Source: Aeromicrobium duanguangcaii (lineage in GTDB: Bacteria > Actinomycetota > Actinomycetes > Propionibacteriales > Nocardioidaceae). Taken from it: a DNA stretch of 64,000 nt. Positions within the stretch are counted from its first letter, which is position 1; each line of letters begins with the position of its first letter. Shown piece after piece: positions 1 through 64,000 of the stretch. Below the pieces are notes generated by a model. That model did not search any database, was not told the DNA's origin, and was given only the letters and a program-made list of their open reading frames with translations. The DNA lies in NCBI RefSeq assembly GCF_024508295.1, contig NZ_CP101990.1, positions 1 through 64,000 of the forward strand, given 5' to 3'. The position numbers and the translations under genes were made by a program.

Positions 1-212
1 GTCCGGATCCGCTTGTGACCGGTCGGCACCGGCTGCTAGCGTCACAGGATATCCACAGGCGCCGCGTCAGGGACGGCGGCAGATCGAACCGCTTCGTACA
101 CAACGTGTGGACAACAGTGTGAACAACTCCTCGGGCGGCCCGCCCTGCTCTCGGCCGCCCGCGAAAAAATCCCGGGAAAACCCGCCCTTTGTGGCGGAAG
201 GAAGGCTGTGCA
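1..212. promoter_or_regulatory. dnaA upstream region with DnaA-box-like sites
   Basis: No gene is seen in these first 212 bases. DnaA-box-like nonamers occur at 49-57 (ATATCCACA), 106-114 (TGTGGACAA, the reverse complement of the high-G+C actinobacterial form TTGTCCACA) and 118-126 (TGTGAACAA). They probably contribute to dnaA autoregulation and to the origin. rpmH and rnpA, which normally lie on the other side, are outside the window. Confidence 0.6.
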
Positions 213-1700
213 GTGCGCGACGAGGTTGAAGTGGACTTGGAGTCCGTCTGGCGCGATTCGGTCGCCACCTTGTCGCCAGGGGCCAAGGTCTTCGTCTACG
301 GGGCCAAGCCCCTCTCGCTGCACAACGGCATCCTGATCGTCGCCGTCCAGGACGACCTCTCGCGCGCGCAGCTCGAGTCGCGCGTCCGGCCCGCTCTGGA
401 GCAGGCACTCACCACGCAGGCCGGCGAGGACATCCGGCTCGTGGTCACGATCGACCCCGAGGTCGTCGATGACGCGCCCGAGCTCTTCTCCCCCGCGATC
501 ACCGTGGCCGAGGAGCCGACAGACATCGACAAGTCGTCAAGTCGATTTGTCGACAGGGATGACGAGATCGAGGAGGACGACGACAGCCTGACCCCCAGTT
601 GGGTCAGCCGGCCCGCCGCCTCCAAGGGCGGCCCCGGCCCGTCGCACCGCGCCAACATCGCCGAGGCGCGACTGAACTCGCGCTACCAGTTCGAGAACTT
701 CGTCATCGGCTCGTCGAACCGCTTCGCCCACGCCGCCGCGGTCGCCGCGGCCGAGGCCCCGGGCAAGGCGTACAACCCGTTGGTCATCCACGGCGACTCC
801 GGACTGGGTAAGACCCACCTGTTGCACGCCATCGGGCACTACGTCATCAACCTCTACCCCTCGTCGCGCGTCCGTTACGTCAGCTCCGAGGAGTTCGTGA
901 ACGACGTCATCAACGCGATCGGCGAGAACCGGACTCCCGCGTTGCGCCGCAAGTACCGCGAGATCGACGTCCTCCTGGTCGACGACATCCAGTTCATCGA
1001 GAACAAGGACGCGACGCAGGAGGAGTTCTTCCACACCTTCAACGCGCTGCACAACGAGAACAAGCAGATCGTCATGACGTCCGACCGGCCGCCGTCGGAG
1101 CTGCGCACGCTGGAGGAGCGCCTGCGCAACCGGTTCAGCTGGGGCCTGCAGACCGAGATGCTGCCGCCCGACCTCGAGACCCGCATCGCGATCCTGCGCA
1201 AGAAGGCCGCCACCGAGAAGCTGACCGCCCCGGCCGACGTGCTGGAGTTCATCGCCAGCAAGGTGCAGACCAACATCCGTGAGCTGGAGGGCGCGCTCAT
1301 CCGCGCCACCGCGTTCGCCAACCTCAACGGCACGACCGTCGACCTGCAGCTCGCCCAGATCGTCCTCAAGGACCTGATCGCCGAGGGCGACGACCCCGAG
1401 ATCACCGCCGGCATGATCATGGCGCAGACCGCGGCGTACTCCGAGTACACGATCGAGGAGCTGTGCGGCCCGAGCCGCTCGCGCAACCTCGTGCTCGCCC
1501 GACAGATCGCGATGTACCTGTGCCGCGAGCTCACCGAGATGTCGCTGCCGCAGATCGGCAGCGAGTTCGGCGGCCGCGACCACACCACGGTGATGCACGC
1601 CGAGCGCAAGATCCGCAAGCTCATGGCCGAGAAGCACGCCGTCTACAACCAGGTCACCGAGCTCACGGCGCGCATCCGCCAGCAGGCGCGTCAGTCCTGA
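213..1700 (+). CDS. dnaA: Chromosomal replication initiator protein DnaA
   Basis: DnaA binds DnaA boxes at oriC, melts the duplex and recruits the DnaB helicase. The 495-aa product has an N-terminal domain I, an acidic variable linker (about residues 105-150), an AAA+ domain and a C-terminal DNA-binding domain. The AAA+ domain has Walker A GDSGLGKT at residue 194 and Walker B LLVDDIQF with Asp257-Asp258. The DnaA signature GGRDHTTVMHAERK lies at about residue 454. The GTG at 213 is preferred over an in-frame TTG at 189 because AGGAAGG lies just upstream of 213 and the protein then begins near the usual N-terminus. Length is normal for the family. Confidence 0.98.
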   Translation: MRDEVEVDLESVWRDSVATLSPGAKVFVYGAKPLSLHNGILIVAVQDDLSRAQLESRVRPALEQALTTQAGEDIRLVVTIDPEVVDDAPELFSPAITVAEEPTDIDKSSSRFVDRDDEIEEDDDSLTPSWVSRPAASKGGPGPSHRANIAEARLNSRYQFENFVIGSSNRFAHAAAVAAAEAPGKAYNPLVIHGDSGLGKTHLLHAIGHYVINLYPSSRVRYVSSEEFVNDVINAIGENRTPALRRKYREIDVLLVDDIQFIENKDATQEEFFHTFNALHNENKQIVMTSDRPPSELRTLEERLRNRFSWGLQTEMLPPDLETRIAILRKKAATEKLTAPADVLEFIASKVQTNIRELEGALIRATAFANLNGTTVDLQLAQIVLKDLIAEGDDPEITAGMIMAQTAAYSEYTIEELCGPSRSRNLVLARQIAMYLCRELTEMSLPQIGSEFGGRDHTTVMHAERKIRKLMAEKHAVYNQVTELTARIRQQARQS

Positions 1701-2030
1701 CGCAATTTGTTCTTCCCCACCTGGGGACACGCGTGTGGATGAACCGCCAGAATCGGTGCATCAGAGCTCCCAGGGTGTGAACGCGATGTGAACCACGAAC
1801 GTTCGTCCACAGCCCGACCGAGTCCCCCCACTGCCACGACCACAACTTCATCCACAGGCCGAAAACGGCGCTGACCAGCACAAACAAGGGTTGTCCACCG
1901 AATCCACAGGCCCTACTACGACGACGGAAAGTACAAAGAGCCAAATCCGAGTAGAAGTCACGACGCCCCATGGGTGTGGATGACCGCCCACCGTGGCAGG
2001 ATTCGACTGACGAATGAGAGGCCCCAGAAC
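1701..2030. other. oriC: oriC, origin of chromosomal replication
   Basis: This 330-bp gap between dnaA and dnaN holds no gene and carries many DnaA-box-like nonamers on both strands. They include 1734-1742 (TGTGGATGA), 1803-1811 (TCGTCCACA), 1848-1856 (TCATCCACA), 1891-1899 (TTGTCCACC), 1900-1908 (GAATCCACA) and 1975-1983 (TGTGGATGA), plus weaker TGTGAAC copies near 1786. A stretch at about 1921-1960 is clearly more A+T-rich than its surroundings and could be the unwinding element. The location and box density are those of actinobacterial oriC. The exact unwinding site is inferred. Confidence 0.88.
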
Positions 2031-3176
2031 GTGAAGTTCCGCATCGATCGCGACACCCTTGCCGACGCTGTCGGCTGGACCGCCCGCAGCTTGCCGACCC
2101 GCCCGAGCGTGCCGGTGCTGACCGGGCTGTTGCTCGAGACCGTCGGCGACGAGCTCCACCTGTCGGGTTTCGACTACGACACCTCGACCCGCGCCTCACT
2201 GCCCGCGGAGGTCAACGACGAGGGCAAGGCCCTGGTCTCGGGCCGTCTTCTGGCCGAGATCGTGCGCGCTCTTCCCGCCGGAAAGCCGGTGGACGTCGTC
2301 CATGACGGCACGAAGGTCCAGGTCACGTGCGGCAGCTCGCGCTTCAGCCTGCAGACCATGCCGGTCGACGAGTACCCCCAGCTGCCGGCGATGCCCACCT
2401 CGACCGGAACGGTCAAGGCCGACGACTTCGCCACCGCGGTGGGCCAGGCCAGTGCGGCCGCCTCGCGTGACGAGATGCTGCCGCTGCTGACCGGAATCCG
2501 CGTCGAGCTCGAGGGCTCGACGATCTCGCTGATGGCCACCGACCGGTTCCGCGCCAGCCTGCGCGACCTGTCCTGGTACCCCGAGACCTCCGACATCTCG
2601 GCGCGCGCCCTCGTCCCGGCGCGCGTCCTGTCCGACACCGCCAAGGCGCTGACCGCGGGCGGCGACATCACGATCGCCGTCTCGACGAGCGAGACCGGTG
2701 ACGGCCTCATCGGCTTCGAGGGCACGGTCGGCGGCGGCGTGCGTCGCACCACGACGCGTCTGCTCGAGGGCGATTTCCCCCGCGTCCGCCAGCTGTTCAC
2801 GGCCCAGGCCGAGACGGTCGCCTACGTCAGCACCCACGCCCTGGTCGACGCGGTCAAGCGTGTCGCCCTCGTCGCCGAGCGCAACACCCCGGTCCGGCTC
2901 ACGTTCTCCGAGGGCCAGGTCCTGCTCGAGGCCGGCAGCGGCGACGAGGCGCAGGCCTCCGAGAGCGTCGAGGCCACCATCGAGGGCAACGACATCTCGA
3001 TCGGTTTCAACCCGACCTACATGCTTGAGGGACTGTCGGTCATGACCGAGCCGGTCGTGCACCTGTCGTTCACCCAGCACACCAAGCCCGCCGCGATGTC
3101 CGGAGTCGCGGAGGTGGGAGCGGATCCCGATGGCGCGTTCCGCTACCTGATCATGCCGGTTCGCCTGCAGAACTGA
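2031..3176 (+). CDS. dnaN: DNA polymerase III subunit beta (sliding clamp)
   Basis: The beta clamp forms a ring on DNA and tethers the replicative polymerase. The 381-aa product has the usual three repeated clamp folds, starting with KFRIDRDTLADAV and ending with the conserved YLIMPVRLQN, the C-terminal motif of actinobacterial DnaN. The GTG at 2031 is chosen because GAGAGG lies about 10 bases upstream. An upstream in-frame ATG at 1974 would add 19 residues and run through a DnaA box. The gene follows oriC directly, as in nearly all actinobacteria. Confidence 0.97.
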   Translation: MKFRIDRDTLADAVGWTARSLPTRPSVPVLTGLLLETVGDELHLSGFDYDTSTRASLPAEVNDEGKALVSGRLLAEIVRALPAGKPVDVVHDGTKVQVTCGSSRFSLQTMPVDEYPQLPAMPTSTGTVKADDFATAVGQASAAASRDEMLPLLTGIRVELEGSTISLMATDRFRASLRDLSWYPETSDISARALVPARVLSDTAKALTAGGDITIAVSTSETGDGLIGFEGTVGGGVRRTTTRLLEGDFPRVRQLFTAQAETVAYVSTHALVDAVKRVALVAERNTPVRLTFSEGQVLLEAGSGDEAQASESVEATIEGNDISIGFNPTYMLEGLSVMTEPVVHLSFTQHTKPAAMSGVAEVGADPDGAFRYLIMPVRLQN

Positions 3177-3203
3177 ATCGCGCCAACGACGTCGGGAGGC
3201 GCC

Positions 3204-4106
3204 ATGCACATCGGACTCGTCGGACTGGGAAAGATGGGCGGGAACATGCGTACGCGCATGCGAAACGCCGGTCTGACCGTGATCGGGTACGACCGCGACC
3301 CGGAGATCAGTGACGTCGGCTCACTGGCCGAGATGGTCGAGCAGTTGCCCAGTCCGAAGGTGGTCTGGGTGATGGTCCCCCACGGTGAGCCGACGCACAG
3401 CACGGTCGTGCAGCTCAAGGAGCTGCTGTCCGAGGGCGACGTCGTGGTCGACGGCGGCAACTCGCGCTGGACCGACGACGAGATCCACGCGGCGCAGCTG
3501 GCCGAGAAGGGCATCGGCTACGTCGACTGCGGCGTCAGCGGCGGCGTCTGGGGCCTCGAGAACGGCTACGCGCTGATGGCCGGCGGCGACGCCGCCGACG
3601 TGGCGAAGGTGCAGCCCGCGTTCGACGCCCTGCGTCCCGATGCCGAGAACGGCTTCGTCCACGCGGGCAAGGTCGGCGCCGGGCACTTCAGCAAGATGGT
3701 CCACAACGGCATCGAGTACGCCATGATGCAGGCCTACGCCGAGGGCTATGAGCTGCTCGAGAAGGTCGACATGGTCGAGAACGTCACCGAGGTGCTCAAC
3801 TCCTGGCGCGTCGGCACGGTCGTCCGCTCGTGGCTGCTGGACCTGCTGGTCAAGGCGCTCGAGGACGACCCGGGCCTGTCGCAGATCCGCGGCTACGCCG
3901 AGGACTCGGGCGAGGGCCGCTGGACCGTCGAGGCCGCGATCGAGAACGCGGTTCCGGCCCCGACCATCGCCGCCTCCTTGTTCGCGCGCTTCGTGTCCCG
4001 TCAGGACGAGTCGCCCGCGATGCAGGCCGTCGCCGCGATGCGTCAGCAGTTCGGTGGCCACGCGGTGCGCGCCGCCCAGGAGAGCCCGGACGTCCCGCCG
4101 GCCTGA
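3204..4106 (+). CDS. gnd: 6-phosphogluconate dehydrogenase (decarboxylating), short GndA-type
   Basis: This enzyme oxidatively decarboxylates 6-phosphogluconate to ribulose 5-phosphate in the pentose phosphate pathway. The 300-aa protein is of the short bacterial type. It has an N-terminal Rossmann motif GLVGLGKMGGNM, then VDGGNSRW, GVSGGVWG and the catalytic-lysine segment KMVHNGIEY near residue 158. Asp follows the second beta strand (GYDRD, about residue 29), which favours NAD+ over NADP+; this preference is inferred. GGGAGG lies a few bases before the ATG. Placement between dnaN and recF is common in Streptomyces and relatives. Confidence 0.93.
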   Translation: MHIGLVGLGKMGGNMRTRMRNAGLTVIGYDRDPEISDVGSLAEMVEQLPSPKVVWVMVPHGEPTHSTVVQLKELLSEGDVVVDGGNSRWTDDEIHAAQLAEKGIGYVDCGVSGGVWGLENGYALMAGGDAADVAKVQPAFDALRPDAENGFVHAGKVGAGHFSKMVHNGIEYAMMQAYAEGYELLEKVDMVENVTEVLNSWRVGTVVRSWLLDLLVKALEDDPGLSQIRGYAEDSGEGRWTVEAAIENAVPAPTIAASLFARFVSRQDESPAMQAVAAMRQQFGGHAVRAAQESPDVPPA

Positions 4107-4123
4107 GTCGTCGCTCCCGCGAC

Positions 4124-4196
4124 CCGGATGTGTGGCGCTGTCCACCTCCCAGCCCGGGAAACGGGCTGAAATGGGTGCGCACCGCTACACATCCGG
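4124..4196 (+). promoter_or_regulatory. Structured inverted repeat in front of recF
   Basis: A 10-bp perfect inverted repeat, CCGGATGTGT (4124-4133) with ACACATCCGG (4187-4196), encloses a second stem AGCCCG (4151-4156) with CGGGCT (4162-4167) around a GGAAA loop. It lies between the gnd stop and the recF start. It may end gnd transcripts or modulate recF expression; nothing in the sequence decides between these. Confidence 0.45.
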
Positions 4197-4215
4197 TCGG
4201 CCGTAGGCTGAGCCC

Positions 4216-5343
4216 ATGCACGTCACCCGGTTGGAACTCGCCGACTTCAGGTCGTATGAGTCCGTCGGGATCGATCTGGGGCGCGGTCCGGTGGCGTTCA
4301 TCGGGGCGAACGGGCAGGGAAAGACCAACCTCGTCGAGGCGGTCGACTACCTCGCCGGGCTCGATTCGCACCGGGTCTCGTCCGACACCCCCCTCGTGCG
4401 CGCGGGCGCCGATCGGGCGATCGTGCGTGTGCAGCTGCAGCGGGACGACCGCTCCGCGCTGCTCGAGCTGGAGATCACGCCCGGCAAGTCCAATCGCGCC
4501 CGGGTCAACGGCAATCCCCTGCCGCGGGTCCGCGACATCGTCGGCATCGCCCGGACCGTGCTGTTCTCACCGGAGGACCTCGCGCTGGTCAAGGGAGATC
4601 CCTCTGATCGCAGGCGCTTCCTCGATCACCTCATCGTCATGCGCGCGCCCCGGCTGGCGGGCGTCAAGGCCGACTACGACCGCGTCCTGAAGCAGCGCAA
4701 CACCCTGCTCAAGACCGCGGGCCGTCGCAGCAACGTCGAGATCTCGACCCTGGACATCTGGGACGAGAACCTGGCGCGCACCGGTGGCCAGCTGGTCGCC
4801 GCGCGGCTGGCGTTGCTGGACGCGCTGGCTCCGCACGCCACCGAGGCCTACCGGGACGTGGCAGCCGGCGCCGCGGCCGACCGTCAGGTCGTCTCGCTGG
4901 TCTACAAGCCGTCGGTCGAGGGCGTCGAGGAGCTGCGCGACGCCGACGACATCGCCAAGGCACTGCTCGGCGAGATCGGCCGTCGCCGCCGGGAGGAGCT
5001 CGAGCGCGGCATCAGCCTCGTGGGCCCGCACCGCGACGACGTCGTGCTCGGGATCGGCGACCTGCCCGCCAAGGGCTACGCCAGTCACGGCGAGTCCTGG
5101 TCCCTCGCGCTGGCGCTCCGGCTGGCGGCGTTCGCGCTGCTGCGCGACGAGGGAGACGACCCGATCCTGATCCTCGACGACGTCTTCGCCGAGCTCGACT
5201 CCGATCGCCGCTCCCGGCTCGCCGCGCGCGTCGCCTCCGCCGAGCAGGTGCTGGTGACGGCCGCGGTGCAGGGAGACGTCCCTGCCGAGCTCGTGGGGCA
5301 GTCGTTCGACGTGTCGCGAGGAGCCGTGACCCCGCGTGGCTGA
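4216..5343 (+). CDS. recF: DNA replication and repair protein RecF
   Basis: RecF is an SMC-like ATPase that loads RecA at gapped DNA together with RecO and RecR. The 375-aa product starts with the typical [16 protein letters not shown] and carries Walker [10 protein letters not shown] at about residue 34. The ABC-type signature region is around [15 protein letters not shown] (about residue 290), and Walker B is [12 protein letters not shown] (about residue 317). Its 3' end overlaps the following DUF721 gene by 8 bases, so the two are probably translated together. Confidence 0.96.
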
Positions 5344-5818
5344 CGACGAGGACGTCCTGCGCCTGGCGCGCGAGATCGCCGACGCCTACCGGACCGGCGG
5401 CCAGCCGGTGTCGCGGCGCCGTCGTCCGATGCGCCGCACGGGTCCGGCGCGGCGCCCCGGCCGCGAGGACGCCGTCGCCCTGGGCGACGTGCTGGGCGAG
5501 ATGGTGAAGAACCAGGGCTGGAACGACCGCCTCGCGGCGTCGCGCGTCTTCTCGGACTGGGCCGCGATCGTCGGTCCCGAGGTCGCGCAGCACTGCACGG
5601 TCGACCACTTCAGCGACGGGATCGTGCACCTGGAGGCCGACTCGACGGCCTGGGCGAAGGAGCTCAAGCTGCTCGCGCCGCGCCTCGTGGCCAAGCTCAA
5701 CCAGGAGCTCGGAGACGGTCAGGTGCTGCGGATCGACGTCCGCGGTCCGCAGGCGCCGAGCTGGAAGAAGGGCCGGCGCTCGATCAAGGGCCGCGGTCCG
5801 CGCGACACCTACGGATAG
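5336..5818 (+). CDS. DUF721 / DciA-like protein
   Basis: The 160-aa protein belongs to the DUF721 family. In many bacteria lacking DnaC/DnaI this family includes DciA, the loader of the replicative helicase DnaB. The conserved KH-like domain lies at about residues 48-130 ([43 protein letters not shown] pattern). A basic N-terminal segment (RRRRPMRR) precedes it and a basic tail follows. The GTG start overlaps the recF stop, a position conserved in actinobacteria. The helicase-loading role is known for the family and inferred here. Confidence 0.88.
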
Positions 5819-5819
5819 T

Positions 5820-5885
5820 GGGCCGGCCGCGCTCGCTTCGCTTCGCGCTCACTTCCGGCTCCGCAGAGCTCCGCCGGGCCGGCCC
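5820..5885. repeat. Short palindromic repeat, intergenic
   Basis: The self-complementary motif GGCCGGCC appears at both ends of this segment. Between them are GCTCGCTTCGCTTCGCGCTC and paired GGCTCCGC/GCTCCGCC blocks. The segment lies between the convergent ends of the DUF721 and PAP2 genes and could fold into a terminator-like structure. It resembles REP-type elements that recur in high-G+C genomes, but repetition elsewhere cannot be checked here. Confidence 0.35.
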
Positions 5886-5949
5886 CTCGTCGCTTCGCTC
5901 CTCGCCATGGCAAGGAAATTCATCCTCGCCGTCGCAAGGAGCTCCGCCC

Positions 5950-6750
5950 TCAGCGGTCCTGGGGGGAGATCCAGGACATCAGCCAGACCACGCACGCCGA
6001 TGCCAGGGCCACCGCGCCGAGCACGAGCGACGCCTGCAGGAAGCCCTCGAGTCCCGACACCGGGCGCACGCCGATCAGGACGATCCCGATCAACGCGGCG
6101 ATCGCTCCGCTGAGCGCGGTCAGGAAGACGGCGGAGTCCCGCGAGCGGCGGCCGCCGTGGACGAGGACGCCGACGGCGCACCACGCGAGGGTCACGAGCA
6201 GCGCGGCGACGACATCGGCGGGCCGGTGCCAACCGGCGACGATCGTGGACAGGCCGGTCAGGCCCGTCGCGAAGGTGCCCAGCCCGGCGACGGAGGCCCG
6301 TGCCCGGGACGGCACGACGATCAACAGCGCGGCCACGGCGGCTGCCACGACCGTGACGTGGCCGCTCGGCAGCGAGTTGTGGATGCCGTAACCCAGATCC
6401 GGCCGGTCCAGAACGCCGTGCTTGAGCACCTGCGTTGTCACGTTGGCGCCCACGATGACGGTGACGGCGGCCAGCGCGGCGCGACCGTGCCGGCGCACCG
6501 CGGCCAGCAGCAGACAGCCGACGGCCAGGATCGCGACGGTGCCGATCGAGACGCGACCGAGGATCGACAACAGGGTCAGCCGAGCGTCGCGTCCCGCGGT
6601 CACCGCGAGCATCGAGTCCTCGTCCGCGGCCTGGCCCGTGGTGGACCACAGCGCCACCCGGACGAGGACGAAGAACGCGGCAACGGCGCCGGCGCCGACG
6701 ATCACCGCCGGCCCCGACACCCGCGCGGGTACTCGGGTCGTGGAACTCAC
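5950..6750 (-). CDS. PAP2-family membrane phosphatase
   Basis: The 266-aa integral membrane protein of the type-2 phosphatidic acid phosphatase superfamily probably hydrolyses a lipid phosphate or polyprenyl diphosphate at the outer face of the membrane. The three PAP2 motifs are visible: KHGVLDRP (about residue 123), PSGH (about residue 142) and STIVAGWHRPAD (about residue 185). The Arg of the usual SR-x5-H motif is replaced by Thr here, while the catalytic His and Asp are kept. About six hydrophobic segments are present. It lies alone between convergent replication genes and the sugar transporter. Substrate is unknown. Confidence 0.82.
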   Translation of the reverse strand: MSSTTRVPARVSGPAVIVGAGAVAAFFVLVRVALWSTTGQAADEDSMLAVTAGRDARLTLLSILGRVSIGTVAILAVGCLLLAAVRRHGRAALAAVTVIVGANVTTQVLKHGVLDRPDLGYGIHNSLPSGHVTVVAAAVAALLIVVPSRARASVAGLGTFATGLTGLSTIVAGWHRPADVVAALLVTLAWCAVGVLVHGGRRSRDSAVFLTALSGAIAALIGIVLIGVRPVSGLEGFLQASLVLGAVALASACVVWLMSWISPQDR

Positions 6751-6784
6751 ATCTCCATGCTTTCAGACCAGCCCACGAACGACG

Positions 6785-6821
6785 ACGGCCGCGCGCCGTC
6801 CTGAGACGGTCGCGCGGCCGT
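6785..6821 (-). terminator. Hairpin downstream of the sugar permease
   Basis: ACGGCCGCGC (6785-6794) pairs perfectly with GCGCGGCCGT (6812-6821), and an inner CCGTC/GACGG stem extends it. It lies 20 bases beyond the permease stop, between two minus-strand genes, and fits a terminator of the transporter operon. Confidence 0.55.
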
Positions 6822-6840
6822 GGCCGAGAAGGTCGAACTG

Positions 6841-8091
6841 CTAGGCCCGACCGTGACTCACGCGCGACCGACGCGCGACCGAGTCGAGGATGACCGCCAG
6901 CAGCAGGACGCCGCCGGTCACCATGAACCGCCACGACGAGTCGAGGTTGACCAGCGTCAGGCCGCTGGAGATCGACGAGATCACCAAGATGCCCAGCAGG
7001 GCCGCGAAGGCCGAGCCGCGACCACCGAACAGGCTGGTGCCGCCGATGACCGCCGCCGCGATGGCGTTGAGGTTCACGTCACCGGTGCCGCTGCTCTGCG
7101 CCGCGGCGGCGAGGCGACCGGCGGCCAGGATGCCGCCGAGGGCAGCCAGCATCGAGCACAGCATGAAGACGCTCGTGTAGACGCGGTTCACGTTGACGCC
7201 GGCGCGCCGCGCCGCCTCCTCGTTGCCACCGACGGCGAAGACCGAGCGGCCCCAGCGCGTGCGGGTGAGCGCGTAGTGAAGCGCGAGGACCAGGCCGACG
7301 AACAGGACGAACATCCAGCCGATGCCGCGCGCCTGGTTCATGTACCAGGCGGCCGCCAGCAGCACGACGGCCATCGCGCCGGCCTGCAGGGCCAGGTGCA
7401 GGACCGGGACCGAGGAGAGGCCAGCCTTCGCGCGAGCCCGCGAGCGACCGAAGCGGGCCAGGAAGAAGCCCGCCGCGGCCAGCACGACCAGGACGTACGA
7501 CAGCGTCGCCGGCACGAACCACAGTTGGCCGAGCTTCACGATCGGCGAGTCGAACGGCAGGTTGATCGTGCCGCTGGGGCCGAGCACCTTCAACTGCAGG
7601 CCCAGGAAGCCCAGCAGGCCGGCCAGCGAGATGACGAACGACGGCACGCCGAACCGCGTGTAGACGATCGAGTAGACGAAGCCGATCGCCGCGCCGGCGG
7701 CGAGCGAGCCGAGCACGGCCACCCAGACCGGCCAGTCGTTCTGGACGAACGAGACGCCCAGGATGGCGGCGGACAGACCGCTGACCGAGCCGACCGACAG
7801 GTCGATCTCGCCCACCAGCAGCACGCAGACGATGCCCAGCGCGATGACGCCGACCGCGGCCGACTCCATCAACAGGTTGCCCAGGTTCGCGCTGGACAGG
7901 AACGACGAGTTCAGCGACTGGAACACCGTCCAGATCACGAGCAGGCCGACGATGACGGGCAGGACGCCCAGATCGCCGCCACGGATGCGCTCGCCCACCG
8001 ATCGCACGAGGCCGCCGAACCCTTCACTGGTGCGCAGGCGCTCGTCCTGCAGGTCGGCGGCGACGGGGCTCAGGCCCTCGGGGCTGGTCAT
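6841..8091 (-). CDS. Sugar ABC transporter permease (CUT2, XylH-like)
   Basis: This is the membrane channel of a carbohydrate ABC importer. The 416-aa protein has about ten to twelve hydrophobic segments and the CUT2 permease motif GEIDLSVGSVSGLSAAI (about residue 115). The second conserved block AAVIGGTSLFGGRG is near residue 350. Its length and composition are closest to XylH-type permeases (about 400 aa), longer than RbsC. Its start overlaps the ATPase stop by 4 bases (ATGA), so the two are translationally coupled. The binding protein further upstream looks pentose- or polyol-specific, but the true substrate is unknown. Confidence 0.9.
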   Translation of the reverse strand: MTSPEGLSPVAADLQDERLRTSEGFGGLVRSVGERIRGGDLGVLPVIVGLLVIWTVFQSLNSSFLSSANLGNLLMESAAVGVIALGIVCVLLVGEIDLSVGSVSGLSAAILGVSFVQNDWPVWVAVLGSLAAGAAIGFVYSIVYTRFGVPSFVISLAGLLGFLGLQLKVLGPSGTINLPFDSPIVKLGQLWFVPATLSYVLVVLAAAGFFLARFGRSRARAKAGLSSVPVLHLALQAGAMAVVLLAAAWYMNQARGIGWMFVLFVGLVLALHYALTRTRWGRSVFAVGGNEEAARRAGVNVNRVYTSVFMLCSMLAALGGILAAGRLAAAAQSSGTGDVNLNAIAAAVIGGTSLFGGRGSAFAALLGILVISSISSGLTLVNLDSSWRFMVTGGVLLLAVILDSVARRSRVSHGRA

Positions 8092-8900
8092 CGGATCTCC
8101 TCATCGGTCGAGGCGGAACGGTCGGCACGGCGGGTCACGGCGTTGTCCGTGGCGCCGGTGATGGCCGCGACGAGTTCCTCGGTCGTGACCTGACGGGCGT
8201 CGAAGACGCCGTTGTTGCGACCCAGTCGCAGGACGGCGACGCGGTCGGCGACGGCGCGCACGTCCTCCATGTTGTGGCTGATCATGATCACGGCCAGGCC
8301 GTTCTCACGCAGTCGCTCGACGAGGTTGAGGACCTCCGCGGTCTGGGCGACACCCAGCGCGGCGGTCGGCTCGTCGAGGATGATGAGCTTCGGGTCCAGC
8401 AGCAGCGACCGTGCGATCGCGACGGTCTGGCGCTGGCCGCCGGACAGCGACGCGATCGGGATCCGCACGGACGGGATCTTGGCCGCGAGCTGGCGCAGCA
8501 GCTCCCACGAGCGGACCTCCATCTGCACCTCGTCGAGGCGCAGCGGCGAGATCTCGCTGTTGAGGAAGAGGTTGCTGACGACGTCGAGGTTGTCGCACAG
8601 CGCGAGGTCCTGGAAGACCGTCGCGATGCCGAGGTCGATCGCGTTCTGCGGGCTCGTGATGCTGACCTGACGGCCGTTGAACTCGAGCGTGCCGGACGAG
8701 GCCGTGTGCACGCCGGACAACACCTTCACGAGCGTGGACTTGCCGGCGCCGTTGTCGCCGACCACGGCCACGACCTCACCGGCGTGGACGTCGAGGTCGA
8801 CGTCGGTGAGCGCGGCGACCGCGCCGAAGTTCTTGCTGATCGCCCGCAGGCTCAGGATGGGGCGCCCGGACGCGGGGGTCGCCTCGGTGGCTTGGTTCAT
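8088..8900 (-). CDS. Sugar ABC transporter ATP-binding protein (single-domain CUT2)
   Basis: This ATPase energises sugar import with the neighbouring permease. The 270-aa protein has one complete nucleotide-binding domain: Walker A GDNGAGKST (about residue 53), signature LSGGQRQTVAIARSL, Walker B LIILDEPTAALG and the switch His in MISHN. Most CUT2 ATPases (RbsA, XylG) have two domains in about 500 residues. This one has a single domain, as in FrcA-type systems, so it probably works as a homodimer. GGGAGAGAC precedes the ATG. Confidence 0.9.
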   Translation of the reverse strand: MNQATEATPASGRPILSLRAISKNFGAVAALTDVDLDVHAGEVVAVVGDNGAGKSTLVKVLSGVHTASSGTLEFNGRQVSITSPQNAIDLGIATVFQDLALCDNLDVVSNLFLNSEISPLRLDEVQMEVRSWELLRQLAAKIPSVRIPIASLSGGQRQTVAIARSLLLDPKLIILDEPTAALGVAQTAEVLNLVERLRENGLAVIMISHNMEDVRAVADRVAVLRLGRNNGVFDARQVTTEELVAAITGATDNAVTRRADRSASTDEEIR

Positions 8901-8923
8901 GTCTCTCCCTGTGGATCGACGAC

Positions 8924-8954
8924 GGCCGGTCCCCGCACGCAGCGGGGACCGGCC
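8924..8954 (-). terminator. Intercistronic hairpin behind the binding-protein gene
   Basis: A perfect 13-bp stem, GGCCGGTCCCCGC (8924-8936) and its complement (8942-8954), has a 5-base loop. It sits between the binding-protein stop and the ATPase start. Such hairpins often cause partial termination or protect the upstream mRNA so that more binding protein than transporter is made; that role is inferred. Confidence 0.6.
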
Positions 8955-8962
8955 GAGCGTGA

Positions 8963-10039
8963 TCAGTTGATGCCGAGCTTCTTGCAGCCGGCGGCGTAGG
9001 CGCCGGTGCAGACCTGGTCGGCGGTGTAGATCTTGCTGTCGAAGATGACCTTCTTCACGTTCTCGGCCGTGACGACCTCGGGCGTGAAGAGCTGCGACGG
9101 GGTGTCGAACAGCTCGGTGTCGGCCTTCGGCTCCTCACCCTTCAGGAACGAGACGGCGGCCTCGGCGGCGGCGCTGGCGACGATGCTGATCGGCTTGGAG
9201 ATGGTGTTGTACTGCTCACCGGCGATGATCCGCTGGATCGCGGCGACCTCGGCGTCGTTGCCGGTGACCGGCGGGACCGGGTCGATGCCCGCGGCCTTGA
9301 GCGCCGCGACGGTGCCGCCGCCGGTGCCGTCGTTGGCCGCGACCGCGCCCGCGATGTCATCGCGGTACTTGGTGATCTGGCCCGAGACCCAGTCCTGGGC
9401 CTTCTGCGGGTTCCAGTCCGGCGTGTCGAACTCGGCGAGCATCTCGTACTTGCTGCCCTCGACGCCGGCCTTCATGCCCTTCTTGATGAGCTGCGCGGCG
9501 TCGTCGGTGGGCGACCCGTAGACCATCAGCAGGCCGCCGTCGGCCTGGTCGGCGTCGAGCTTCTTGACGAGCGACTCGGCGATCATCTTGCCGATCCCCT
9601 CGTTGTCGAACGACACGTAGAAGTCGGCCGGCTTGGTCGTGATCGGACGGTCGTAGGTGATGACCGGGATGTCCTGCGCCTGGGCGTTGGCCACGATGGT
9701 GGCGGCGGCCTTGGTGTCGACGGCGTCGAGCACGAGGACGTCGACGCCCTGCGCGATGGCCGAGTTGGCCTGCTGCTGCTGCTTGTTCGGGTCGCCGTCG
9801 CCGTTCTGGTACAGGACCTTGCAGTCCTCGCACAGCTCCTTGACCTTCTTCTCGAACAGCGGGCGGTCCTGCTCCTCGTAGCGCGTGGAGGCGCGGTCGG
9901 GCATGAGGAACGCGATCGTGCCCGAGGCCTTGTCGCCGTCCTTGCCCTCGGAGTCATCGCCCGAGCCGCAGGCGGCCAGGGTTCCCAGGGCCAGGACCGC
10001 GGCGGCAACTGCCGCGATGCGGAAGTTCGTTGTCTTCAT
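8963..10039 (-). CDS. Sugar ABC transporter substrate-binding lipoprotein (XylF-like)
   Basis: The 358-aa lipoprotein captures the sugar outside the membrane. The signal peptide ends in the lipobox LAAC (Cys at about residue 24), followed by a Ser/Gly/Asp-rich linker. The type-1 periplasmic-binding fold follows, with ITYDRPI, the FDNEGIGK block, AANDGTGGG and VTGNDAE. These match the ligand contacts of the XylF branch of CUT2 binding proteins. It is the first gene of the minus-strand transport operon. A perfect TGTGA-N6-TCACA site lies about 55 bases before its start. Confidence 0.9.
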   Translation of the reverse strand: MKTTNFRIAAVAAAVLALGTLAACGSGDDSEGKDGDKASGTIAFLMPDRASTRYEEQDRPLFEKKVKELCEDCKVLYQNGDGDPNKQQQQANSAIAQGVDVLVLDAVDTKAAATIVANAQAQDIPVITYDRPITTKPADFYVSFDNEGIGKMIAESLVKKLDADQADGGLLMVYGSPTDDAAQLIKKGMKAGVEGSKYEMLAEFDTPDWNPQKAQDWVSGQITKYRDDIAGAVAANDGTGGGTVAALKAAGIDPVPPVTGNDAEVAAIQRIIAGEQYNTISKPISIVASAAAEAAVSFLKGEEPKADTELFDTPSQLFTPEVVTAENVKKVIFDSKIYTADQVCTGAYAAGCKKLGIN

Positions 10040-10094
10040 GTGTCTCTCTCTTCTGAACCGGGCGTCGGGCCGAAGCCGTGCCTATACCATCGCT

Positions 10095-10110
10095 TGTGAC
10101 AGCTGTCACA
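10095..10110. promoter_or_regulatory. CRP/GlxR-type binding site
   Basis: The 16-base sequence TGTGACAGCTGTCACA is a perfect palindrome and an exact match to the TGTGA-N6-TCACA consensus of cAMP-responsive CRP/GlxR regulators. It lies between the transporter operon and the divergent regulator gene, so it could control both. It suggests catabolite control. The binding protein itself is not in the window. Confidence 0.65.
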
Positions 10111-10134
10111 CGCTGAATGCGGGGACCGTAACAT

Positions 10135-10146
10135 TTAACACGTTAA
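10135..10146. promoter_or_regulatory. Inverted repeat TTAAC-N2-GTTAA, candidate operator
   Basis: TTAAC (10135-10139) and GTTAA (10142-10146) form a small inverted repeat in an A+T-rich patch of the divergent promoter region, flanked by a further GTAACA. It could be an operator of the adjacent DeoR-type regulator. Spacing and sequence do not prove this. Confidence 0.35.
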
Positions 10147-10203
10147 CTCTGTCAAGTGGGTTGTTACCCCACCATGTCGCGTGTCGAACCGAGGAGGACA
10201 CCC

Positions 10204-10992
10204 ATGCCCGATCAGGCTCCAGGCCGGCCATCGCGTGCCCAACGCCAGCGGCGGATCATCGATCGCGTCGTCGAGCAGGGCTTCGCCAGCGTCGCGGAAC
10301 TGGTCGAGGACGCGGGCGTCAGCGTCATGACGATCCACCGCGACCTCGACGACCTGGCGGGACGCGGACTGCTCCGGCGCGTGCACGGCGGCGTGTCGGC
10401 GCTGCCCACCGGCGTTTTCGAGTCCAGCTCGGAGTTCCGGATGCAGCGCCAGGTCGAGGCCAAGGACGCGCTGGCGCGCACGGCGCTGGGCTTCGTGGAG
10501 CCGGGCATGTCGGTGCTGCTCGACGACTCGACCACCGCACTGGCCCTGGCGCGACTTCTTCCCTCCGTCGGTGCGCTCACGGTGATCACCAACTACCGGC
10601 AGGTGCTGGAGGTCTTGATGGACCAGGACGAGGTCTCGGTGATCATGCTCGGTGGCGCGTACTCGCGCACCCACGACTCGTTCATCGGCGCGCCCGATGC
10701 GTCAGGCCTGGCCACCTACGCCGTCGACGTCTCGTTCCAGTCGACCTCGACGATCGACGACGTCCGCGCCTACCACCAGGAGCAGGAGCTGGTGCTGATG
10801 AAGCGCGCGATGATCGAGGCCGGCGAGCGCAGCGTCCTGATGATCGACGGCTCGAAGGTGGGCCGGCGCTCGCTGCACCGGTTCGCGGAGCTCTCGGAGT
10901 TCTCCGATCTCGTGGTCACACCGGACGTTCCCGCACCGATGCGCGAGACGATGGCAGAGCACGTGCGTCTGCACGTCACAGACGGCATGTGA
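10204..10992 (+). CDS. DeoR/GlpR-family transcriptional regulator
   Basis: The 262-aa regulator has an N-terminal DeoR-type helix-turn-helix (RAQRQRRIIDRV, VEDAGVSVMTIHRDL, then GLLRRVHGG; residues 12-70). A C-terminal DeoR sensor domain of the kind that binds phosphorylated sugars follows (LDDSTTALALARLL, ITNYRQVLEVL, MIDGSKVGRRSL). The ATG at 10204 is preferred because GAGGAGG lies just upstream; an earlier in-frame start would add 16 residues. It is divergent from the transporter and leads the catabolic genes, so it probably controls both. An intermediate of the pathway is the likely effector (inference). Confidence 0.88.
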   Translation: MPDQAPGRPSRAQRQRRIIDRVVEQGFASVAELVEDAGVSVMTIHRDLDDLAGRGLLRRVHGGVSALPTGVFESSSEFRMQRQVEAKDALARTALGFVEPGMSVLLDDSTTALALARLLPSVGALTVITNYRQVLEVLMDQDEVSVIMLGGAYSRTHDSFIGAPDASGLATYAVDVSFQSTSTIDDVRAYHQEQELVLMKRAMIEAGERSVLMIDGSKVGRRSLHRFAELSEFSDLVVTPDVPAPMRETMAEHVRLHVTDGM

Positions 10993-11037
10993 CATCGTCA
11001 CAGTCCCGGTGATATAGATAACAACAATCTTGTTATC
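10988..11037. promoter_or_regulatory. Two palindromes ahead of the dehydrogenase-kinase operon
   Basis: TGTGACATCGTCACA (10988-11002) overlaps the regulator stop codon and resembles a CRP/GlxR site with a 5-base instead of a 6-base spacer. The second palindrome is GATAACAA-N5-TTGTTATC (11017-11037), perfect over 8+8 bases and A+T-rich. It looks like an operator rather than a terminator because it is not G+C-rich and has no T tract. It lies about 43 bases before the next start codon. Confidence 0.55.
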
Positions 11038-11080
11038 TCCGGCGGGGTGTGCCGCTCCGCCCTCGGAAAAGGTGAACCCA

Positions 11081-12112
11081 TTGACCACGATCCTCTCGGC
11101 GGGCGACCGCTTCGTCCGCCCGGAACTGTTCTCCGACGCCATCCGAGCCGCAGTCGGTGAGGGGGTCCCGCTGGAGTTCCGGACGACGACCTCGCAGTGG
11201 CCGCACGAGCCGTTCGGCCCGGTCGAGAACGTGGACGAGGCCTCCGGCACGGTCGAGGGCATGATCGAGGCGCTCCGGGGTGTCGAGATCGCCGTCACGC
11301 AGCTCGCTCCGTTCTCGCGCTCGATCATCGAGGCGTCACCGGACCTCAAGCTCATCGGCGTCAGCCGCGGCGGGCCGGTGAACGTCGACCTCGAGGCCGC
11401 CACGCGCGCCGGCGTCGTCGTGGTCAACGCGCCCGGACGCAACGCCCAGGCCGCCGCCGAGTTCACGATCGGCCTGATCCTGGCCGCCAGCCGCCGCATC
11501 CCCGCCGCGCACGGCGAGCTCGCCCGCGGCACGTGGCGCGGCGACTACTACTCGTGGGAGGAGGCCGGCGGCGAGCTCGACGGCGAGACGGTCGGCCTGA
11601 TCGGCCTCGGCGCGATCAGCACGATCGTCGCGCGCATCCTGCGGGCCTTCGGCGCCACCGTCATCGCGTACGACCCCTACGCCGCTCCCACCGAGGGCGT
11701 CGAGCTGGTCGAGCTGGACGACCTCATCGCACGCAGCGGGATCGTCAGCCTGCACGCGCGCCTGACCGACGAGACCCGGCACATCCTGGACGAGACGCGC
11801 CTGCGTGCGATGCGTCCCGGCGCCGTGCTCATCAACACCGCGCGCGGCGGCCTGCTCGACTACGCCCCGCTGCCCGAGCTGCTCGAGTCCGGTCACCTGC
11901 GCGCTCTCGGTCTGGACGTCTACGACATCGAGCCGCCGCCGGCCGACTGGCCGCTGCTGTCGGCGCCCAACGTCGTGCTGTCGCCGCACCTCGCGGGCGC
12001 GACCCGCCAGACGGCCGAGCGCGCCGCGTCGATCATCGCCGGCGAGGTCGCCACGTACCTGACCGGCGGCGAGCTGCGGTACGTGTGCAACCCCGAGGTG
12101 CTGCGGGGATGA
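11081..12112 (+). CDS. D-isomer-specific 2-hydroxyacid dehydrogenase
   Basis: This is an NAD(H)-dependent oxidoreductase of the SerA/PdxB/HPR superfamily. The 343-aa protein has SRGGPVNVD and NAPGRNA (substrate-side motifs) and a Rossmann block GLIGLGAISTIVA, in which the third Gly of GxGxxG is Ser. Asp follows strand 2 (AYDPY), favouring NAD. The catalytic Arg is in NTARGG, the Glu in DVYDIEP and the His in SPHLAGAT. AAGGTG lies 9 bases before the TTG at 11081; an in-frame GTG at 11072 is possible. It overlaps the next kinase gene by 4 bases. The substrate, probably an aldonate-type or keto-sugar acid, is unknown. Confidence 0.88.
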   Translation: MTTILSAGDRFVRPELFSDAIRAAVGEGVPLEFRTTTSQWPHEPFGPVENVDEASGTVEGMIEALRGVEIAVTQLAPFSRSIIEASPDLKLIGVSRGGPVNVDLEAATRAGVVVVNAPGRNAQAAAEFTIGLILAASRRIPAAHGELARGTWRGDYYSWEEAGGELDGETVGLIGLGAISTIVARILRAFGATVIAYDPYAAPTEGVELVELDDLIARSGIVSLHARLTDETRHILDETRLRAMRPGAVLINTARGGLLDYAPLPELLESGHLRALGLDVYDIEPPPADWPLLSAPNVVLSPHLAGATRQTAERAASIIAGEVATYLTGGELRYVCNPEVLRG

Positions 12113-13557
12113 TCCTCGGCGTCGACATCGGCACGTCGGTCACGAAGGCCGCGCTGATCGGTCGTGACGGTCGCAGCGTGCGGTCCGCGAGCCGTCCGTC
12201 CGAGCTGCTGCGCGGCCCCGGCGGCGTGGTCGAGCAGGACCTCGACGACGTCGTGGCCTCGGTGGTCACCGTCGTGCGCGCCGTCATGGACGGCACCGAC
12301 GAGCCGATCGATGCCATCGCGCTGACCGGCCAGGGCGACGGCCTGTGGCTGCGCGACGAGCAGGGCCGCCCCACCCGACGCGCGATCTCCTGGATGGACG
12401 GCCGGGCGGCCGACCGCGTCGCCCGGTGGCGCGCGGACGGCGTGCTCGACCGGGTCCACGCCCTCACCGGATCCGGCGTCTTCCCGGGGTCGCACGCCGC
12501 GCTGCTCGCCCACCTGGCCGAGCACGAGCCGGAGGTCCTGGAGCGCTCGGCGGTCGCCGGGTACTGCATCGACGCCGTCCTGCAGCGACTGACCGGCGTG
12601 ATCACGGTCGACGCGTCGGATGCGTCGCTGCCCTTCCTCGACGTGCGGACCCGGGGGTACGTCGACGAGGCCCTGGCCGCGTGCGGTGTCGCGGACTGGC
12701 GGCGCCTGCTGGCGGATCCGGCCGAACCGCACGCCGTGTTCGCGCTCGACGCCACCGGCGCCGGGCTGCTCGGCCTGCCCGAGGGTCTGCCGGTCACGGC
12801 CGGCCCCTACGACGTGATGACCTGCGGCATCGGCGCCGGCGCCCGGCGCGCGGGCCAGGGCACCGTCGTCGTGGGCACGACCCTGTCCTGCCAGGCGCTG
12901 ACCACCGACGCCACGATCGATCCGGCGACCGAGCCGGCCGGCATGTGGCTGTGCACGCCCGACCCCGACCTGTACCTGCGCACGATGCCCTCGATGGCCG
13001 GCACCGCCGCGATCGCGCACGCGCTCTCCCTCGTGGGGGCCGGAACCGCCGACCTGCAGGGATTCCTGGAGGAGTCGGCCCCGGGGGCCTCGGGGGTCCG
13101 TGCCCTGCCGTTCGTGTCCGGTGCGGGCGAGCGCGCACCGTTCGTCGAGCCGCGGGCCACCGGCCAGCTCCTCGGCATGACGCTCGCGAACGGACCGGCC
13201 GACGTGGTCCGGGCGATGTGCGAGTCGGTCGCCTACGCCGCCCGGCACTGCCTCGAGGCCGCCGGCCTGTCCGGCGAGCTCTCGGGATGCGGCGGCGGAC
13301 TGGGCACCGCCGCCTTCGCGCAGCTGATCGCCGACGCCACCGGCCAGGCCCTGCACGTTCCGCACGAGCCGTTCGTCGGCGCACGCGGAGCGGCAGCGGT
13401 CGCCTGGGCGGCGCTCGGCGCCCCCGTCGACGAGGACGCCTGGGCGGCCGACCGCCAGGTGATCGCCCCGCAGTACGACCTGCGCGACCAGTACGAAGCC
13501 GGATACGCCCGCTACCTGGCGGACGTCCGCGAAGCACGACAGAGGTGGACCGCATGA
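12109..13557 (+). CDS. FGGY-family carbohydrate kinase 1
   Basis: The 482-aa sugar or polyol kinase has both ATPase-fold halves of the FGGY family. The phosphate-1 motif GVDIGTSVTKAAL is at the N-terminus. A substrate-loop segment TGQGDGLWLRDEQGRP with SWMDGRA lies near residue 75. The second-half adenosine motif SGCGGGLGTAAFAQLIAD is near residue 385. The TGQGDG-W segment is reminiscent of erythritol- and L-xylulose-type kinases; this is a weak clue. Its start overlaps the dehydrogenase stop (ATGA) and its end overlaps the second kinase. The phosphoryl acceptor cannot be named from sequence. Confidence 0.87.
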   Translation: MILGVDIGTSVTKAALIGRDGRSVRSASRPSELLRGPGGVVEQDLDDVVASVVTVVRAVMDGTDEPIDAIALTGQGDGLWLRDEQGRPTRRAISWMDGRAADRVARWRADGVLDRVHALTGSGVFPGSHAALLAHLAEHEPEVLERSAVAGYCIDAVLQRLTGVITVDASDASLPFLDVRTRGYVDEALAACGVADWRRLLADPAEPHAVFALDATGAGLLGLPEGLPVTAGPYDVMTCGIGAGARRAGQGTVVVGTTLSCQALTTDATIDPATEPAGMWLCTPDPDLYLRTMPSMAGTAAIAHALSLVGAGTADLQGFLEESAPGASGVRALPFVSGAGERAPFVEPRATGQLLGMTLANGPADVVRAMCESVAYAARHCLEAAGLSGELSGCGGGLGTAAFAQLIADATGQALHVPHEPFVGARGAAAVAWAALGAPVDEDAWAADRQVIAPQYDLRDQYEAGYARYLADVREARQRWTA

Positions 13558-15056
13558 GCAGTTCCGGTGGCGCGAGCCCCGTCAGCATCGGCGTGGACCT
13601 GGGGACGCAGAGCGTCAAGGTCCTCGCCGTCGATCTCGACGGCCGGGTCCTGGCCGAGGCGGCGCGACCGCTGACCAGCACCCGCGACGGGGTCCGCCAC
13701 GAGCAGGACCCGCAGGAGTGGCTGGCCGCGACGGTCGCCGCGACCGCCGACGCGGTGGGCCGGCTCGACGCCGCCCAGCGGGCCGCCATCGCCGCGGTGT
13801 CCCTGTGCGGCACCTCCGGCACCGTGATCGAGGTCGATGCCGCGGGCCGCCCCGTCGGGCCGGCGATCATGTACGACGACGCCCGCGCCGCGGCCGAGGC
13901 GGCCGAGGTGGCCGCCGCCGACCCCGCCCGCTGGGACCGGCTCGGCTACCGCATCCAGCCCAGCTGGGGCGTCACGACGATCGTCCACGCGGCGCGCCAG
14001 GGGCTGCCCGCGGGACACCGCTTCGCCCACCAGCCGGACGTCGTGGCCGCGGCCATGTGCGGCGGCCCGGTCGCGACCGACTGGAGCAGCGCGCTCAAGA
14101 GCGGCTATGACCTGCTCGAGCTGGCCTGGCCCACCGACGTCCTCTCCGGGCTGGGCGTCGACCCGGGCACCCTCCCCGAGGTCGTGGCGCCCGGTGCGCC
14201 GCTGGGCGCTGTCGGGGCGGACTGGGCCGAGCGCACCGGCATCGCGGCGGGCACGCCCGTCGTGGGCGGCATGACCGACGGCTGTGCCTCGCAGCTGGGC
14301 GCCGGTGCGATCGGTGAGGGCGACTGGCACTGCGTCATCGGCACGACCCTCGTGCTCAAGGGTGTGACCGCGACGCCGCTGAAGGACGACGGTGGCGCGG
14401 TCTACTCGCACCGCTCGCCCGTCCCGGGCCGGTGGCTGCCCGGTGGCGCGTCGAGCGTCGGCGCGGGTGCGCTGGCCGCGCTCCTGCCCGGTGCCGACCT
14501 GGCCGGCCTCACGGCGCAGGCGCAGCAGCTCTGGGACAAGGGCGCGGCCGTCGTGCCGGCCTACCCGCTGACGGGCACCGGCGAGCGGTTCCCGTTCGTG
14601 CGCCCCGACGCCCAGGGCTTCGCGCTGGTCGACGGCGTCGAGCGCGAGCTCTCCGTCCTCGGCTACGGAGCCGACGCGTACCTCTCGGTGATCGTCGGCG
14701 TGGCCGCGCTCGAGCGGACGTGCCTGGACGTGCTGGCCTCCGCCGGCGGATCGGTCGACGGCCGGTACAGCACCTCGGGCGGTGGCACCCGCAGCGACCT
14801 GTGGAACCAGGTGCGCGCCGATCTGCTCGAGCGTCCGGTCACGATCCCCCGCTCGGCCGAGCCGGCGGTGGGCGCGGCGATCCTGGCGGCGTCGTCGATC
14901 GTCGGCGCCGAGACCGAGTCCGACTGGACCGCGCTGGTCCGCCGGATGTCCGGAGTCGCGGCGGTCGTCGAGCCGCGACCGGAGTCGTCCGAGCGACTGC
15001 TGCAGGTGCACGGCCGACTGGCCGACGCCTGGCGTGCCCGAGGATGGCTGGCATGA
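13554..15056 (+). CDS. FGGY-family carbohydrate kinase 2 (ribulokinase-like)
   Basis: The 500-aa FGGY kinase is clearly different from its upstream neighbour. It has the motif GVDLGTQSVKVLAVD at about residue 12, SLCGTSGTVIEVD with ALMYDD-like IMYDDARA near residue 100, and the canonical adenosine-binding block SGGGTRSDLWNQVRADLLE near residue 407. The SGTV..MYDD region resembles the D-ribulokinase/plant-type XK-1 branch more than classic xylulokinase. It is coupled to kinase 1 by an ATGA overlap and to the phosphatase gene by another. Two non-identical kinases in one operon suggest a substrate phosphorylated twice, or two parallel substrates (inference). Confidence 0.86.
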   Translation: MSSSGGASPVSIGVDLGTQSVKVLAVDLDGRVLAEAARPLTSTRDGVRHEQDPQEWLAATVAATADAVGRLDAAQRAAIAAVSLCGTSGTVIEVDAAGRPVGPAIMYDDARAAAEAAEVAAADPARWDRLGYRIQPSWGVTTIVHAARQGLPAGHRFAHQPDVVAAAMCGGPVATDWSSALKSGYDLLELAWPTDVLSGLGVDPGTLPEVVAPGAPLGAVGADWAERTGIAAGTPVVGGMTDGCASQLGAGAIGEGDWHCVIGTTLVLKGVTATPLKDDGGAVYSHRSPVPGRWLPGGASSVGAGALAALLPGADLAGLTAQAQQLWDKGAAVVPAYPLTGTGERFPFVRPDAQGFALVDGVERELSVLGYGADAYLSVIVGVAALERTCLDVLASAGGSVDGRYSTSGGGTRSDLWNQVRADLLERPVTIPRSAEPAVGAAILAASSIVGAETESDWTALVRRMSGVAAVVEPRPESSERLLQVHGRLADAWRARGWLA

Positions 15057-15661
15057 CCTCGGTGATCCACCTGGCGCGGCACGGCGAGACGGTGTGGCAC
15101 GCGGAGAACCGGTACGCCGGCTCCTCCGACGTCGGCCTCACCGAGCGCGGGATGGAACAGGCCCGCGCGCTGGGCGCCTGGGCCGCCGCCCACGGACCCC
15201 TCACCGTGCACAGCTCGGACCTGAGCCGCGCCGTCGTGACGGCGACCCCCGCGGCCGAGGCGCTGGGGCTGGAGCTTCACGTGCGCCCCGCGTTGCGCGA
15301 GGTCGACTTCGGACAGGGCGAGGGCCTGACCCGGACCGAGATGGCCGAGCGGTTCCCCGACGACCTCGCCCGCTTCCTGGAGCGTCCCGCCGAGTCGCCG
15401 TTGCCCGGTGGCGAGGCCGGCCGGGCAGCCGTCGAGCGCGCGCTGCCCGAGCTGCGCTCCTTGGCATCGCAGTCCGAGACGCCCGCGCTGGTCGTCATGC
15501 ACTCGACGCTGCTGCGCCTCGTGCTGTGCACGCTGGTGGGCATCGATCCGAACCGGTATCGCACGGTCATGCCGCGGGTGCGCAACGTCGCGGTGACGAC
15601 CCTCGAGCTCGCCGACGACGGTCGATCCGCTGCCCTGCTGGGGTTCAACGTCCCGGTCTGA
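15053..15661 (+). CDS. Histidine phosphatase family protein (phosphoglycerate mutase-like)
   Basis: The 202-aa branch-1 histidine phosphatase has the catalytic LARHGET at residue 5, then RYAGSSDVGLTERG, the second arginine motif SSDLSRAVVTA, LREVDFGQGEGL and the second catalytic His in MHSTLLRLVL. It probably removes a phosphate from a small sugar phosphate rather than acting as a glycolytic mutase, since it closes the sugar operon. The ATG at 15053 overlaps the kinase stop and has AGGA about 9 bases upstream; an ATG at 15044 is too close to any ribosome-binding site. GCCCGG-TG-CCGGGC follows the stop. Confidence 0.86.
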   Translation: MTSVIHLARHGETVWHAENRYAGSSDVGLTERGMEQARALGAWAAAHGPLTVHSSDLSRAVVTATPAAEALGLELHVRPALREVDFGQGEGLTRTEMAERFPDDLARFLERPAESPLPGGEAGRAAVERALPELRSLASQSETPALVVMHSTLLRLVLCTLVGIDPNRYRTVMPRVRNVAVTTLELADDGRSAALLGFNVPV

Positions 15662-15780
15662 GCCCGGTGCCGGGCACCAGCGGTCCACGAGGCCGGCTCG
15701 GAGGGCCCCAGATGATGGGTGCCTTGGTCGGCCCCCTGGTCGTGACTCCCAGAGGCGATTATGAGCCGTTCAGCGGCATC

Positions 15781-15855
15781 TGTGGATGAATATCGAAGCC
15801 TCCCCAGGAGGTGTCGTGTCGTGGGACGAACAGAATGGCCCCGTATACTGGATGG
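15781..15855 (+). promoter_or_regulatory. gyrB upstream region: DnaA-box-like site and leaderless promoter candidate
   Basis: TGTGGATGA at 15781-15789 is identical to two of the boxes in oriC. TATACT at 15844-15849 is a near-consensus -10 element whose predicted start point falls on the GTG start of gyrB at 15856, so the mRNA may be leaderless. No clear -35 element is present. Confidence 0.4.
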
Positions 15856-17841
15856 GTGACCCACGCGCCCGAGACACCCAGCACGTACGACGCGAGCAAC
15901 ATTCAGGTCCTGGAAGGGCTCGAGGCGGTCCGCAAGCGACCGGGCATGTACATCGGCTCCACCGGCGAGCGCGGCCTGCACCACCTCGTCTACGAGGTCG
16001 TCGACAACTCCGTCGACGAGGCCCTCGCCGGCTACGCCACCGAGATCCTCGTGGTGCTGCAGGCCGACGGTGGCGTCAAGGTCGTCGACGACGGTCGTGG
16101 CATCCCGGTCGACGAGCACCCCGAGGAGAAGATCCCCGCGGTCACCCTGGTGCTCACCTCGCTGCACGCCGGCGGCAAGTTCGGCGGCGGCGGCTACAAG
16201 GTCTCCGGCGGTCTGCACGGGGTCGGCGTCTCGGTCGTGAACGCGCTGTCGACCAAGCTGTACGTCGAGGTCAAGCGCGACGGGTACCGCTGGACGCAGT
16301 CCTTCACGTACGGCGTCCCGGACGGGGAGCTGGTGCGCGAGGAGGAGACCGACGAGACCGGCACCACCACGACCTTCTACGCCTCGGACACCATCTTCGA
16401 GACCACGACCTACGACTACGAGACGCTCAAGACGCGCTTCCGTGAGATGGCCTTCCTGAACAAGGGCCTGCAGTTGACGCTGCGCGACGAGCGCAGCGAG
16501 AGCACCGACGAGACCGAGGGCGTCGTCGACGACGTCGAGCGCGAGGTCACCTTCCGCTATGACGGCGGCCTGGTCGACTACGTGAACTACATCAACGTCG
16601 GCAGCAAGGCGCCGATCCACCGCGACGTCATCAGCCTCGAGCGCGACGACGAGGCGCACGGCCTGTCGCTCGAGCTGGCGATGCAGTGGAACGACAGCTT
16701 CAGCGAGTCGGTCCACACGTTCGCCAACACGATCAACACGCACGAGGGCGGCACGCACGAGGAAGGCTTCCGCGCGGCGCTGACCACCACGGTCAACCGC
16801 TTCGCCGAGACCAACAACCTCATCAAGCGCAAGGAAGACCGCCTCACCGGCGACGACATCCGCGAGGGCCTGACCGCGATCATCTCGATCAAGCTGGCCG
16901 AGCCGCAGTTCGAGGGTCAGACCAAGACCAAGCTCGGCAACACCGAGGCCAAGGGCTTCGTCCAGCAGGTCCTCAACGACGAGCTCGGCGCCTGGTTCGA
17001 GCGCAACCCCGCCGAGGGCAAGACGATCGTCCGCAAGTCGATCGACGCCGCCGCGGCCCGTGTCGCCGCCCGCAAGGCCCGCGACCTGGCCCGCAACCGC
17101 AAGGGCTTCGGCTCCGGCGGCGGTCTGCCCGGCAAGCTGATCGACTGCTCCAGCCGCAACCCGGAGGAGTGCGAGATCTTCGTGGTCGAGGGCAACTCGG
17201 CCGGCGGCTCGGCGCGCAACGGACGCAATCCCGCGACGCAGGCGATCCTGCCGTTGCGCGGCAAGATCCTCAACGTCGAGAAGGCCCGGATCGACAAGAT
17301 CCTGCAGAACGCCGAGGTCCAGGCGATCATCAGCGCGCTCGGCACCGGCGTCCACGAGGACTTCGACATCGCCAAGCTGCGCTATCACAAGATCGTGCTG
17401 ATGGCCGACGCCGACGTCGACGGCCAGCACATCACCACGCTGCTGCTGACGCTGCTGTTCCGGTTCATGAAGCCGCTCATCGACGCCGGGCACGTGTACC
17501 TGGCGCAGCCGCCGCTGTACAAGATCAAGTGGACGAACCACCACCACGAGCTGGCCTACTCCGACTCCGAGCGCGACGCCGTGGTGGCGGCCGGACTCGA
17601 CGCCGGCTACCGCCTGCCGAACACGGCCCCGGTCCAGCGATACAAGGGTCTGGGCGAGATGAACGCCAGCGAGCTGTGGGAGACCACGATGGACCCCGAC
17701 GGCCGCCTGCTGCGTCAGGTCACGCTGGCCGACGCGGCCGCCGCCGACGAGATCTTCACCATCCTCATGGGCGAGGACGTCGACCAGCGACGCTCGTTCA
17801 TCCAGCGGAACGCCAAGGACGTCCGCTTCCTCGACATCTGA
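15856..17841 (+). CDS. gyrB: DNA gyrase subunit B
   Basis: GyrB is the ATPase subunit of DNA gyrase, which introduces negative supercoils. The 661-aa product has the GHKL ATPase ([40 protein letters not shown]), the transducer domain and the TOPRIM domain ([25 protein letters not shown]). It ends in the typical [17 protein letters not shown]. In the TOPRIM motif it reads EGNSAGGSA: Asn447 replaces the usual Asp (E. coli Asp426), a position where Asn gives quinolone resistance. Ala486 follows the conserved Asn485. The GTG at 15856 is the usual start point, but no strong ribosome-binding site precedes it; an in-frame ATG at 15835 is the alternative. No intein. Confidence 0.97.
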
Positions 17842-17926
17842 CCCTCTCCATGGACCACCGGTGGTCCGGCAGCACGGCGAGCTCAGCGAGCCGACGTAGC
17901 CAGGCCACGGAACGAAGGACACAGAA

Positions 17927-20471
<2,545 letters not shown>

Positions 20472-20479
<8 letters not shown>

Positions 20480-21446
20480 CCAGAAGCCAGGCGACGGCCA
20501 GCAGAACGGCACGCCTCACAGCGGCGCCCAGCCGAACGGTGTCCAGAACGGCGCCCAGCCGAACGGTGTCCAGAACGGCGCCAAGTCGAACGGCACCGGT
20601 CCGACGGTGTCGGCACGGCGACCGCTGAGCAAGGCCGAGTACGCCCGCACGACGAAGGCGACGCCCGACGCGACGGCCGTGATCCCCGCGGTGCGCGATG
20701 ACCAGCCCGCCCCCGACGCCAAGGCGTCGGCGGGTGACGACCGTCCGACCCAGACGTTCAAGGCCGTCCCGCGCGAGGTGCCGGAGAAGAAGCCGGCACC
20801 CCAGCCGCCGAAGAAGGCCGACAAGCCGGCTGCGAAGCAGCAGCCCACGGCTGAGCCGGCCGAATCGAAGAAGCCGGCCGCCGGTGCCGCTGCCGCGGGT
20901 GCTGCTGGTGCGGCCGCGAGCGCGCCCACCGCGCCCGCGCCGAAGGCGCCGACGCCGCCCCTGGTCCCCCGTCCGGGCGAGAAGAAGACCGCTCCGGTGA
21001 CCAAGACGGCCCCGGTCGCCCCGAGCAAGCCGGGCACGTCCTCGACCACGTCGACGGCCGCGGCCGCCGATTCCGGCACGACGCGGTCGGCCCAGCTCAA
21101 GGTCAAGCACATCGATCCCTGGAGCGTCACCAAGATGGCGTTCGTCGTCTCGGTGGCCCTCATGGTCGTCAGCGTCGTCGCGGTGACGGTGTTCTGGCTC
21201 GTCATGCAGATCACCGGCGTGTGGGGCTCGCTGAACGACAGCGTCTCGAACGTGCTCGCCGACGACGCTTCGGGCTTCGACGTCACCGACTACCTCGGCT
21301 TCGGCCGGGTCGTGGGCCTGACGCTGCTGGTGTCGAGCCTCAACGTGATCTTCATGTCCGCCCTCGCGACGATCGCCGCCCATCTGTACAACCTCGCCGC
21401 CGGGATTCTGGGTGGAATCGAGGTCACGTTCGGCGAACGCCGCTGA
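20472..21446 (+). CDS. DUF3566 transmembrane protein with low-complexity N-terminus
   Basis: The 324-aa protein is found directly after gyrA in most actinobacteria. Roughly the first 210 residues are Ala/Pro/Lys-rich and probably disordered and cytoplasmic. They include two perfect copies of GAQPNGVQN. The C-terminal DUF3566 domain has two hydrophobic segments, [21 protein letters not shown] and a second one around [21 protein letters not shown], ending in [11 protein letters not shown]. Function is unknown; the domain is conserved and the tail length varies. The GTG at 20472 overlaps the gyrA stop; an in-frame GTG at 20460 is possible. Confidence 0.88.
20523..20576 (+). repeat. Perfect 27-bp tandem duplication inside the DUF3566 gene
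   Basis: Two identical 27-base units (20523-20549 and 20550-20576) each encode GAQPNGVQN in the disordered N-terminal segment. Identity at synonymous positions indicates a recent duplication, so unit number could vary between strains. Confidence 0.85.
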
Positions 21447-21458
21447 CCACGGCGGCCG

Positions 21459-21493
21459 ATCGGGTCCGCGAGCGCAGCACTCGCGGACCCGAT
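21459..21493 (+). terminator. Terminator after the DUF3566 gene
   Basis: A perfect 14-bp stem, ATCGGGTCCGCGAG (21459-21472) and its complement (21480-21493), encloses a 7-base loop 12 bases beyond the stop codon. It separates the gyr operon from the tRNA-Ile gene. Confidence 0.7.
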
Positions 21494-21539
21494 TGGAAGT
21501 CCCTCAGGGACTTGCGGTAATCTCTTCTATTGCTGCCCG

Positions 21540-21614
21540 GGGCCTATAGCTCAGCTCGGTTAGAGCGCTTCCCTGATAAGGAAGAGGTCGATGGTTCAAG
21601 TCCATCTAGGCCCA
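21540..21614 (+). tRNA. tRNA-Ile (GAT anticodon)
   Basis: A cloverleaf can be drawn. The acceptor stem is GGGCCTA (21540-21546) with TAGGCCC (21607-21613), with discriminator A at 21614. The D arm contains AGCTCAGCTCGGTTAGAGC. The anticodon stem CTTCC/GGAAG encloses a loop with GAT, and the T arm contains GGTTCAAGTCC. The CCA end is not fully encoded. Its position downstream of gyrA is conserved. Confidence 0.95.
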
Positions 21615-21632
21615 CCCCGAAGGAGGATCGAC

Positions 21633-21746
21633 ATGAAGAAGCTCCTCACCCTCGCGGCCGCGGTCGCCGGGGCCGTCTGGTTCTCCCGCCGCCGCAAGTC
21701 CGCCGCCCAGCCCGATCCGTGGGCCGCGCACAGCGATACGGTCTGA
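21633..21746 (+). CDS. DLW-39-like small protein
   Basis: This 37-aa peptide starts MKKLLTLAAAVAGAVWFSRR and ends in an acidic/polar tail containing DPWAAHSDTV. A perfect AAGGAGG lies 7 bases before the ATG, so it is very probably translated. Actinobacteria carry a conserved short protein at exactly this place between the tRNA genes after gyrA, named DLW-39 for its length and DLW motif. Here the motif reads DPW. One hydrophobic segment followed by a basic cluster suggests a membrane-bound peptide. Its function is unknown in the family. Confidence 0.85.
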   Translation: MKKLLTLAAAVAGAVWFSRRRKSAAQPDPWAAHSDTV

Positions 21747-21759
21747 TCTCTCCCACCCG

Positions 21760-21835
21760 GGGGCCTTGGCGCAATTGGTAGCGCACCTGCTTTGCAAGCA
21801 GGGGGTTAGGGGTTCGAGTCCCCTAGGCTCCACCA
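21760..21835 (+). tRNA. tRNA-Ala (TGC anticodon)
   Basis: The acceptor stem is GGGGCCT (21760-21766) with AGGCTCC (21825-21831), which includes one G-U pair. The anticodon stem CCTGC/GCAGG holds the loop TTTGCAA with anticodon TGC. The T arm is GGGGTTCGAGTCCCC, and the CCA end is encoded (21833-21835). It follows the DLW-39-like gene by 13 bases. Confidence 0.96.
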
Positions 21836-21921
21836 GATCCGGCGACGATCGGCTCCAGTGGTCCGGAGCCCACACCTCCTCGACCGGGCGTCATCCGGAC
21901 CATGCTGCCCCTGAACGCCAG

Positions 21922-21951
21922 AACGCCCCCTCCCCGCCGGGAGGGGGCGTT
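21922..21951. terminator. Bidirectional terminator between tRNA-Ala and a minus-strand gene
   Basis: A perfect 13-bp stem, AACGCCCCCTCCC (21922-21934) and GGGAGGGGGCGTT (21939-21951), has a 4-base loop. It lies 86 bases after the tRNA and 18 bases beyond the stop of the convergent gene, so it can serve both strands. The bases between tRNA-Ala and this hairpin hold no gene that I can see. Confidence 0.75.
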
Positions 21952-21969
21952 CGCGGTTTCCTGCGTCGG

Positions 21970-22443
21970 TCAGGCGACGCCGCAGGGAGGGGCGGTGAGC
22001 GTGTTCACGGTGCAGCGCACCCGCGGGTCGATGACCGAGAGCACCCCGTCACCGGCGCCGATGCCCAGCAGCGTGACTCCGGTGAGGGACTGACGCACAG
22101 CCCTCGGGGCCTGGCCGGCCGAGACCTGGGTGAAGGTGGGAACGGGCTCGTCGCTCAGGTCGGTCTTCTTCTGCGTGAGCGCGAGCAGTTCAGCGGTGTC
22201 GGAGCTGCCGTCCGGGACCCCGATGGACGCGGAGAAGGTCGAGCAGACGCGTGCGACGTGGAAGTAGATGCCGGTGCCGTCGAAGGTCATGACCTTCTTG
22301 GCGTAGGCCTTACCGGCGATCCGCACCGCTCCGCGGTGGTGGGCGCCCGCGGTCGACACCTTGACGTTGACGGCGTATGTGCGCTTCTTGCTGGAGCGGA
22401 CCTTGGTGACCGTCGTCCGCGCGCACCAGGCCCTGCACCGCAC
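21970..22443 (-). CDS. Hypothetical protein, possible gene remnant (NPCBM-like C-terminus)
   Basis: This is an open frame of up to 157 residues from a GTG, with no recognisable ribosome-binding site and no signal peptide. The C-terminal half (TFDGTGIYFHVARVCSTF, ASIGVPDGSSDTAEL, VRQSLTGVTLLGIGAGDG) has the rhythm of an NPCBM-type carbohydrate-binding module, but the match is weak. An in-frame stop lies only nine codons before the GTG, so the 5' part of a once longer secreted protein may be lost. The terminator directly downstream suggests a real transcript. It may be a decayed gene. Confidence 0.4.
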   Translation of the reverse strand: MRCRAWCARTTVTKVRSSKKRTYAVNVKVSTAGAHHRGAVRIAGKAYAKKVMTFDGTGIYFHVARVCSTFSASIGVPDGSSDTAELLALTQKKTDLSDEPVPTFTQVSAGQAPRAVRQSLTGVTLLGIGAGDGVLSVIDPRVRCTVNTLTAPPCGVA

Positions 22444-22586
22444 CGGGTGAGGCCCGTCCCACTCGCGTCACTGGTCCTCTCACGAAACGTCCGACGAGCG
22501 CCATCGGTCCGACTGCGGTACCAAGGATGGAGGGCTCGGCGCTCCAGCGTCGACCGACGCAGCCGTGCCCGTGGAGGAGAAATCCC

Positions 22587-23126
22587 ATGGACAACATCGA
22601 CACCTGGGTCTGGGTACTGATCGCGGTCGTCGCGGTGCTGGTGGTTCTCGCACTGATCTGGGCCCTCACGAAGGGCCGCAAGGCCAACGAGCAACGCCGA
22701 CTCGAGAAGGAGCGCGAGCAGCGTGACGAGGCCGCACGGCTGCGCGAGGAGGCCCGCGAGGCCACGGTGACCGCCCGGCAGACCGAGGCGAGCGCCGCCG
22801 CAGCTCGCGCGGACGCCGAGCAGGCCCGACTGGACGCCGAGCGGCTCGAGCAGCGCGCCGGCAAGCTCGAGAACGAGGCCACCGAGGTCCACCAGGACGC
22901 CGAGCAGCACGTCGCGAAGGCCGACAAGATCGACCCGGACGTCACGACCGACAAGCACGGCAACGTGACCGAGACGCACGAGACGACGACCGAGCACCAC
23001 GACACCACGACCGGTGTCGATCCCGCGGTCGCCGGTGGCGAGTACCGCGAGACGCGCACGGACGTCACGCGCGACGAGGTCCTGCGTCCCGATCCGGGCC
23101 AGGATCCCGACGCGCCGCGTCGCTGA
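22587..23126 (+). CDS. Membrane-anchored coiled-coil protein of unknown function
   Basis: The 179-aa protein has one N-terminal transmembrane segment (VWVLIAVVAVLVVLALIWAL, residues 8-27). A long Arg/Glu/Ala-rich helix follows (about 30-115) with heptad-like spacing, predicted as a coiled coil. The tail is Thr/Asp/His-rich and polar. GGAGGAGA precedes the ATG by about 7 bases. I do not recognise a characterised family; similar short proteins are common in Nocardioidaceae. It has its own terminator and appears monocistronic. Confidence 0.75.
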   Translation: MDNIDTWVWVLIAVVAVLVVLALIWALTKGRKANEQRRLEKEREQRDEAARLREEAREATVTARQTEASAAAARADAEQARLDAERLEQRAGKLENEATEVHQDAEQHVAKADKIDPDVTTDKHGNVTETHETTTEHHDTTTGVDPAVAGGEYRETRTDVTRDEVLRPDPGQDPDAPRR

Positions 23127-23649
23127 CCACACCGTTCCACGACCTCTCGGGTGACCCGCCACCAGGCGGGTCACCCGATGTCGTCATGGGCGGGTCAGCA
23201 GACCCGGTCCTCCAGTTCGGCGGTCGCGAGCGTCGTCGTCCCTGGCTCTCGGGCGGTGAGGCGACCAGCCACGTGTCCGGGCTGACGGCGGTCCACTGGG
23301 CGGGCGTCAGGTCGAGACCGTCGAAGCGCGGTGCGGTGATCCTCAGCGTCGTCCGTGCGCCGAGGCCCGCCGGCAGGTCGACCTCGACCACGCGTGCGGC
23401 GCCGAACCGGCGCTCCGATCGCGAGCCGGGGTTGCCCGGGGTCACCCACGACACCGTCACCTCGGTCGGCGCGCCCCCGCACTCGACCGAGCGGACCAGG
23501 AGCGTGCCGTCCTCGGCGACACCGGCGGCCAGTGCGCCCTCGCGCCGGGACGGCGCCTCGGCCAGGAGGCGAGGCGCGACCACCCAGGCCAGCACCACGA
23601 CGGCACCGGTCAGGGCGATCAGGGCGGCGAACGGGTACCGGATCGACAT
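23065..23649 (-). CDS. Hypothetical secreted or membrane-anchored protein, possible frameshift near its end
   Basis: The product starts MSIRYPFAALIALTGAVVVLAWVVAP, with one N-terminal hydrophobic segment, and continues with a small beta-rich extracellular part (about residues 40-135). The family is not recognised. Read without a frameshift it is 194 aa, but the last 58 codons then run through a perfect hairpin (23148-23177) and into the opposite gene. A one-base shift near 23240-23250 would instead give an ending LATAELEDRVC at a stop codon at 23195-23197, just before the hairpin. This suggests a frameshift mutation or a sequence error. Confidence 0.55.
   Translation of the reverse strand: MSIRYPFAALIALTGAVVVLAWVVAPRLLAEAPSRREGALAAGVAEDGTLLVRSVECGGAPTEVTVSWVTPGNPGSRSERRFGAARVVEVDLPAGLGARTTLRITAPRFDGLDLTPAQWTAVSPDTWLVASPPESQGRRRSRPPNWRTGSADPPMTTSGDPPGGGSPERSWNGVVSDAARRDPGPDRDAGPRRA
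23148..23177. terminator. Bidirectional terminator
   Basis: A perfect 13-bp stem, CGGGTGACCCGCC (23148-23160) and its complement (23165-23177), has an ACCA loop. It lies 21 bases after the coiled-coil gene stop and 17 bases beyond the alternative stop of the convergent hypothetical gene. Confidence 0.7.
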
Positions 23650-23706
23650 GGATCGACCGTAGGCGATCTGGCGGACGGTCGTGGCCGAATACCGGGTCCC
23701 CACGTG

Positions 23707-23768
23707 TGTGGACGAACCTGTGGACAGAGTGAGGCGTTGTCCCCAGGTGTGCACAGAGGTGTGGACAA
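23707..23768. promoter_or_regulatory. Cluster of DnaA-box-like sites away from oriC
   Basis: Four nonamers lie within 62 bases: TGTGGACGA (23707-23715), TGTGGACAG (23719-23727), TTGTCCCCA (23737-23745) and TGTGGACAA (23760-23768). The last is an exact match to the high-G+C actinobacterial DnaA box in reverse. The cluster lies between two divergent genes, about 22 kb from oriC. It could titrate DnaA or make these genes DnaA-responsive. Confidence 0.5.
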
Positions 23769-23786
23769 ACTACACGCGTGTAGTTT
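23767..23786. promoter_or_regulatory. Perfect 20-bp palindrome, unidentified operator
   Basis: AAACTACACG (23767-23776) is followed directly by its reverse complement CGTGTAGTTT (23777-23786). It overlaps the end of the last DnaA box. It lies 68 bases before the downstream membrane-protein gene and 118 bases before the divergent hypothetical gene. Its form is that of a dimeric regulator site; the regulator is unknown. Confidence 0.6.
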
Positions 23787-23854
23787 CCTGTCATTTCTAG
23801 GCAGAACGGCCGTCGGCCCCGCGCGGGAAGACCCTCGCTCAGTAGGATGGTCGA

Positions 23855-24403
23855 ATGCCGTTGATCGCCCCTGATGTCCTGCGCGCGGCAGGTGTCGTCA
23901 GCCTCGTCGCGGCGACGATCGAGGGGGGTTGGCTCGGTTTCGCGCTGTTCTCCCTCGTCCTCGGCGCGTTGTTCGTCCCGCGGGCGATCGGCTCGTCACC
24001 GTGGCTCGACCTGGCCTACTGCGGCACGCTGCTGTTCGGCGGCTGGGCCGCCCAGCTCGACTGGTACGACGCCATCCCGGCCCTGGACCTCGTGGTCCAC
24101 GCGACCGCCACCGGACTCATCGCCGTCATCACGTGGCAGGTGCTCGTGCGCGCCGACGCGCTGCCCCGCCACCGCGATCCGCGGATCGGCCGTCCCGCGC
24201 TCGGCGCCTTCGTCGTCACCGCCACCGCTGCCGTCACGCTGGCCGTGCTGTGGGAGTTCGGCGAGTGGCTGGGCCACACGTACCTCGACGAGCGCATCCA
24301 GGTCGGCTACGACGACACGATCGGCGACCTGGCCGCCGGCGCTCTCGGCGCCGTGGTCGCCGCACTCATCGTCAGCCGCACCGACATGGCCGAGCCGCAG
24401 TGA
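23855..24403 (+). CDS. DUF2238/YjdF-like membrane protein
   Basis: The 182-aa integral membrane protein has about five hydrophobic segments. The acidic motif DERIQVGYDDTIGDLAAGALGA near the C-terminus resembles the D-T-x-x-D-L-x-x-x-x-x-G-A block of DUF2238 proteins, and VLWEFGEWLG precedes it. Function is unknown in the family. It overlaps the next glycosyltransferase gene by 4 bases (GTGA), so the two are probably made together. The DnaA-box cluster and palindrome lie in its promoter region. Confidence 0.7.
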   Translation: MPLIAPDVLRAAGVVSLVAATIEGGWLGFALFSLVLGALFVPRAIGSSPWLDLAYCGTLLFGGWAAQLDWYDAIPALDLVVHATATGLIAVITWQVLVRADALPRHRDPRIGRPALGAFVVTATAAVTLAVLWEFGEWLGHTYLDERIQVGYDDTIGDLAAGALGAVVAALIVSRTDMAEPQ

Positions 24404-25137
24404 CCCGGCCGCGCATCTCCGTCGTGATCCCGGTCCACGACGACGCCGTCGAGCTGGGCGCCTGCCTGCGCCTGCTGGCCCGCCAGACCGTGGCGCCCCA
24501 CGAGGTCGTCGTCGTCGACAACGCCAGCACCGACACCTCGGTCGAGGTGGCGCACGCGTACGGCGCCCGGGTCGTGACCGAGCCCCGGCTCGGCATCCCG
24601 GTCGCCGCCGCGTGCGGCTACGACGCCGCCACCGGCGACGTCATCGCCCGGCTCGATGCAGACTCGCGCCCCGAGCGCGACTGGATCGCCCAGGTCGCCC
24701 GGGCGATGGCGAACCCCGAGGTCGACGCCGTCACCGGCCCAGGTCGGTTCCACGACCTGCCCGCCGTGCTGCGGCCACCCGCCGCGCTGGTCTATCTCGG
24801 CGCCTACTTCGTGCTGACCTACCTGGCGCTCGCGCACGTGCCGCTGTGGGGATCGAGCATGGCGATCCGGCGCACCAGCTGGCTGCGAGTCCGCGACGAG
24901 GTGCACCGGTTCGACGACGTCCACGACGACATGGACCTGTCCTTCGTCCTCGGCCCCGAGTCCGTGATCCGTTACGACCGCGGCCTGCGCGTGGGGGTCT
25001 CGGCGCGGTCCCTGCGAGGCTGGCCTCAGCTGCGCCGCCGGATGAGCCGCGCGGTCACGACACTGCGGCTGAACTGGGCCGTCCGCCCGCCGTGGACGCG
25101 CTGGCAGGACCGGATCCGCGCGATCAGCGCAGACTGA
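24400..25137 (+). CDS. Family 2 glycosyltransferase
   Basis: The 245-aa GT-A-fold glycosyltransferase has the N-terminal nucleotide-sugar motif ISVVIPVHDDAVELGACL and VVVVDNASTDTS. The metal-binding DxD equivalent is ARLDADSRPERDW (about residue 85), and the acceptor-side acidic motif is DVHDDMDLS (about residue 172). A hydrophobic stretch (AALVYLGAYFVLTYLAL) may attach it to the membrane. It is coupled to the upstream membrane protein and its last 14 bases overlap the convergent crtEb gene. In some C50 carotenoid clusters a family 2 enzyme (CrtX) glucosylates the pigment; the position makes that possible here but unproven. Confidence 0.82.
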   Translation: MTRPRISVVIPVHDDAVELGACLRLLARQTVAPHEVVVVDNASTDTSVEVAHAYGARVVTEPRLGIPVAAACGYDAATGDVIARLDADSRPERDWIAQVARAMANPEVDAVTGPGRFHDLPAVLRPPAALVYLGAYFVLTYLALAHVPLWGSSMAIRRTSWLRVRDEVHRFDDVHDDMDLSFVLGPESVIRYDRGLRVGVSARSLRGWPQLRRRMSRAVTTLRLNWAVRPPWTRWQDRIRAISAD

Positions 25138-25999
25138 TCCAGATCAGCAACTGCGTCACCAGGAAGCCGGTGAGGAAGTTCAGCCACAGGAACCGGCGCC
25201 ATCCCGCGTTGGCCTGCTCGCACGTCTCGTCGGTGACCGACAGGAACGGGGCGACGTTCGCGGCATACGGCAGCACCAGCAGCGCGGCCAGCGTGGCGGG
25301 CCACGGCAGCGCCAACAGGCACACCCCCGCCAGCAGGTAGGCCGCCAGCGCGAACCGCGCGGTGTTGCGGGCGCCCAGCACCGTCCCGATCGATCCGATG
25401 TCCGCCGCGCGGTCGGCCGTGACGTCCTGGACGGCGCCGAAGGCGTGCGAACCGACACCCCACAGGAAGAATCCGACGAGCGCCGCCAGCACGGTGACAC
25501 CGACCTCGACCTCGTGGCCCCGGGCGTCGGCCAGGGCCAGCCCGAACACGGCCGGGCTCACGAAGTGGGTGCTGGAGGTGATCGAGTCCAGGAAGGGCCG
25601 CTCCTTGAAGCGCAGCACCGGGGCCGAGTACGCCACCACGGCGAAGATGCTGATCGCCAGGACGAGGTTGGACGCGACCGATCCGACGGCCGCGAACAGC
25701 ACGACGAACGGCACGTTCGAGACGACGGCGGCCCAGATGGTCAGGCGGTGGACGCGTCGGTCCAGGACGACGCCCTCGACGCCGCCCTTGCGCGGGTTGC
25801 GCAGGTCCGACTCGTAGTCGAACACGTCGTTGATCCCGTACATCAGCAGGTTGTAGGGGATGAGGAACCACAGGCAGCCCAGCCAGAACAGCGCATCGGG
25901 CCCGCCCCCGGCCAGCAGGTAGGCCGCGCCGAACGGGAAGGCCGTATTGACCCACGAGAGCGGACGGGACGAGGCCAGCACCTGCCCGAGCGGACTCAC
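25124..25999 (-). CDS. crtEb: UbiA-family prenyltransferase, lycopene elongase-type
   Basis: This membrane prenyltransferase probably adds two dimethylallyl units to lycopene to give a C50 carotenoid. The 291-aa protein has about eight hydrophobic segments. The first Asp-rich motif is [20 protein letters not shown] (about residue 55), and the second is [19 protein letters not shown] (about residue 190). It is the last gene of the crt operon and its GTG overlaps the crtYf stop by 4 bases. The order crtI-crtYe-crtYf-crtEb matches the decaprenoxanthin and sarcinaxanthin clusters. A role in quinone synthesis is less likely in this context. Confidence 0.87.
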
Positions 26000-26307
26000 G
26001 CCGGCTCCTCGTCCCGGTCGAGCAGCAGCGTCAGCGAGGACACGAGGATCGTCGCCGCGATCGGCCACGCGAAGTCCTCGATCGGCGCCAGTCCCACGTG
26101 GATGCCGACGAGGGACGACTCGTCGAACCGGAACAGGTCCGCCGCGATCATGATGCTGTCGAAGACGGCGGTCAGCACGCACAGGGCCAGGCCGGTCAGG
26201 CCGGTCACGGCCCACCAGCGACGGTCGGGCCGCCGGGTGATGACGGCGACGGCCAGGACCGGCAGGGTCAGCGCGACGAAGACGCCCGCGAGTTGCAGGT
26301 AGGTCAT
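25996..26307 (-). CDS. crtYf: C50 carotenoid cyclase subunit (CrtYf/CrtYd type)
   Basis: The 103-aa membrane protein with three hydrophobic segments is one half of the heterodimeric lycopene cyclase found in actinobacteria. The conserved acidic motif APIEDFAWP (about residue 74) is the PxE(E/D) signature of this cyclase fold. It acts with the product of the preceding gene on the ends of the elongated carotenoid. It overlaps both neighbours by 4 bases. Whether the rings are epsilon (CrtYe/f) or gamma (CrtYg/h) cannot be told from sequence by eye. Confidence 0.85.
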   Translation of the reverse strand: MTYLQLAGVFVALTLPVLAVAVITRRPDRRWWAVTGLTGLALCVLTAVFDSIMIAADLFRFDESSLVGIHVGLAPIEDFAWPIAATILVSSLTLLLDRDEEPA

Positions 26308-26633
26308 CGGCGCACCGACTCACGCTGGCGCAGCAGCAGGGTGAACAGTCCGTGCAGCACGCCCGTGACGTAGGTGAGGAAGACGATGAAGAAGAGCTCC
26401 TCCAGCGGCAGGTGCGGCGCGAGCTCGATGCCGGTCATCGCCGGCGACTCGCCGCGGCCGTAGACGCCGATCTCGAGGGCCACCAGGTCCCAGACGAGGA
26501 AGAAGATGAAGCCGGCGAGCAGGACGATGGCGGCACGACGGGCGTTGCGGAACGCGAAGAGCCGCCACCGGTGGTCGACCAGACCCATGCAGAAGCCCGC
26601 ACCGATCACCGAGGCGAGGTAGAGCCAGCTCAC
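26304..26633 (-). CDS. crtYe: C50 carotenoid cyclase subunit (CrtYe/CrtYc type)
   Basis: This 109-aa membrane protein is the other half of the heterodimeric carotenoid cyclase. It has three hydrophobic segments, a conserved Asp in FFLVWDLVALEIGVY, and the signature HLPLEELFFIVFLTY near residue 76. The GTG at 26633 overlaps the crtI stop, and its own stop overlaps the crtYf start. Its small size is normal for the split actinobacterial cyclase. Confidence 0.86.
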   Translation of the reverse strand: MSWLYLASVIGAGFCMGLVDHRWRLFAFRNARRAAIVLLAGFIFFLVWDLVALEIGVYGRGESPAMTGIELAPHLPLEELFFIVFLTYVTGVLHGLFTLLLRQRESVRR

Positions 26634-28225
26634 GCGACCACCGTAGTGCCGTTTCCGGGTGCGGGTGAGGGTCCGGCGGACCGGTCGCCGCGCAGGCGCT
26701 TGAGCACGAGCTCGGCACTGATCAGGCACATCGGCAGGCCGATGCCCGGGATCGTGCTGGATCCGGCGTAGAGCAGTCCGTCGACGCGCCGCGACGCGTT
26801 GTTCGCTCGCAGGAAGGCGCTCTGGCGCAGGACGTGGGCCGGGCCGAGGGCGCCGCCGGACCAGGCGTTGAGGTCGTCGGCGAAGTCGCGCGGTCCGACC
26901 GTGCGCCGGACGACGATCCGCTCGGCAAGATCGGGCACGCCGGCCCACTGCGCGATCTGCCCGATCGCCGCGTCCGCGACCTTCTCGACCGCAGGGTCGC
27001 CGGCACCGTCGATCCCGCCTCGGCCGAGCCGCACGTCGGCGGGCACGGGTACCAGGACGAACACGTTCTCGTCGCCCGCGGGAGCCACCGACGGATCCGT
27101 GGCCGAGGGGCGGCACACGTAGGACGACGCCGGGTCCGGGACGCGACCGGGCCGGCCCAGCACGTCGTCGAAGTTCCGGTCCCAGTCGCTGGTGAAGAAC
27201 ATCGAATGGTGTTCCAGTTCGGGCAGGCTGCCGCGCACGCCGAGGTAGGCCAGGACGGCGCCCGGTCCCGGGTCGCGGCGCTGCCACCACGACTCGGGGT
27301 ACGTGCGCAGGTGCTCGGGCAGCAGTCGCGTCTCGAGGTGGTGCAGGTCGTTCGCCCCCACCACGACATCCGCGCCGATCTGCGCGATTCCGTCGGACGT
27401 CCGCACCGTCACGCCGGTGACGCGAGCACGCCGCCGCGACGGTCGACGCCGGTCGGCGCGCTCGGTGTCGATGCCGACGACGGTGGCGCCGGTGTGGATG
27501 CGCACCCCACGCGAGACCGCCAGCGCCGCGATCGCGTCGATGATGGTCGAGAAGCCGCCCTGCGGGTACTGCACCCCGTCGGCCAGATCCATCCAGCTCA
27601 TCAGGTGGTACATGCTCGGCGTCCGCGAGGGCGAGGAGCCCAGGAAGACGGCCGGGTAGCCCAGCACCTGCCGCAGGCGCGGATCGGCGAACCGCGACCC
27701 GACGAACGACTCCAGGGAGCGGCCCAGCAGCTCGGCGAGGCGCGGCAGGCGTCGCACCACGTCCGGGTGCGCGAGGTTCGTCGGCCGCTCGAAGCTCGTG
27801 TAGAGGAAGTGGTCGATCGCCATCTGGTGCGTGTCGCTGCCCGAGTCGAGGTACTCCTCGAGCCGCGCTCCGGCGCCGGGCTCGATCGACTCGAACAGGG
27901 CGACGTTCTCGGCGCGAGTGGCGCGCACGTCGACCGGCTGGTCATGGCCCTCGAAGAAGACCCGGTAGCCCGGGTCGAGTCGCACGAGGTCGAGCTGCTC
28001 GGCGGACGTCGTGCCCAGCAGCCGGAAGAAGTGGTCGAAGACCCCGGGCATCAGGTACCAGGACGGTCCGGTGTCGAACCGGAACCCGTCGCTGCTCCAG
28101 CTGCCGGCGCGTCCACCGAGCTCGTCACGTTGCTCGAACAGGTCCACGGACCAGCCGTCGGCAGCCAGCAGCGCGGCGGTGGCCAGGCCCGAGATGCCGC
28201 CGCCGATCACCGAGACGCGGCTCAT
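26630..28225 (-). CDS. crtI: Phytoene desaturase CrtI
   Basis: This FAD-dependent enzyme desaturates phytoene to lycopene. The 531-aa product begins with the dinucleotide-binding motif VSVIGGGISGLATAALLAADG, followed by ELGGRAGSWSSDGFRFDTGPSW, which is typical of CrtI. The C-terminal FAD-contacting block DGLLYAGSSTIPGIGLPMCLISAEL has the usual spacing. A short basic insert (ADRRRPSRRRARV) near residue 265 is unusual. The gene overlaps crtB and crtYe by 4 bases each. Confidence 0.95.
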   Translation of the reverse strand: MSRVSVIGGGISGLATAALLAADGWSVDLFEQRDELGGRAGSWSSDGFRFDTGPSWYLMPGVFDHFFRLLGTTSAEQLDLVRLDPGYRVFFEGHDQPVDVRATRAENVALFESIEPGAGARLEEYLDSGSDTHQMAIDHFLYTSFERPTNLAHPDVVRRLPRLAELLGRSLESFVGSRFADPRLRQVLGYPAVFLGSSPSRTPSMYHLMSWMDLADGVQYPQGGFSTIIDAIAALAVSRGVRIHTGATVVGIDTERADRRRPSRRRARVTGVTVRTSDGIAQIGADVVVGANDLHHLETRLLPEHLRTYPESWWQRRDPGPGAVLAYLGVRGSLPELEHHSMFFTSDWDRNFDDVLGRPGRVPDPASSYVCRPSATDPSVAPAGDENVFVLVPVPADVRLGRGGIDGAGDPAVEKVADAAIGQIAQWAGVPDLAERIVVRRTVGPRDFADDLNAWSGGALGPAHVLRQSAFLRANNASRRVDGLLYAGSSTIPGIGLPMCLISAELVLKRLRGDRSAGPSPAPGNGTTVVA

Positions 28226-29115
28226 CCGGCGCCCACCATCACCGCTCGTGCCACGATGCGTGCCTTCACGGGCCCGGGCACGCGGATCCGCTCGGTTCGG
28301 ATGCGCTCGGGCGAGCTGGCCCGCAGGCGACGGGACAGCTCCGCGAAGAGGGCGTGCGCCGCCGCGACGGCTCGCCGGCTGCCGACGGGCAGCGCCGGGA
28401 TGACCACGGCGGCCGCGGCCAGATCGGCGTCGATGTCGTCGAGGAACCGGTCACGTGCCGCCTCGTCGAAGCGATCGGGGTCGAGGCCCGGGAAGTAGCT
28501 GCGCCCCAGCTGGTCACGGTCGGCGGCCAGGTCGCGCAGGAAGTTGACCTTCTGGAAGCCGGCGCCGAGGCGCTGGGCGCCGGGGGCGAGCCCGGTGTAC
28601 TCGCGTTCGGCCTGGGGCCGACCGGTGAGGAACGCCCGCAGGCACATCAGCCCGACGACCTCGGCTGATCCGTAGACGTACGTCGCGAAGCTGGCCTCGT
28701 CGTGCTCCTCGCGGAACAGGTCGGTGCGCATCGAGGCGAAGAACGGGTCGACCAGATCGACGCCGATGCCGCACGAGCGCGCCGTGCGGGCGAAGGCGTG
28801 CACCACGAGGTTGGCGCTGTGCCCGGTGCGCAGCGACTCGTGGACCTCGTCCTGCAGCGCGTCGATCAACCGCAGCTGGTCGCGCGGCTCACCCAGGGGC
28901 CGCGGGGCGTCGACGATCTCGTCGGCGATCCGGACCAAGGCGTAGATGTTGCGCACGCGGGTGCGCACGGGGCCGTTCAGCAGGCGCGAGGCCATGCCGA
29001 AGGAGGTCGAGTACCGCTTGATGACCAGGGCGGCGCTCTTCTCGGCCACCTCGTCGTAGAGCTCGTACCCGGTGGTGGGCTGCTGGTCGCGGTCGTGGGT
29101 CCAGGGTGCGCTCAT
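28222..29115 (-). CDS. crtB: Phytoene synthase CrtB
   Basis: CrtB condenses two geranylgeranyl diphosphates to phytoene, the first committed carotenoid step. The 297-aa protein of the squalene/phytoene synthase family has the conserved YSTSFGMASRLL start region. The first Asp-rich motif is VRIADEIVD (about residue 60), then YVYGSAEVVGLMCL and the second Asp-rich segment KVNFLRDLAADRDQLGRSYFP (about residue 175). It sits between crtE and crtI with overlapping stop and start codons on both sides. Confidence 0.95.
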   Translation of the reverse strand: MSAPWTHDRDQQPTTGYELYDEVAEKSAALVIKRYSTSFGMASRLLNGPVRTRVRNIYALVRIADEIVDAPRPLGEPRDQLRLIDALQDEVHESLRTGHSANLVVHAFARTARSCGIGVDLVDPFFASMRTDLFREEHDEASFATYVYGSAEVVGLMCLRAFLTGRPQAEREYTGLAPGAQRLGAGFQKVNFLRDLAADRDQLGRSYFPGLDPDRFDEAARDRFLDDIDADLAAAAVVIPALPVGSRRAVAAAHALFAELSRRLRASSPERIRTERIRVPGPVKARIVARAVMVGAG

Positions 29116-30149
29116 GCGGCACCGGCCCGGGTGGACGGGACGTCCCCCCACGCATGGGTCAGGAGCGGCTCGAGCAGGGCCGCTTCGAGACCGAGCGAGC
29201 GGGACTGCTCGCGCGCGATCTCGAGGTGCTGGTCCGCCAGCTCCTCGATGTACCCGCGCGAGCCACAGGACTCCAGCAGCTCGCGGATGGTCGCGGCGGT
29301 GGTCTCGGTCAGGTGCGGGTCGCCCAGGTGTGGGGCGATCCTCGGCCACGACGAGGTCTGCGAGGCGTGCACCATCAACGGGGTGCGCTTGCCCTCGCGC
29401 AGGTCCCCCAGGCGGTCCTTGCCCGTGTCGACGGGATCGCCGAAGATGCCGCGGACGTCGTCGCGCAGCTGGAAGGCGACGCCGAGGCAGCGGCCGATCT
29501 CGCCGAGCGCGGCGACGTGCTCCTCGGTGGCCCCGGCCAGCACGGCGCCGGCCTGCATCGGCAGCACGAACGAGTAGACGGCCGTCTTGTGCTCGGCGAC
29601 GGCGAGCGCCTCCTGCGCGTCGGGCATGCGCGGGCTGAGCGCCAGCCGGACGTCGGCCAGCTCGCCGGCCGCCGAGGCGTGCAAGGTGTCGTCCAGCAGG
29701 TCGAGCAGCCGCGCGGTGGTCCGCACGTCCGCGCCGCACGTCGCCACGGCGCGGATCGCGGCGGCGAGCGCGAGGTCACCGGCCAGGATCGCGCCGGCGC
29801 GGGTGTAGGTGTCCTGGTCGTCCGGCGCGGTGTCGAGCGCGACCGCGTCGGCACGGAACCAGCCGGGAACGCTGGGCCGGCCACGGCGGGTGTCGTCGTT
29901 GTCGATGACGTCGTCGTGGACCACGAAGGCGGTGTGCAGCAGCTCGGTGGCGGCCGCGGCCCGGTCGACCACGGACTCGGGCTGGGCGCCGGTGAACGCG
30001 GCGTGCACCGTCGTCACGAGCCACGGCCGGAAGCGCTTTCCGCCCGAGGTGCCGACCTCGACGGCCGCCATCAGGGCGTCGTGGTCGCGGCTCAGGGCGG
30101 GCACGCGGGTCGGGATGACCAGGTCATCGAGCTCGTCCTGCAGGCTCAT
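29112..30149 (-). CDS. crtE: Polyprenyl (geranylgeranyl) diphosphate synthase CrtE
   Basis: CrtE makes the C20 precursor geranylgeranyl diphosphate by chain elongation with isopentenyl diphosphate. The 345-aa trans-isoprenyl diphosphate synthase has GGKRFRPWL. The first Asp-rich motif is VVHDDVIDNDDTRRG (about residue 82), and the second is FQLRDDVRGIFGDPVDTGKD (about residue 230). The ATG at 30149 overlaps the idi stop by 4 bases. Product length is inferred from the operon. Confidence 0.93.
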   Translation of the reverse strand: MSLQDELDDLVIPTRVPALSRDHDALMAAVEVGTSGGKRFRPWLVTTVHAAFTGAQPESVVDRAAAATELLHTAFVVHDDVIDNDDTRRGRPSVPGWFRADAVALDTAPDDQDTYTRAGAILAGDLALAAAIRAVATCGADVRTTARLLDLLDDTLHASAAGELADVRLALSPRMPDAQEALAVAEHKTAVYSFVLPMQAGAVLAGATEEHVAALGEIGRCLGVAFQLRDDVRGIFGDPVDTGKDRLGDLREGKRTPLMVHASQTSSWPRIAPHLGDPHLTETTAATIRELLESCGSRGYIEELADQHLEIAREQSRSLGLEAALLEPLLTHAWGDVPSTRAGAA

Positions 30150-30769
30150 GGCGCCGTCTCCGTCCGGTTCGGCGCCAGCAGGTGCCACGCATCGGCCTCC
30201 TCGAGCGCCAGGGTCTGGGCCACGAGCCACGGGCTGACCGCCCACGGGGCGACCCGGATCGTGTCGCGCAACTCGTCGACGGTGATCCACGCCAGCTCGG
30301 CGACCTCGTCGGGGTGCGGCTCGACCCCGCCACCGGCACGGGCGACGAACACGGGGCAGAACTCGTTCTCGACCACGCCGGCCGCGTCGACCGCGCGGTA
30401 GGAGAACTGCGGCAGCACGGGCCGGATGTCGAGGGTGTCGACACCGAGCTCACTGCGGCCGTGGCGGCGGACGGCTTCCTCGAGCGACTCCTGCGGACGC
30501 GGGTGTCCGCAGAACGAGTTGGTCCAGACGCCCGGCCAGGACCGCTTGGTCAGGGCGCGGCGGGTCACCAGCAGCCGGTCGTCGGCATCGAAGAGGTAGC
30601 AGGAGAACGCCAGGTGCAGGGGCGTGTAGTGGCTGTGGACCGCCGAGCGGGACGCGGTGCCGCGGGGCTGGTGGTCGTCATCGAGCAGCACGACGAGGTC
30701 GCGTGGGTCGCCCGGGGGCAACCGGTCGGGCTCGCGGTTCGCCGAATCAGGGTCCAGCACGGTCTCCAT
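30146..30769 (-). CDS. idi: Isopentenyl-diphosphate delta-isomerase, type 1
   Basis: This enzyme interconverts isopentenyl and dimethylallyl diphosphate, supplying both the starter for CrtE and the C5 units used by the elongase. The 207-aa Nudix-fold protein has the catalytic cysteine in WTNSFCGHP (about residue 88) and the catalytic glutamate in ENEFCPVF (about residue 135). It leads the carotenoid operon directly behind a good promoter. Having idi in the operon fits the extra C5 demand of a C50 pigment. Confidence 0.94.
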   Translation of the reverse strand: METVLDPDSANREPDRLPPGDPRDLVVLLDDDHQPRGTASRSAVHSHYTPLHLAFSCYLFDADDRLLVTRRALTKRSWPGVWTNSFCGHPRPQESLEEAVRRHGRSELGVDTLDIRPVLPQFSYRAVDAAGVVENEFCPVFVARAGGGVEPHPDEVAELAWITVDELRDTIRVAPWAVSPWLVAQTLALEEADAWHLLAPNRTETAP

Positions 30770-30789
30770 GGGCGCCTCCTCGACGACCC

Positions 30790-30822
30790 TTGCAGATTAT
30801 TGCTAACCAATCTAGATATCAA
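30790..30822. promoter_or_regulatory. Overlapping divergent promoters of the crt operon and marR
   Basis: On the minus strand, TTGATA (30817-30822) and TAATCT (30794-30799) are separated by exactly 17 bases and face idi. On the plus strand, TTGCAG (30790-30795) and TAGATA (30813-30818), also 17 bases apart, face the MarR gene. The palindrome ATCTAGAT (30810-30817) lies in the shared spacer and is a candidate operator, so one bound MarR dimer could block both promoters. Confidence 0.65.
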
Positions 30823-30850
30823 CTTCTAAAAGGAAGTGTAGTCTGAGCAC

Positions 30851-31381
30851 GTGTCGTCGCACCACCCCCAGAACCCTCCGATGACGCACGAGTACACCGA
30901 CGACGAGCGCGCTCTGTTGCGCGCGGTACGCCATCTCGTGCGAGCCGACCGCGACATGCGGGCGCGGCTGAGCGCCTCCATGCGCGTCAACCCCACCGAC
31001 CTGCGCTCGATCCGTCACGTCATGCGTGCGGTGGAGGCGCAGGACTCGGACGAGACCGAGGTCTCGCCGGGAGGCGTGACGCCGCGGAAGCTCGCCGATC
31101 ACCTCGGCATCTCGACCGCGGCCGTCACGACCCTGGTCGACCGACTCGTCGCGTCCGGCCACCTGACCCGGGCCCCGCACCCGACCGACCGGCGGTCGGT
31201 CATCCTGCTGCCGACGGAGCTGGCCCGGAGCCAGATGGACGCGCACCTGCTGGACATGCACGACCGGATGAAGCGGATCGCCGCAGCCGTTCCCGAGAGC
31301 GCGCGCCCGGCCCTGATCGAGTTCCTCGAGGCACTGACGCGCGAGATGGAGCGCGACCGGCTCGACGTCAGCCGTGACTGA
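30851..31381 (+). CDS. MarR-family regulator, CrtR-like
   Basis: The 176-aa winged-helix protein has a MarR domain with the recognition region GVTPRKLADHLGISTAAVTTLVDRLVASGHLTR and the wing HPTDRRSVILLPTE. It is divergent from idi-crtE and shares overlapping promoters with that operon. In Corynebacterium glutamicum a MarR protein (CrtR) in this position represses the crt genes and is released by geranylgeranyl diphosphate; the same role is inferred here. Start is the GTG at 30851, or the ATG at 30881, which would shorten it by 10 residues. Confidence 0.85.
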   Translation: MSSHHPQNPPMTHEYTDDERALLRAVRHLVRADRDMRARLSASMRVNPTDLRSIRHVMRAVEAQDSDETEVSPGGVTPRKLADHLGISTAAVTTLVDRLVASGHLTRAPHPTDRRSVILLPTELARSQMDAHLLDMHDRMKRIAAAVPESARPALIEFLEALTREMERDRLDVSRD

Positions 31382-31390
31382 CCGCCCGCC

Positions 31391-32311
31391 TCACACGTGC
31401 GGGAGGATCTCCTCGGCCACGAGCCGCAGGTGGTCCAGATCGGACAGGTCCAGGACCTGCAGGTAGATCCGCTCGGTCCCGGCATCGGCGAACTGACCGA
31501 TCCGGTCCAGGATCTCGGCCGGGGTCCCGGCCAGGCCGTTCTCGCGCAGCTCGTCGACCTCGCGGCCGATGGCGGCGGCGCGACGGGCGATCTCGGCCTC
31601 ATCCGAGCCGGCGCACAGCACCAGCGCGTTGGAGTACACCAGCGAGCCGGGGTCGCGCTCGGCCGTCTCGCACGCCGTGCGCACGCGACCGAACAACGTC
31701 CGGGTCTCGTCGACCGAGACGAACGGGACGTTGAACTCGTCGGCGAACCGCGCCGCCAGGGCCGGCGTGCGGCGCTTGCCCTTGCCGCCGATGATCACCG
31801 GGACGCGGTCCTGCACCGGCTTGGGTAGGGCCGGGGAGTTCTGCACCTGGAAGTGCTCGCCCTCGAACGAGAAGGCGCCCGAGGTGTCGGCCCACAGGCC
31901 GGTGATGATCTCGAGCTGCTCCTCCAGCCGGTCGAAGCGCTCGGGCGTGCCCGGGAAGGGGATCCCGTACGCCCGGTGCTCGTCGTCGAACCAGCCGGCA
32001 CCGAGCCCCAGCTCGACGCGTCCACCACTCATCTGGTCGACACCGGCCACGCTGACGGCCAGCGGGCCGGGCAACCGGAACGTCGAGCTGGTGACGAGCG
32101 TCCCGAGCCGGATCGTCGAGGTCTCGCGGGCCAGGCCGGCCAGCGTGATCCAGGCGTCGGTCGGACCGGGCAGCCCGTCGCCACCCATCGCCAGGTAGTG
32201 GTCGGAGCGGAAGAAGGCGTCGAAGCCCGACCGCTCGCTCTCCTGGGCCACGGCGAGCAGGTCGTCGTAGGAAGCGCCTTGCTGGGGCTCGGTGAAGATC
32301 CGCAGTCGCAT
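31391..32311 (-). CDS. LLM-class F420-dependent oxidoreductase
   Basis: The 306-aa protein has the luciferase-like (beta/alpha)8 fold, of the type that uses coenzyme F420 in actinobacteria. Visible marks are FFRSDHYLAMGG, the IRLGTLVTSSTFRLPGPLAVSVAGVD segment with its non-prolyl cis-peptide region, VELGLGAGWFDDEHRAYGIPFP and PVIIGGKGKRRTPALAARFADEFN. The substrate is unknown. The ATG shares a base with the stop of the YtxH-like gene upstream, so they form one operon. F420 use is a family inference; FMN cannot be excluded. Confidence 0.83.
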   Translation of the reverse strand: MRLRIFTEPQQGASYDDLLAVAQESERSGFDAFFRSDHYLAMGGDGLPGPTDAWITLAGLARETSTIRLGTLVTSSTFRLPGPLAVSVAGVDQMSGGRVELGLGAGWFDDEHRAYGIPFPGTPERFDRLEEQLEIITGLWADTSGAFSFEGEHFQVQNSPALPKPVQDRVPVIIGGKGKRRTPALAARFADEFNVPFVSVDETRTLFGRVRTACETAERDPGSLVYSNALVLCAGSDEAEIARRAAAIGREVDELRENGLAGTPAEILDRIGQFADAGTERIYLQVLDLSDLDHLRLVAEEILPHV

Positions 32312-32796
32312 CAGGCGCGCGGCTCGTCGGTGGTCTTGTCGGCGCCGAGCGGGTACGGCTGGGCGGCCAGGTCGTCCGAGCCCGCCTCGTCGATATCGAA
32401 GGCGGCGGCGGCATCAGCCTCGGCGGCGTCGGCGCGCAGGCCCTCGCTGCTGGTGCTGTACGCGGGGGCGGCGGCATCGGCGGCATCGGCGTCGGCCGCG
32501 GCGGCCGACTGGCTGGCCGAGGTGGAGGACGAGTCGTCCTTCGAGAAGTCGGCGGCGGTCTTGACCTTCTCGGTCACGGTGCTGGTGACGTCCTTGGCCG
32601 TCTCGGCGGCGCGGTGGCCCACGTCGCTCGCGGTGGTCTTGGCCGTGTCCTGGGCCTTGTGAGCGGTCGCCTGGACCGGCTCGGTGTTCCAGACCTTCTC
32701 GGCCTGCTGCTTGATCTGTTCGTAGCGGCCGCGGCCGGCACGGGTCCCGAGGACGTATCCGACGCCGACAGCGGTCAACAGCGCGAGCTTCTTCAC
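32311..32796 (-). CDS. YtxH-like small protein with Ala-rich tail
   Basis: The 161-aa protein has a short hydrophobic N-terminus containing KLALLTAVGVGYVLGTRAGR, the G-Y-V-L-G-x-R-A-G-R motif shared by YtxH-type proteins. An amphipathic Ala/Lys/Thr helix (about residues 30-90) and a low-complexity Ala/Asp/Ser tail follow. It is probably membrane-associated. Function is unknown; related proteins are often stress-induced. It overlaps the oxidoreductase start by one base. Confidence 0.7.
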   Translation of the reverse strand: MKKLALLTAVGVGYVLGTRAGRGRYEQIKQQAEKVWNTEPVQATAHKAQDTAKTTASDVGHRAAETAKDVTSTVTEKVKTAADFSKDDSSSTSASQSAAAADADAADAAAPAYSTSSEGLRADAAEADAAAAFDIDEAGSDDLAAQPYPLGADKTTDEPRA

Positions 32797-32857
32797 GGGG
32801 TCACTCCTTGGATCGAGGTGGGGTCGCCACCCATTGTTGCCCCATTCGGCCTGATCC

Positions 32858-33712
32858 TCATGTGGAGCGTTCGGGGGGTGATATCGCCCAGCCGATCGCG
32901 CGGGTGACGACGGCGCCCCCGGCGCGCACGGCCGTCGCCTCCGTCAGTGGCAGCCACGGCACCCGCAACGGGAGGCGTGCCCAGCGCGGCAGCAGGCCCA
33001 CGGCGGCGGCGGCGAGCAGGCCGTACGGCGGGCGGATCGCCCACGGCACGGGAGGACGCAGCAACATGAAGCGGGCGGCCTCGCGGGCGGCGGGTGTGCT
33101 GCGCAGCTCGGGGCGGTAGTTGCGCAGGGCCTCCTCGAGTCCGGCGACGTCCTCGGGCAGGTCGGTGGCGCCCAGCAGCCGGGCGGTCACCGCGGACTGG
33201 GCGACGTAGGTGTCGCGCTCGTCGGCCGAGAGGCGCTGCGCCCCGTACCGATCGTGGGCGCGCAGGAAGGAGTCGGCCTCGGCCACGTGCACCCACCGCA
33301 GCAGGTGGGGGTCGGACGCGGCGTAGGGGCGGCCGTCGTCGGCGGTCCCGGTGATCCGCTCGTGGATCCGCCGCACCGCGCCGATCGAGCGATCGGCGTG
33401 CTCGATCGTGCCGAAGGTCGTCTCGGCGAGGAAGGCGCTGGTGCGCTGCAGCCGGCCCCACGGGTCGCCGCGGAACCCGGAGTGCTGGTCCACGCCGGCC
33501 ATCGCCAAGGGGTGCAGGGACTGCAGGAGCAGCGCGCGGATGCCGCCGACGAACATCGAGGCATCGGCGTGCACGCGCCAGATCGGGTCGTCCGGGGTGA
33601 AGCGCCGCGGACCCTCGGTGCCGTGGATGCGCTCGCGACGCCGCGGACCCTCCGGCCCCGCCACGCGGGCGAAGATCGCCGACCCGGCCTGTGCGCGGAC
33701 CTTCTCGATCAT
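32858..33712 (-). CDS. MpaB/DUF2236-family oxygenase
   Basis: The 284-aa protein of the DUF2236 family includes rubber oxygenase (Lcp) and fungal MpaB. Conserved positions include ASMFVGGIRALLLQSLHPLAMAGVDQHS (residues about 50-77), WGRLQRTSAFL and HLLRWVHVAEADSFLRAH with its His pair, likely haem or metal ligands as in Lcp. The ATG at 33712 is chosen because an upstream extension would cross the hairpin at 33724-33752. Substrate is unknown. Confidence 0.8.
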   Translation of the reverse strand: MIEKVRAQAGSAIFARVAGPEGPRRRERIHGTEGPRRFTPDDPIWRVHADASMFVGGIRALLLQSLHPLAMAGVDQHSGFRGDPWGRLQRTSAFLAETTFGTIEHADRSIGAVRRIHERITGTADDGRPYAASDPHLLRWVHVAEADSFLRAHDRYGAQRLSADERDTYVAQSAVTARLLGATDLPEDVAGLEEALRNYRPELRSTPAAREAARFMLLRPPVPWAIRPPYGLLAAAAVGLLPRWARLPLRVPWLPLTEATAVRAGGAVVTRAIGWAISPPERST

Positions 33713-33723
33713 GGAACCAACGT

Positions 33724-33789
33724 AGTCCCGGCGGCACAGAGCCGCCGGGACTGCGGGGAATGGGGCCTCCGAGGGGGAAATGAGGCCCC
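33724..33789 (-). terminator. Two hairpins behind the universal stress gene
   Basis: A perfect 12-bp stem, AGTCCCGGCGGC (33724-33735) with its complement (33741-33752), lies beside a second 8-bp stem GGGGCCTC (33762-33769) with GAGGCCCC (33782-33789). Both lie between the minus-strand stress gene and the next minus-strand gene. The first probably ends the stress-gene transcript. Confidence 0.65.
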
Positions 33790-33862
33790 GTGTGAGGGCC
33801 GGCGCCGGGGGGAACGCGTCGGCCACGACGGTGGGGCCGCCGGGATCAGCTCCCGGCGCGCC

Positions 33863-35595
<1,733 letters not shown>

Positions 35596-35678
35596 ACCAT
35601 GTCGGAGAAACCCCCCGCCCGGTGCGCTCGGTGCCCTAGGGTTCGTGCCAACCTCCGTAGAAAGCGAGCCCGCTTCGC

Positions 35679-36512
35679 ATGTTCCGTCTTACTCGCGCCA
35701 TGAGCCCCACGGCGCTCCTCGTCAGCCTGCTGGCCCTCGTCGTCGCCCTGTCCGCCGGCACCGCCTACGCCGCCGCGAGGATCGGCACCGCTGATCTGAA
35801 GGACGGCGCGGTGACGTCGGAGAAGATCCGAAACCACACGATTCGGATGGGTGACATCCAGCCCGAGACGCGCGAGAAGCTCCGGGGCCTGAAGGGCGCC
35901 AAGGGCGCCAAGGGCGCCCAGGGTGCGAAGGGTCCCCAGGGCCCGCATGGTCTGCAAGGTCCGCAGGGCGATCCGGGTGCACAGGGTCCGCAAGGTCCGC
36001 AGGGCGACCCGGGTGCGCAGGGTGCGCAAGGTCCGCAGGGCGACCCGGGTGCGCAAGGTCCGCAGGGCGACCCGGGTGCGCAAGGTCCGCAGGGCGACCC
36101 GGGTGAGCGTGGTCCGCAAGGCCCCGCGGGTCGAGATGGCGTCGGTGCCTCGTCGTACACGGTGTCCCTCGCGACGCCCAACGGTCGGACGCTCAATCTC
36201 TCGAACGTGAAGGTGTACGTCTACTGCGGCTCCTCGCAGATGTACATGTCGCTGAGCAAGAAGAGTGGCGCCAGCAACAGCCTCAGCATCGACGGTTTGC
36301 GCCAGGTGGGCAGTGGCCCCCTCGAGCGTTGGGCCGCGCCGAACGTGGAGGAGACCAGTGAGCCTGGCGCGGGCGCCACTCGCGTCTGGGCGGATCTGAT
36401 GGTGACCGACCATGCCACGGACACCATGGGCAAGCTGACGCTCAGTGGCACCAGGACTGGGGACACGTGCACGTGGCGGATCATCGATGCTCCGGCAGAG
36501 GCGGCGTCCTAG
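35679..36512 (+). CDS. Secreted collagen-like protein
   Basis: The 277-aa protein has an N-terminal signal sequence ([24 protein letters not shown]), a linker, and about 27 consecutive Gly-X-Y triplets (residues about 70-150) rich in [10 protein letters not shown] globular C-terminal domain with two cysteines follows ([18 protein letters not shown]). The triplets should form a collagen-type triple helix and the C-terminal domain may nucleate trimers. No sortase motif or lipobox is visible, so it is secreted or held by its N-terminal hydrophobic segment. It lies between the kinase and its response regulator, same strand, 83 bases after the kinase and 9 before the regulator. Confidence 0.85.
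36021..36101 (+). repeat. Three perfect 27-bp repeats in the collagen-like gene
   Basis: Units at 36021-36047, 36048-36074 and 36075-36101 are identical and each encodes GAQGPQGDP. Neighbouring sequence holds diverged copies. Such in-frame repeats change number by slippage, so triple-helix length probably varies among strains. Confidence 0.85.
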
Positions 36513-36521
36513 GCTGAGCCC

Positions 36522-37145
36522 ATGACCGATCCGATCCGCGTCTTCCTGCTCGACGATCACGAAGTGGTCCGACGCGGGGTCGGTGACCTGCTCGAGGACT
36601 CCGGGACCATCACGGTCGTGGGGCAGGCGGGAACGGTCGCCGAGGCCGCCGAGGCCATCGAACGGCTCCAGCCGGACGTGGCGGTGCTCGACGCGCGACT
36701 GCCCGACGGCTCGGGCATCGAACTGTGCCGCCGGGTGCGCCTGAGCGCCGAGCGCACCGCGGTGTTGATCCTCACGTCCTACGAGGACGACGAGGCCCTC
36801 TTCGACGCGATCATGTCGGGCGCGTCGGGCTTCCTGCTCAAGCAGGTGCGCGGCAACGACCTGGTCGACGCCGTGCAGCGCGTCGCCGCCGGCCAGTCCC
36901 TGCTCGACCCCGCGGTCACCCGCTCGGTGCTCGAGCGGCTGCGCCGCCAGGACGCCCCCGATCCGCTCGCCGGCCTCACCGTCCAGGAGCGCAAGGTCTT
37001 CGAGCAGCTGCGCCTGGGCCACTCGAACCGCGAGATCGCCGAGCACCTCTTCCTCTCGGAGAAGACCGTCAAGAACTACGTGTCGACGGTGTTGGCCAAG
37101 CTCGGGCTCGAGCGTCGTGCCCAGGTCGCCGCCTGGAAGGACTGA
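36522..37145 (+). CDS. LuxR/NarL-family response regulator, DevR/DosR-like
   Basis: The 207-aa regulator has a receiver domain (LLDDHEVVRRGVGDLL; phosphoacceptor Asp in VAVLDARLPDGSG, about residue 57; conserved Thr and Lys in LTSYEDD and FLLKQVRG). A C-terminal LuxR helix-turn-helix follows (LTVQERKVFEQLRLGHSNREIAEHLFLSEKTVKNYVSTVLAKLG), which ends with the DevR-like RRAQVAAW. The partner is very probably the GAF kinase at 34465. It may also control the collagen-like gene and the divergent stress gene; no DevR box was identified with confidence. Confidence 0.9.
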   Translation: MTDPIRVFLLDDHEVVRRGVGDLLEDSGTITVVGQAGTVAEAAEAIERLQPDVAVLDARLPDGSGIELCRRVRLSAERTAVLILTSYEDDEALFDAIMSGASGFLLKQVRGNDLVDAVQRVAAGQSLLDPAVTRSVLERLRRQDAPDPLAGLTVQERKVFEQLRLGHSNREIAEHLFLSEKTVKNYVSTVLAKLGLERRAQVAAWKD

Positions 37146-37175
37146 CGTCCAGGCGGCGATCCCCGGGCCGATCTC

Positions 37176-40100
37176 CTAGCGGAGCTGCTGGGAGCGCCGC
37201 GCCAGATCGACGTTCCCGGCCCGGTCCGTGGCGCGGACGCGGATCGCGAGACGGCCACGGGTCACCCCGGGCAGCCGCACCGACCAGCGGGTCCCCGAGA
37301 CCTTGGCTCCGCGCAGCTCGGCCTGGCCCAACGCCCGGGCCGCGCTCGTGGAACGGCGCCACTTCCCGTTGCGGAAGGCGTACCAGGTGCTGCCCCGCCG
37401 TTGGACCGCCTTCACCCGCACGTCGGCCACGGGCGAGCCGGCTCCGGCGCGGATGGTGCCCCGCACGGTGCGCCACGACTTCGGGCGGGTGGGAGCGGCC
37501 GGCCGGCGCACGGTCGCCCGCGGCGCAGTCGCGTCGTAGTTGACCCGCACGACGTGTCGGGACGAGACGCCGTTCGCCGTGCACGTGATGGTCACCGGAC
37601 GGTTGCGGCCGTCGGGACCGGCGTACCGCACGCGGCTGCAGGTTCCACCGCCGCCGACGGCGGACAGCTGACCCGTCACGACGACGGGCTTGCGGTACCA
37701 GCCGTTCCGGTCCGGGATGCGCGAGAAGCGGGGACTGAAGACCCCGGCGGTCGCGTTGCGGGCCGTGAGTCGGATGTCGCGCGACGACGCGCCGACCTCG
37801 ATCGCGCGGGCCCCGCTCGGGAGCCGCCAGTTGTCGTCGGCCGTCGACCAGTACGACAGGTCGCGGGTGCTGACGGGCACGCTGACCGAGGCGGACTCGC
37901 CCGGATCGAGCGTCACCCGCTTGAACCCGACGAGGGACCGCTCGGGCATGTCGACCTGCGTCGGAGCGGGCCTGCCGGCGTACACCTGTGCCGCCTCGGT
38001 CCCCTTCCTCGAGCCCGTGTTCGTCACGGTGAACGTGGCCGTGAGCCCCGAAGCCGTCGGCTGCACCTTCAGCCCGGAGTACCGGAACGAGGTGTAGGAC
38101 AGCCCGTGTCCGAACGGGAACAGCGGCGTCAGGTCGGCCCGGTCGTAGGCCTTGTACCCCAGGAACACGCCCTCGGTGAACTCCTGCACCGGGTTGATCT
38201 CGTTGATCTGCCGGAACGGGTTCTCGGCGCCGATCTCGTCGACCTGGTCCTGCGACGCCGGGAACGTCACGGGCAGCTTGCCCGAGGGATTGACGTCACC
38301 GAAGAGCGTCCGGGCGACGGTGCGGCCCTGCACCTGGCCGCCGTACCAGGTCTCCAGCACGGCATCGACGTCGTCGAGCCACGGCATCAGGACGGGGCCG
38401 CTGGTCGCCAGCACGACGACGGTGCGGGGATTGGCCGCGGCGACCGCCGAGATCAGCCGGTTCTGGTCCTGCGGCAGCGTCAGCGTGCCGCGGTCCGAAC
38501 CCTCACTGGTGTAGTCGCGGGCCACGACGACGGCGACGTCGGCGTTCTGCGCCGCCGCGACCGCCGCCTGGATCCGCTCGGGCTGCGCCCCCGCGGGCGG
38601 CGTCCAGCCGAACCGCAGCATCGGACCGGGCTGGTCGTTGAGCCCGCCGTTGAACTGCTCGGGCGCGTCGGTGACGTACTCGATCCGCACGTCGACCGGC
38701 TCGCCCGCCGTGAGTGACACCGTGGCGGTCTGGGTGGAGTAGGTCTGGGCGGGATCGGAGATCAGCTGTTCGTCGTCGATCCACAACCGTGCGGTGCCCA
38801 GGTGGCTGAGCGACAGCTCGTACTCCCCCGTCGTGGGTGCGGTCAGCTGGCCCGTCCAGCGCCCGGCGAAGCCCGCCGCGTAGAACGGAGCGCCGATGCC
38901 CGCGTCGCGCGAGGTGGTGGAGAAGTCCGCACCGATGCCCGACCGGATGTTGATCTGGGTGTCGTTGCGCGTGGCCGTCGGCGTCCCCTGGAACGTGCGG
39001 TTCGCGAAGTACTCGCCCGCCAGGCCGGCGTCGTCGCTGCCGTCGTTCGGGGAGAGCACGGCCGACGGCACGGGCGCAGGGCCGGGCAAGGTGTCGCCCA
39101 GGCCCAAGGAGTCGGTGCCCGCGGAGTACGAGACGGTCATGTCGTTCTCGCCGGCGCGGTCCTGGAGTGCCTCGAGCACCGTCGTGACGTCGTTCGGGAC
39201 GGTCACGGCGCCGGCGCCTCCTCCGGCGATGTAGTAGTCGGCGTCGGGGCCGATGAGGGCCATCTGGCCACCGTCGTCCGTCAGCGGCAGCGCGCCGCCG
39301 GCGTTCTTCAGCAGCACCGAGGTCGCGTCCCCGATGCGGGCTGCGATGGCGTTGTGCCGGCCGAGCACGTCCTGCGCGATGCGGGGCTGGGGCGGCGTCG
39401 GGACGGTCAGCGCCCCGGGCGGCGGGTTGTCGTAGACGCCCGTCTCGATCATCGTCCGCAGGACGCGGAAGGCGGCATCGGTCACGCGGGTCTCGGACAC
39501 CACCCCGTCGTGGACTGCCTCCACGAGTGCCGCGCCGGCGTAGGTCTCGGTGGGGCCGGAGACGTCCAGTCCCGCCGCGTAGTCGCCGAAGCCGTGGAAG
39601 GCGTCGAAGTCACTCGTCACGTAGCCGCGGAAGCCGATCCGGTCCTTGAGGTTCCGCTGGAGCAGCTCGGCGTTGGAGCATCCGTAGACGTCGTTGATGC
39701 GGTTGAACGAGCACATCACCGCGCCGGGCGAGGAGTCGCGGACCATGCGCTCCCACGGTGCCAGGTAGACCTCGTGGAGCGTGCGCTCGTCGACCTGCGA
39801 GCTGACGTGGCCGCGCCGGGTCTCCTGCAGATTGAGGTTGTAGTGCTTGGGGATCGCCCAGACGTCCTGCTCCTGCTCGCCGGCCACCTGGCCGGCGGCC
39901 ATCATGCCGTTGAGGTGCACGTCCTCGCCGAACGACTCCCACATGCGGCCGTTGAACGGTGTGCGCGTGAGGTCCATCGTGGGTCCCGCGACGCTGTTGA
40001 AGCCCGTCAGCCAGCCCTCGCGCCCCAGCACCTGGCCGTACTCGCGGGCGAACTCGTTGCTGAACGACGAGGCCAGCGCGATGCCCACCGGCATCGCCGT

Positions 40101-40445
40101 GGTGGGAACCGTCCCCGTGATGCCGCAGCACCCGTCGATGCTGCGGATCGGCGGGATGCCGAACTGCGGCACGCCCGTGCCCGAGTTCTGGTCGATGACC
40201 GTGACCTTCTGCACCAGGCTCAGTTGGCCGACCAGCGCGCTGGCACGCTCGTCCGCGCTGCGGCCCTGGTCGAGCCACTGGGGCTCGGCCGCCGCGGCGC
40301 GTGGCGCCGCGGCACCGGCCGCCGGCGCCACGAGCACGGCCGAGGCCGTCAGCGTGGCGACGGCCAGGGCGCAGACCACCGCCCGGGGCCGACGGGCGAA
40401 CACGCGGCGTGATCGTGCGAGCGGATGGAACAGGTGAGCGAGCAT
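37176..40445 (-). CDS. Secreted family 3 glycoside hydrolase with PA14 domain
   Basis: The 1089-aa exported enzyme is probably a beta-glucosidase or related exo-acting beta-glycosidase. An N-terminal Arg-rich start and signal peptide (about residues 1-50) precede the GH3 catalytic barrel. The barrel has KHYNLNLQETRRG and the nucleophile Asp in YVTSDFDAFHG. A PA14 module (EYFANRTFQGTPT to LRFGWTPP, about residues 475-640) is inserted in the second GH3 domain, which then continues (VVVLATSGPVLMPW, FPFGHGLSYTSF). A fibronectin-III-like domain and an extra C-terminal Ig-like region of about 190 residues follow. The ATG at 40445 has GGAG upstream. A CRP/GlxR-type site lies 275 bases before it. Confidence 0.9.
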   Translation of the reverse strand: MLAHLFHPLARSRRVFARRPRAVVCALAVATLTASAVLVAPAAGAAAPRAAAAEPQWLDQGRSADERASALVGQLSLVQKVTVIDQNSGTGVPQFGIPPIRSIDGCCGITGTVPTTAMPVGIALASSFSNEFAREYGQVLGREGWLTGFNSVAGPTMDLTRTPFNGRMWESFGEDVHLNGMMAAGQVAGEQEQDVWAIPKHYNLNLQETRRGHVSSQVDERTLHEVYLAPWERMVRDSSPGAVMCSFNRINDVYGCSNAELLQRNLKDRIGFRGYVTSDFDAFHGFGDYAAGLDVSGPTETYAGAALVEAVHDGVVSETRVTDAAFRVLRTMIETGVYDNPPPGALTVPTPPQPRIAQDVLGRHNAIAARIGDATSVLLKNAGGALPLTDDGGQMALIGPDADYYIAGGGAGAVTVPNDVTTVLEALQDRAGENDMTVSYSAGTDSLGLGDTLPGPAPVPSAVLSPNDGSDDAGLAGEYFANRTFQGTPTATRNDTQINIRSGIGADFSTTSRDAGIGAPFYAAGFAGRWTGQLTAPTTGEYELSLSHLGTARLWIDDEQLISDPAQTYSTQTATVSLTAGEPVDVRIEYVTDAPEQFNGGLNDQPGPMLRFGWTPPAGAQPERIQAAVAAAQNADVAVVVARDYTSEGSDRGTLTLPQDQNRLISAVAAANPRTVVVLATSGPVLMPWLDDVDAVLETWYGGQVQGRTVARTLFGDVNPSGKLPVTFPASQDQVDEIGAENPFRQINEINPVQEFTEGVFLGYKAYDRADLTPLFPFGHGLSYTSFRYSGLKVQPTASGLTATFTVTNTGSRKGTEAAQVYAGRPAPTQVDMPERSLVGFKRVTLDPGESASVSVPVSTRDLSYWSTADDNWRLPSGARAIEVGASSRDIRLTARNATAGVFSPRFSRIPDRNGWYRKPVVVTGQLSAVGGGGTCSRVRYAGPDGRNRPVTITCTANGVSSRHVVRVNYDATAPRATVRRPAAPTRPKSWRTVRGTIRAGAGSPVADVRVKAVQRRGSTWYAFRNGKWRRSTSAARALGQAELRGAKVSGTRWSVRLPGVTRGRLAIRVRATDRAGNVDLARRSQQLR

Positions 40446-40829
40446 GGTGGCTCCAGGAGGTGCACGCGGCGGGACAGCCACACCGCGGATGGTCACAGGA
40501 CCGCAGGCCCACCGTCGGCGTTTCTCTCCGGGTCTTCGTCATGCCGGTGCGGGGGTGCGAGTGCGCGCCGTGAGGCCTGGCGCGTAGTGGTACCTCTGTT
40601 GGCCCGACTCGAGAGCGGTCGCGTGGCCGAGGCGCCTGGTGGGGCGGGCCGGTCGCGGATCATCCGAGTCACCGTTCTGTTCATCATGAACGCGACACGG
40701 CGACCCGGCAAGGGCTGAGTGTGATCGGCGTCACAAAGTCGCCACCCCGGTCCTGGACCACTGCCTTCATCCGCCCACGCTGTGGATCGCCGGTACCAGC
40801 GGTGGTCGCCCGCGTGGTAGGAGTGGTCG
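40446..40829. promoter_or_regulatory. Intergenic region with a CRP/GlxR-type site (40720-40735)
   Basis: This 384-base divergent region has no convincing gene. It contains TGTGATCGGCGTCACA at 40720-40735, an exact TGTGA-N6-TCACA match, like the one in the sugar island. An A+T-richer patch at about 40665-40690 (GTTCTGTTCATCATGAACG) contains the small palindrome GTTCATCATGAAC. Catabolite control of the beta-glucosidase is the likely meaning. Confidence 0.6.
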
Positions 40830-41273
40830 ATGGCCGACGACGTCACCCTCGGTATCACGATCGACTGCACCGACCCCCGACTGCTGGCGCGCTTCTGGAT
40901 GACGGCGCTGCCCTACGTCGAGGCGTCGCCCCCGGCCGGGTGGGCGTCCTGGGAGGACTTCCTCACCGCATGGGATGTACCCGAGTCCGAGTGGAACGAC
41001 GGTGCCGCCATCGAGCCCGAGAACGGCTCCGGACCCACGATCAGCTTCCTGAAGGTGCCCGAGCCCAAGCAGACGAAGAACCGCGTCCACCTCGATGTGA
41101 AGGTCTCCGGCGGGCGCCACGTGGATCCGCAGACGCGCGAGAGCCGCATCCGTGCCAAGCAGGCCGAGCTGCTCGCCGCCGGAGCCGTGAACCTCACCGA
41201 GTACCTGGCCGGCGACCACCTCGACCATTTCGTGATGGCCGATCCCGAGGGCAACGAGTTCTGCATCGCCTGA
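40830..41273 (+). CDS. VOC (glyoxalase-like) superfamily protein
   Basis: The 147-aa protein has the paired beta-alpha-beta-beta-beta fold of the glyoxalase/bleomycin-resistance superfamily: GITIDCTDPRLLARFWMTAL at the start, NRVHLDVKVSG in the middle and the typical ending FVMADPEGNEFCIA. The His in RVHLDV and the Glu in GNEFC are at the usual metal-ligand positions. Substrate is unknown; this 'glyoxalase-like domain' subgroup is abundant in actinobacteria. It is monocistronic. Confidence 0.82.
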   Translation: MADDVTLGITIDCTDPRLLARFWMTALPYVEASPPAGWASWEDFLTAWDVPESEWNDGAAIEPENGSGPTISFLKVPEPKQTKNRVHLDVKVSGGRHVDPQTRESRIRAKQAELLAAGAVNLTEYLAGDHLDHFVMADPEGNEFCIA

Positions 41274-41332
41274 CGGACGCGCCGGTCAGGCCGACGGTCC
41301 GCCCTGCCTGAACGCGAACGCCGCGAACTCGA

Positions 41333-44008
41333 CTACGCGCCGGTCAGCAGATTCCCCCGCTCGGCGCGACGACGGCGCTGCTCGTCCGGATCGGGCACGG
41401 GCACCGCGGCGATCAGGCTGCGGGTGTACTCCTGCGCCGGGGACCGCAGGACCTGCTCGCGATCGCCCAGCTCGACCAGCTTTCCGCGCTGCATCACGGC
41501 CACCCGGTTGGCCAGGGTGTCCACGACGGCGAGGTCGTGCGTGATGAACAGGCAGGCGAACTGCAGCCGCTGCTGCAATTCCAGGAACAGGTCCAGCACC
41601 CGCGACTGCACCGACACGTCCAGGGCCGACGTCGGCTCGTCCGCGATCAGCAGGTCGGGATCGAGGGCCAGGGCGCGGGCCAGGCTGATGCGCTGGCGCT
41701 GGCCGCCGGACAGCTCGTGCGGGAACCGCTCGGCGAAGTCGCGGGGCAGCTCGACCGAGTCGAGCAGGCTCTGGACCTTCTCGGTCACCTGCGTGCTCGT
41801 CAGATCGGTGTGCACCCGCAGCGGCTCGGCGATGCAGTCCAGGATCGACATCCGCGGGTTGAGCGACGCGGCGGGGTCCTGGAAGACGAAGCCGAATCGG
41901 CTGCGGAACGGCCGCAGATCGGCGTCACTCAGCCCCGAGATGAGCTCGCCGCCCACTCGCACGGTGCCCGACGTCGGCTGCTGGAGGCCGACGGCCACCC
42001 GTCCGAGCGTCGACTTGCCCGAGCCGGACTCGCCCACGAGTCCGAGAACCTCGCCGCGGTGCACCTGCAGGCTGACGTGGTCGACGGCCCGGAAGGCCGG
42101 CTCGCCCCAGCCGCCGGGGAACTCGACGACGATGTCGTCCAGGTCCAGTACGACGGGCGCGTTCTCCAGCGGGACCGGACCCGTCGCCCGCTCGTCGGCG
42201 CGACCGAGGTGGGGCACCGAGTCCAGCAGGGCGCGCGTGTAGGGGTGCGCCGGAGCCGCGAACAGCTGGTCGACCGGCGCCGTCTCGACGATCTTGCCGC
42301 GGTACATCACCACGACGCGATCGGCCATGTCGGCGACGACGCCCATGTTGTGCGTGATCAGCACGATCGCGGTGCCGAGCCGGTCCCGCAGGTCCAGTAG
42401 CAGCTCGAGGATCGCGGCCTGGACCGTGACGTCGAGCGCCGTGGTGGGCTCGTCCGCCACGATCACGTCGGGGTCGCAGGCGATCGCGATGGCGATCATG
42501 ACGCGCTGCTTCTGACCGCCCGAGAGCTGGTGCGGGTAGTAGTCGACGCGCTGCGCGGGATCGGGCAGCCCGACCAGGTCGAGCAGCTCGACCGCGCGGG
42601 CGCGGGCCTGCGACTTGCTGACGTCCCGGTGCGCGCGGATCGCCTCGATGATCTGCCACCCCACGGTGCGCACCGGATCGAGCGCGGTCGAGGGCTCCTG
42701 GAAGATCATCGAGATCTCGTCGCCACGAACGGGGCGCAGGTCGCGCGAGCTCATCCCGATGAGCTCGCGCTCGGCGGCGTCGGACGTGCGCAGGACCGCC
42801 GAGCCGTCGACGTTCGCCGTGCCGGGCAGCAGGCCCATGACGGCACGGGACGTGACGGACTTGCCCGAACCGGACTCGCCGACCACGGCCACGACCTCAC
42901 CGGGCTCGACGTCGAACCCGACGTCGTCCACCGCGACGATCCGGCCGGCATCGGTGCCGAAGCTGATGCGCAGGTTCGACAGCGACAGGACCGCCGTGCG
43001 TCGCGGCGGCTGGCCGTCCGCCCCGACCGGGACCTCGGCGCCCGCTGCCACCTCGGGGGCCGGGGCCAGGTCCTCGGCGAGCTCGATCTCGAGTTCGCTC
43101 TCGGCCTTGTCGCCGCCACGGGTGCGCAGCAAGGGGTTCGTGATGTCGTTGAGGCTCTCGCCGAGCAGCGTCACGCCGAGCACGACCAGCACGATGGCCA
43201 GGCCCGGGAACAGGCCCGTCCACCAGATGTCGTTCGTCGCGTCGGGCATCGCCTTGTTGAGGTCGTAACCCCATTCGGCGGCGGCCGACGGCTCGATGCC
43301 GAAGCCCAGGAAGCCCAGGGCCGCCAGCGTCAGGATCGCCTCGGAGGCGTTCAGCGTGGCGATGACCGGCAGGGTCTGCGCCACGTTCGACAGGACGTGC
43401 TTGCGCAGGATGCGCGGCGTGCGGACGCCCACGACCTTCGCGGCGTCGACGTACGGCTCGGTCTTGACCGAGACGGTCGCGTTGCGGATGACGCGGAAGT
43501 ACTGCGGGATGAAGATGACGGTGATCGAGATCGCCGCCGACGCGATGCCGCCCAGGGCCCCGCTCGAGCCGCCCGAGACCACGATCGACACGACGATCGC
43601 CAGCAGCAGCGAGGGGAACGAGTACAGCGCGTCCATCACCAGGACGAGGGTCTTGTCGAGCCAGCCGCCGAGGTAGCCCGAGACCAGGCCCAGCGGGACG
43701 CCGATCAGGCTCGACACGGCCACGGCCAGCACGATGACCTCGACGGCGGTGCGCGCGCCGTAGATCACGCGGGACAGGACGTCGGTGCCGCCGACGGTCG
43801 TGCCGAACCAGTGGTCGGCGCTCGGCGGCTGCTGGGTGCCGAACAGGACGCCGTCGTCGCCGCGCACCTGGTTGAAGTCGTAGGGGGCCAGCCACGGCGC
43901 GAAGACCGCGAGCACGAGGAAGAACGCGATGAGGAAGGCGCCGAGCAGCAGCATGAACCGCTGCAGTCCGTGGGACTGCTCGACGACGCTCTTGCCGGGG
44001 TACCGCAT
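41333..44008 (-). CDS. Fused peptide ABC transporter: permease (DppC) plus two ATPase domains (DppD-DppF)
   Basis: The 891-aa fusion contains three normally separate subunits of a peptide/nickel-type importer. Residues about 1-305 form a DppC permease with the signature region ASEAILTLAALGFLGFGIEP. About 340-600 is ATPase 1 (GESGSGKS, LSGGQKQR, VIVADEPTTALD), and about 615-885 is ATPase 2 (GESGSGKST, LSGGQRQR, LLIADEPTSALD). The linker after the permease is acidic and Pro/Ala-rich. ATPase-ATPase fusions are common in actinobacteria; fusion of all three is rarer. The ATG shares a base with the stop of the DppB-type gene. Confidence 0.92.
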   Translation of the reverse strand: MRYPGKSVVEQSHGLQRFMLLLGAFLIAFFLVLAVFAPWLAPYDFNQVRGDDGVLFGTQQPPSADHWFGTTVGGTDVLSRVIYGARTAVEVIVLAVAVSSLIGVPLGLVSGYLGGWLDKTLVLVMDALYSFPSLLLAIVVSIVVSGGSSGALGGIASAAISITVIFIPQYFRVIRNATVSVKTEPYVDAAKVVGVRTPRILRKHVLSNVAQTLPVIATLNASEAILTLAALGFLGFGIEPSAAAEWGYDLNKAMPDATNDIWWTGLFPGLAIVLVVLGVTLLGESLNDITNPLLRTRGGDKAESELEIELAEDLAPAPEVAAGAEVPVGADGQPPRRTAVLSLSNLRISFGTDAGRIVAVDDVGFDVEPGEVVAVVGESGSGKSVTSRAVMGLLPGTANVDGSAVLRTSDAAERELIGMSSRDLRPVRGDEISMIFQEPSTALDPVRTVGWQIIEAIRAHRDVSKSQARARAVELLDLVGLPDPAQRVDYYPHQLSGGQKQRVMIAIAIACDPDVIVADEPTTALDVTVQAAILELLLDLRDRLGTAIVLITHNMGVVADMADRVVVMYRGKIVETAPVDQLFAAPAHPYTRALLDSVPHLGRADERATGPVPLENAPVVLDLDDIVVEFPGGWGEPAFRAVDHVSLQVHRGEVLGLVGESGSGKSTLGRVAVGLQQPTSGTVRVGGELISGLSDADLRPFRSRFGFVFQDPAASLNPRMSILDCIAEPLRVHTDLTSTQVTEKVQSLLDSVELPRDFAERFPHELSGGQRQRISLARALALDPDLLIADEPTSALDVSVQSRVLDLFLELQQRLQFACLFITHDLAVVDTLANRVAVMQRGKLVELGDREQVLRSPAQEYTRSLIAAVPVPDPDEQRRRRAERGNLLTGA

Positions 44009-45090
44009 CAGAACCTCACTCGGGGGTCGACGAGCGCCACGATGGCGTCGATGAGGAAACTCGCGATGCACACGACGAACGCGATCGCGGTGACGATGCC
44101 CTGCACGGCGAGGAAGTCACGCCGGATCAGGTACTGCGCCAGCTCGTAGCCGATGCCCTTCCACTCGAAGGTCGTCTCGGTCAGCACGGCGCCGGCCAGC
44201 AGCATGGCGATCTGCATGCCCATGACCGTGACGACGGGGACGAGGGCGTTGCGGAACGCGTGCTTGCGCTCGACCTGACGCTCGGAGACGCCACGGGCGC
44301 GGGCGGCCGTGACGTAGTCGGCGCGCAGCGTCTGCAGCAGGTTGACGCGCACGAGGCGCAGGAAGACGCCGCCGGTGAGCAGGCCCAGCGCGAGGGCCGG
44401 CAGCACCGCGTGCTGCAGGACGTCCCACACGTACGTCGGCTCGCCCCACAGCAGGGCGTCGATGATCATGATGTTGGTCTGGGGCTCGACCTTCGCCAGG
44501 GTCAGCTCGGTGGCGGTCGAGGCGCGGCCCGAGGTCGGCCAGCCGAACGGCGCGGTCGCCAGCTTCAGCAGCAGGCCCACGAAGAAGACCGGCGCGGCGT
44601 ACGCGACGATCGCGAACAGCCGCAGCAGCACGTCGGGCCAGCGGTCGCGGTACCGGGCGGCGATGCGGCCCAGCGGGATGCCCACGGCGAACGCCACCAG
44701 GAGCGCCCAGAAGGACAGCTCGAGCGTGGCCGCGCCGTTGACGATGAGGATGTCGGTGACATCGCGGTTGTCGGTCAGCGTCGTGCCGAAGTCGCCGCGC
44801 AGGATGTTGCCGAGGTACTCGAGGTACTGGGTCAGGATCGGCCGGTCGAGGCCGGCCTCGGCCTTGCGCTCGGCGATCTGGGCCGGTGTCAGCCGGCCGC
44901 CCTGCGCCGCGGTGATCGGGTCGCCGATCACGCGCATGAGGAAGAAGACCAACGTGACCAGCACCCACAGCATGGGCACGATCAGGGCCAGTCGGATCAG
45001 CAGGTAGCGCGCGAGCGGGCTCAGCCCGCCGCGGCGGCCGGGCGGCTCGGCCGACGGTGTGTCGGCGGCGACGAGGACGTCAGTGGTCAC
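44008..45090 (-). CDS. Peptide ABC transporter permease (DppB-like)
   Basis: The 360-aa integral membrane subunit of the oligopeptide importer has six main hydrophobic segments. The N-terminal DppB pattern is YLLIRLALIVPMLWVLVTLVFFLMR. The conserved block LRADYVTAARARGVSERQVERKHAFRNALVP (about residue 255) contacts the ATPase. The second part, TETTFEWKGIGYELAQYLIRRD, is typical. It overlaps the fused permease-ATPase gene and is separated from the binding-protein gene by a strong hairpin. Confidence 0.92.
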   Translation of the reverse strand: MTTDVLVAADTPSAEPPGRRGGLSPLARYLLIRLALIVPMLWVLVTLVFFLMRVIGDPITAAQGGRLTPAQIAERKAEAGLDRPILTQYLEYLGNILRGDFGTTLTDNRDVTDILIVNGAATLELSFWALLVAFAVGIPLGRIAARYRDRWPDVLLRLFAIVAYAAPVFFVGLLLKLATAPFGWPTSGRASTATELTLAKVEPQTNIMIIDALLWGEPTYVWDVLQHAVLPALALGLLTGGVFLRLVRVNLLQTLRADYVTAARARGVSERQVERKHAFRNALVPVVTVMGMQIAMLLAGAVLTETTFEWKGIGYELAQYLIRRDFLAVQGIVTAIAFVVCIASFLIDAIVALVDPRVRF

Positions 45091-45114
45091 AATGCACTCC
45101 TGCCAGCGTGGAAG

Positions 45115-45153
45115 CGGGGTCCCGGCGCGCCGACCTGGCGCGCCGGGACCCCG
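45115..45153 (-). terminator. Strong intercistronic hairpin between binding protein and permease genes
   Basis: CGGGGTCCCGGCGCGCC (45115-45131) pairs perfectly with its complement (45137-45153) around a 5-base loop, giving a 17-bp stem. It lies 18 bases beyond the binding-protein stop. It probably limits read-through so that the binding protein is made in excess over the membrane parts. Confidence 0.7.
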
Positions 45154-45171
45154 TATTCCTGGGTTTGTCGG

Positions 45172-46755
45172 TTACTTCGACAGCGACGAGAACCGGAACT
45201 TGAACGACGCGTCGAGCGTGTCGTCCACGCCCTTGACGTCCGTGCCCGACACGGCGACCTGCGCGCCGGTCAGCAGCGGCAGGATCGGCACCTGGGCGGC
45301 GACCATGTCCTGCGCCTCGGCCAGGGTCGCCTCGCGCGACGCCTGGTCGGAGTCGACGCGCTGGGCGTCGAGCAGCTTCGTCATCGCGTCATCCTCGTAG
45401 TGCGACTGGAGGAAGTTGTTCGGCGCGAAGAACGGGGTCAGGTAGTTGTCGGCGTCCGGGAAGTCCGGGAACCAGCCCAGTTGGAAGGCGGGGTAGGCGT
45501 CGCTGACGCGCTCCTCGGAGTAGGTGTTCCACTCCGTCGACTGCAGGTTGACCTTGAACAGGCCATCGGCCTCGAGCTGGCGCTTGACCGCCTGGTACTC
45601 CTGGTCCGAGCTGCTGCCGTAGTGGTCGGGGCTCCACTGCAGGTTGAGCGTGACGGGGGTCTTCACGCCCGCGTCCTCGAGGTACTTCTTGGCGGCGTCG
45701 GCGTCCGGCTTGTCGCCGTAGGCGTCCTTGAACGCCTCGGTGGCGCCCTTCTGGCCGTCGGGGACGGCCGAGTACGCGGGCGTGAACGTGCCCTTGTAGA
45801 CCTCGGATGAGATCTCGTCGCGGTCGACCAGCGAGGCCGCGGCCTTGCGGACGGCCAGCTTCTGGTCGTCGCCGTCGCCGGGCATCGTCTTGAGGTTGAA
45901 GACGATGTAGCGCAGCTCGCCACCGGGGCCGGTGTGGACCGTGACGTCGTCCTTCTTCTTCTCGAGGCTCTCGATGTCGGTCGGCGTCAGCGAGCGGTAC
46001 GCGACGTCGATGTCACCCTTCTCGACGTCGAGCTTGAGGTTGTTCGAGTCGGCGTAGTACCGCATCGTCACGTCGGCCTTCGGCTCACCGTAGGTGCCGT
46101 CGTAGTCGGAGTTGATCGTGAACTCGGCCAGCTCGTTCTTCTTGTACTCGCCGAGCGTGTAGGGGCCGGAGAAGCCGTTGGCCTCGACCGCCTCCTCGTC
46201 GGAGAGCAGCTTGTCGGCGGGGTAGGTCTCCTCGTCGACGATCGGACCGGCCGAGGTGACGAGCACCTGGGCGAAGGTCTGGTCGTTCGGCGCGGCGAGC
46301 GTGAACGCGACGGTCGAGTCGTCACGCGCCTCGACCTTCTTCATGGCGCCGAGCAGCGACGCCGGGCCGTTGGGATCGTTGATGTCGACGATGCGCTGGA
46401 ACGAGAACGCGACATCGGACGCGCTGAGCTCGTTGCCGTTGGCGAACTTCAGGCCGGACTTGATCGTGCACACGTACACGGTGGGCTTCTCGAAGTCGCA
46501 CTTCTCCGCCGCGTCCGGCGTGAGCTCGGTGCTGCCGGCCGGGAAGTTGAGCAGGTACTGGTACACCTGCGTCTGCACCGCCATCGAGCCGTTGTCGTAC
46601 GAGCCGGCCGGGTCGATCGAGACCACCTTGTCGGTGGTGCCCACGATCAGGCCTGCGTCGCTGTCGTCGCTCCGGCCGGAGCCGCACGCCGCCAGCACGG
46701 AGCCGGCGAGGGTGGCAGCAGCCAGGACGGTGGCGCGTCGCCGCATGGAATTCAT
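45172..46755 (-). CDS. ABC transporter family 5 substrate-binding lipoprotein
   Basis: The 527-aa lipoprotein has a lipobox (GSVLAAC, Cys near residue 23) and the SBP family 5 fold used for peptides, opines or nickel. The conserved pieces are STELTPDAAEKCDFEKPTVYVCTIKSGLKFANGNELSASDVAFSFQR, split here by the usual spacing, and a C-terminal lobe ending in DATLDASFKFRFSSL-like DDTLDASFKFRF. AGGAGG lies 5 bases before the ATG at 46755. It is the first gene of the transporter operon, behind an inverted repeat. Confidence 0.92.
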   Translation of the reverse strand: MNSMRRRATVLAAATLAGSVLAACGSGRSDDSDAGLIVGTTDKVVSIDPAGSYDNGSMAVQTQVYQYLLNFPAGSTELTPDAAEKCDFEKPTVYVCTIKSGLKFANGNELSASDVAFSFQRIVDINDPNGPASLLGAMKKVEARDDSTVAFTLAAPNDQTFAQVLVTSAGPIVDEETYPADKLLSDEEAVEANGFSGPYTLGEYKKNELAEFTINSDYDGTYGEPKADVTMRYYADSNNLKLDVEKGDIDVAYRSLTPTDIESLEKKKDDVTVHTGPGGELRYIVFNLKTMPGDGDDQKLAVRKAAASLVDRDEISSEVYKGTFTPAYSAVPDGQKGATEAFKDAYGDKPDADAAKKYLEDAGVKTPVTLNLQWSPDHYGSSSDQEYQAVKRQLEADGLFKVNLQSTEWNTYSEERVSDAYPAFQLGWFPDFPDADNYLTPFFAPNNFLQSHYEDDAMTKLLDAQRVDSDQASREATLAEAQDMVAAQVPILPLLTGAQVAVSGTDVKGVDDTLDASFKFRFSSLSK

Positions 46756-46780
46756 CCGATCCTCCTGTCGGTGTCCACCA

Positions 46781-46799
46781 TCTGGACACTCTGTCCAGA
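46781..46799. promoter_or_regulatory. Inverted repeat TCTGGACA-N3-TGTCCAGA, candidate operator
   Basis: This is a perfect 8+8 inverted repeat with a 3-base spacer, 26 bases before the binding-protein start and about 110 bases before the divergent glyA gene. It has the form of a repressor site for the peptide transporter. No adjacent regulator gene suggests itself, so the factor is unknown. Confidence 0.6.
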
Positions 46800-46907
46800 C
46801 GGTACTCCCGTCGGGCGGCGGGTGCCACGCCCGAAAGGTTGCGGTTCGATTAACCGCTCCCCGGACGGGAGAATGGGAGTGTCAGTCCGGGCGATACCCT
46901 TGAGGGC

Positions 46908-48185
46908 ATGAGCCATGACCAGCATCTCGCCGATTTCGATCCCGACATCGCGGCGCTCCTCGACGCCGAGCTGGCTCGCCAGCAGACGACGCTCGAGATG
47001 ATCGCCTCCGAGAACTTCGCTCCCGTCGCCGCCCTCGAGGCGCAGGGCAGCGTGCTGACGAACAAGTACGCCGAGGGCTACCCCGGCAAGCGCTACTACG
47101 GCGGCTGCGAGTTCGTCGACCAGGTCGAGCAGCTGGCCATCGACCGGCTCAAGCAGCTCTTCGACGCCGAGTATGCCAACGTGCAGCCCCACTCGGGCGC
47201 CTCGGCCAACGCCGCCGCCCTGCACGCGATCGCCACGGCAGGCGACACGATCCTGGGCCTGGATCTGGCCAACGGCGGCCACCTGACGCACGGCATGAAG
47301 CTCAACTTCTCCGGCCGCCTCTACAACCCCATCGCCTACCACGTCGTCCCCGAGACCGGCCTGGTCGACATGGACGAGGTGCGCGCCCTCGCGATCGAGC
47401 ACCGCCCCCGCGTGATCATCGCCGGCTGGTCGGCCTACCCGCGCCAGCTCGACTTCGCCGCGTTCCGCGCGATCGCCGACGAGGTCGACGCGGTCCTGTG
47501 GGTCGACATGGCCCACTTCGCCGGCCTCGTCGCCGCGGGTCTGCACCCGAGCCCGCTGCCGCACGCGCACATCGTCACCACCACGACGCACAAAACCCTC
47601 GGCGGTCCGCGCGGTGGCGCGATCCTCACCAACGACGAGGCGATCGCCAAGAAGATGCGCTCCGCGGTGTTCCCCGGCCAGCAGGGCGGCCCGCTCGAGC
47701 ACGTGATCGCCGCCAAGGCCGTCGCGTTCAAGATGGCCCTCCAGCCGGAGTTCGCCGAGCGTCAGCAGCGCACCATCGAGGGCGCCAAGATCCTCGCCGA
47801 CCGGCTCCTGGCCGACGACGCGGTCGCTGCCGGCGTCCAGGTCCTCACCGGTGGCACCGACGTGCACCTGGTCCTGGTCGACCTGCGCAACTCCGAGCTC
47901 GATGGTCAGCAGGCCGAGGACCGCCTCGACCAGGTCGGCATCACGGTCAACCGCAACGCCGTCCCGAACGACCCGCGCCCGCCGATGGTCACGTCTGGTC
48001 TGCGGATCGGCACTCCCGCGCTGGCCACCCGGGGCTTCGGTGCCGAGGAGTTCCGCGAGGTCGCCGACGTCATCGCCGCCGCGCTGCAGCCCGGCGAGGT
48101 CGACATCGAGGGCCTGCGCAAGCGCACGGCCGTCCTGGCCGAGCGCTTCCCGCTCTACCCCGGCCTCAAGCCGTTCACGTCATGA
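46908..48185 (+). CDS. glyA: Serine hydroxymethyltransferase
   Basis: This PLP enzyme converts serine and tetrahydrofolate to glycine and methylene-tetrahydrofolate, supplying one-carbon units. The 425-aa product has [17 protein letters not shown] and the YPGKRYYGG block. The PLP lysine is in [14 protein letters not shown] (about residue 230). The closing pattern is [20 protein letters not shown] with [10 protein letters not shown]. Length is normal. Its stop overlaps the SURF1 start by 4 bases. No glycine riboswitch is seen upstream. Confidence 0.97.
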
Positions 48186-48916
48186 TCGATCGGCCGGGAC
48201 CGGGTGCGTGGTTTGCTCCGCGCCTGCTCGGCCTGCACCTGTTCGCGATCGTCGCGATCGGGTTCTGTCTGTTCATGGGCACGTGGCAGCTGGGCGTCTA
48301 CGACCAGCGTCAGGACGATGAGCGGGTCGAGGCGGCCGACGCCGCCCCCGCCGACATCACGTCGGTGTGGGGTCCGGGCGAGGTCTTCACGACCGACCAG
48401 GACCAGCGCGCCGTCACGGTGACGGGTCGGTTCCGGCCGGCGGCCGAGCAGCTCTGGGTCACCGATCGTGACCAGGGCGATCGCTCGGGCGCTTGGCTGC
48501 TGGCGCCGGTCACGGTCGACAACGCCCAGCTGATGGTCGTGCGGGGTTGGGCGCCCAAGCCCACCGCCACGTTCCCCGACGTGCCGGTCGGCGACGTCTC
48601 CTTCGAGGCGGTGCTGCAGCCGGGCCAGGAGTCCGGCGCGGGCTGGGATCCCCAGGCCCGCACGATCGGCTCGGTGCGGATCCCGACCCTGCTGAACGAG
48701 CTCGGCTACGACAACCTGTGGTCCGGCTTCGCGATCGCGACCGATCAGAAGGTGGCCGGCGGCCTGGACGTCGCCGAGGTCCCGTCGCCCGACGTGTCGT
48801 GGACGGCCGGCGGCCGCAACCTCGGATACGGACTGCAATGGTGGGTGTTCGCGGTCTTCGCGCTCTTCATGTGGTGGCGCATGTCCCGCGAGATGGTGCT
48901 TGGCCGAGATCGGTAA
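48182..48916 (+). CDS. SURF1-family cytochrome oxidase assembly protein
   Basis: The 244-aa protein has two transmembrane segments, one near the N-terminus ([27 protein letters not shown]) and one near the C-terminus ([17 protein letters not shown]). The loop between them faces outward and carries the SURF1 pattern [17 protein letters not shown] and [12 protein letters not shown]1 helps insert haem into cytochrome c oxidase. The gene overlaps the glyA stop. The DUF3817 gene follows, as in many actinobacteria. Confidence 0.88.
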
Positions 48917-48925
48917 TCTGGGGCC

Positions 48926-49264
48926 GTGAACGATCGACTGCTGCGCGCTTACCAGGTCATGGCGACCATCGTCGGACTCAACCTCCTGATCGTGATGGCG
49001 GGCTTCATCGGCAAGATCGCCACCGACGCGGGCTCGTGGTGGAACCTCAACCAGGACATGTTCCTGGTCATCGACCAGGTGCACGGCTTCCTGTTCATGA
49101 TCCTGATCGTCATCGTCGCCCGCCTGACCCTGCGCGAGAAGTGGTCCTGGGGCTTCATGCTCAGCGTCATCGTGCTGGCGTGCATCCCGTTCGTGTCCTT
49201 CTGGTCCGAGCGCCGCACCACCCTGCGCGTCCACGCCGGCCGCCAGCGCGCCGCTGCGGTCTGA
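48926..49264 (+). CDS. DUF3817 membrane protein
   Basis: The 112-aa protein has three hydrophobic segments (VMATIVGLNLLIVMAGFI, VHGFLFMILIVIVARL, WGFMLSVIVLACIPFVSF) and the conserved DQVHGFLFM and PFVSFWSERR of DUF3817. It starts with a GTG nine bases after the SURF1 stop. Function is unknown; association with SURF1 hints at respiratory chain assembly. Confidence 0.85.
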   Translation: MNDRLLRAYQVMATIVGLNLLIVMAGFIGKIATDAGSWWNLNQDMFLVIDQVHGFLFMILIVIVARLTLREKWSWGFMLSVIVLACIPFVSFWSERRTTLRVHAGRQRAAAV

Positions 49265-49268
49265 CGCT

Positions 49269-49472
49269 CTAGCCCTCGTCGTGCCCGGGGACGAACAGGT
49301 CCTCGATCCGGCACTCGAACACCTCGGCCAGCCGGAACGCCAACGGCAGTGAGGGGTCGTACCGGCCCTTCTCGATCGAGATCACGGTCTGGCGCGAGAC
49401 GCCGAGCTCGTCGGCGAGGCGCTTCTGCGACCATCCGCGCTCCTCGCGCGTGCGCAGGACGTGGTTGAGCAT
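49269..49472 (-). CDS. Small XRE-family HTH regulator
   Basis: The 67-aa protein consists almost entirely of a Cro/C1-type helix-turn-helix: NHVLRTREERGWSQKRLADELGVSRQTVISIEKGRYDPSLPLAFRLAEVFECRIEDLF, written here in the YgzD-like pattern. It overlaps the stop of the preceding membrane-protein gene by one base, so the two form a pair. Such pairs of a tiny XRE protein and a small membrane protein are widespread. The palindromes at 49947-49980 are the obvious targets for autoregulation. Confidence 0.88.
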   Translation of the reverse strand: MLNHVLRTREERGWSQKRLADELGVSRQTVISIEKGRYDPSLPLAFRLAEVFECRIEDLFVPGHDEG

Positions 49473-49933
49473 CAGCCCTCCCGGCGCCTGATCCACACCA
49501 GTCGAACGCCGACGTCGGCCATCGCGAAGCTGGTCAGAGCGATGAGCGCGACCCTGAGTGAGACGGCCAGGTCGACGATCACCCCGGCGACCAGGACCAC
49601 CCCCAGGACCAGCAGCAGGTCGGTGAAGGCGCCGCTCTGGGCACGCTGCAGCCACTGGGACTCGATCGTGTCGTCGGGGCGCTGCACCGCGTCGCGGATC
49701 GAGCCCGGGTCGACCAGGGCGACCCATGCCATCGCGAAGATCGACGGCAGCGAGACGAACGCCACCAGGAGGATCTCGTCGCGGCGCGACCCGTCGAGCC
49801 CCGTCAGCGCCCACAGCGCGAGCGCCCCCGACACCGCGAGCGCCGCCCCGGTGCATCCTGCCAGCAGCACCGCGGTCCCACCCCCGAACCGCGACCGTCC
49901 CCACGAGCTCTGGTCCCTCACCTGCGACGTCAT
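49472..49933 (-). CDS. Membrane protein paired with the XRE regulator
   Basis: The 153-aa protein has four hydrophobic segments, including GTAVLLAGCTGAALAVSGALALWAL, ILLVAFVSLPSIFAMAWVAL and DLLLVLGVVLVAGVIVDLAV. I do not recognise a characterised family. In similar loci the membrane protein holds or modulates the small XRE regulator encoded next to it; this is a family-level inference. Confidence 0.75.
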   Translation of the reverse strand: MTSQVRDQSSWGRSRFGGGTAVLLAGCTGAALAVSGALALWALTGLDGSRRDEILLVAFVSLPSIFAMAWVALVDPGSIRDAVQRPDDTIESQWLQRAQSGAFTDLLLVLGVVLVAGVIVDLAVSLRVALIALTSFAMADVGVRLVWIRRREG

Positions 49934-49946
49934 GCCGCGACCGTAG

Positions 49947-49980
49947 TGTCAAGGACGTTTGACAGTCAAGGGACCTTGAC
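49947..49980. promoter_or_regulatory. Two adjacent palindromes, operator of the XRE operon
   Basis: TGTCAA-N6-TTGACA (49947-49964) is followed directly by the perfect GTCAAGG-GA-CCTTGAC (49965-49980). Both share GTCAA half-sites. They lie 13 to 47 bases before the membrane-protein start, where an autoregulating XRE dimer would bind. TTGACA may also serve as a -35 element. Confidence 0.65.
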
Positions 49981-49984
49981 CTCT

Positions 49985-50064
49985 CCGCCCCGAGATTTGC
50001 TCCTCATCTCACCTTTGATTGCCCCTCAAAGGTGGAAATAGGAGCAAATCTGGGGAGGGGCGGG
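49985..50064. repeat. Large imperfect inverted repeat
   Basis: The left arm (49985-50018) and right arm (50026-50064) pair through CACCTTTGA/TCAAAGGTG (9 bp) and AGATTTGCTCCT (49993-50004) with AGGAGCAAATCT (50040-50051; 12 bp). An outer CCGCCCC/GGGGCGG is added, with a 5-base internal mismatch and a 7-base loop. It directly follows the crotonase stop on the minus strand. Its base composition is less G+C-rich than its surroundings. It could be a terminator, a small structured RNA or a MITE-like relic. Confidence 0.65.
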
Positions 50065-50067
50065 GGG

Positions 50068-50841
50068 TCAGCGGCCGGCGAAGGTGGCGTTGCCGGGGCC
50101 GTCGGCGAGGAAGGAGGCCATGCCGTGCTGGAGGTCCTCGGTGTCGAAGAGCTCGGCGGCGATGGCGGTGGTGCGGGCGATCGAGCCGGGCACGCCGCCG
50201 GCCTCGAACTCGCGCAGGATCTGCTTGGCGGCGCCGAAGGCGCGGGTGGGGCCCACCGCGAGGTCCGCGGCGAAGGCGTCGACGCCGGCGTCCAGCTCGT
50301 CGGGGGCGAAGACGCGGTTCACGACGTTCCAGCGCTCGAGGGTGGCCGCGTCGTACGGGGTCCCGGTGAACACGAACTCCTTGGCCCGCGCGACGCCGGC
50401 ACGGCCCGCGAAGCGCTGCGTGCCGCCCATCGTGGGGGTGAGACCGATGACCCGCTCGACCAGGCCGAACTTCGCCTTCTCGGAGGCCAGCAGCACGTCA
50501 CAGGCGAGCGCGACCTCGAGGGCCCACGTCAGCGTGAGGGCGTGCGCGACGAACACGGTCGGCACCGGCAGCGCGGCGAAGCGCTCGGGCAGCTCCAGCA
50601 TGCGGTCGTAGAGCGCCTGGGTGTCGGCCTTCGTCTTCCGGGCGTGGAACTGCGCGACGTCCACGCCGCCGGAGACGATCTTGCCCTCGGCGCGCACCAC
50701 GAGGACGCGAGGCAGGTCGGCCTCGACCTCGTCCAGCGCTGCGTCGAACTCGTCGTGGAGCTCCAGCGAGTAGAGGTTCACCGGGCCCGACGAGAAGGTC
50801 AGCGTCGTGACCCCCGCGTCGTGGCGCAGGTCGACGGTCAC
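50068..50841 (-). CDS. Enoyl-CoA hydratase/isomerase family protein
   Basis: The 257-aa crotonase-fold protein has an oxyanion-hole segment EGKIVSGGVDVAQFHARKT and HALTLTWALEVALACDVLLASEKAKFGL. The second oxyanion region reads VAHALTLTWALE rather than the usual GxxxGGG/A, so the active site deviates and the true reaction is uncertain. The usual catalytic Glu pair is partly kept (EKAKFGLVERVIGLTP). It starts with a GTG that overlaps a 35-codon upstream reading frame. Confidence 0.82.
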   Translation of the reverse strand: MTVDLRHDAGVTTLTFSSGPVNLYSLELHDEFDAALDEVEADLPRVLVVRAEGKIVSGGVDVAQFHARKTKADTQALYDRMLELPERFAALPVPTVFVAHALTLTWALEVALACDVLLASEKAKFGLVERVIGLTPTMGGTQRFAGRAGVARAKEFVFTGTPYDAATLERWNVVNRVFAPDELDAGVDAFAADLAVGPTRAFGAAKQILREFEAGGVPGSIARTTAIAAELFDTEDLQHGMASFLADGPGNATFAGR

Positions 50842-50945
50842 CGATCCGTCCGGGGATCGTAGGAGCCACCGCGGTCGGCGGTCGCCTTGCGGAGGACCAC
50901 GACGGCGGTCGCCACGGCGGCCAGGAGCAACACCAGTCTCGACAT
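50838..50945 (-). CDS. Small membrane peptide, 35 aa
   Basis: The predicted peptide begins MSRLVLLLAAVATAVVVLRK and ends in a polar tail (SYDPRTDR). It has one hydrophobic segment. Its stop overlaps the GTG start of the crotonase gene by 4 bases (GTGA), the arrangement used for translational coupling throughout this region, and GGGGG lies before the ATG. No family is recognised. It may be a real small protein or a translated leader. Confidence 0.45.
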   Translation of the reverse strand: MSRLVLLLAAVATAVVVLRKATADRGGSYDPRTDR

Positions 50946-51014
50946 GCCCCCACGCTAGCGTTCCCCGTTCGTCGGCTCGTGCAAGGATGGAGCCAACCCC
51001 TGAAAGGACGTGAA

Positions 51015-51545
51015 GTGCCCATCAACGCAACGCTCCACACCAACCGTGGAGACATCAAGATCGAGCTGTTCGACCACCAAGCACCCAAAACGGTGGCGAA
51101 CTTCGTCGGCTTGGCCGAGGGCACGAAGGAATGGATCGATCCCGCCACTGGTTCGGTGTCGACGAAGCCCTTCTACGACGGGCTCACGTTCCACCGCGTG
51201 ATCTCCAACTTCATGCTCCAGGGCGGCGACCCGCTCGGTGACGGCCGCGGTGGACCCGGGTACGAGTTCGACGACGAGTTCCACCCGGAGCTGCAGTTCG
51301 ATCGCCCGTACCTGCTCGCCATGGCCAACGCCGGCACCAAGCCCAACGGCTCCGGAACGAACGGCTCGCAGTTCTTCATCACGGTCGCCAAGACCGAGTG
51401 GCTGAACCGCAAGCACTCCATCTTCGGCGAGGTCAAGGATCCCGAGAGCCGCGCCGTGGTCGACGCGATCGCCGCGATCGAGACCGACCGGTTCGACCGT
51501 CCGGCCGAGCCCGTCGTGATCGAATCCGTGACCATCGAGCGGTGA
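51015..51545 (+). CDS. Peptidyl-prolyl cis-trans isomerase, cyclophilin type
   Basis: The 176-aa cytoplasmic cyclophilin starts INATLHTNRGDIKIELFDHQAPKTVANFVGLA. The catalytic site is FHRVISNFMLQGGDP with Arg at about residue 62; NGSQFFITVAKTEWLNRKHSIFGEV and the expected Phe and Trp positions follow. It accelerates proline isomerisation in protein folding. The GTG at 51015 has GAAAGGA upstream. Its stop overlaps the rhomboid gene start (GTGA), an arrangement conserved in actinobacteria next to crgA. Confidence 0.94.
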   Translation: MPINATLHTNRGDIKIELFDHQAPKTVANFVGLAEGTKEWIDPATGSVSTKPFYDGLTFHRVISNFMLQGGDPLGDGRGGPGYEFDDEFHPELQFDRPYLLAMANAGTKPNGSGTNGSQFFITVAKTEWLNRKHSIFGEVKDPESRAVVDAIAAIETDRFDRPAEPVVIESVTIER

Positions 51546-52408
51546 ACCCCGAGGGCGCCGGTCAGCAGACCTGCTACCGGCATCCCGACCGGCCCGCGTA
51601 CATCCAGTGCCAGCGGTGCCAGCGGTACATCTGTCCACAGGACATGCGTGAGGCCAGCGTCGGCTTCCAGTGCCCCGAGTGCGTGAGCCGGGGCCAGGCA
51701 GCCGTGCGCCAGCCGCGCACGATCGCGGGCGGGGCCGTCACCGGCAACGCCGGGACCATCACCTTCGCGATCATCGCGATCAACATCGCGGCCCAGGTCG
51801 TGGTGATGGCCACCGGCGGCGCCGGGAACCCCAACCAGAGCGGCTTCTTCCGCTGGGGCTGGATGAGCGGCATCGAGGTCGCCCAGGGTGACTACTGGCG
51901 CCTGCTCACCGCTGCGTTCCTGCACGGCAGCCTGATCCACATCGCCCTGAACATGTTCGCGCTGTACCTCTTCGGGCCGTACGTCGAGCAGACCCTGGGC
52001 CGGGTCCGATACGTCATCACCTACCTGACGCTCGCCATCGGCTCGTCCGTGCTCGTCTATCTGCTCGCGAGCCCGTTCACCCCCACGATTGGCGCGTCCG
52101 GGGCGGTGTTCGGCCTGTTCGGGCTGGCGTTGATCTTCCTGATCCGCACGCGCCAGAACATCACCGGGATGGTCGTCATCCTGGCGATCAACGCGTTCTT
52201 CAGCCTGCGCTCGGGGATCAGCTGGGAGGGCCACCTCGGCGGCTTCCTCACCGGTGTCGCGCTCGGCCTGGTGTTCGCCTACGCGCCGCGCGACCGTCGC
52301 ACGCTGACGCAGGTCGTGGCCTTCGTGGCCCTGTGGGCGCTGTTCATCGCCGCGATCGCGTGGCGGACCGACAACCTCGTCGGGTCGCTCATTCCCGGCT
52401 TCGCCTGA
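51542..52408 (+). CDS. Rhomboid-family intramembrane serine protease with zinc-binding N-terminus
   Basis: The 288-aa protein has seven or so membrane segments. The rhomboid dyad is Ser in TIGASGAVFGLFG (about residue 188) and His in WEGHLGGFLTG (about residue 231). The upstream HGSLIHIALNMFALY loop is typical of the family. The N-terminal 45 residues contain CYRHPDRPAYIQCQRCQRYICPQ with a later CPEC, a treble-clef or B-box-like zinc site found in actinobacterial rhomboids. It is coupled to the cyclophilin gene. Substrates are unknown. Confidence 0.9.
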   Translation: MNPEGAGQQTCYRHPDRPAYIQCQRCQRYICPQDMREASVGFQCPECVSRGQAAVRQPRTIAGGAVTGNAGTITFAIIAINIAAQVVVMATGGAGNPNQSGFFRWGWMSGIEVAQGDYWRLLTAAFLHGSLIHIALNMFALYLFGPYVEQTLGRVRYVITYLTLAIGSSVLVYLLASPFTPTIGASGAVFGLFGLALIFLIRTRQNITGMVVILAINAFFSLRSGISWEGHLGGFLTGVALGLVFAYAPRDRRTLTQVVAFVALWALFIAAIAWRTDNLVGSLIPGFA

Positions 52409-52438
52409 CCGTCGTGGCACCGAATGACAACGGTGTAG

Positions 52439-52470
52439 TTATCCACATGTGTGTGCACACCTGTGGGTAA
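52439..52470. promoter_or_regulatory. Perfect DnaA box in an inverted pair, between convergent genes
   Basis: TTATCCACA (52439-52447) is the exact consensus DnaA box. TGTGGGTAA (52462-52470) is its inverted partner with one mismatch. The 14 bases between them contain GTGT/ACAC, so the whole can also fold as a hairpin, and ATCACA-N4-TGTGAT follows. It lies between the stops of the rhomboid and crgA genes, so it could act as a terminator and as a DnaA-binding site. Confidence 0.55.
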
Positions 52471-52485
52471 TCACATGGGTGTGAT

Positions 52486-52734
52486 TCACTCCCACTTCAT
52501 CGCGAAGCCGAAGGCCGCGAGGATGAATCCCATGCCGATCACGAGGTTCCAGCCACCGAGGTCGCTGTAGCCGGGGATGGTGACGTCGGTGTTGCTGATC
52601 GTGTAGAACACGACGATCCAGGCCAGGCCGATGACCGCGCACGCGACCATCAGAGGAGCTGCCCACCGGTTGCCGATGCGCACCGGCTTGGGGCCGTTGT
52701 CGTCGACGGACTTGCGCTTGAACCTGTTGAACAC
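52486..52734 (-). CDS. crgA: Cell division protein CrgA
   Basis: CrgA is a small division protein that interacts with FtsZ, FtsI and the cell-wall machinery in actinobacteria. The 82-aa product has a short basic cytoplasmic start (FNRFKRKSV) and two membrane segments (WAAPLMVACAVIGLAWIVVFYTI and GGWNLVIGMGFILAAFGFAM) separated by a short outer loop. It ends in MKWE, as usual for CrgA. The GTG at 52734 has GGGAGAAG upstream. The neighbourhood with pknB, pbpA and rodA is the conserved one. Confidence 0.93.
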   Translation of the reverse strand: MFNRFKRKSVDDNGPKPVRIGNRWAAPLMVACAVIGLAWIVVFYTISNTDVTIPGYSDLGGWNLVIGMGFILAAFGFAMKWE

Positions 52735-52830
52735 GAGCTTCTCCCGGTCGGGCGGCGGCGAGGCCGCGGTGTGACGTACTCCGCTAGCGTAGTCGCCGTG
52801 CGGGACAGGCCACGCCATGAGGGGAAGAAC

Positions 52831-53541
52831 ATGACCGTCAGCAGGTGGAGAATGCTGGCGCTGCTGTTGGCCTGCCTGTGCGGATTCGTCGTCGTCGCGG
52901 CCGCGGTGACGTCCAACGGATCGGACCTGCGTCCCGCCGGAGGCGACCTGAACTCGGTCCTGCGCGACCGGGCCCGCGAGGTCGAGACCCGCCGCGAGGA
53001 GGCGGCCCGGCTGCAGCGCGAGGTCGACGCGTTGAGCCGCAAGGTCGACGACGCCGACCTGCGCCGCGACCTGCGCCGGGTGGCGGCCCTGTCCGACCCG
53101 GCGGGCCTGACTCCTGTCCAGGGACCCGGACTGCGCATCGCGCTGCAGGACGCACCCCGCTCCGTCGACATCCCGGGCCTGGACCCCAACCTGCTCGTGG
53201 TCCACCAGCAGGACATCCAGGCATTCGTGAACGCCCTGTGGGCCGGCGGCGCCGAGGCCGTGACGCTGCAGGGACAGCGGCTGATCACGTCCATCGGGAT
53301 CAAGTGCGTCGGCAACACCGTCGTGCTCGACGGCGTGCCGTACGCCCCGCCCTACGTCATCGAGGCGATCGGCAACCAGGGCGCCCTGCGCCAGGCCCTG
53401 GCCGCCTCGCCCGAGGTGGCGACCTACACGCAGTACGCCGAGCGCTACCGCCTCGGGCTCGACGAGCGCGCCGTGGACCGGATCAAGGCTCCGGCCTACG
53501 ACGGCAGCGTCTCGATGCGGTACGCGACCGCTCTGGAGTGA
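52831..53541 (+). CDS. DUF881 family protein
   Basis: The 236-aa protein has an N-terminal membrane anchor (MLALLLACLCGFVVVAAAV), a coiled-coil stretch (residues about 45-85) and the DUF881 core. Core marks are PVQGPGLRIALQDA, VVHQQDIQAFVNALWAGGAEAVTLQGQR and VGNTVVLDGVPYAPPYVIEAIG. The domain is probably extracytoplasmic. It is conserved beside crgA in actinobacteria and is probably involved in division or cell-wall assembly, but its function is not established. The ATG at 52831 has GGGGAAG upstream. Confidence 0.9.
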   Translation: MTVSRWRMLALLLACLCGFVVVAAAVTSNGSDLRPAGGDLNSVLRDRAREVETRREEAARLQREVDALSRKVDDADLRRDLRRVAALSDPAGLTPVQGPGLRIALQDAPRSVDIPGLDPNLLVVHQQDIQAFVNALWAGGAEAVTLQGQRLITSIGIKCVGNTVVLDGVPYAPPYVIEAIGNQGALRQALAASPEVATYTQYAERYRLGLDERAVDRIKAPAYDGSVSMRYATALE

Positions 53542-53549
53542 CCCTCCCC

Positions 53550-55283
53550 TTACGGGAGGATGCCGTCGTCCGTCGGCTCCGTGGTCGGGGTCGGCGTGGG
53601 CGTGGTGGGCTCCGGCGGGCGCGACACCGTGATGGTGATCGTCGTGCCCGGCGAGACCATGGTGCCCGGCTCGCGGCTCTGCGCCGTGACGGTCCCGTTC
53701 GGCGCGGTCCCGGACGTGTCGTTCTGCACCGAGACCTTCAGGCCGGCGTCCTCCAGCGTCTGACGGGCCTGGTCGGCGCTCTGCCCGACGACGTTCGGCA
53801 CGTCGACCTGACCGCGCGAGACGATCAGCGTGACGGTGCTGCCGCGCTCGACGGAGGTCCCGGGCGGCGGGTTGCTGTTGAGGACGCGGTTCTTCGGCTG
53901 GTCGCTGTCGGTGTTCTGACGCTTGACCTTCAGGCCGTACTGGTCGCCCTCGAGCAGGTCCTTGGCCTCGTCGTAGGAGTAGCTGGTGAGGTTGGGCAGG
54001 TCGACCAGCTCCGGTCCGGCGCTGACGATCAGGTCGACCGAGGTGCCCTCGTCGACGGACGTGCCGGCCTCGGGATCGGTCGCCATGACCTGGCCCTTGG
54101 GGATGTCCGCGCTGGTCTGCTCACTGGTGTCGCCGACGGTGAGGTTCTTGGACTCCAGCCGGTTCGTGGCGGTCTCGACGTCCAGTCCCTCGACCCGCGG
54201 CACCGCGACCTGCGGCGGAGCGTTGTCCTCGTCGCCGTTGTTGAGCATGAGGGCCACCCCGATGGCGGCCGCGATCGCGATCAGCACGAGCGCCAGGGCC
54301 CACCACTTGGCGTGGCTCTTCTTCTCCTCCTCCTCGCCGGGCGGGGGGAGGACCGGTGCCGTGACGGCCGGGGCGACCTGGGTGCTGGCGGCGGTCACCG
54401 GGACCGCCTGCGTCGGCGCGTCGACCGAGCCGCCGGCCAGGACGCGCTCGATGTCCTTGCGCATCTCGCCGGCGCTGGAGTACCGGTCGTCGACGCGCTT
54501 GGCGAGGGCCTTGGCGACCACGTGGTCCACCGCGACCGAGACGTCGGGGTTGAGCTGCGACGGGGGCCGGGCCTCCTCGCGCACGTGCTGGTACGCCACC
54601 GAGACGGGGCTGTCGCCGACGAACGGCGGGCGACCGGTCAGCAGCTCGTAGAGCACGCAGCCCGTGGAGTAGATGTCGCTGCGGGCGTCGACGGTCTCGC
54701 CGCGCGCCTGCTCGGGCGAGAGGTACTGCGCCGTGCCGATGACGGCGGCGGTCTGGGTCATCGCGCTCGAGGTGTCGGCGATGGCGCGGGCGATGCCGAA
54801 GTCCATCACCTTGACCTTGCCCTCGGGCGTCAGCATGACGTTCGCGGGCTTGATGTCGCGGTGGATGATGCCGGCGCGGTGGCTGTAGTCCAGCGCCGCC
54901 AGGATGTCGGCGGTGATCGACAGCGCGCGCTCGGGCAGGATCTTGCGGCCGTCGCGCAGGACGTCGCGCAGCGTGCGGCCCTCGACCAGCTCCATCACGA
55001 TGTAGGGCACCGTGGCGCCGGAGGCGTCGGTGGCCTCGCCGGTGTCGTAGACGGCGACGATCGACGGGTGGTTCAGGGATGCCGCGGACTGTGCCTCGCG
55101 GCGGAACCGCTCCTGGAACGTCTCGTCGGCGGCCAGGTCGGCGCGGAGCAGCTTGATCGCCACGGGTCGGCCGAGTCGCAGGTCGTAGCCGGCGCGGACG
55201 TCGGCCATGCCTCCGCGTCCGACCAGCTCGCCGACCTCGTAGCGGCCGCCGAGCGGCTCCATCTTCGCGTCACTCTCGGTCAT
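53550..55283 (-). CDS. pknB: Serine/threonine protein kinase PknB with PASTA domains
   Basis: The 577-aa membrane kinase regulates growth and division in response to cell-wall fragments. The kinase domain (residues about 15-275) has the Gly-loop [14 protein letters not shown] with the ATP lysine, the catalytic [18 protein letters not shown], and an activation loop with Thr ([20 protein letters not shown]). One transmembrane segment ([19 protein letters not shown], about residue 330) is followed by three PASTA repeats and a Thr/Pro-rich tail. Mycobacterial PknB has four PASTA repeats. It is the last gene of the operon, 30 bases after pbpA. Confidence 0.96.
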
Positions 55284-55313
55284 GGTTCCAGTCTCCCAAA
55301 GGGTGGATGTGGT

Positions 55314-56780
55314 TCATCGGAGCACTGCCTCCATCACGGCGCGGGCGATCGGCCCGCCGAGGCGGCCTCCGGCGATGTCACTGGTGTTCTGCGCGGACTC
55401 GACCAGCACGGCGACCGCGACCTGGGGGTCGTCGGCCGGCGCGAAGCCGATGAACCACGCGTACGGGGGTCGGTCGGGTGCGGACTCGGCGGTTCCGGTC
55501 TTGCCGCCGACGTCGACGCCGGGGATCGCGGCAGGGCTGCCCGTGCCCTCGTCGACGACGGCGACCATCATGTCGCGGAGCTCGCGGGCCTTGCCGGCCG
55601 ACATGGGGCGCTCCAGCTCCTCCGGCTCGGGCTTCTCGAGGACCGAGAGGTTGGGCGCCACGACGGTGCGGACCAGGTGCGGCTTCATCAGGACGCCGTC
55701 GTTGGCGACCGCGGCGGACACCATGGCCATCTGCAGCGGGGTCGCGGCGACCTCGTACTGGCCGATGCCGGACTGCGCGAGCTGCGGGGGCTCCAGCGTG
55801 GCGTCGGGATCGGCGGTGAAGCGGCTGACGGCCGAGGGGAGGTCCTCGATGGGACGCTCGCCGAAGCCGAACTTCGTGGCCTGCTCGGACATCTTCTCCT
55901 GGCCGACCTTGCCGGCGAGCCAGCCGAACGACACGTTGCAGGACACCTCGAGGGCGCGCTCGAAGCTGATCGGGTTGCCGCCGCAGGTGCTGCCGCCCTG
56001 GTTGACGAGCTTGTAGTTGATGCCCGGGAAGCCCAGCGTCGCACCGCCGCGCACCTCGTCGTCCGCGGAGAGGTCGAGGTCGTCGAGCGCTGCCGCCGCC
56101 GTGACGACCTTGAAGGTCGAGCCCGGCGGCAGGATGGTCTGGGTGCCGCGGTTGGTCAGCGGCTGCGTCGTGTCCTTCTCCAGCCGCTGCATCGTCCGCG
56201 TGACCTTGTCAGCGTCGTGGCTGGACAGCTGGTTGGGGTTGTACGTGGGCTGGCTGACCATCGCGAGGACGGCGCCGGTCTGGGGGTTGAGCGCCACGAC
56301 CGCGCCCCGGGTGTCCTCGCCGAGGTCGGCCAGACCCTCGAAGGCGGCCTTCTGCGCGGCCGCGTCCAGGGTCAGCTCGACACTGCCGCCCTGCGGCTGG
56401 TCGTTGCCGATGAGGTCGATGACCCGGTTGACGAACAGCCGGTCGTCGCTGCCGGACAGGATCGAGTTGTACGAGCGCTCGATGCCCGCCTGGCCGTACT
56501 GGTACGAGAAGTAACCCGTCACCGGAGCGTAGAGCTTCGGGTCGGTGTACTTGCGCTGGAACTGCCACCGGTCCTTCGTCGGGACCGACTGGGCGATCGG
56601 CTCGCCGTCGACGATGATGGCGCCGCGCTCGCGGCTGAACTCCTCGTCGATGACCCGGCGGTTGCCCTGCTTCTCGTTGAGGTCGTCGGCCTGCACGAAC
56701 TGGACGTAGTTCGCGTTGAGGAGCAGTCCCATGAACATCAGCAGGCAGACGACGGCCATGGCGCGGATGGGCTTGTTCAC
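55314..56780 (-). CDS. pbpA: Penicillin-binding protein A (transpeptidase)
   Basis: The 488-aa class B PBP cross-links peptidoglycan during growth and division. An N-terminal membrane anchor (residues about 5-25) precedes the PBP dimerisation region. The transpeptidase domain has the SxxK serine in PPGSTFKVV (about residue 215), SxN as SCN in LEVSCNVSF, and KTG in VGGKTGTAES. The GTG at 56780 overlaps the rodA stop. In mycobacteria the homologue is a PknB substrate encoded in the same operon. Confidence 0.95.
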   Translation of the reverse strand: MNKPIRAMAVVCLLMFMGLLLNANYVQFVQADDLNEKQGNRRVIDEEFSRERGAIIVDGEPIAQSVPTKDRWQFQRKYTDPKLYAPVTGYFSYQYGQAGIERSYNSILSGSDDRLFVNRVIDLIGNDQPQGGSVELTLDAAAQKAAFEGLADLGEDTRGAVVALNPQTGAVLAMVSQPTYNPNQLSSHDADKVTRTMQRLEKDTTQPLTNRGTQTILPPGSTFKVVTAAAALDDLDLSADDEVRGGATLGFPGINYKLVNQGGSTCGGNPISFERALEVSCNVSFGWLAGKVGQEKMSEQATKFGFGERPIEDLPSAVSRFTADPDATLEPPQLAQSGIGQYEVAATPLQMAMVSAAVANDGVLMKPHLVRTVVAPNLSVLEKPEPEELERPMSAGKARELRDMMVAVVDEGTGSPAAIPGVDVGGKTGTAESAPDRPPYAWFIGFAPADDPQVAVAVLVESAQNTSDIAGGRLGGPIARAVMEAVLR

Positions 56781-58162
56781 GACAGCTTCACCACCTGGGT
56801 GGCCTCGTCACCGGTGAAGGGCGTCGCCTCGGGTGCGGGCCGACGGGTCTGGTCGCTGATGCGCAGCAGCAACGCGACGATGATCCAGTTCATGATGATC
56901 GACGATCCACCGGCGGCCAGGAAGGGCGCGGTGAGGCCGGTCAGCGGGATCAGCCGGGTGACGCCGCCGGCGACGACGAACACCTGCAGGGCGAACGAGA
57001 CCGAGAGGCCGACGGCGAGCAGCTTGCCGAAGGCGTCGCGGCAGGTCAGCGCGATGCGCAGACCGCGCTCGACGATGAGCCCGTAGATCACGATCACGGC
57101 CATGAGCCCGGCCAGGCCGAGCTCCTCGCCGATGGAGGACAAGATGAAGTCGGAGAAGCCGAACGGCGTCAGCTCAGGGCTGCCCTGACCCCAGCCGCGG
57201 CCGAGCAGGCCGCCGTGGCCGAGCCCGTAGAGCGCGGTGATGATCTGGTAGTTCTGGTCCGGATCGGCCCACGGATCGAGCCAGGCGTCGAAGCGGGCGC
57301 GGACGTGGCCGAAGGCCAGGTAGCCGAACCAGGCGCCGACGGCGAACAGGCCGGTGCCGACGACCAGCCAGCCCGGGCGCTCGGTGGCGACGTAGAGCAT
57401 GACGACGAACAGGCCGAAGAACAGCAGCGACGAGCCGAGGTCGCGCTGGAACACCAGGATGCCGACGCTGATCAGCCAGCCGAGCAGGATCGGGCCCAGG
57501 TCGCGCCCGCGCGGCAGGTCGACGCCGAGGATCCGGCGGCCCGCCAGTGCCAGCGCATCGCGCTTGGCGACCAGGTAGCCGGCGAAGAAGATCGCGAGCG
57601 CGATCTTGGCGGCCTCGGCCGGCTGGAAGCTGAAGGGACCGAGCTGGATCCAGATCTGCGCGCCGCGCTTGGCGCTGCCGATGAGCGGCAGGATCGGCAG
57701 GACCAGCAGCGCGATCGCGGCGAGCCCGAAGGTGTAGGTGTACTGCTGCAGCCGGCGGTGGTCGCGGATCAGCACCAGGACCGCGACGAACATGAGCACG
57801 CCCAGGATCGTCCAGCGCAGCTGGCCCTGCGCGAACGGGCCGTACGGCGAGCCGATCGAGTCCAGCCCGAGATCGATGCGGTAGATCATCACCAGGCCGA
57901 TGCCGTTGAGGCACACCACCAGGGGGAGCAGGACGGGGTCGGCGTAGCCGGCGAACCGGCGGACGGCCACGTGGGCGCCCAGCGCGACGACGGCGTAGAC
58001 GGCGCCGACCGTGTAGATGCCCGCCGGCACCGTGCCGTCGATGCCCAGGCCCACCGCGGCGTACGAGCCGATGCCGATCACGATCGCGAGCAGCAGCAGA
58101 CCCAGTTCGGCGGTGCGGCGCTTGCGGGGGATCCAGGCCGGGGTCGCGCCCGCGGCACTCAC
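56777..58162 (-). CDS. rodA: SEDS-family peptidoglycan glycosyltransferase RodA/FtsW
   Basis: The 461-aa polytopic membrane protein polymerises lipid II together with its cognate class B PBP, here PbpA. About twelve hydrophobic segments are present. SEDS marks are WIQLGPFSFQPAEAAKIAL, FQRDLGSSLLFF with the catalytic-loop Asp, and FGFSDFILSSIGEELGLAGL. It overlaps the pstP stop and the pbpA start. The cytoplasmic tail contains Thr residues that a neighbouring kinase could phosphorylate (inference). Confidence 0.94.
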   Translation of the reverse strand: MSAAGATPAWIPRKRRTAELGLLLLAIVIGIGSYAAVGLGIDGTVPAGIYTVGAVYAVVALGAHVAVRRFAGYADPVLLPLVVCLNGIGLVMIYRIDLGLDSIGSPYGPFAQGQLRWTILGVLMFVAVLVLIRDHRRLQQYTYTFGLAAIALLVLPILPLIGSAKRGAQIWIQLGPFSFQPAEAAKIALAIFFAGYLVAKRDALALAGRRILGVDLPRGRDLGPILLGWLISVGILVFQRDLGSSLLFFGLFVVMLYVATERPGWLVVGTGLFAVGAWFGYLAFGHVRARFDAWLDPWADPDQNYQIITALYGLGHGGLLGRGWGQGSPELTPFGFSDFILSSIGEELGLAGLMAVIVIYGLIVERGLRIALTCRDAFGKLLAVGLSVSFALQVFVVAGGVTRLIPLTGLTAPFLAAGGSSIIMNWIIVALLLRISDQTRRPAPEATPFTGDEATQVVKLS

Positions 58163-59472
58163 GGGGTCTCCGTCGGCTTAGGCGTCGCCCGGGTGCGTCG
58201 TGGCGTGGGCGAGGGCGTGGGGGTCGGGGTCGGGGTCGGCTCGACGGCCTGGATGCTCAGGTTCGTGACGATCCGCTGGGCCTCGTCGTGGTCGGCGGCG
58301 GTGATGCCCGCCGAGACGCGGTCGCGCTGGTACGCCGGCAGGGTGTCGATCTGGATCCGGGTGACCTCGTCGAGGTGCGCCAGCGTGAGACCGGGCACCG
58401 ACAGGTCCACGCCGCGAAAGATCGCCACCTGGCCGTCCTGGGGAGCGACGAAGTACTGGCGCTGGGACCAGTCGTAGGCGTACGCGCCCGCGCCACCGAG
58501 CAGACCGACGATCACGACCGCGACCAGGACCCAGCGCACCCAGCGTCGCCGCGGGACGGGACGGGGCGCGTAGCGCAGCTCCTCGGGATCGGCCTCGACG
58601 GCGCCGGTGTGGGCGGTGAGGTTCGACGAGGACGAGGTGGCCGCCCGGACCGAGCCGGTGCGACCGCGCGGCTGGTTGGTCGCCGCGCCCACGATCTGGG
58701 GCTTGCCGTCGGCGCAGACGAGATCCTCGTCCTCCGGCTCGTCGGCCGACACGAACTCCGCGACGACGACGGTGACGTTGTCGTAGCCGCCGGCCTCGAG
58801 CGCGAGCCGGATCAGCTCGGTGGCGGCGATGTCGATCGTCTCGAGCCTCATCGTCCGCTCGATCGTCGCGTCGTCGACCATGTCGGTCAGGCCGTCGCTG
58901 CACAGCAGGTAGCGATCGCCGGCCGAGGGCTGCAGCCAGGTGAAGTCGGGCTCGAAGTCGTCGCGGCCCAGGATCGCCTTCAGCAGCAGGGACCGGTGCG
59001 GGTGGACGCGCGCCTCCTCGGCGGTGATGCGCCCTTCGTCCACGAGGCTCTGCACGAACGTGTGGTCGAGGCTGAGCTGGCTCAACTGGCCGTGGCGCAG
59101 CCGGTAGGCCCGCGAGTCGCCGATGTGGGCCACGGCCAGCTTCTCGCCGTCCCAGAGCATCGCCTCGAGCGTCGTGCCCATCCCCTCGACGGCGGGATCG
59201 TCGTGGATGAGCTCGGCGAGGCGGTGGTTGGCGTGGGCGACGGCGGTGCGCATCGCGTCGAGCGCGTCCCCGTCCTCCTCGGGATCGAGGTCGCGGTCGA
59301 GCTCGCGGATCTCGGCCAGCGCGGCCGAGGAGGCCAGGTCACCGGCCGCGGCGCCGCCCATCCCGTCGGCGATCACCAGCAGCCGAGGGCTGGCATAACC
59401 GGAATCCTGGTTGTTGGAACGGCGCAGACCGACGTCGGTGAGCGCCACGTAGCGATAGGTCAGGGACGCCAT
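58159..59472 (-). CDS. pstP: PP2C-type serine/threonine phosphatase PstP
   Basis: The 437-aa phosphatase reverses PknB signalling. The PPM catalytic domain (residues about 1-240) has TDVGLRRSNNQDSGY, the metal-binding DGMGG, HIGDSRAYRLRHG, SDGLTDMV and EAGGYDNVTVVV. A linker, one transmembrane helix (WVLVAVVIVGLLGGAGAYAY, about residue 310) and an extracellular domain of about 90 residues follow. The tail is Thr/Pro-rich and repetitive. Length fits actinobacterial PstP. It starts directly after the fhaB stop (TAG-ATG). Confidence 0.95.
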   Translation of the reverse strand: MASLTYRYVALTDVGLRRSNNQDSGYASPRLLVIADGMGGAAAGDLASSAALAEIRELDRDLDPEEDGDALDAMRTAVAHANHRLAELIHDDPAVEGMGTTLEAMLWDGEKLAVAHIGDSRAYRLRHGQLSQLSLDHTFVQSLVDEGRITAEEARVHPHRSLLLKAILGRDDFEPDFTWLQPSAGDRYLLCSDGLTDMVDDATIERTMRLETIDIAATELIRLALEAGGYDNVTVVVAEFVSADEPEDEDLVCADGKPQIVGAATNQPRGRTGSVRAATSSSSNLTAHTGAVEADPEELRYAPRPVPRRRWVRWVLVAVVIVGLLGGAGAYAYDWSQRQYFVAPQDGQVAIFRGVDLSVPGLTLAHLDEVTRIQIDTLPAYQRDRVSAGITAADHDEAQRIVTNLSIQAVEPTPTPTPTPSPTPRRTRATPKPTETP

Positions 59473-59958
59473 CTACTTGCGCAACTCCACGATCGTCTTC
59501 CCCAGCCGGACGGCGGTGCCGATCGCGACGGGCTCCGGCGTGGTCACGCGCTGGCTGCCGATGTAGGTGCCGTTGGTCGACCCGAGGTCCTCCACGAACC
59601 ACTGCTCGCCGTTGGTGGCGAACCGGGCGTGACGGGTGGAGACGTAGTCGTCGTCGAGGCGGATCGCGGCGTCGGTGCCGCGGCCCAGCAGGACCGGCTC
59701 GGTGCCGACCGGAACGCTCTGGCCGGCGTTGGGGCCGTCGACGATCACGAGCTGGCTGGGAGCGCCCCGTGCGCGGCGGCTGCGGGTTCCGCCCTTGGCC
59801 GGCTTGGGCGCCTTCTGCTTCTGTCCCTTGGGCGGCTTCGGGGTCGTGACCTTGGTGCCGAAGATGTCGGTGCGGATCACGGAGACGGCCGAGAGCACGA
59901 ACAGCCACAGCACGGCCAGGAAGCCGAGCTTGATCAAGGTGAGGGTCAGTTCGCTCAT
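59473..59958 (-). CDS. fhaB: FHA-domain protein FhaB/FipA-type
   Basis: The 161-aa protein has an N-terminal transmembrane helix (LIKLGFLAVLWLFVLSAVSVI) and a Lys/Pro-rich linker. The C-terminal FHA domain (residues about 70-160) has GRGTDAAIRLDDDYVSTRHARF and DLGSTNGTYIG. FHA domains bind phosphothreonine, so it probably links PknB signalling to division proteins, as FipA/FhaB does in mycobacteria. It lies between fhaA and pstP in the conserved operon. Confidence 0.93.
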   Translation of the reverse strand: MSELTLTLIKLGFLAVLWLFVLSAVSVIRTDIFGTKVTTPKPPKGQKQKAPKPAKGGTRSRRARGAPSQLVIVDGPNAGQSVPVGTEPVLLGRGTDAAIRLDDDYVSTRHARFATNGEQWFVEDLGSTNGTYIGSQRVTTPEPVAIGTAVRLGKTIVELRK

Positions 59959-59977
59959 CGGCCCCCCGCGTCCCCGG

Positions 59978-60688
59978 TCACCCGATCTCCTCGCTGATCT
60001 GCACCGCGATGGTGGTGTTGCCCAGCCGGATCGTGGATCCGTTGCGCAGGAACGCCGCGTCCACGCGGCGACCGTCGACGATGACCCCGTTCGTGGACCC
60101 GAGGTCGCGGACCTCGACGCCCGACCCGAGGAACGAGATCTCGGCGTGGTTGCGGCTGATGCCCGGGTCGTCGATCTTGAGGTCGGCGGTCGAGCCGCGG
60201 CCGATCGTGATGCCGGGCGGGTTCACCGGGTGACGCAGGCCGCCGATGTCGAGGACGACCTTGGCGCGGCGCACGGCGGTGTCGGTGATCGGCTCGCCGC
60301 GGACCGGGGTGACGGACGCGTTCGACGTGCTGACGATCGTGAAGCGGCCGGTGTGCAGGTCCTCGTCGAGCGCGAACTCGATGTGCAGCGGGCCGGCGGC
60401 GATGTAGTGCTGCTCGGCGATGTGCTCCTTGAGCAGCGTCGCCAGCTCGGTCGAGAGCGTCGCGCCGTACGGAGTCAGGCGCTCGTGGTCGGCCGGCGAG
60501 AGCTCGACGGTGAAGTCGTTGGGCACGAGCGTGCGCTCGCGGCTGATGATCGTGGCGTTCTGGTCGACCTCGCGCTGCAGTGCCGCGGCGATCTCTACCG
60601 GCTGGACGGCGCTGCGGAAGGCGCGCGCGAAGGCTCCGGTGACCGCCCCTTCGAGGCGCTTCTCGAACCTCTGCAGTACTCCGGCCAC
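59978..60688 (-). CDS. fhaA: DUF3662 and FHA-domain protein FhaA
   Basis: The 236-aa protein has an N-terminal DUF3662 domain (residues about 1-120: LQRFEKRLEGAVTGAFARAF, VQPVEIAAALQREVD) and a C-terminal FHA domain (GRGSTADLKIDDPGISRNHAEI, DLGSTNGVIVDGRRV). The long unstructured middle region of many FhaA proteins is short here. It binds phosphorylated partners such as the MviN/MurJ pseudokinase domain in mycobacteria. It is the first gene of the operon; AGGAGG lies before the GTG at 60688. Confidence 0.93.
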   Translation of the reverse strand: MAGVLQRFEKRLEGAVTGAFARAFRSAVQPVEIAAALQREVDQNATIISRERTLVPNDFTVELSPADHERLTPYGATLSTELATLLKEHIAEQHYIAAGPLHIEFALDEDLHTGRFTIVSTSNASVTPVRGEPITDTAVRRAKVVLDIGGLRHPVNPPGITIGRGSTADLKIDDPGISRNHAEISFLGSGVEVRDLGSTNGVIVDGRRVDAAFLRNGSTIRLGNTTIAVQISEEIG

Positions 60689-60883
60689 GGGTGCTCACCT
60701 CCTGGGCATGCGAACGACGGCGACGTCTGGTCCTGTTGATCGTATCGACACCCGACCACATCGGGGTCGTTCGCGCCTGCGACCCGCCGCACACCGGCCC
60801 CGCGGATCGCGAAGGGACCCGCCGAGTTCATGGCTCGGCGGACGCCTGTTAGACTCTGACGTCGGTTCGGTTATCCGGATCAT

Positions 60884-60966
60884 GCGCGAGTGGCGGAATG
60901 GTAGACGCGCTGGCTTCAGGTGCCAGTGTCCGCAAGGGCGTGGGGGTTCAAATCCCCCCTCGCGCA
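60884..60966 (+). tRNA. tRNA-Leu (CAG anticodon)
   Basis: This is a class II tRNA of 83 bases. The acceptor stem is GCGCGAG (60884-60890) with CTCGCGC (60959-60965), with discriminator A at 60966. The anticodon stem CTGGC/GCCAG holds the loop with CAG. The variable arm is TGTCCGCAAGGGCG, and the T arm is GGGGGTTCAAATCCCCC. CCA is not encoded. Its position beside fhaA is conserved in actinobacteria. Confidence 0.95.
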
Positions 60967-60975
60967 CAGTGACAG

Positions 60976-61004
60976 AAGGGTCGGATCCACTGGATCCGGC
61001 CCTT
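60976..61004 (+). terminator. Terminator after tRNA-Leu
   Basis: A 13-bp stem, AAGGGTCGGATCC (60976-60988) with GGATCCGGCCCTT (60992-61004), contains one G-U pair and has a 3-base loop. It is followed by TCTCGTT and lies 10 bases after the tRNA. Confidence 0.75.
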
Positions 61005-61048
61005 TCTCGTTCCCCGGTGACGACCGCGCGCCCCCGTAGCATCGTCAG

Positions 61049-61678
61049 ATGCTCCTGTTGTCCGATCCATCCGTGGCGGCCGTCCCGGCGCACGACCTCG
61101 GCGAGCCGCTGGTCGACGTCCGTGAGCTCGGACTGGCCCTCGATCACCGCAAGGCGGACCCGCAGGGGTCGTGGGCGCGGGTGCGTGAGGGAGTGGGCCG
61201 GCGCCTGGTCCGCGCCCAGCAACTCCTGCCCGAGGGCTTCTCGCTGCTGGTTGTCGAGTGCCATCGACCGGCCGCCCTGCAGCAGAGGTACTTCGACGAG
61301 CACTGTGCGGAGCTCGCGGCGGCGCGTCCTGGCCGCTCTGCAGAGCAGGTGGCGATCGAGGCGAGCCGGCACATCTCGCCCCCGGCGGTGGCGCCGCACC
61401 CGTGCGGCGCGGCGGTGGACCTCACGCTGGCGGTCGACGGACGCGAGCTCGATCTGGGCACGCGGGTGAACGCCACGCCCGACGAGAGCGACGAGGCCTG
61501 CTTCACGGCGGCGACGAACATCCCCGCCGAGGCGCGCCGGCTGCGCGACGTCCTGGGCGCGGCGATGTCGGGCGCGGGTTTGGTGAACTATCCCCCCGAG
61601 TGGTGGCACTGGTCCTTCGGCGACCGCTACTGGGCCACCGTCACGGGCGCACCGGCGGCGCGGTACGCGCCGATCTGA
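61049..61678 (+). CDS. M15-family D-Ala-D-Ala dipeptidase (VanX-like)
   Basis: The 209-aa protein has the fold of zinc D,D-dipeptidases. Ligand and catalytic positions are seen in CGAAVDLTL (His and Asp region, HPCGAAVDL), the Glu in EWWHWSFGDRYW, and the His of WWHW. It resembles VanX/DdpX by length and motif. Chromosomal homologues usually serve in cell-wall turnover or D-Ala-D-Ala use rather than vancomycin resistance, and no vanHA partners lie nearby. No signal peptide is seen, so it is probably cytoplasmic. Confidence 0.85.
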   Translation: MLLLSDPSVAAVPAHDLGEPLVDVRELGLALDHRKADPQGSWARVREGVGRRLVRAQQLLPEGFSLLVVECHRPAALQQRYFDEHCAELAAARPGRSAEQVAIEASRHISPPAVAPHPCGAAVDLTLAVDGRELDLGTRVNATPDESDEACFTAATNIPAEARRLRDVLGAAMSGAGLVNYPPEWWHWSFGDRYWATVTGAPAARYAPI

Positions 61679-61688
61679 GGTGGGAACG

Positions 61689-61722
61689 CCGATGGCCCCG
61701 AGGAATCCCCCGGGGCCATCGG
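61689..61722. terminator. Bidirectional terminator between dipeptidase and DUF4235 genes
   Basis: CCGATGGCCCCG (61689-61700) pairs perfectly with CGGGGCCATCGG (61711-61722) over 12 bp. It lies between convergent genes. The hairpin starts 10 bases after the dipeptidase stop. Confidence 0.7.
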
Positions 61723-61781
61723 CGATGCGGTTCTTTCGACGTCGTCCTGTGACGAGCCGACGTTCCGAGCGCGAGAAGCGC

Positions 61782-62084
61782 TCAGTCGCCGGGCCACTCG
61801 CCGGTCGCCTTGGCGAACGCCTTGGCTCCCTGACGCTGGACGACCGCCCGAATGCCGGAGAAGATCGCGCCTTGGATGATCGCAGCGAGCACGATCTCCT
61901 TGAGCGGGAACTCCGACTGGGTCGGGCCCGGCGCGTCCCCGGTGCTGTTCGGGCTGGCCCGCTTCCAGATCTGCTTGAAGATCGTGGAGGCGATGAGCCC
62001 CGCGATGATCGAGGAGATCAGTCCGACCGGCTGGTACAGGATCTTGGCCGACGTACTGGCCTTGCCCTGCTTCGACCGGGCCAT
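61782..62084 (-). CDS. DUF4235 membrane protein
   Basis: The 100-aa protein has two hydrophobic segments (ILYQPVGLISSIIAGLIASTIF and IVLAAIIQGAIFSGIRAVVQR). The DUF4235 pattern includes KQIWKR in the middle and GAKAFAKATGEWPG at the end. Function is unknown. The ATG shares its last base with the whiB stop, so the two genes form an operon. Confidence 0.86.
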   Translation of the reverse strand: MARSKQGKASTSAKILYQPVGLISSIIAGLIASTIFKQIWKRASPNSTGDAPGPTQSEFPLKEIVLAAIIQGAIFSGIRAVVQRQGAKAFAKATGEWPGD

Positions 62085-62374
62085 CAGCCTGCAGCCGACA
62101 CGCGGCCGGCCAGGACCTCAACGCGTTCGGATTCGGTGAGGCCACCCCAGACGCCGTACGGCTCCTGGACGGCGAGTGCGTGCTCGCGGCACCGGTCGAT
62201 GACCGGACACGTGGCACAGACTGCCTTGGCGGACTCTTCGCGGCGGTGGCGCTTCATGCCACGTTCGGCTTCGGGTGAGAAGAAGACCGAGGAATCGACG
62301 CCCATGCAGGCGCCCTCCCACTGCCATTCGTAGGACTCGATGATCGGCGACGGCAGTCGTTTGATGTTAACCAT
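62084..62374 (-). CDS. WhiB-family transcriptional regulator
   Basis: The 96-aa iron-sulfur protein of the actinobacterial WhiB family has the four cluster-binding cysteines at 23, 53, 56 and 62 (ACMG; CATCPVIDRC) and the beta-turn motif GVWGG at about residue 74. A basic AGRVSAAG-type tail follows. WhiB proteins work with the primary sigma factor. Sequence alone does not assign the WhiB1-7 class; the short tail without an AT-hook argues against WhiB7. It is divergent from the CarH-like regulator, 129 bases away. Confidence 0.92.
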   Translation of the reverse strand: MVNIKRLPSPIIESYEWQWEGACMGVDSSVFFSPEAERGMKRHRREESAKAVCATCPVIDRCREHALAVQEPYGVWGGLTESERVEVLAGRVSAAG

Positions 62375-62459
62375 GGAACCTGCCCCTTCCCCAAGGGTGA
62401 GGATTTGACCCGGGCTGGGTGCACAACCCGGTCAAGTAGTCCGACCGTACTAGGCAATC

Positions 62460-62496
62460 TATTCAATTGGCAAGTGGCTTGAATAAGTTTTAGGAT
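62460..62496 (+). promoter_or_regulatory. Promoter and operator candidate of the CarH-like gene
   Basis: TATTCAA (62460-62466) and TTGAATA (62479-62485) form a perfect 7+7 inverted repeat with a 12-base spacer. Inside and beyond it, TTGGCA (62467-62472) and TAGGAT (62491-62496) form a -35/-10 pair with an 18-base spacer, placing the start point at the ATG at 62504 or one base before it. This suggests a leaderless transcript repressed by protein bound over the -35 element. Confidence 0.55.
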
Positions 62497-62503
62497 CAGC
62501 CCC

Positions 62504-63385
62504 ATGCACCGCCGGTGGACCGTGGGCGCGCTCTCGGACATGTTGGGGATCGCCGCACCCACGTTGCGAACGTGGGAGCGGCGCTATGGCGTAGGCCCCA
62601 CGTTCCGCACGGCGGGCGGACATCGGCGCTACACGATCATCGACGCGGACCGCGTGGCCACGATGGCGCGGTTCATCGCGGACGGGCTGCCGACCCACGA
62701 CGCGGCCGACCGGGTCAAACGACTGGCGCCGCACGAGCTCGCGGCCATCGTCGGGTCCGGCCCGGAAGGACTACGTGCCTCCGGCCACGAACAGGCGGTC
62801 TTCGAGATTCTCGCCGGCACGAAGGAGTTCGACGCGGCCAAGGTCCAGTCGGTCGCTGAGAACGCCATCGCGCGCTTCGGCATCGAGGAGGCTTGGGACG
62901 AGGTGATCGCCCCGGCGATGATCGAGGTCGGCGTGCAGTGGGCGGACGGCCGGCTGGGCGTCGCGTCCGAGCACCTGGTGACCGCCGGCATCCTGAGCGC
63001 GCTGAGGGCCGCGGCGCACGAGCACCCCACTCGGGGCCCGTCCCGCGTCGTCCTGGCGTGCATCGAGGAGGAGCAGCACAAGCTGCCCATCGTCGCCCTC
63101 GGCGCGGCGCTGGCCAAGCGTGGTCATCCCTGGACCGAGCTGGGCGCACGCCTGCCGATCGAGTCGCTCGAGGCGTTCGTCACGAGCAGCAGTCCCGCGG
63201 CCGTGTTCCTGTGGGCCTCCTACGTCGGGCCGTCCGAGGAGGACCTGGTCCGGCTGGAGTCCCTGGGCCGGAGCACGCGCCTGCTCCTGGGCGGCACCGG
63301 ATGGCCCGACGGCATGGCCACCTCGCACTCGTTGTCCCAGGCCGCGGCGCAGTTGCATGAGGCGCTGAGCCAGCCCCTACCCTGA
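62504..63385 (+). CDS. MerR-family regulator with B12-binding domain, CarH/LitR-like
   Basis: The 293-aa protein has an N-terminal MerR winged helix (WTVGALSDMLGIAAPTLRTWERRYG, residues 5-70). A four-helix bundle with the W-x9-EH motif (Trp146, Glu156, His157) typical of adenosylcobalamin photoreceptors follows. A Rossmann-type B12 domain has CIEEEQHKLP with His192 at the lower cobalt-ligand position. In Thermus CarH a His directly after the Trp forms a second cobalt bond after light; here that residue is Ala147. It probably acts as a light- or B12-responsive repressor of its own gene and others, possibly the crt genes. Confidence 0.88.
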   Translation: MHRRWTVGALSDMLGIAAPTLRTWERRYGVGPTFRTAGGHRRYTIIDADRVATMARFIADGLPTHDAADRVKRLAPHELAAIVGSGPEGLRASGHEQAVFEILAGTKEFDAAKVQSVAENAIARFGIEEAWDEVIAPAMIEVGVQWADGRLGVASEHLVTAGILSALRAAAHEHPTRGPSRVVLACIEEEQHKLPIVALGAALAKRGHPWTELGARLPIESLEAFVTSSSPAAVFLWASYVGPSEEDLVRLESLGRSTRLLLGGTGWPDGMATSHSLSQAAAQLHEALSQPLP

Positions 63386-63388
63386 TGC

Positions 63389-64000
63389 CATGGCCGAACC
63401 CCATGTCGTCACCGAGATCGAAGGGCCCATCGCCCGCGTCTGGCTGAACCGCCCCGACAAGTTGAACGGCATCACGTTCGACGTGCTCGACGGGCTGATG
63501 GAGGCGGCGGACCGGATCGAGGCCGATCCCAACGTTCGCGTGGTCCTGCTCGAGGGTCGCGGACCGTCGTTCTGCGCCGGTCTGGACTTCGGCTCGGTGA
63601 TGGGCGACAAGAAGCGCGTCACGCGTTACTTCCTGCCGAACCCGTTCAAGGGGACGAACCGGTTCCAGGAGCCCCTGTGGGCCTGGCGCCGGCTCTCGGT
63701 GCCCGTCATCGCCGTGACCCGTGGGCACGTGTTCGGCGGCGGCATCCAGCTCGCGCTGGCCGCGGACTTCCGCTTCACCTCGCCGGACTGCCAGTGGTCG
63801 ATCCTCGAGGCCAAGTGGGGCCTGGTTCCCGACATGAGCGGCACCGTCGCACTGTCGGAGCTGGTCGGCGCCGACCTGGCCAAGCGCCTCGTGATGACCG
63901 GTGAGATCTTCTCCGGCGAGAAGGCCGCCGAGTACGGCCTCGCCTCCGGGGTCGCCGAGGACCCGCTCAAGCCGGCTCTCGAGCTGGTCGACCAGATCCT
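63389..64000 (+). CDS. Enoyl-CoA hydratase/isomerase (crotonase) family, cut by window edge
   Basis: The first 204 codons of a crotonase gene run off the right edge. The oxyanion-hole motifs are intact: SFCAGLDFGSVMG (about residue 62) and GHVFGGGIQLALAADFRF (about residue 113). The position equivalent to the second catalytic Glu reads LVPDMSGT, with Asp, as in dienoyl-CoA isomerase-like or other non-hydratase members. The ATG lies 3 bases after the CarH-like stop, so the two may share a transcript. Fatty acid or aromatic acid degradation is likely; substrate is unknown. Confidence 0.85.

Follow-up and report, generated by a model that had tools for sequence, protein, structure and literature searches.

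A candidate pentitol operon of Aeromicrobium duanguangcaii combining two FGGY kinases, a 2-hydroxyacid dehydrogenase and a histidine phosphatase

Organization of the island

The window analyzed here, i.e., the 64,000 nucleotides at positions 1 to 64,000 of contig NZ_CP101990.1 of Aeromicrobium duanguangcaii, carries an island in which a CUT2 transporter with an XylF-like binding protein diverges from plus-strand genes led by a DeoR-type regulator. This arrangement had been described in a sequence-only reading, and its gene content and order were confirmed, all genes being present at the positions below and their domains being recovered with Pfam:

6841..8091, minus strand: CUT2 (XylH/GguB-like) sugar permease, 416 aa (PF02653, 112.4 bits; GguB, 219.2 bits against an equivalog cut-off of 450)
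8088..8900, minus strand: CUT2 ATPase, 270 aa, with a single ABC domain (PF00005; XylG-type models matched in their N-terminal half only)
8963..10039, minus strand: XylF/ChvE-like substrate-binding lipoprotein (PF13407; XylF, 188.4 bits, below the cut-off of 389.55)
10095..10110, no strand: perfect palindrome TGTGACAGCTGTCACA in the intergenic region of the divergent genes, both read and found by site search, and CRP/GlxR-like in sequence
10129..10145, no strand: operator-like site TAACATTTAACACGTTA in the divergent binding protein/DeoR region, differing from TAACA-N7-TGTTA at one position
10204..10992, plus strand: DeoR-family regulator, 262 aa (Pfam)
11019..11035, no strand: operator TAACAACAATCTTGTTA, an exact TAACA-N7-TGTTA, 46 bases upstream of the dehydrogenase gene
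11081..12112, plus strand: 2-hydroxyacid dehydrogenase (HADH) of an RbtA-like subfamily, TTG start (Pfam, tree and signatures)
12109..13557, plus strand: FGGY kinase K1, near EryA, an erythritol/pentitol kinase (Pfam and tree)
13554..15056, plus strand: FGGY kinase K2, sharing a clade with SePSK and a rhizobial rbt FGGY kinase (Pfam and tree)
15053..15661, plus strand: histidine phosphatase HP (branch 1), paired with K2 (PF00300, 171 bits)

The ATGA joins reported earlier correspond to three 4-base overlaps, at HADH/K1, K1/K2 and K2/HP. The DeoR gene does not overlap that of HADH, 88 bases holding the operator palindrome lying between them, and a HADH start at the upstream TTG at 11030 was ruled out as it falls inside this operator.

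As previously stated, no isomerase, aldolase or epimerase domain was found in the cluster with Pfam; it likewise lacks EryB, a HAD phosphatase and a LalA-like protein with a class II aldolase domain. No gene of the cluster reached an NCBIfam equivalog cut-off, in keeping with the earlier view of a sugar or polyol island that follows no standard pentose pathway. For example, a D-xylose operon was ruled out: the transporter is of the type found in xylFGH-xylAB systems, but the island has no XylA or other isomerase, and K1/K2 scored 188.8 and 177.5 bits with the XylB model against a cut-off of 380.25. The AI-2 lsr system was ruled out on the LsrK scores of the kinases (63.8 and 56.8 bits against a cut-off of 528) and the absence of LsrF and LsrG from the cluster, and the known tetronate (otn) route, of which the cluster holds no DUF1537 kinase, isomerase or class II decarboxylase, on a genome-wide search. 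The class II aldolase domain PF00596 was not found in the whole 3.13-Mb genome, in a search that returned matches in 12 of 14 control genomes, and cleavage of a ketose phosphate by such an aldolase, as in relatives, was therefore dropped. The genome holds one copy each of RpiB (at 692 kb) and Dak1 and three FGGY kinases, the third being a glycerol kinase. The island is probably a laterally acquired, self-contained operon.

Relationship to known polyol loci

In the kinase tree, which did not include a canonical RbtK, K2 grouped with SePSK, which has D-ribulose kinase activity, AtXK-1 and three rhizobial FGGY kinases (support 100/97). K1 grouped with EryA and kinases of Paracoccus and Sagittula with moderate support (92/85), and the fork uniting the K1 rows was weak (81/36). 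This limited support speaks against the pentitol route proposed below, as does a survey of the FGGY family in which EryA and the D-ribulokinase RbtK were found solely in Alphaproteobacteria (PMC3245297).

The closest known counterpart is the erythritol/adonitol/L-arabitol locus of Sinorhizobium meliloti, composed of mpt, ery, lalA and rbtABC, whose EryA also accepts adonitol and L-arabitol and whose lalA-rbtABC genes serve both pentitols (PMC3599248). Counterparts of DeoR (42% identical over 228 positions), HADH (46% over 340 positions), K1 (EryA, 31%) and K2 (an FGGY kinase encoded in the lalA-rbtB-rbtC suboperon, 33% over 432 positions) all occur within this single locus, where an EryA-type kinase adjoins the same dehydrogenase subfamily and HAD-phosphatase-like frames come after the K2-like kinase. 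A K2-like kinase followed by a TIGR01459 HAD hydrolase is also found on plasmids of Shinella and Phyllobacterium. We read the S. meliloti relative of the regulator as EryR and that of the dehydrogenase as RbtA, the latter a putative assignment made by elimination on gene order rather than by locus tag. The two dehydrogenases form one group (94/97), apart from SerA, PdxB, GhrB and LdhA. The island differs from the S. meliloti locus in having no EryB, EryC, LalA or FucA1, in its histidine phosphatase as opposed to a HAD phosphatase, and in its CUT2 transporter as opposed to Mpt.

The placement of both kinases, the shared counterparts in one polyol locus and the MFS genes of relatives, the one scanned being of a pentitol transporter family (see below), argue against the earlier statement that substrate and pathway are not assignable. 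That reading had also asked whether the kinases belong with one known pathway and whether the cluster order matches a published operon; kinship to one known locus was indeed found, but the gene order and the phosphatase match no published operon that we found, and no paper on the actinobacterial cluster was found in the open-access literature.

In Klebsiella-type rbt/dal operons, a dedicated dehydrogenase oxidizes the free polyol and one kinase suffices, and neither a K1 nor a phosphatase is known there. These operons would share with the island the conversion of a pentitol to a ketulose and a ketose kinase, and one island relative has an RbtT/DalT/CsbX-family transporter; however, the only dehydrogenase of the island is a 2-hydroxyacid dehydrogenase, with none for free polyols, and it has two kinases rather than one. 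The threitol and erythritol pathways of Mycobacterium smegmatis rely on dihydroxyacetone-kinase-type (DAK) erythrulose kinases, and K1 and HADH are not known to belong to that scheme. A DAK kinase is encoded in many of the long loci related to the island, but the island cluster itself has neither DAK nor RpiB.

Conservation among actinobacteria

The HADH-K1-DeoR core was present in all 67 long actinobacterial loci, which represent at least four actinobacterial families, and its association is therefore more than chance; this and the other co-occurrence counts refer to those 67 loci, 13 of 80 having been left out as shorter than 17.5 kb. HADH is the sole oxidoreductase among gene groups present in at least 30 loci, each added group being identified from a single member. 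An aldolase co-occurs in 28 of the 67, and the closest model for the one scanned was that of a ribulose-1-phosphate aldolase, whose cut-off it did not reach. Sites of the TAACA-N7-TGTTA operator are located ahead of HADH, DeoR and transporter genes, in favor of the pentitol reading; on the other side, of 81 loci only 56 have the operator upstream of cluster genes, as do nine of the 19 with K2 but without DAK.

Among the relatives, Cryobacterium adonitolivorans possesses the cluster and C. serini possesses K2. Of the 19 described Cryobacterium species, C. adonitolivorans alone produces acid from adonitol, and it also does so from D-arabitol, as does C. serini (PMC10067761). D-arabitol does not single out carriers because it is listed as a carbon source for eight of the 19 species (PMC10067761), and this phenotype evidence consists of two named carriers noticed post hoc. 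K2 was found in four of 57 Cryobacterium genomes; two of these proteins are identical to those of C. adonitolivorans and strain Y82, and one is 97% identical to that of strain TMT1-2-2, while the C. serini K2, from a genome outside these 57, has a best match of 80% among them.

A putative route from pentitol to D-ribulose 5-phosphate

We propose, at a probability of about one half, that the island is an operon for a pentitol, most likely ribitol and/or D-arabitol, with a K1/HADH/HP/K2 route leading to D-ribulose 5-phosphate. Whereas the genes and their kinship, the pairing of a phosphatase with a second kinase, the shared operator and the negative genome search for a class II aldolase domain are observations, we infer the substrate, the step order, the positions of phosphorylation, DeoR repression and the action of HADH on a polyol phosphate. 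The CUT2 system would bring in the pentitol, K1 would add a phosphate at a terminal carbon, and HADH would oxidize the adjacent carbon to give a ketose 1-phosphate (D-ribulose 1-phosphate). HP would strip off this phosphate, and K2 would phosphorylate the free ketose at C5, yielding D-ribulose 5-phosphate for the pentose phosphate pathway. The regulator, sensing a pathway intermediate, would repress via the TAACA-N7-TGTTA operator.

The transporter bears on an unlikely alternative, namely that CUT2 takes up an aldopentose or some other aldopyranose for conversion to a ketose or polyol by an enzyme whose gene lies outside the island, with K2 as the main kinase and K1/HADH handling a side product. 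Among proteins of solved structure, E. coli XylF is closest to the binding lipoprotein. An alignment of the window and 11 loci (a twelfth, L033, was dropped by a length filter) shows the XylF motifs YDR, FDNE, ND, D and K to be retained, and this retention suggests an aldopyranose ligand, a point against the pentitol route. However, the cluster has no isomerase, and relatives mostly carry an MFS gene (56 of the 67 long loci) rather than the CUT2 binding protein (six of 67), the two never occurring together and five loci having neither; the one MFS protein scanned belongs to the RbtT/DalT/CsbX family of ribitol/arabitol transporters (535.7 bits, cut-off 375). This distribution, along with operator-like sites upstream of the binding-protein gene, led us to drop the idea of a CUT2 transporter unconnected with the genes beside it.

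The pentitol route further depends on the dehydrogenase. Characterized 2-hydroxyacid dehydrogenases act on 2-hydroxy or 2-keto acids, formate or phosphite (PMC6303947). That a member of this family oxidizes a polyol phosphate would be without precedent, which counts against the route. That HADH instead oxidizes a tetronate or pentonate, or a phosphate of these made by K1, with the other genes processing the keto acid, is rather improbable. Such a pathway needs no new chemistry from HADH, which retains its catalytic Arg/Glu/His besides the signatures RGGPVN and P[GA]RN and has phosphoglycerate dehydrogenase as its best-scoring model (below cut-off), and PdxB provides a precedent with 4-phosphoerythronate. 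It is opposed, though, by the position of K1 and K2 near polyol and ketose kinases, by transporters that are XylF-like or RbtT/DalT-like, by the absence of a decarboxylase and an aldolase from the cluster, and by the S. meliloti counterpart being a polyol locus.

The phosphatase step is addressed by gene pairing. K2 and HP occur together in 35 of the 67 long loci, HP alone in one, K2 alone in none and neither in 31; HAD and DAK occur together in 51, HAD alone in one, DAK alone in none and neither in 15. A phosphatase and a second kinase are found together in 66 of the 67 loci. DAK is present in 51 of the 67, including loci of Pseudonocardiaceae and Streptomyces, and RpiB in 52, one DAK and one RpiB protein having been identified as such. 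Phosphatases of this kind can be housekeeping enzymes, e.g., AraL, and HP, or HAD in relatives, might do no more than clear away sugar phosphates that a promiscuous kinase produces as dead ends, while K1/K2 catabolize a pentitol or ketose, as the single loci with HP but no K2 and with HAD but no DAK would allow. We consider this of low probability: K2 is never without HP, nor DAK without HAD, and an on-pathway phosphatase step fits better because the pairing is strict in two different modules.

More tentatively, and with less confidence than we place in the pentitol operon itself, the HADH subfamily defined by RGGPVN...P[GA]RN in actinobacteria and alphaproteobacteria may oxidize polyol phosphates, not hydroxy acids, within a pathway of phosphorylation, oxidation, dephosphorylation and re-phosphorylation. 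Each second kinase would then work with its own phosphatase, K2 with HP for pentuloses and DAK with HAD and RpiB for tetruloses.

This prediction can be tested directly through the operator and the pairing of phosphatase and kinase. If true, it would assign a role to a HADH subfamily with no NCBIfam equivalog at cut-off, would explain the second kinase and the following phosphatase gene in the genetically known adonitol/L-arabitol locus, and would point to modular use of pentitols and tetritols by soil actinobacteria.

Conserved neighbourhood of the island

All eight genes of the island were found where the sequence-only reading had placed them, with agreeing Pfam-type domain content, i.e., a minus-strand CUT2 transporter (permease, ATPase and XylF-like binding lipoprotein) and, on the plus strand, a DeoR regulator, a 2-hydroxyacid dehydrogenase (HADH), two FGGY kinases (K1 and K2) and a histidine phosphatase (HP). 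The ATGA chain it described holds for HADH/K1, K1/K2 and K2/HP, while DeoR does not overlap HADH. A model search showed that none of the island proteins reaches an NCBIfam equivalog cut-off. The CUT2 ATPase (window 8088-8900) has a single ABC domain, versus two spanned by E. coli XylG-type models. The host genome, a single contig of 3,133,793 bases, encodes three FGGY kinases, namely K1, K2 and one passing the glycerol kinase model (730 bits, cut-off 590.35), in addition to one RpiB and one Dak1, while a domain search found no class II aldolase domain anywhere in it. The nearest named relatives of K1, K2 and HADH are all from Aeromicrobium.

A profile search of genome contigs with the HADH alignment returned 216 relatives. 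The 80 best-scoring loci, every title being actinobacterial, were retained; tblastn (coverage at least 45%, identity at least 30%, E 1e-6) identified HADH in 80, K1 in 79 and DeoR in 78 of these. Co-occurrence was counted in the 67 of these best 80 loci that span at least 17.5 kb, and this neighbourhood comparison, of the kind proposed by the sequence-only reading, shows an HADH-K1-DeoR core in 67 of 67. The remaining genes vary: K2 is present in 35, HP in 36, a HAD phosphatase in 52, a fused dihydroxyacetone-kinase-type kinase (DAK) in 51, RpiB in 52, a class II aldolase in 28, an MFS transporter in 56 and the CUT2 binding protein in 6. K2 and HP occur together in 35 loci (K2 alone in none, HP alone in one, neither in 31), HAD and DAK in 51 (HAD alone in one, DAK alone in none, neither in 15), and DAK and RpiB in 51 (DAK alone in none, RpiB alone in one, neither in 15). 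A phosphatase accompanies a second kinase in 66 of the 67 loci, and the MFS and CUT2 binding protein genes never coincide (0/67; five loci have neither), although these loci share ancestry and the counts are not independent events. The main locus of S. spinosa shows no K2, but the species has one elsewhere.

Families of the added genes were assigned by scanning one member per group. The MFS member belongs to the RbtT/DalT/CsbX family (535.7 bits, cut-off 375), and the DAK member exceeds its family cut-off (658.2 versus 492). The RpiB member lies above the cut-off of the actinobacterial ribose-5-phosphate isomerase model (171.4 versus 168.2) and below that for D-erythrulose-4-phosphate isomerase (164 versus 240). 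The HAD member passed no equivalog cut-off, and the class II aldolase member is nearest the ribulose-1-phosphate aldolase model (210.6, under the cut-off of 300), scoring 203.3 against fuculose-phosphate aldolase (cut-off 264).

Regulation

The pattern TAACA-N7-TGTTA, derived from a palindrome upstream of HADH, was sought in 81 loci (the best 80 of 216 plus the window), yielding 26 exact occurrences and 108 with at most one mismatch, every one outside called genes; block shuffles gave 0 exact and 1-2 with at most one mismatch. Exact matches number 26 at spacing 7 and 0 or 1 at others, spacing 14 being next best for one-mismatch counts (57). Three hundred random letter permutations of the motif reached a maximum of 45 (median 1), and the runner-up among 20 palindromic permutations, which include the observed motif, reached 10; AT-rich motifs prefer intergenic DNA in these genomes, for which permutations account, as they do not for kinship of the loci. 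A site precedes a cluster gene in 56 of 81 loci, including 30 of 36 with DAK and no K2, 12 of 21 with both and 9 of 19 with K2 and no DAK, the rest of the tally being the window and four loci where neither was found. Since sites also precede transporter genes (in the window, L068, L074, L005, L061, L012 and other loci), the transporter seems to be part of the same putative regulon. A perfect CRP/GlxR-like palindrome, TGTGA-N6-TCACA, lies upstream of the binding-protein gene both in the window (10095-10110) and in Mumia (L011, 7977), with a single additional match elsewhere, making catabolite control of the transporter possible.

Probable acquisition, and phenotypes of relatives

The island occupies window 6750-15835 between PAP2 and gyrB, near dnaN-recF. 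Comparison of the dciA region in 20 Aeromicrobium loci showed that the permease follows PAP2 in the host and genome G079, while among the remaining 18, gyrB lies within about 1.5 kb of dciA in 16 (PAP2 between them in 15) and the available stretch of the other two contains PAP2 but no gyrB. The island thus sits at a place where those 16 loci leave no room for it. K2 is present in 2 of 49 Aeromicrobium genomes (the host and G079) and 4 of 57 in Cryobacterium, a rare and patchy distribution that suggests lateral gain. One Cryobacterium genome (G054, contig 31) carries two K2 genes (L105, L107) approximately 35 kb apart.

Cryobacterium adonitolivorans has the cluster (L068) and C. serini has K2. 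According to the available text of the paper naming C. adonitolivorans and covering 18 other species (PMC10067761), acid is formed from D-adonitol by C. adonitolivorans alone among the 19, from D-arabitol by C. adonitolivorans, C. serini and C. tagatosivorans, and from L-arabitol by C. lactosi, with D-arabitol a carbon source for 8 of 19. For the two named carriers, this match of phenotype and cluster is suggestive only.

HADH and kinase families

The window HADH falls into a single group (94/97) with its actinobacterial relatives and four proteins from alphaproteobacteria, separate from E. coli SerA, PdxB, GhrB and LdhA, whose branches are all very long. The rows of this group that were inspected share RGGPVN and P[GA]RN and retain the family's catalytic Arg, Glu and His; the two arginines of these motifs, by the substrate loop, could act as phosphate holders. 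The available text of a 2018 family classification lists 13 subfamilies without biochemistry (PMC6303947). In each of the four annotated alphaproteobacterial HADH loci examined, a class II aldolase follows HADH and an FGGY kinase adjoins it or lies two genes off. Paracoccus and Sagittula plasmids (L087 6220-17047, L088 6154-16716) combine this HADH subfamily with an FGGY kinase and an aldolase of the fuculose-phosphate type; CoA transferases, an acetolactate-synthase-like protein and a molybdopterin oxidoreductase are encoded there as well.

In a kinase tree of 50 rows, which does not include canonical RbtK, the 13 K2 rows share a firmly supported clade (100/97, starred) with SePSK, AtXK-1 and three FGGY kinases from rhizobia; the nearest E. 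coli row is AraB, whose branch is long. All 17 rows of K1 fall less securely (92/85, not starred; inner fork uniting K1 rows weak, 81/36) with the EryA proteins of S. meliloti, Shinella and Marinovum, and with Paracoccus, Sagittula and one further Shinella kinase. The phylogeny proposed by the sequence-only reading thus places K2 clearly and K1 near EryA; since the E. coli references sit on long branches, such placement indicates kinship, not substrate. Of five substrates, D-ribulose stimulated SePSK most, and AtXK-1 weakly (PMC4880283, available text); an FGGY survey, as far as its available text goes, confines EryA and RbtK to Alphaproteobacteria and traces RbtK to the AraB branch (PMC3245297). 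The further Shinella kinase (49% identity to K1) lies in a cluster containing a GlpD-type dehydrogenase. This plasmid cluster (L092 3277-20474) also holds an aldolase of the class II fructose-bisphosphate type, lipoyl synthase and a thiamine-dependent dehydrogenase complex, with another FGGY kinase adjoining a HAD hydrolase nearby.

A rhizobial counterpart and a proposed pathway

In S. meliloti CP090106 an FGGY kinase and HADH come first, followed by a class II aldolase of 222 aa, glycerol-3-phosphate dehydrogenase and a class II aldolase-domain protein of 351 aa. Next are another FGGY kinase and an unannotated segment containing HAD-like frames, and the series ends with sugar phosphate isomerase, DeoR, triose-phosphate isomerase and RpiB. 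Geddes et al. 2013 (PMC3599248) name eryA, rbtA, fucA1, eryB, lalA-rbtB-rbtC, eryC and eryR-tpiB-rpiB; in its available text, adonitol and L-arabitol are further substrates served by EryA and the Mpt transporter, lalA-rbtABC serves these two and not erythritol, and fucA is dispensable. By elimination on gene order, without a locus tag, HADH would be RbtA, and lalA, rbtB and rbtC the aldolase-domain protein, FGGY kinase and HAD protein. The HAD phosphatase gene of the S. meliloti record (L086, 14488-15450) is unannotated and apparently interrupted. Shinella and Phyllobacterium plasmids likewise have an FGGY kinase followed by a TIGR01459 HAD hydrolase. Identities between window and S. meliloti are 42% (DeoR), 46% (HADH), 31% (K1) and 33% (K2).

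In the proposed pathway, K1 would phosphorylate the polyol at C1 and HADH would oxidise C2, giving D-ribulose 1-phosphate. Oxidation of ribitol or D-arabitol at C2 yields D-ribulose in both cases, and D-ribulose 1-phosphate is no intermediate of the pentose phosphate pathway. A ribulose-1-phosphate aldolase might cleave it, possibly the route taken in relatives; alternatively, HP could remove the phosphate and K2 re-phosphorylate at C5. As the genome search turned up no class II aldolase domain, the latter exit is the one that the cluster offers. The HAD, DAK and RpiB module of relatives may play a parallel role for a tetrulose. This mechanism is weak on two points, the chemistry required of HADH and the aldose-like character of the binding protein.

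The earlier suggestion that the pathway is undescribed stands for the actinobacterial form, for which searches of an open-access library found no description, but not for the kind of operon, already known genetically in rhizobia. The island, the actinobacterial form of that kind, is a real, conserved and coherent operon, which most likely serves polyols.
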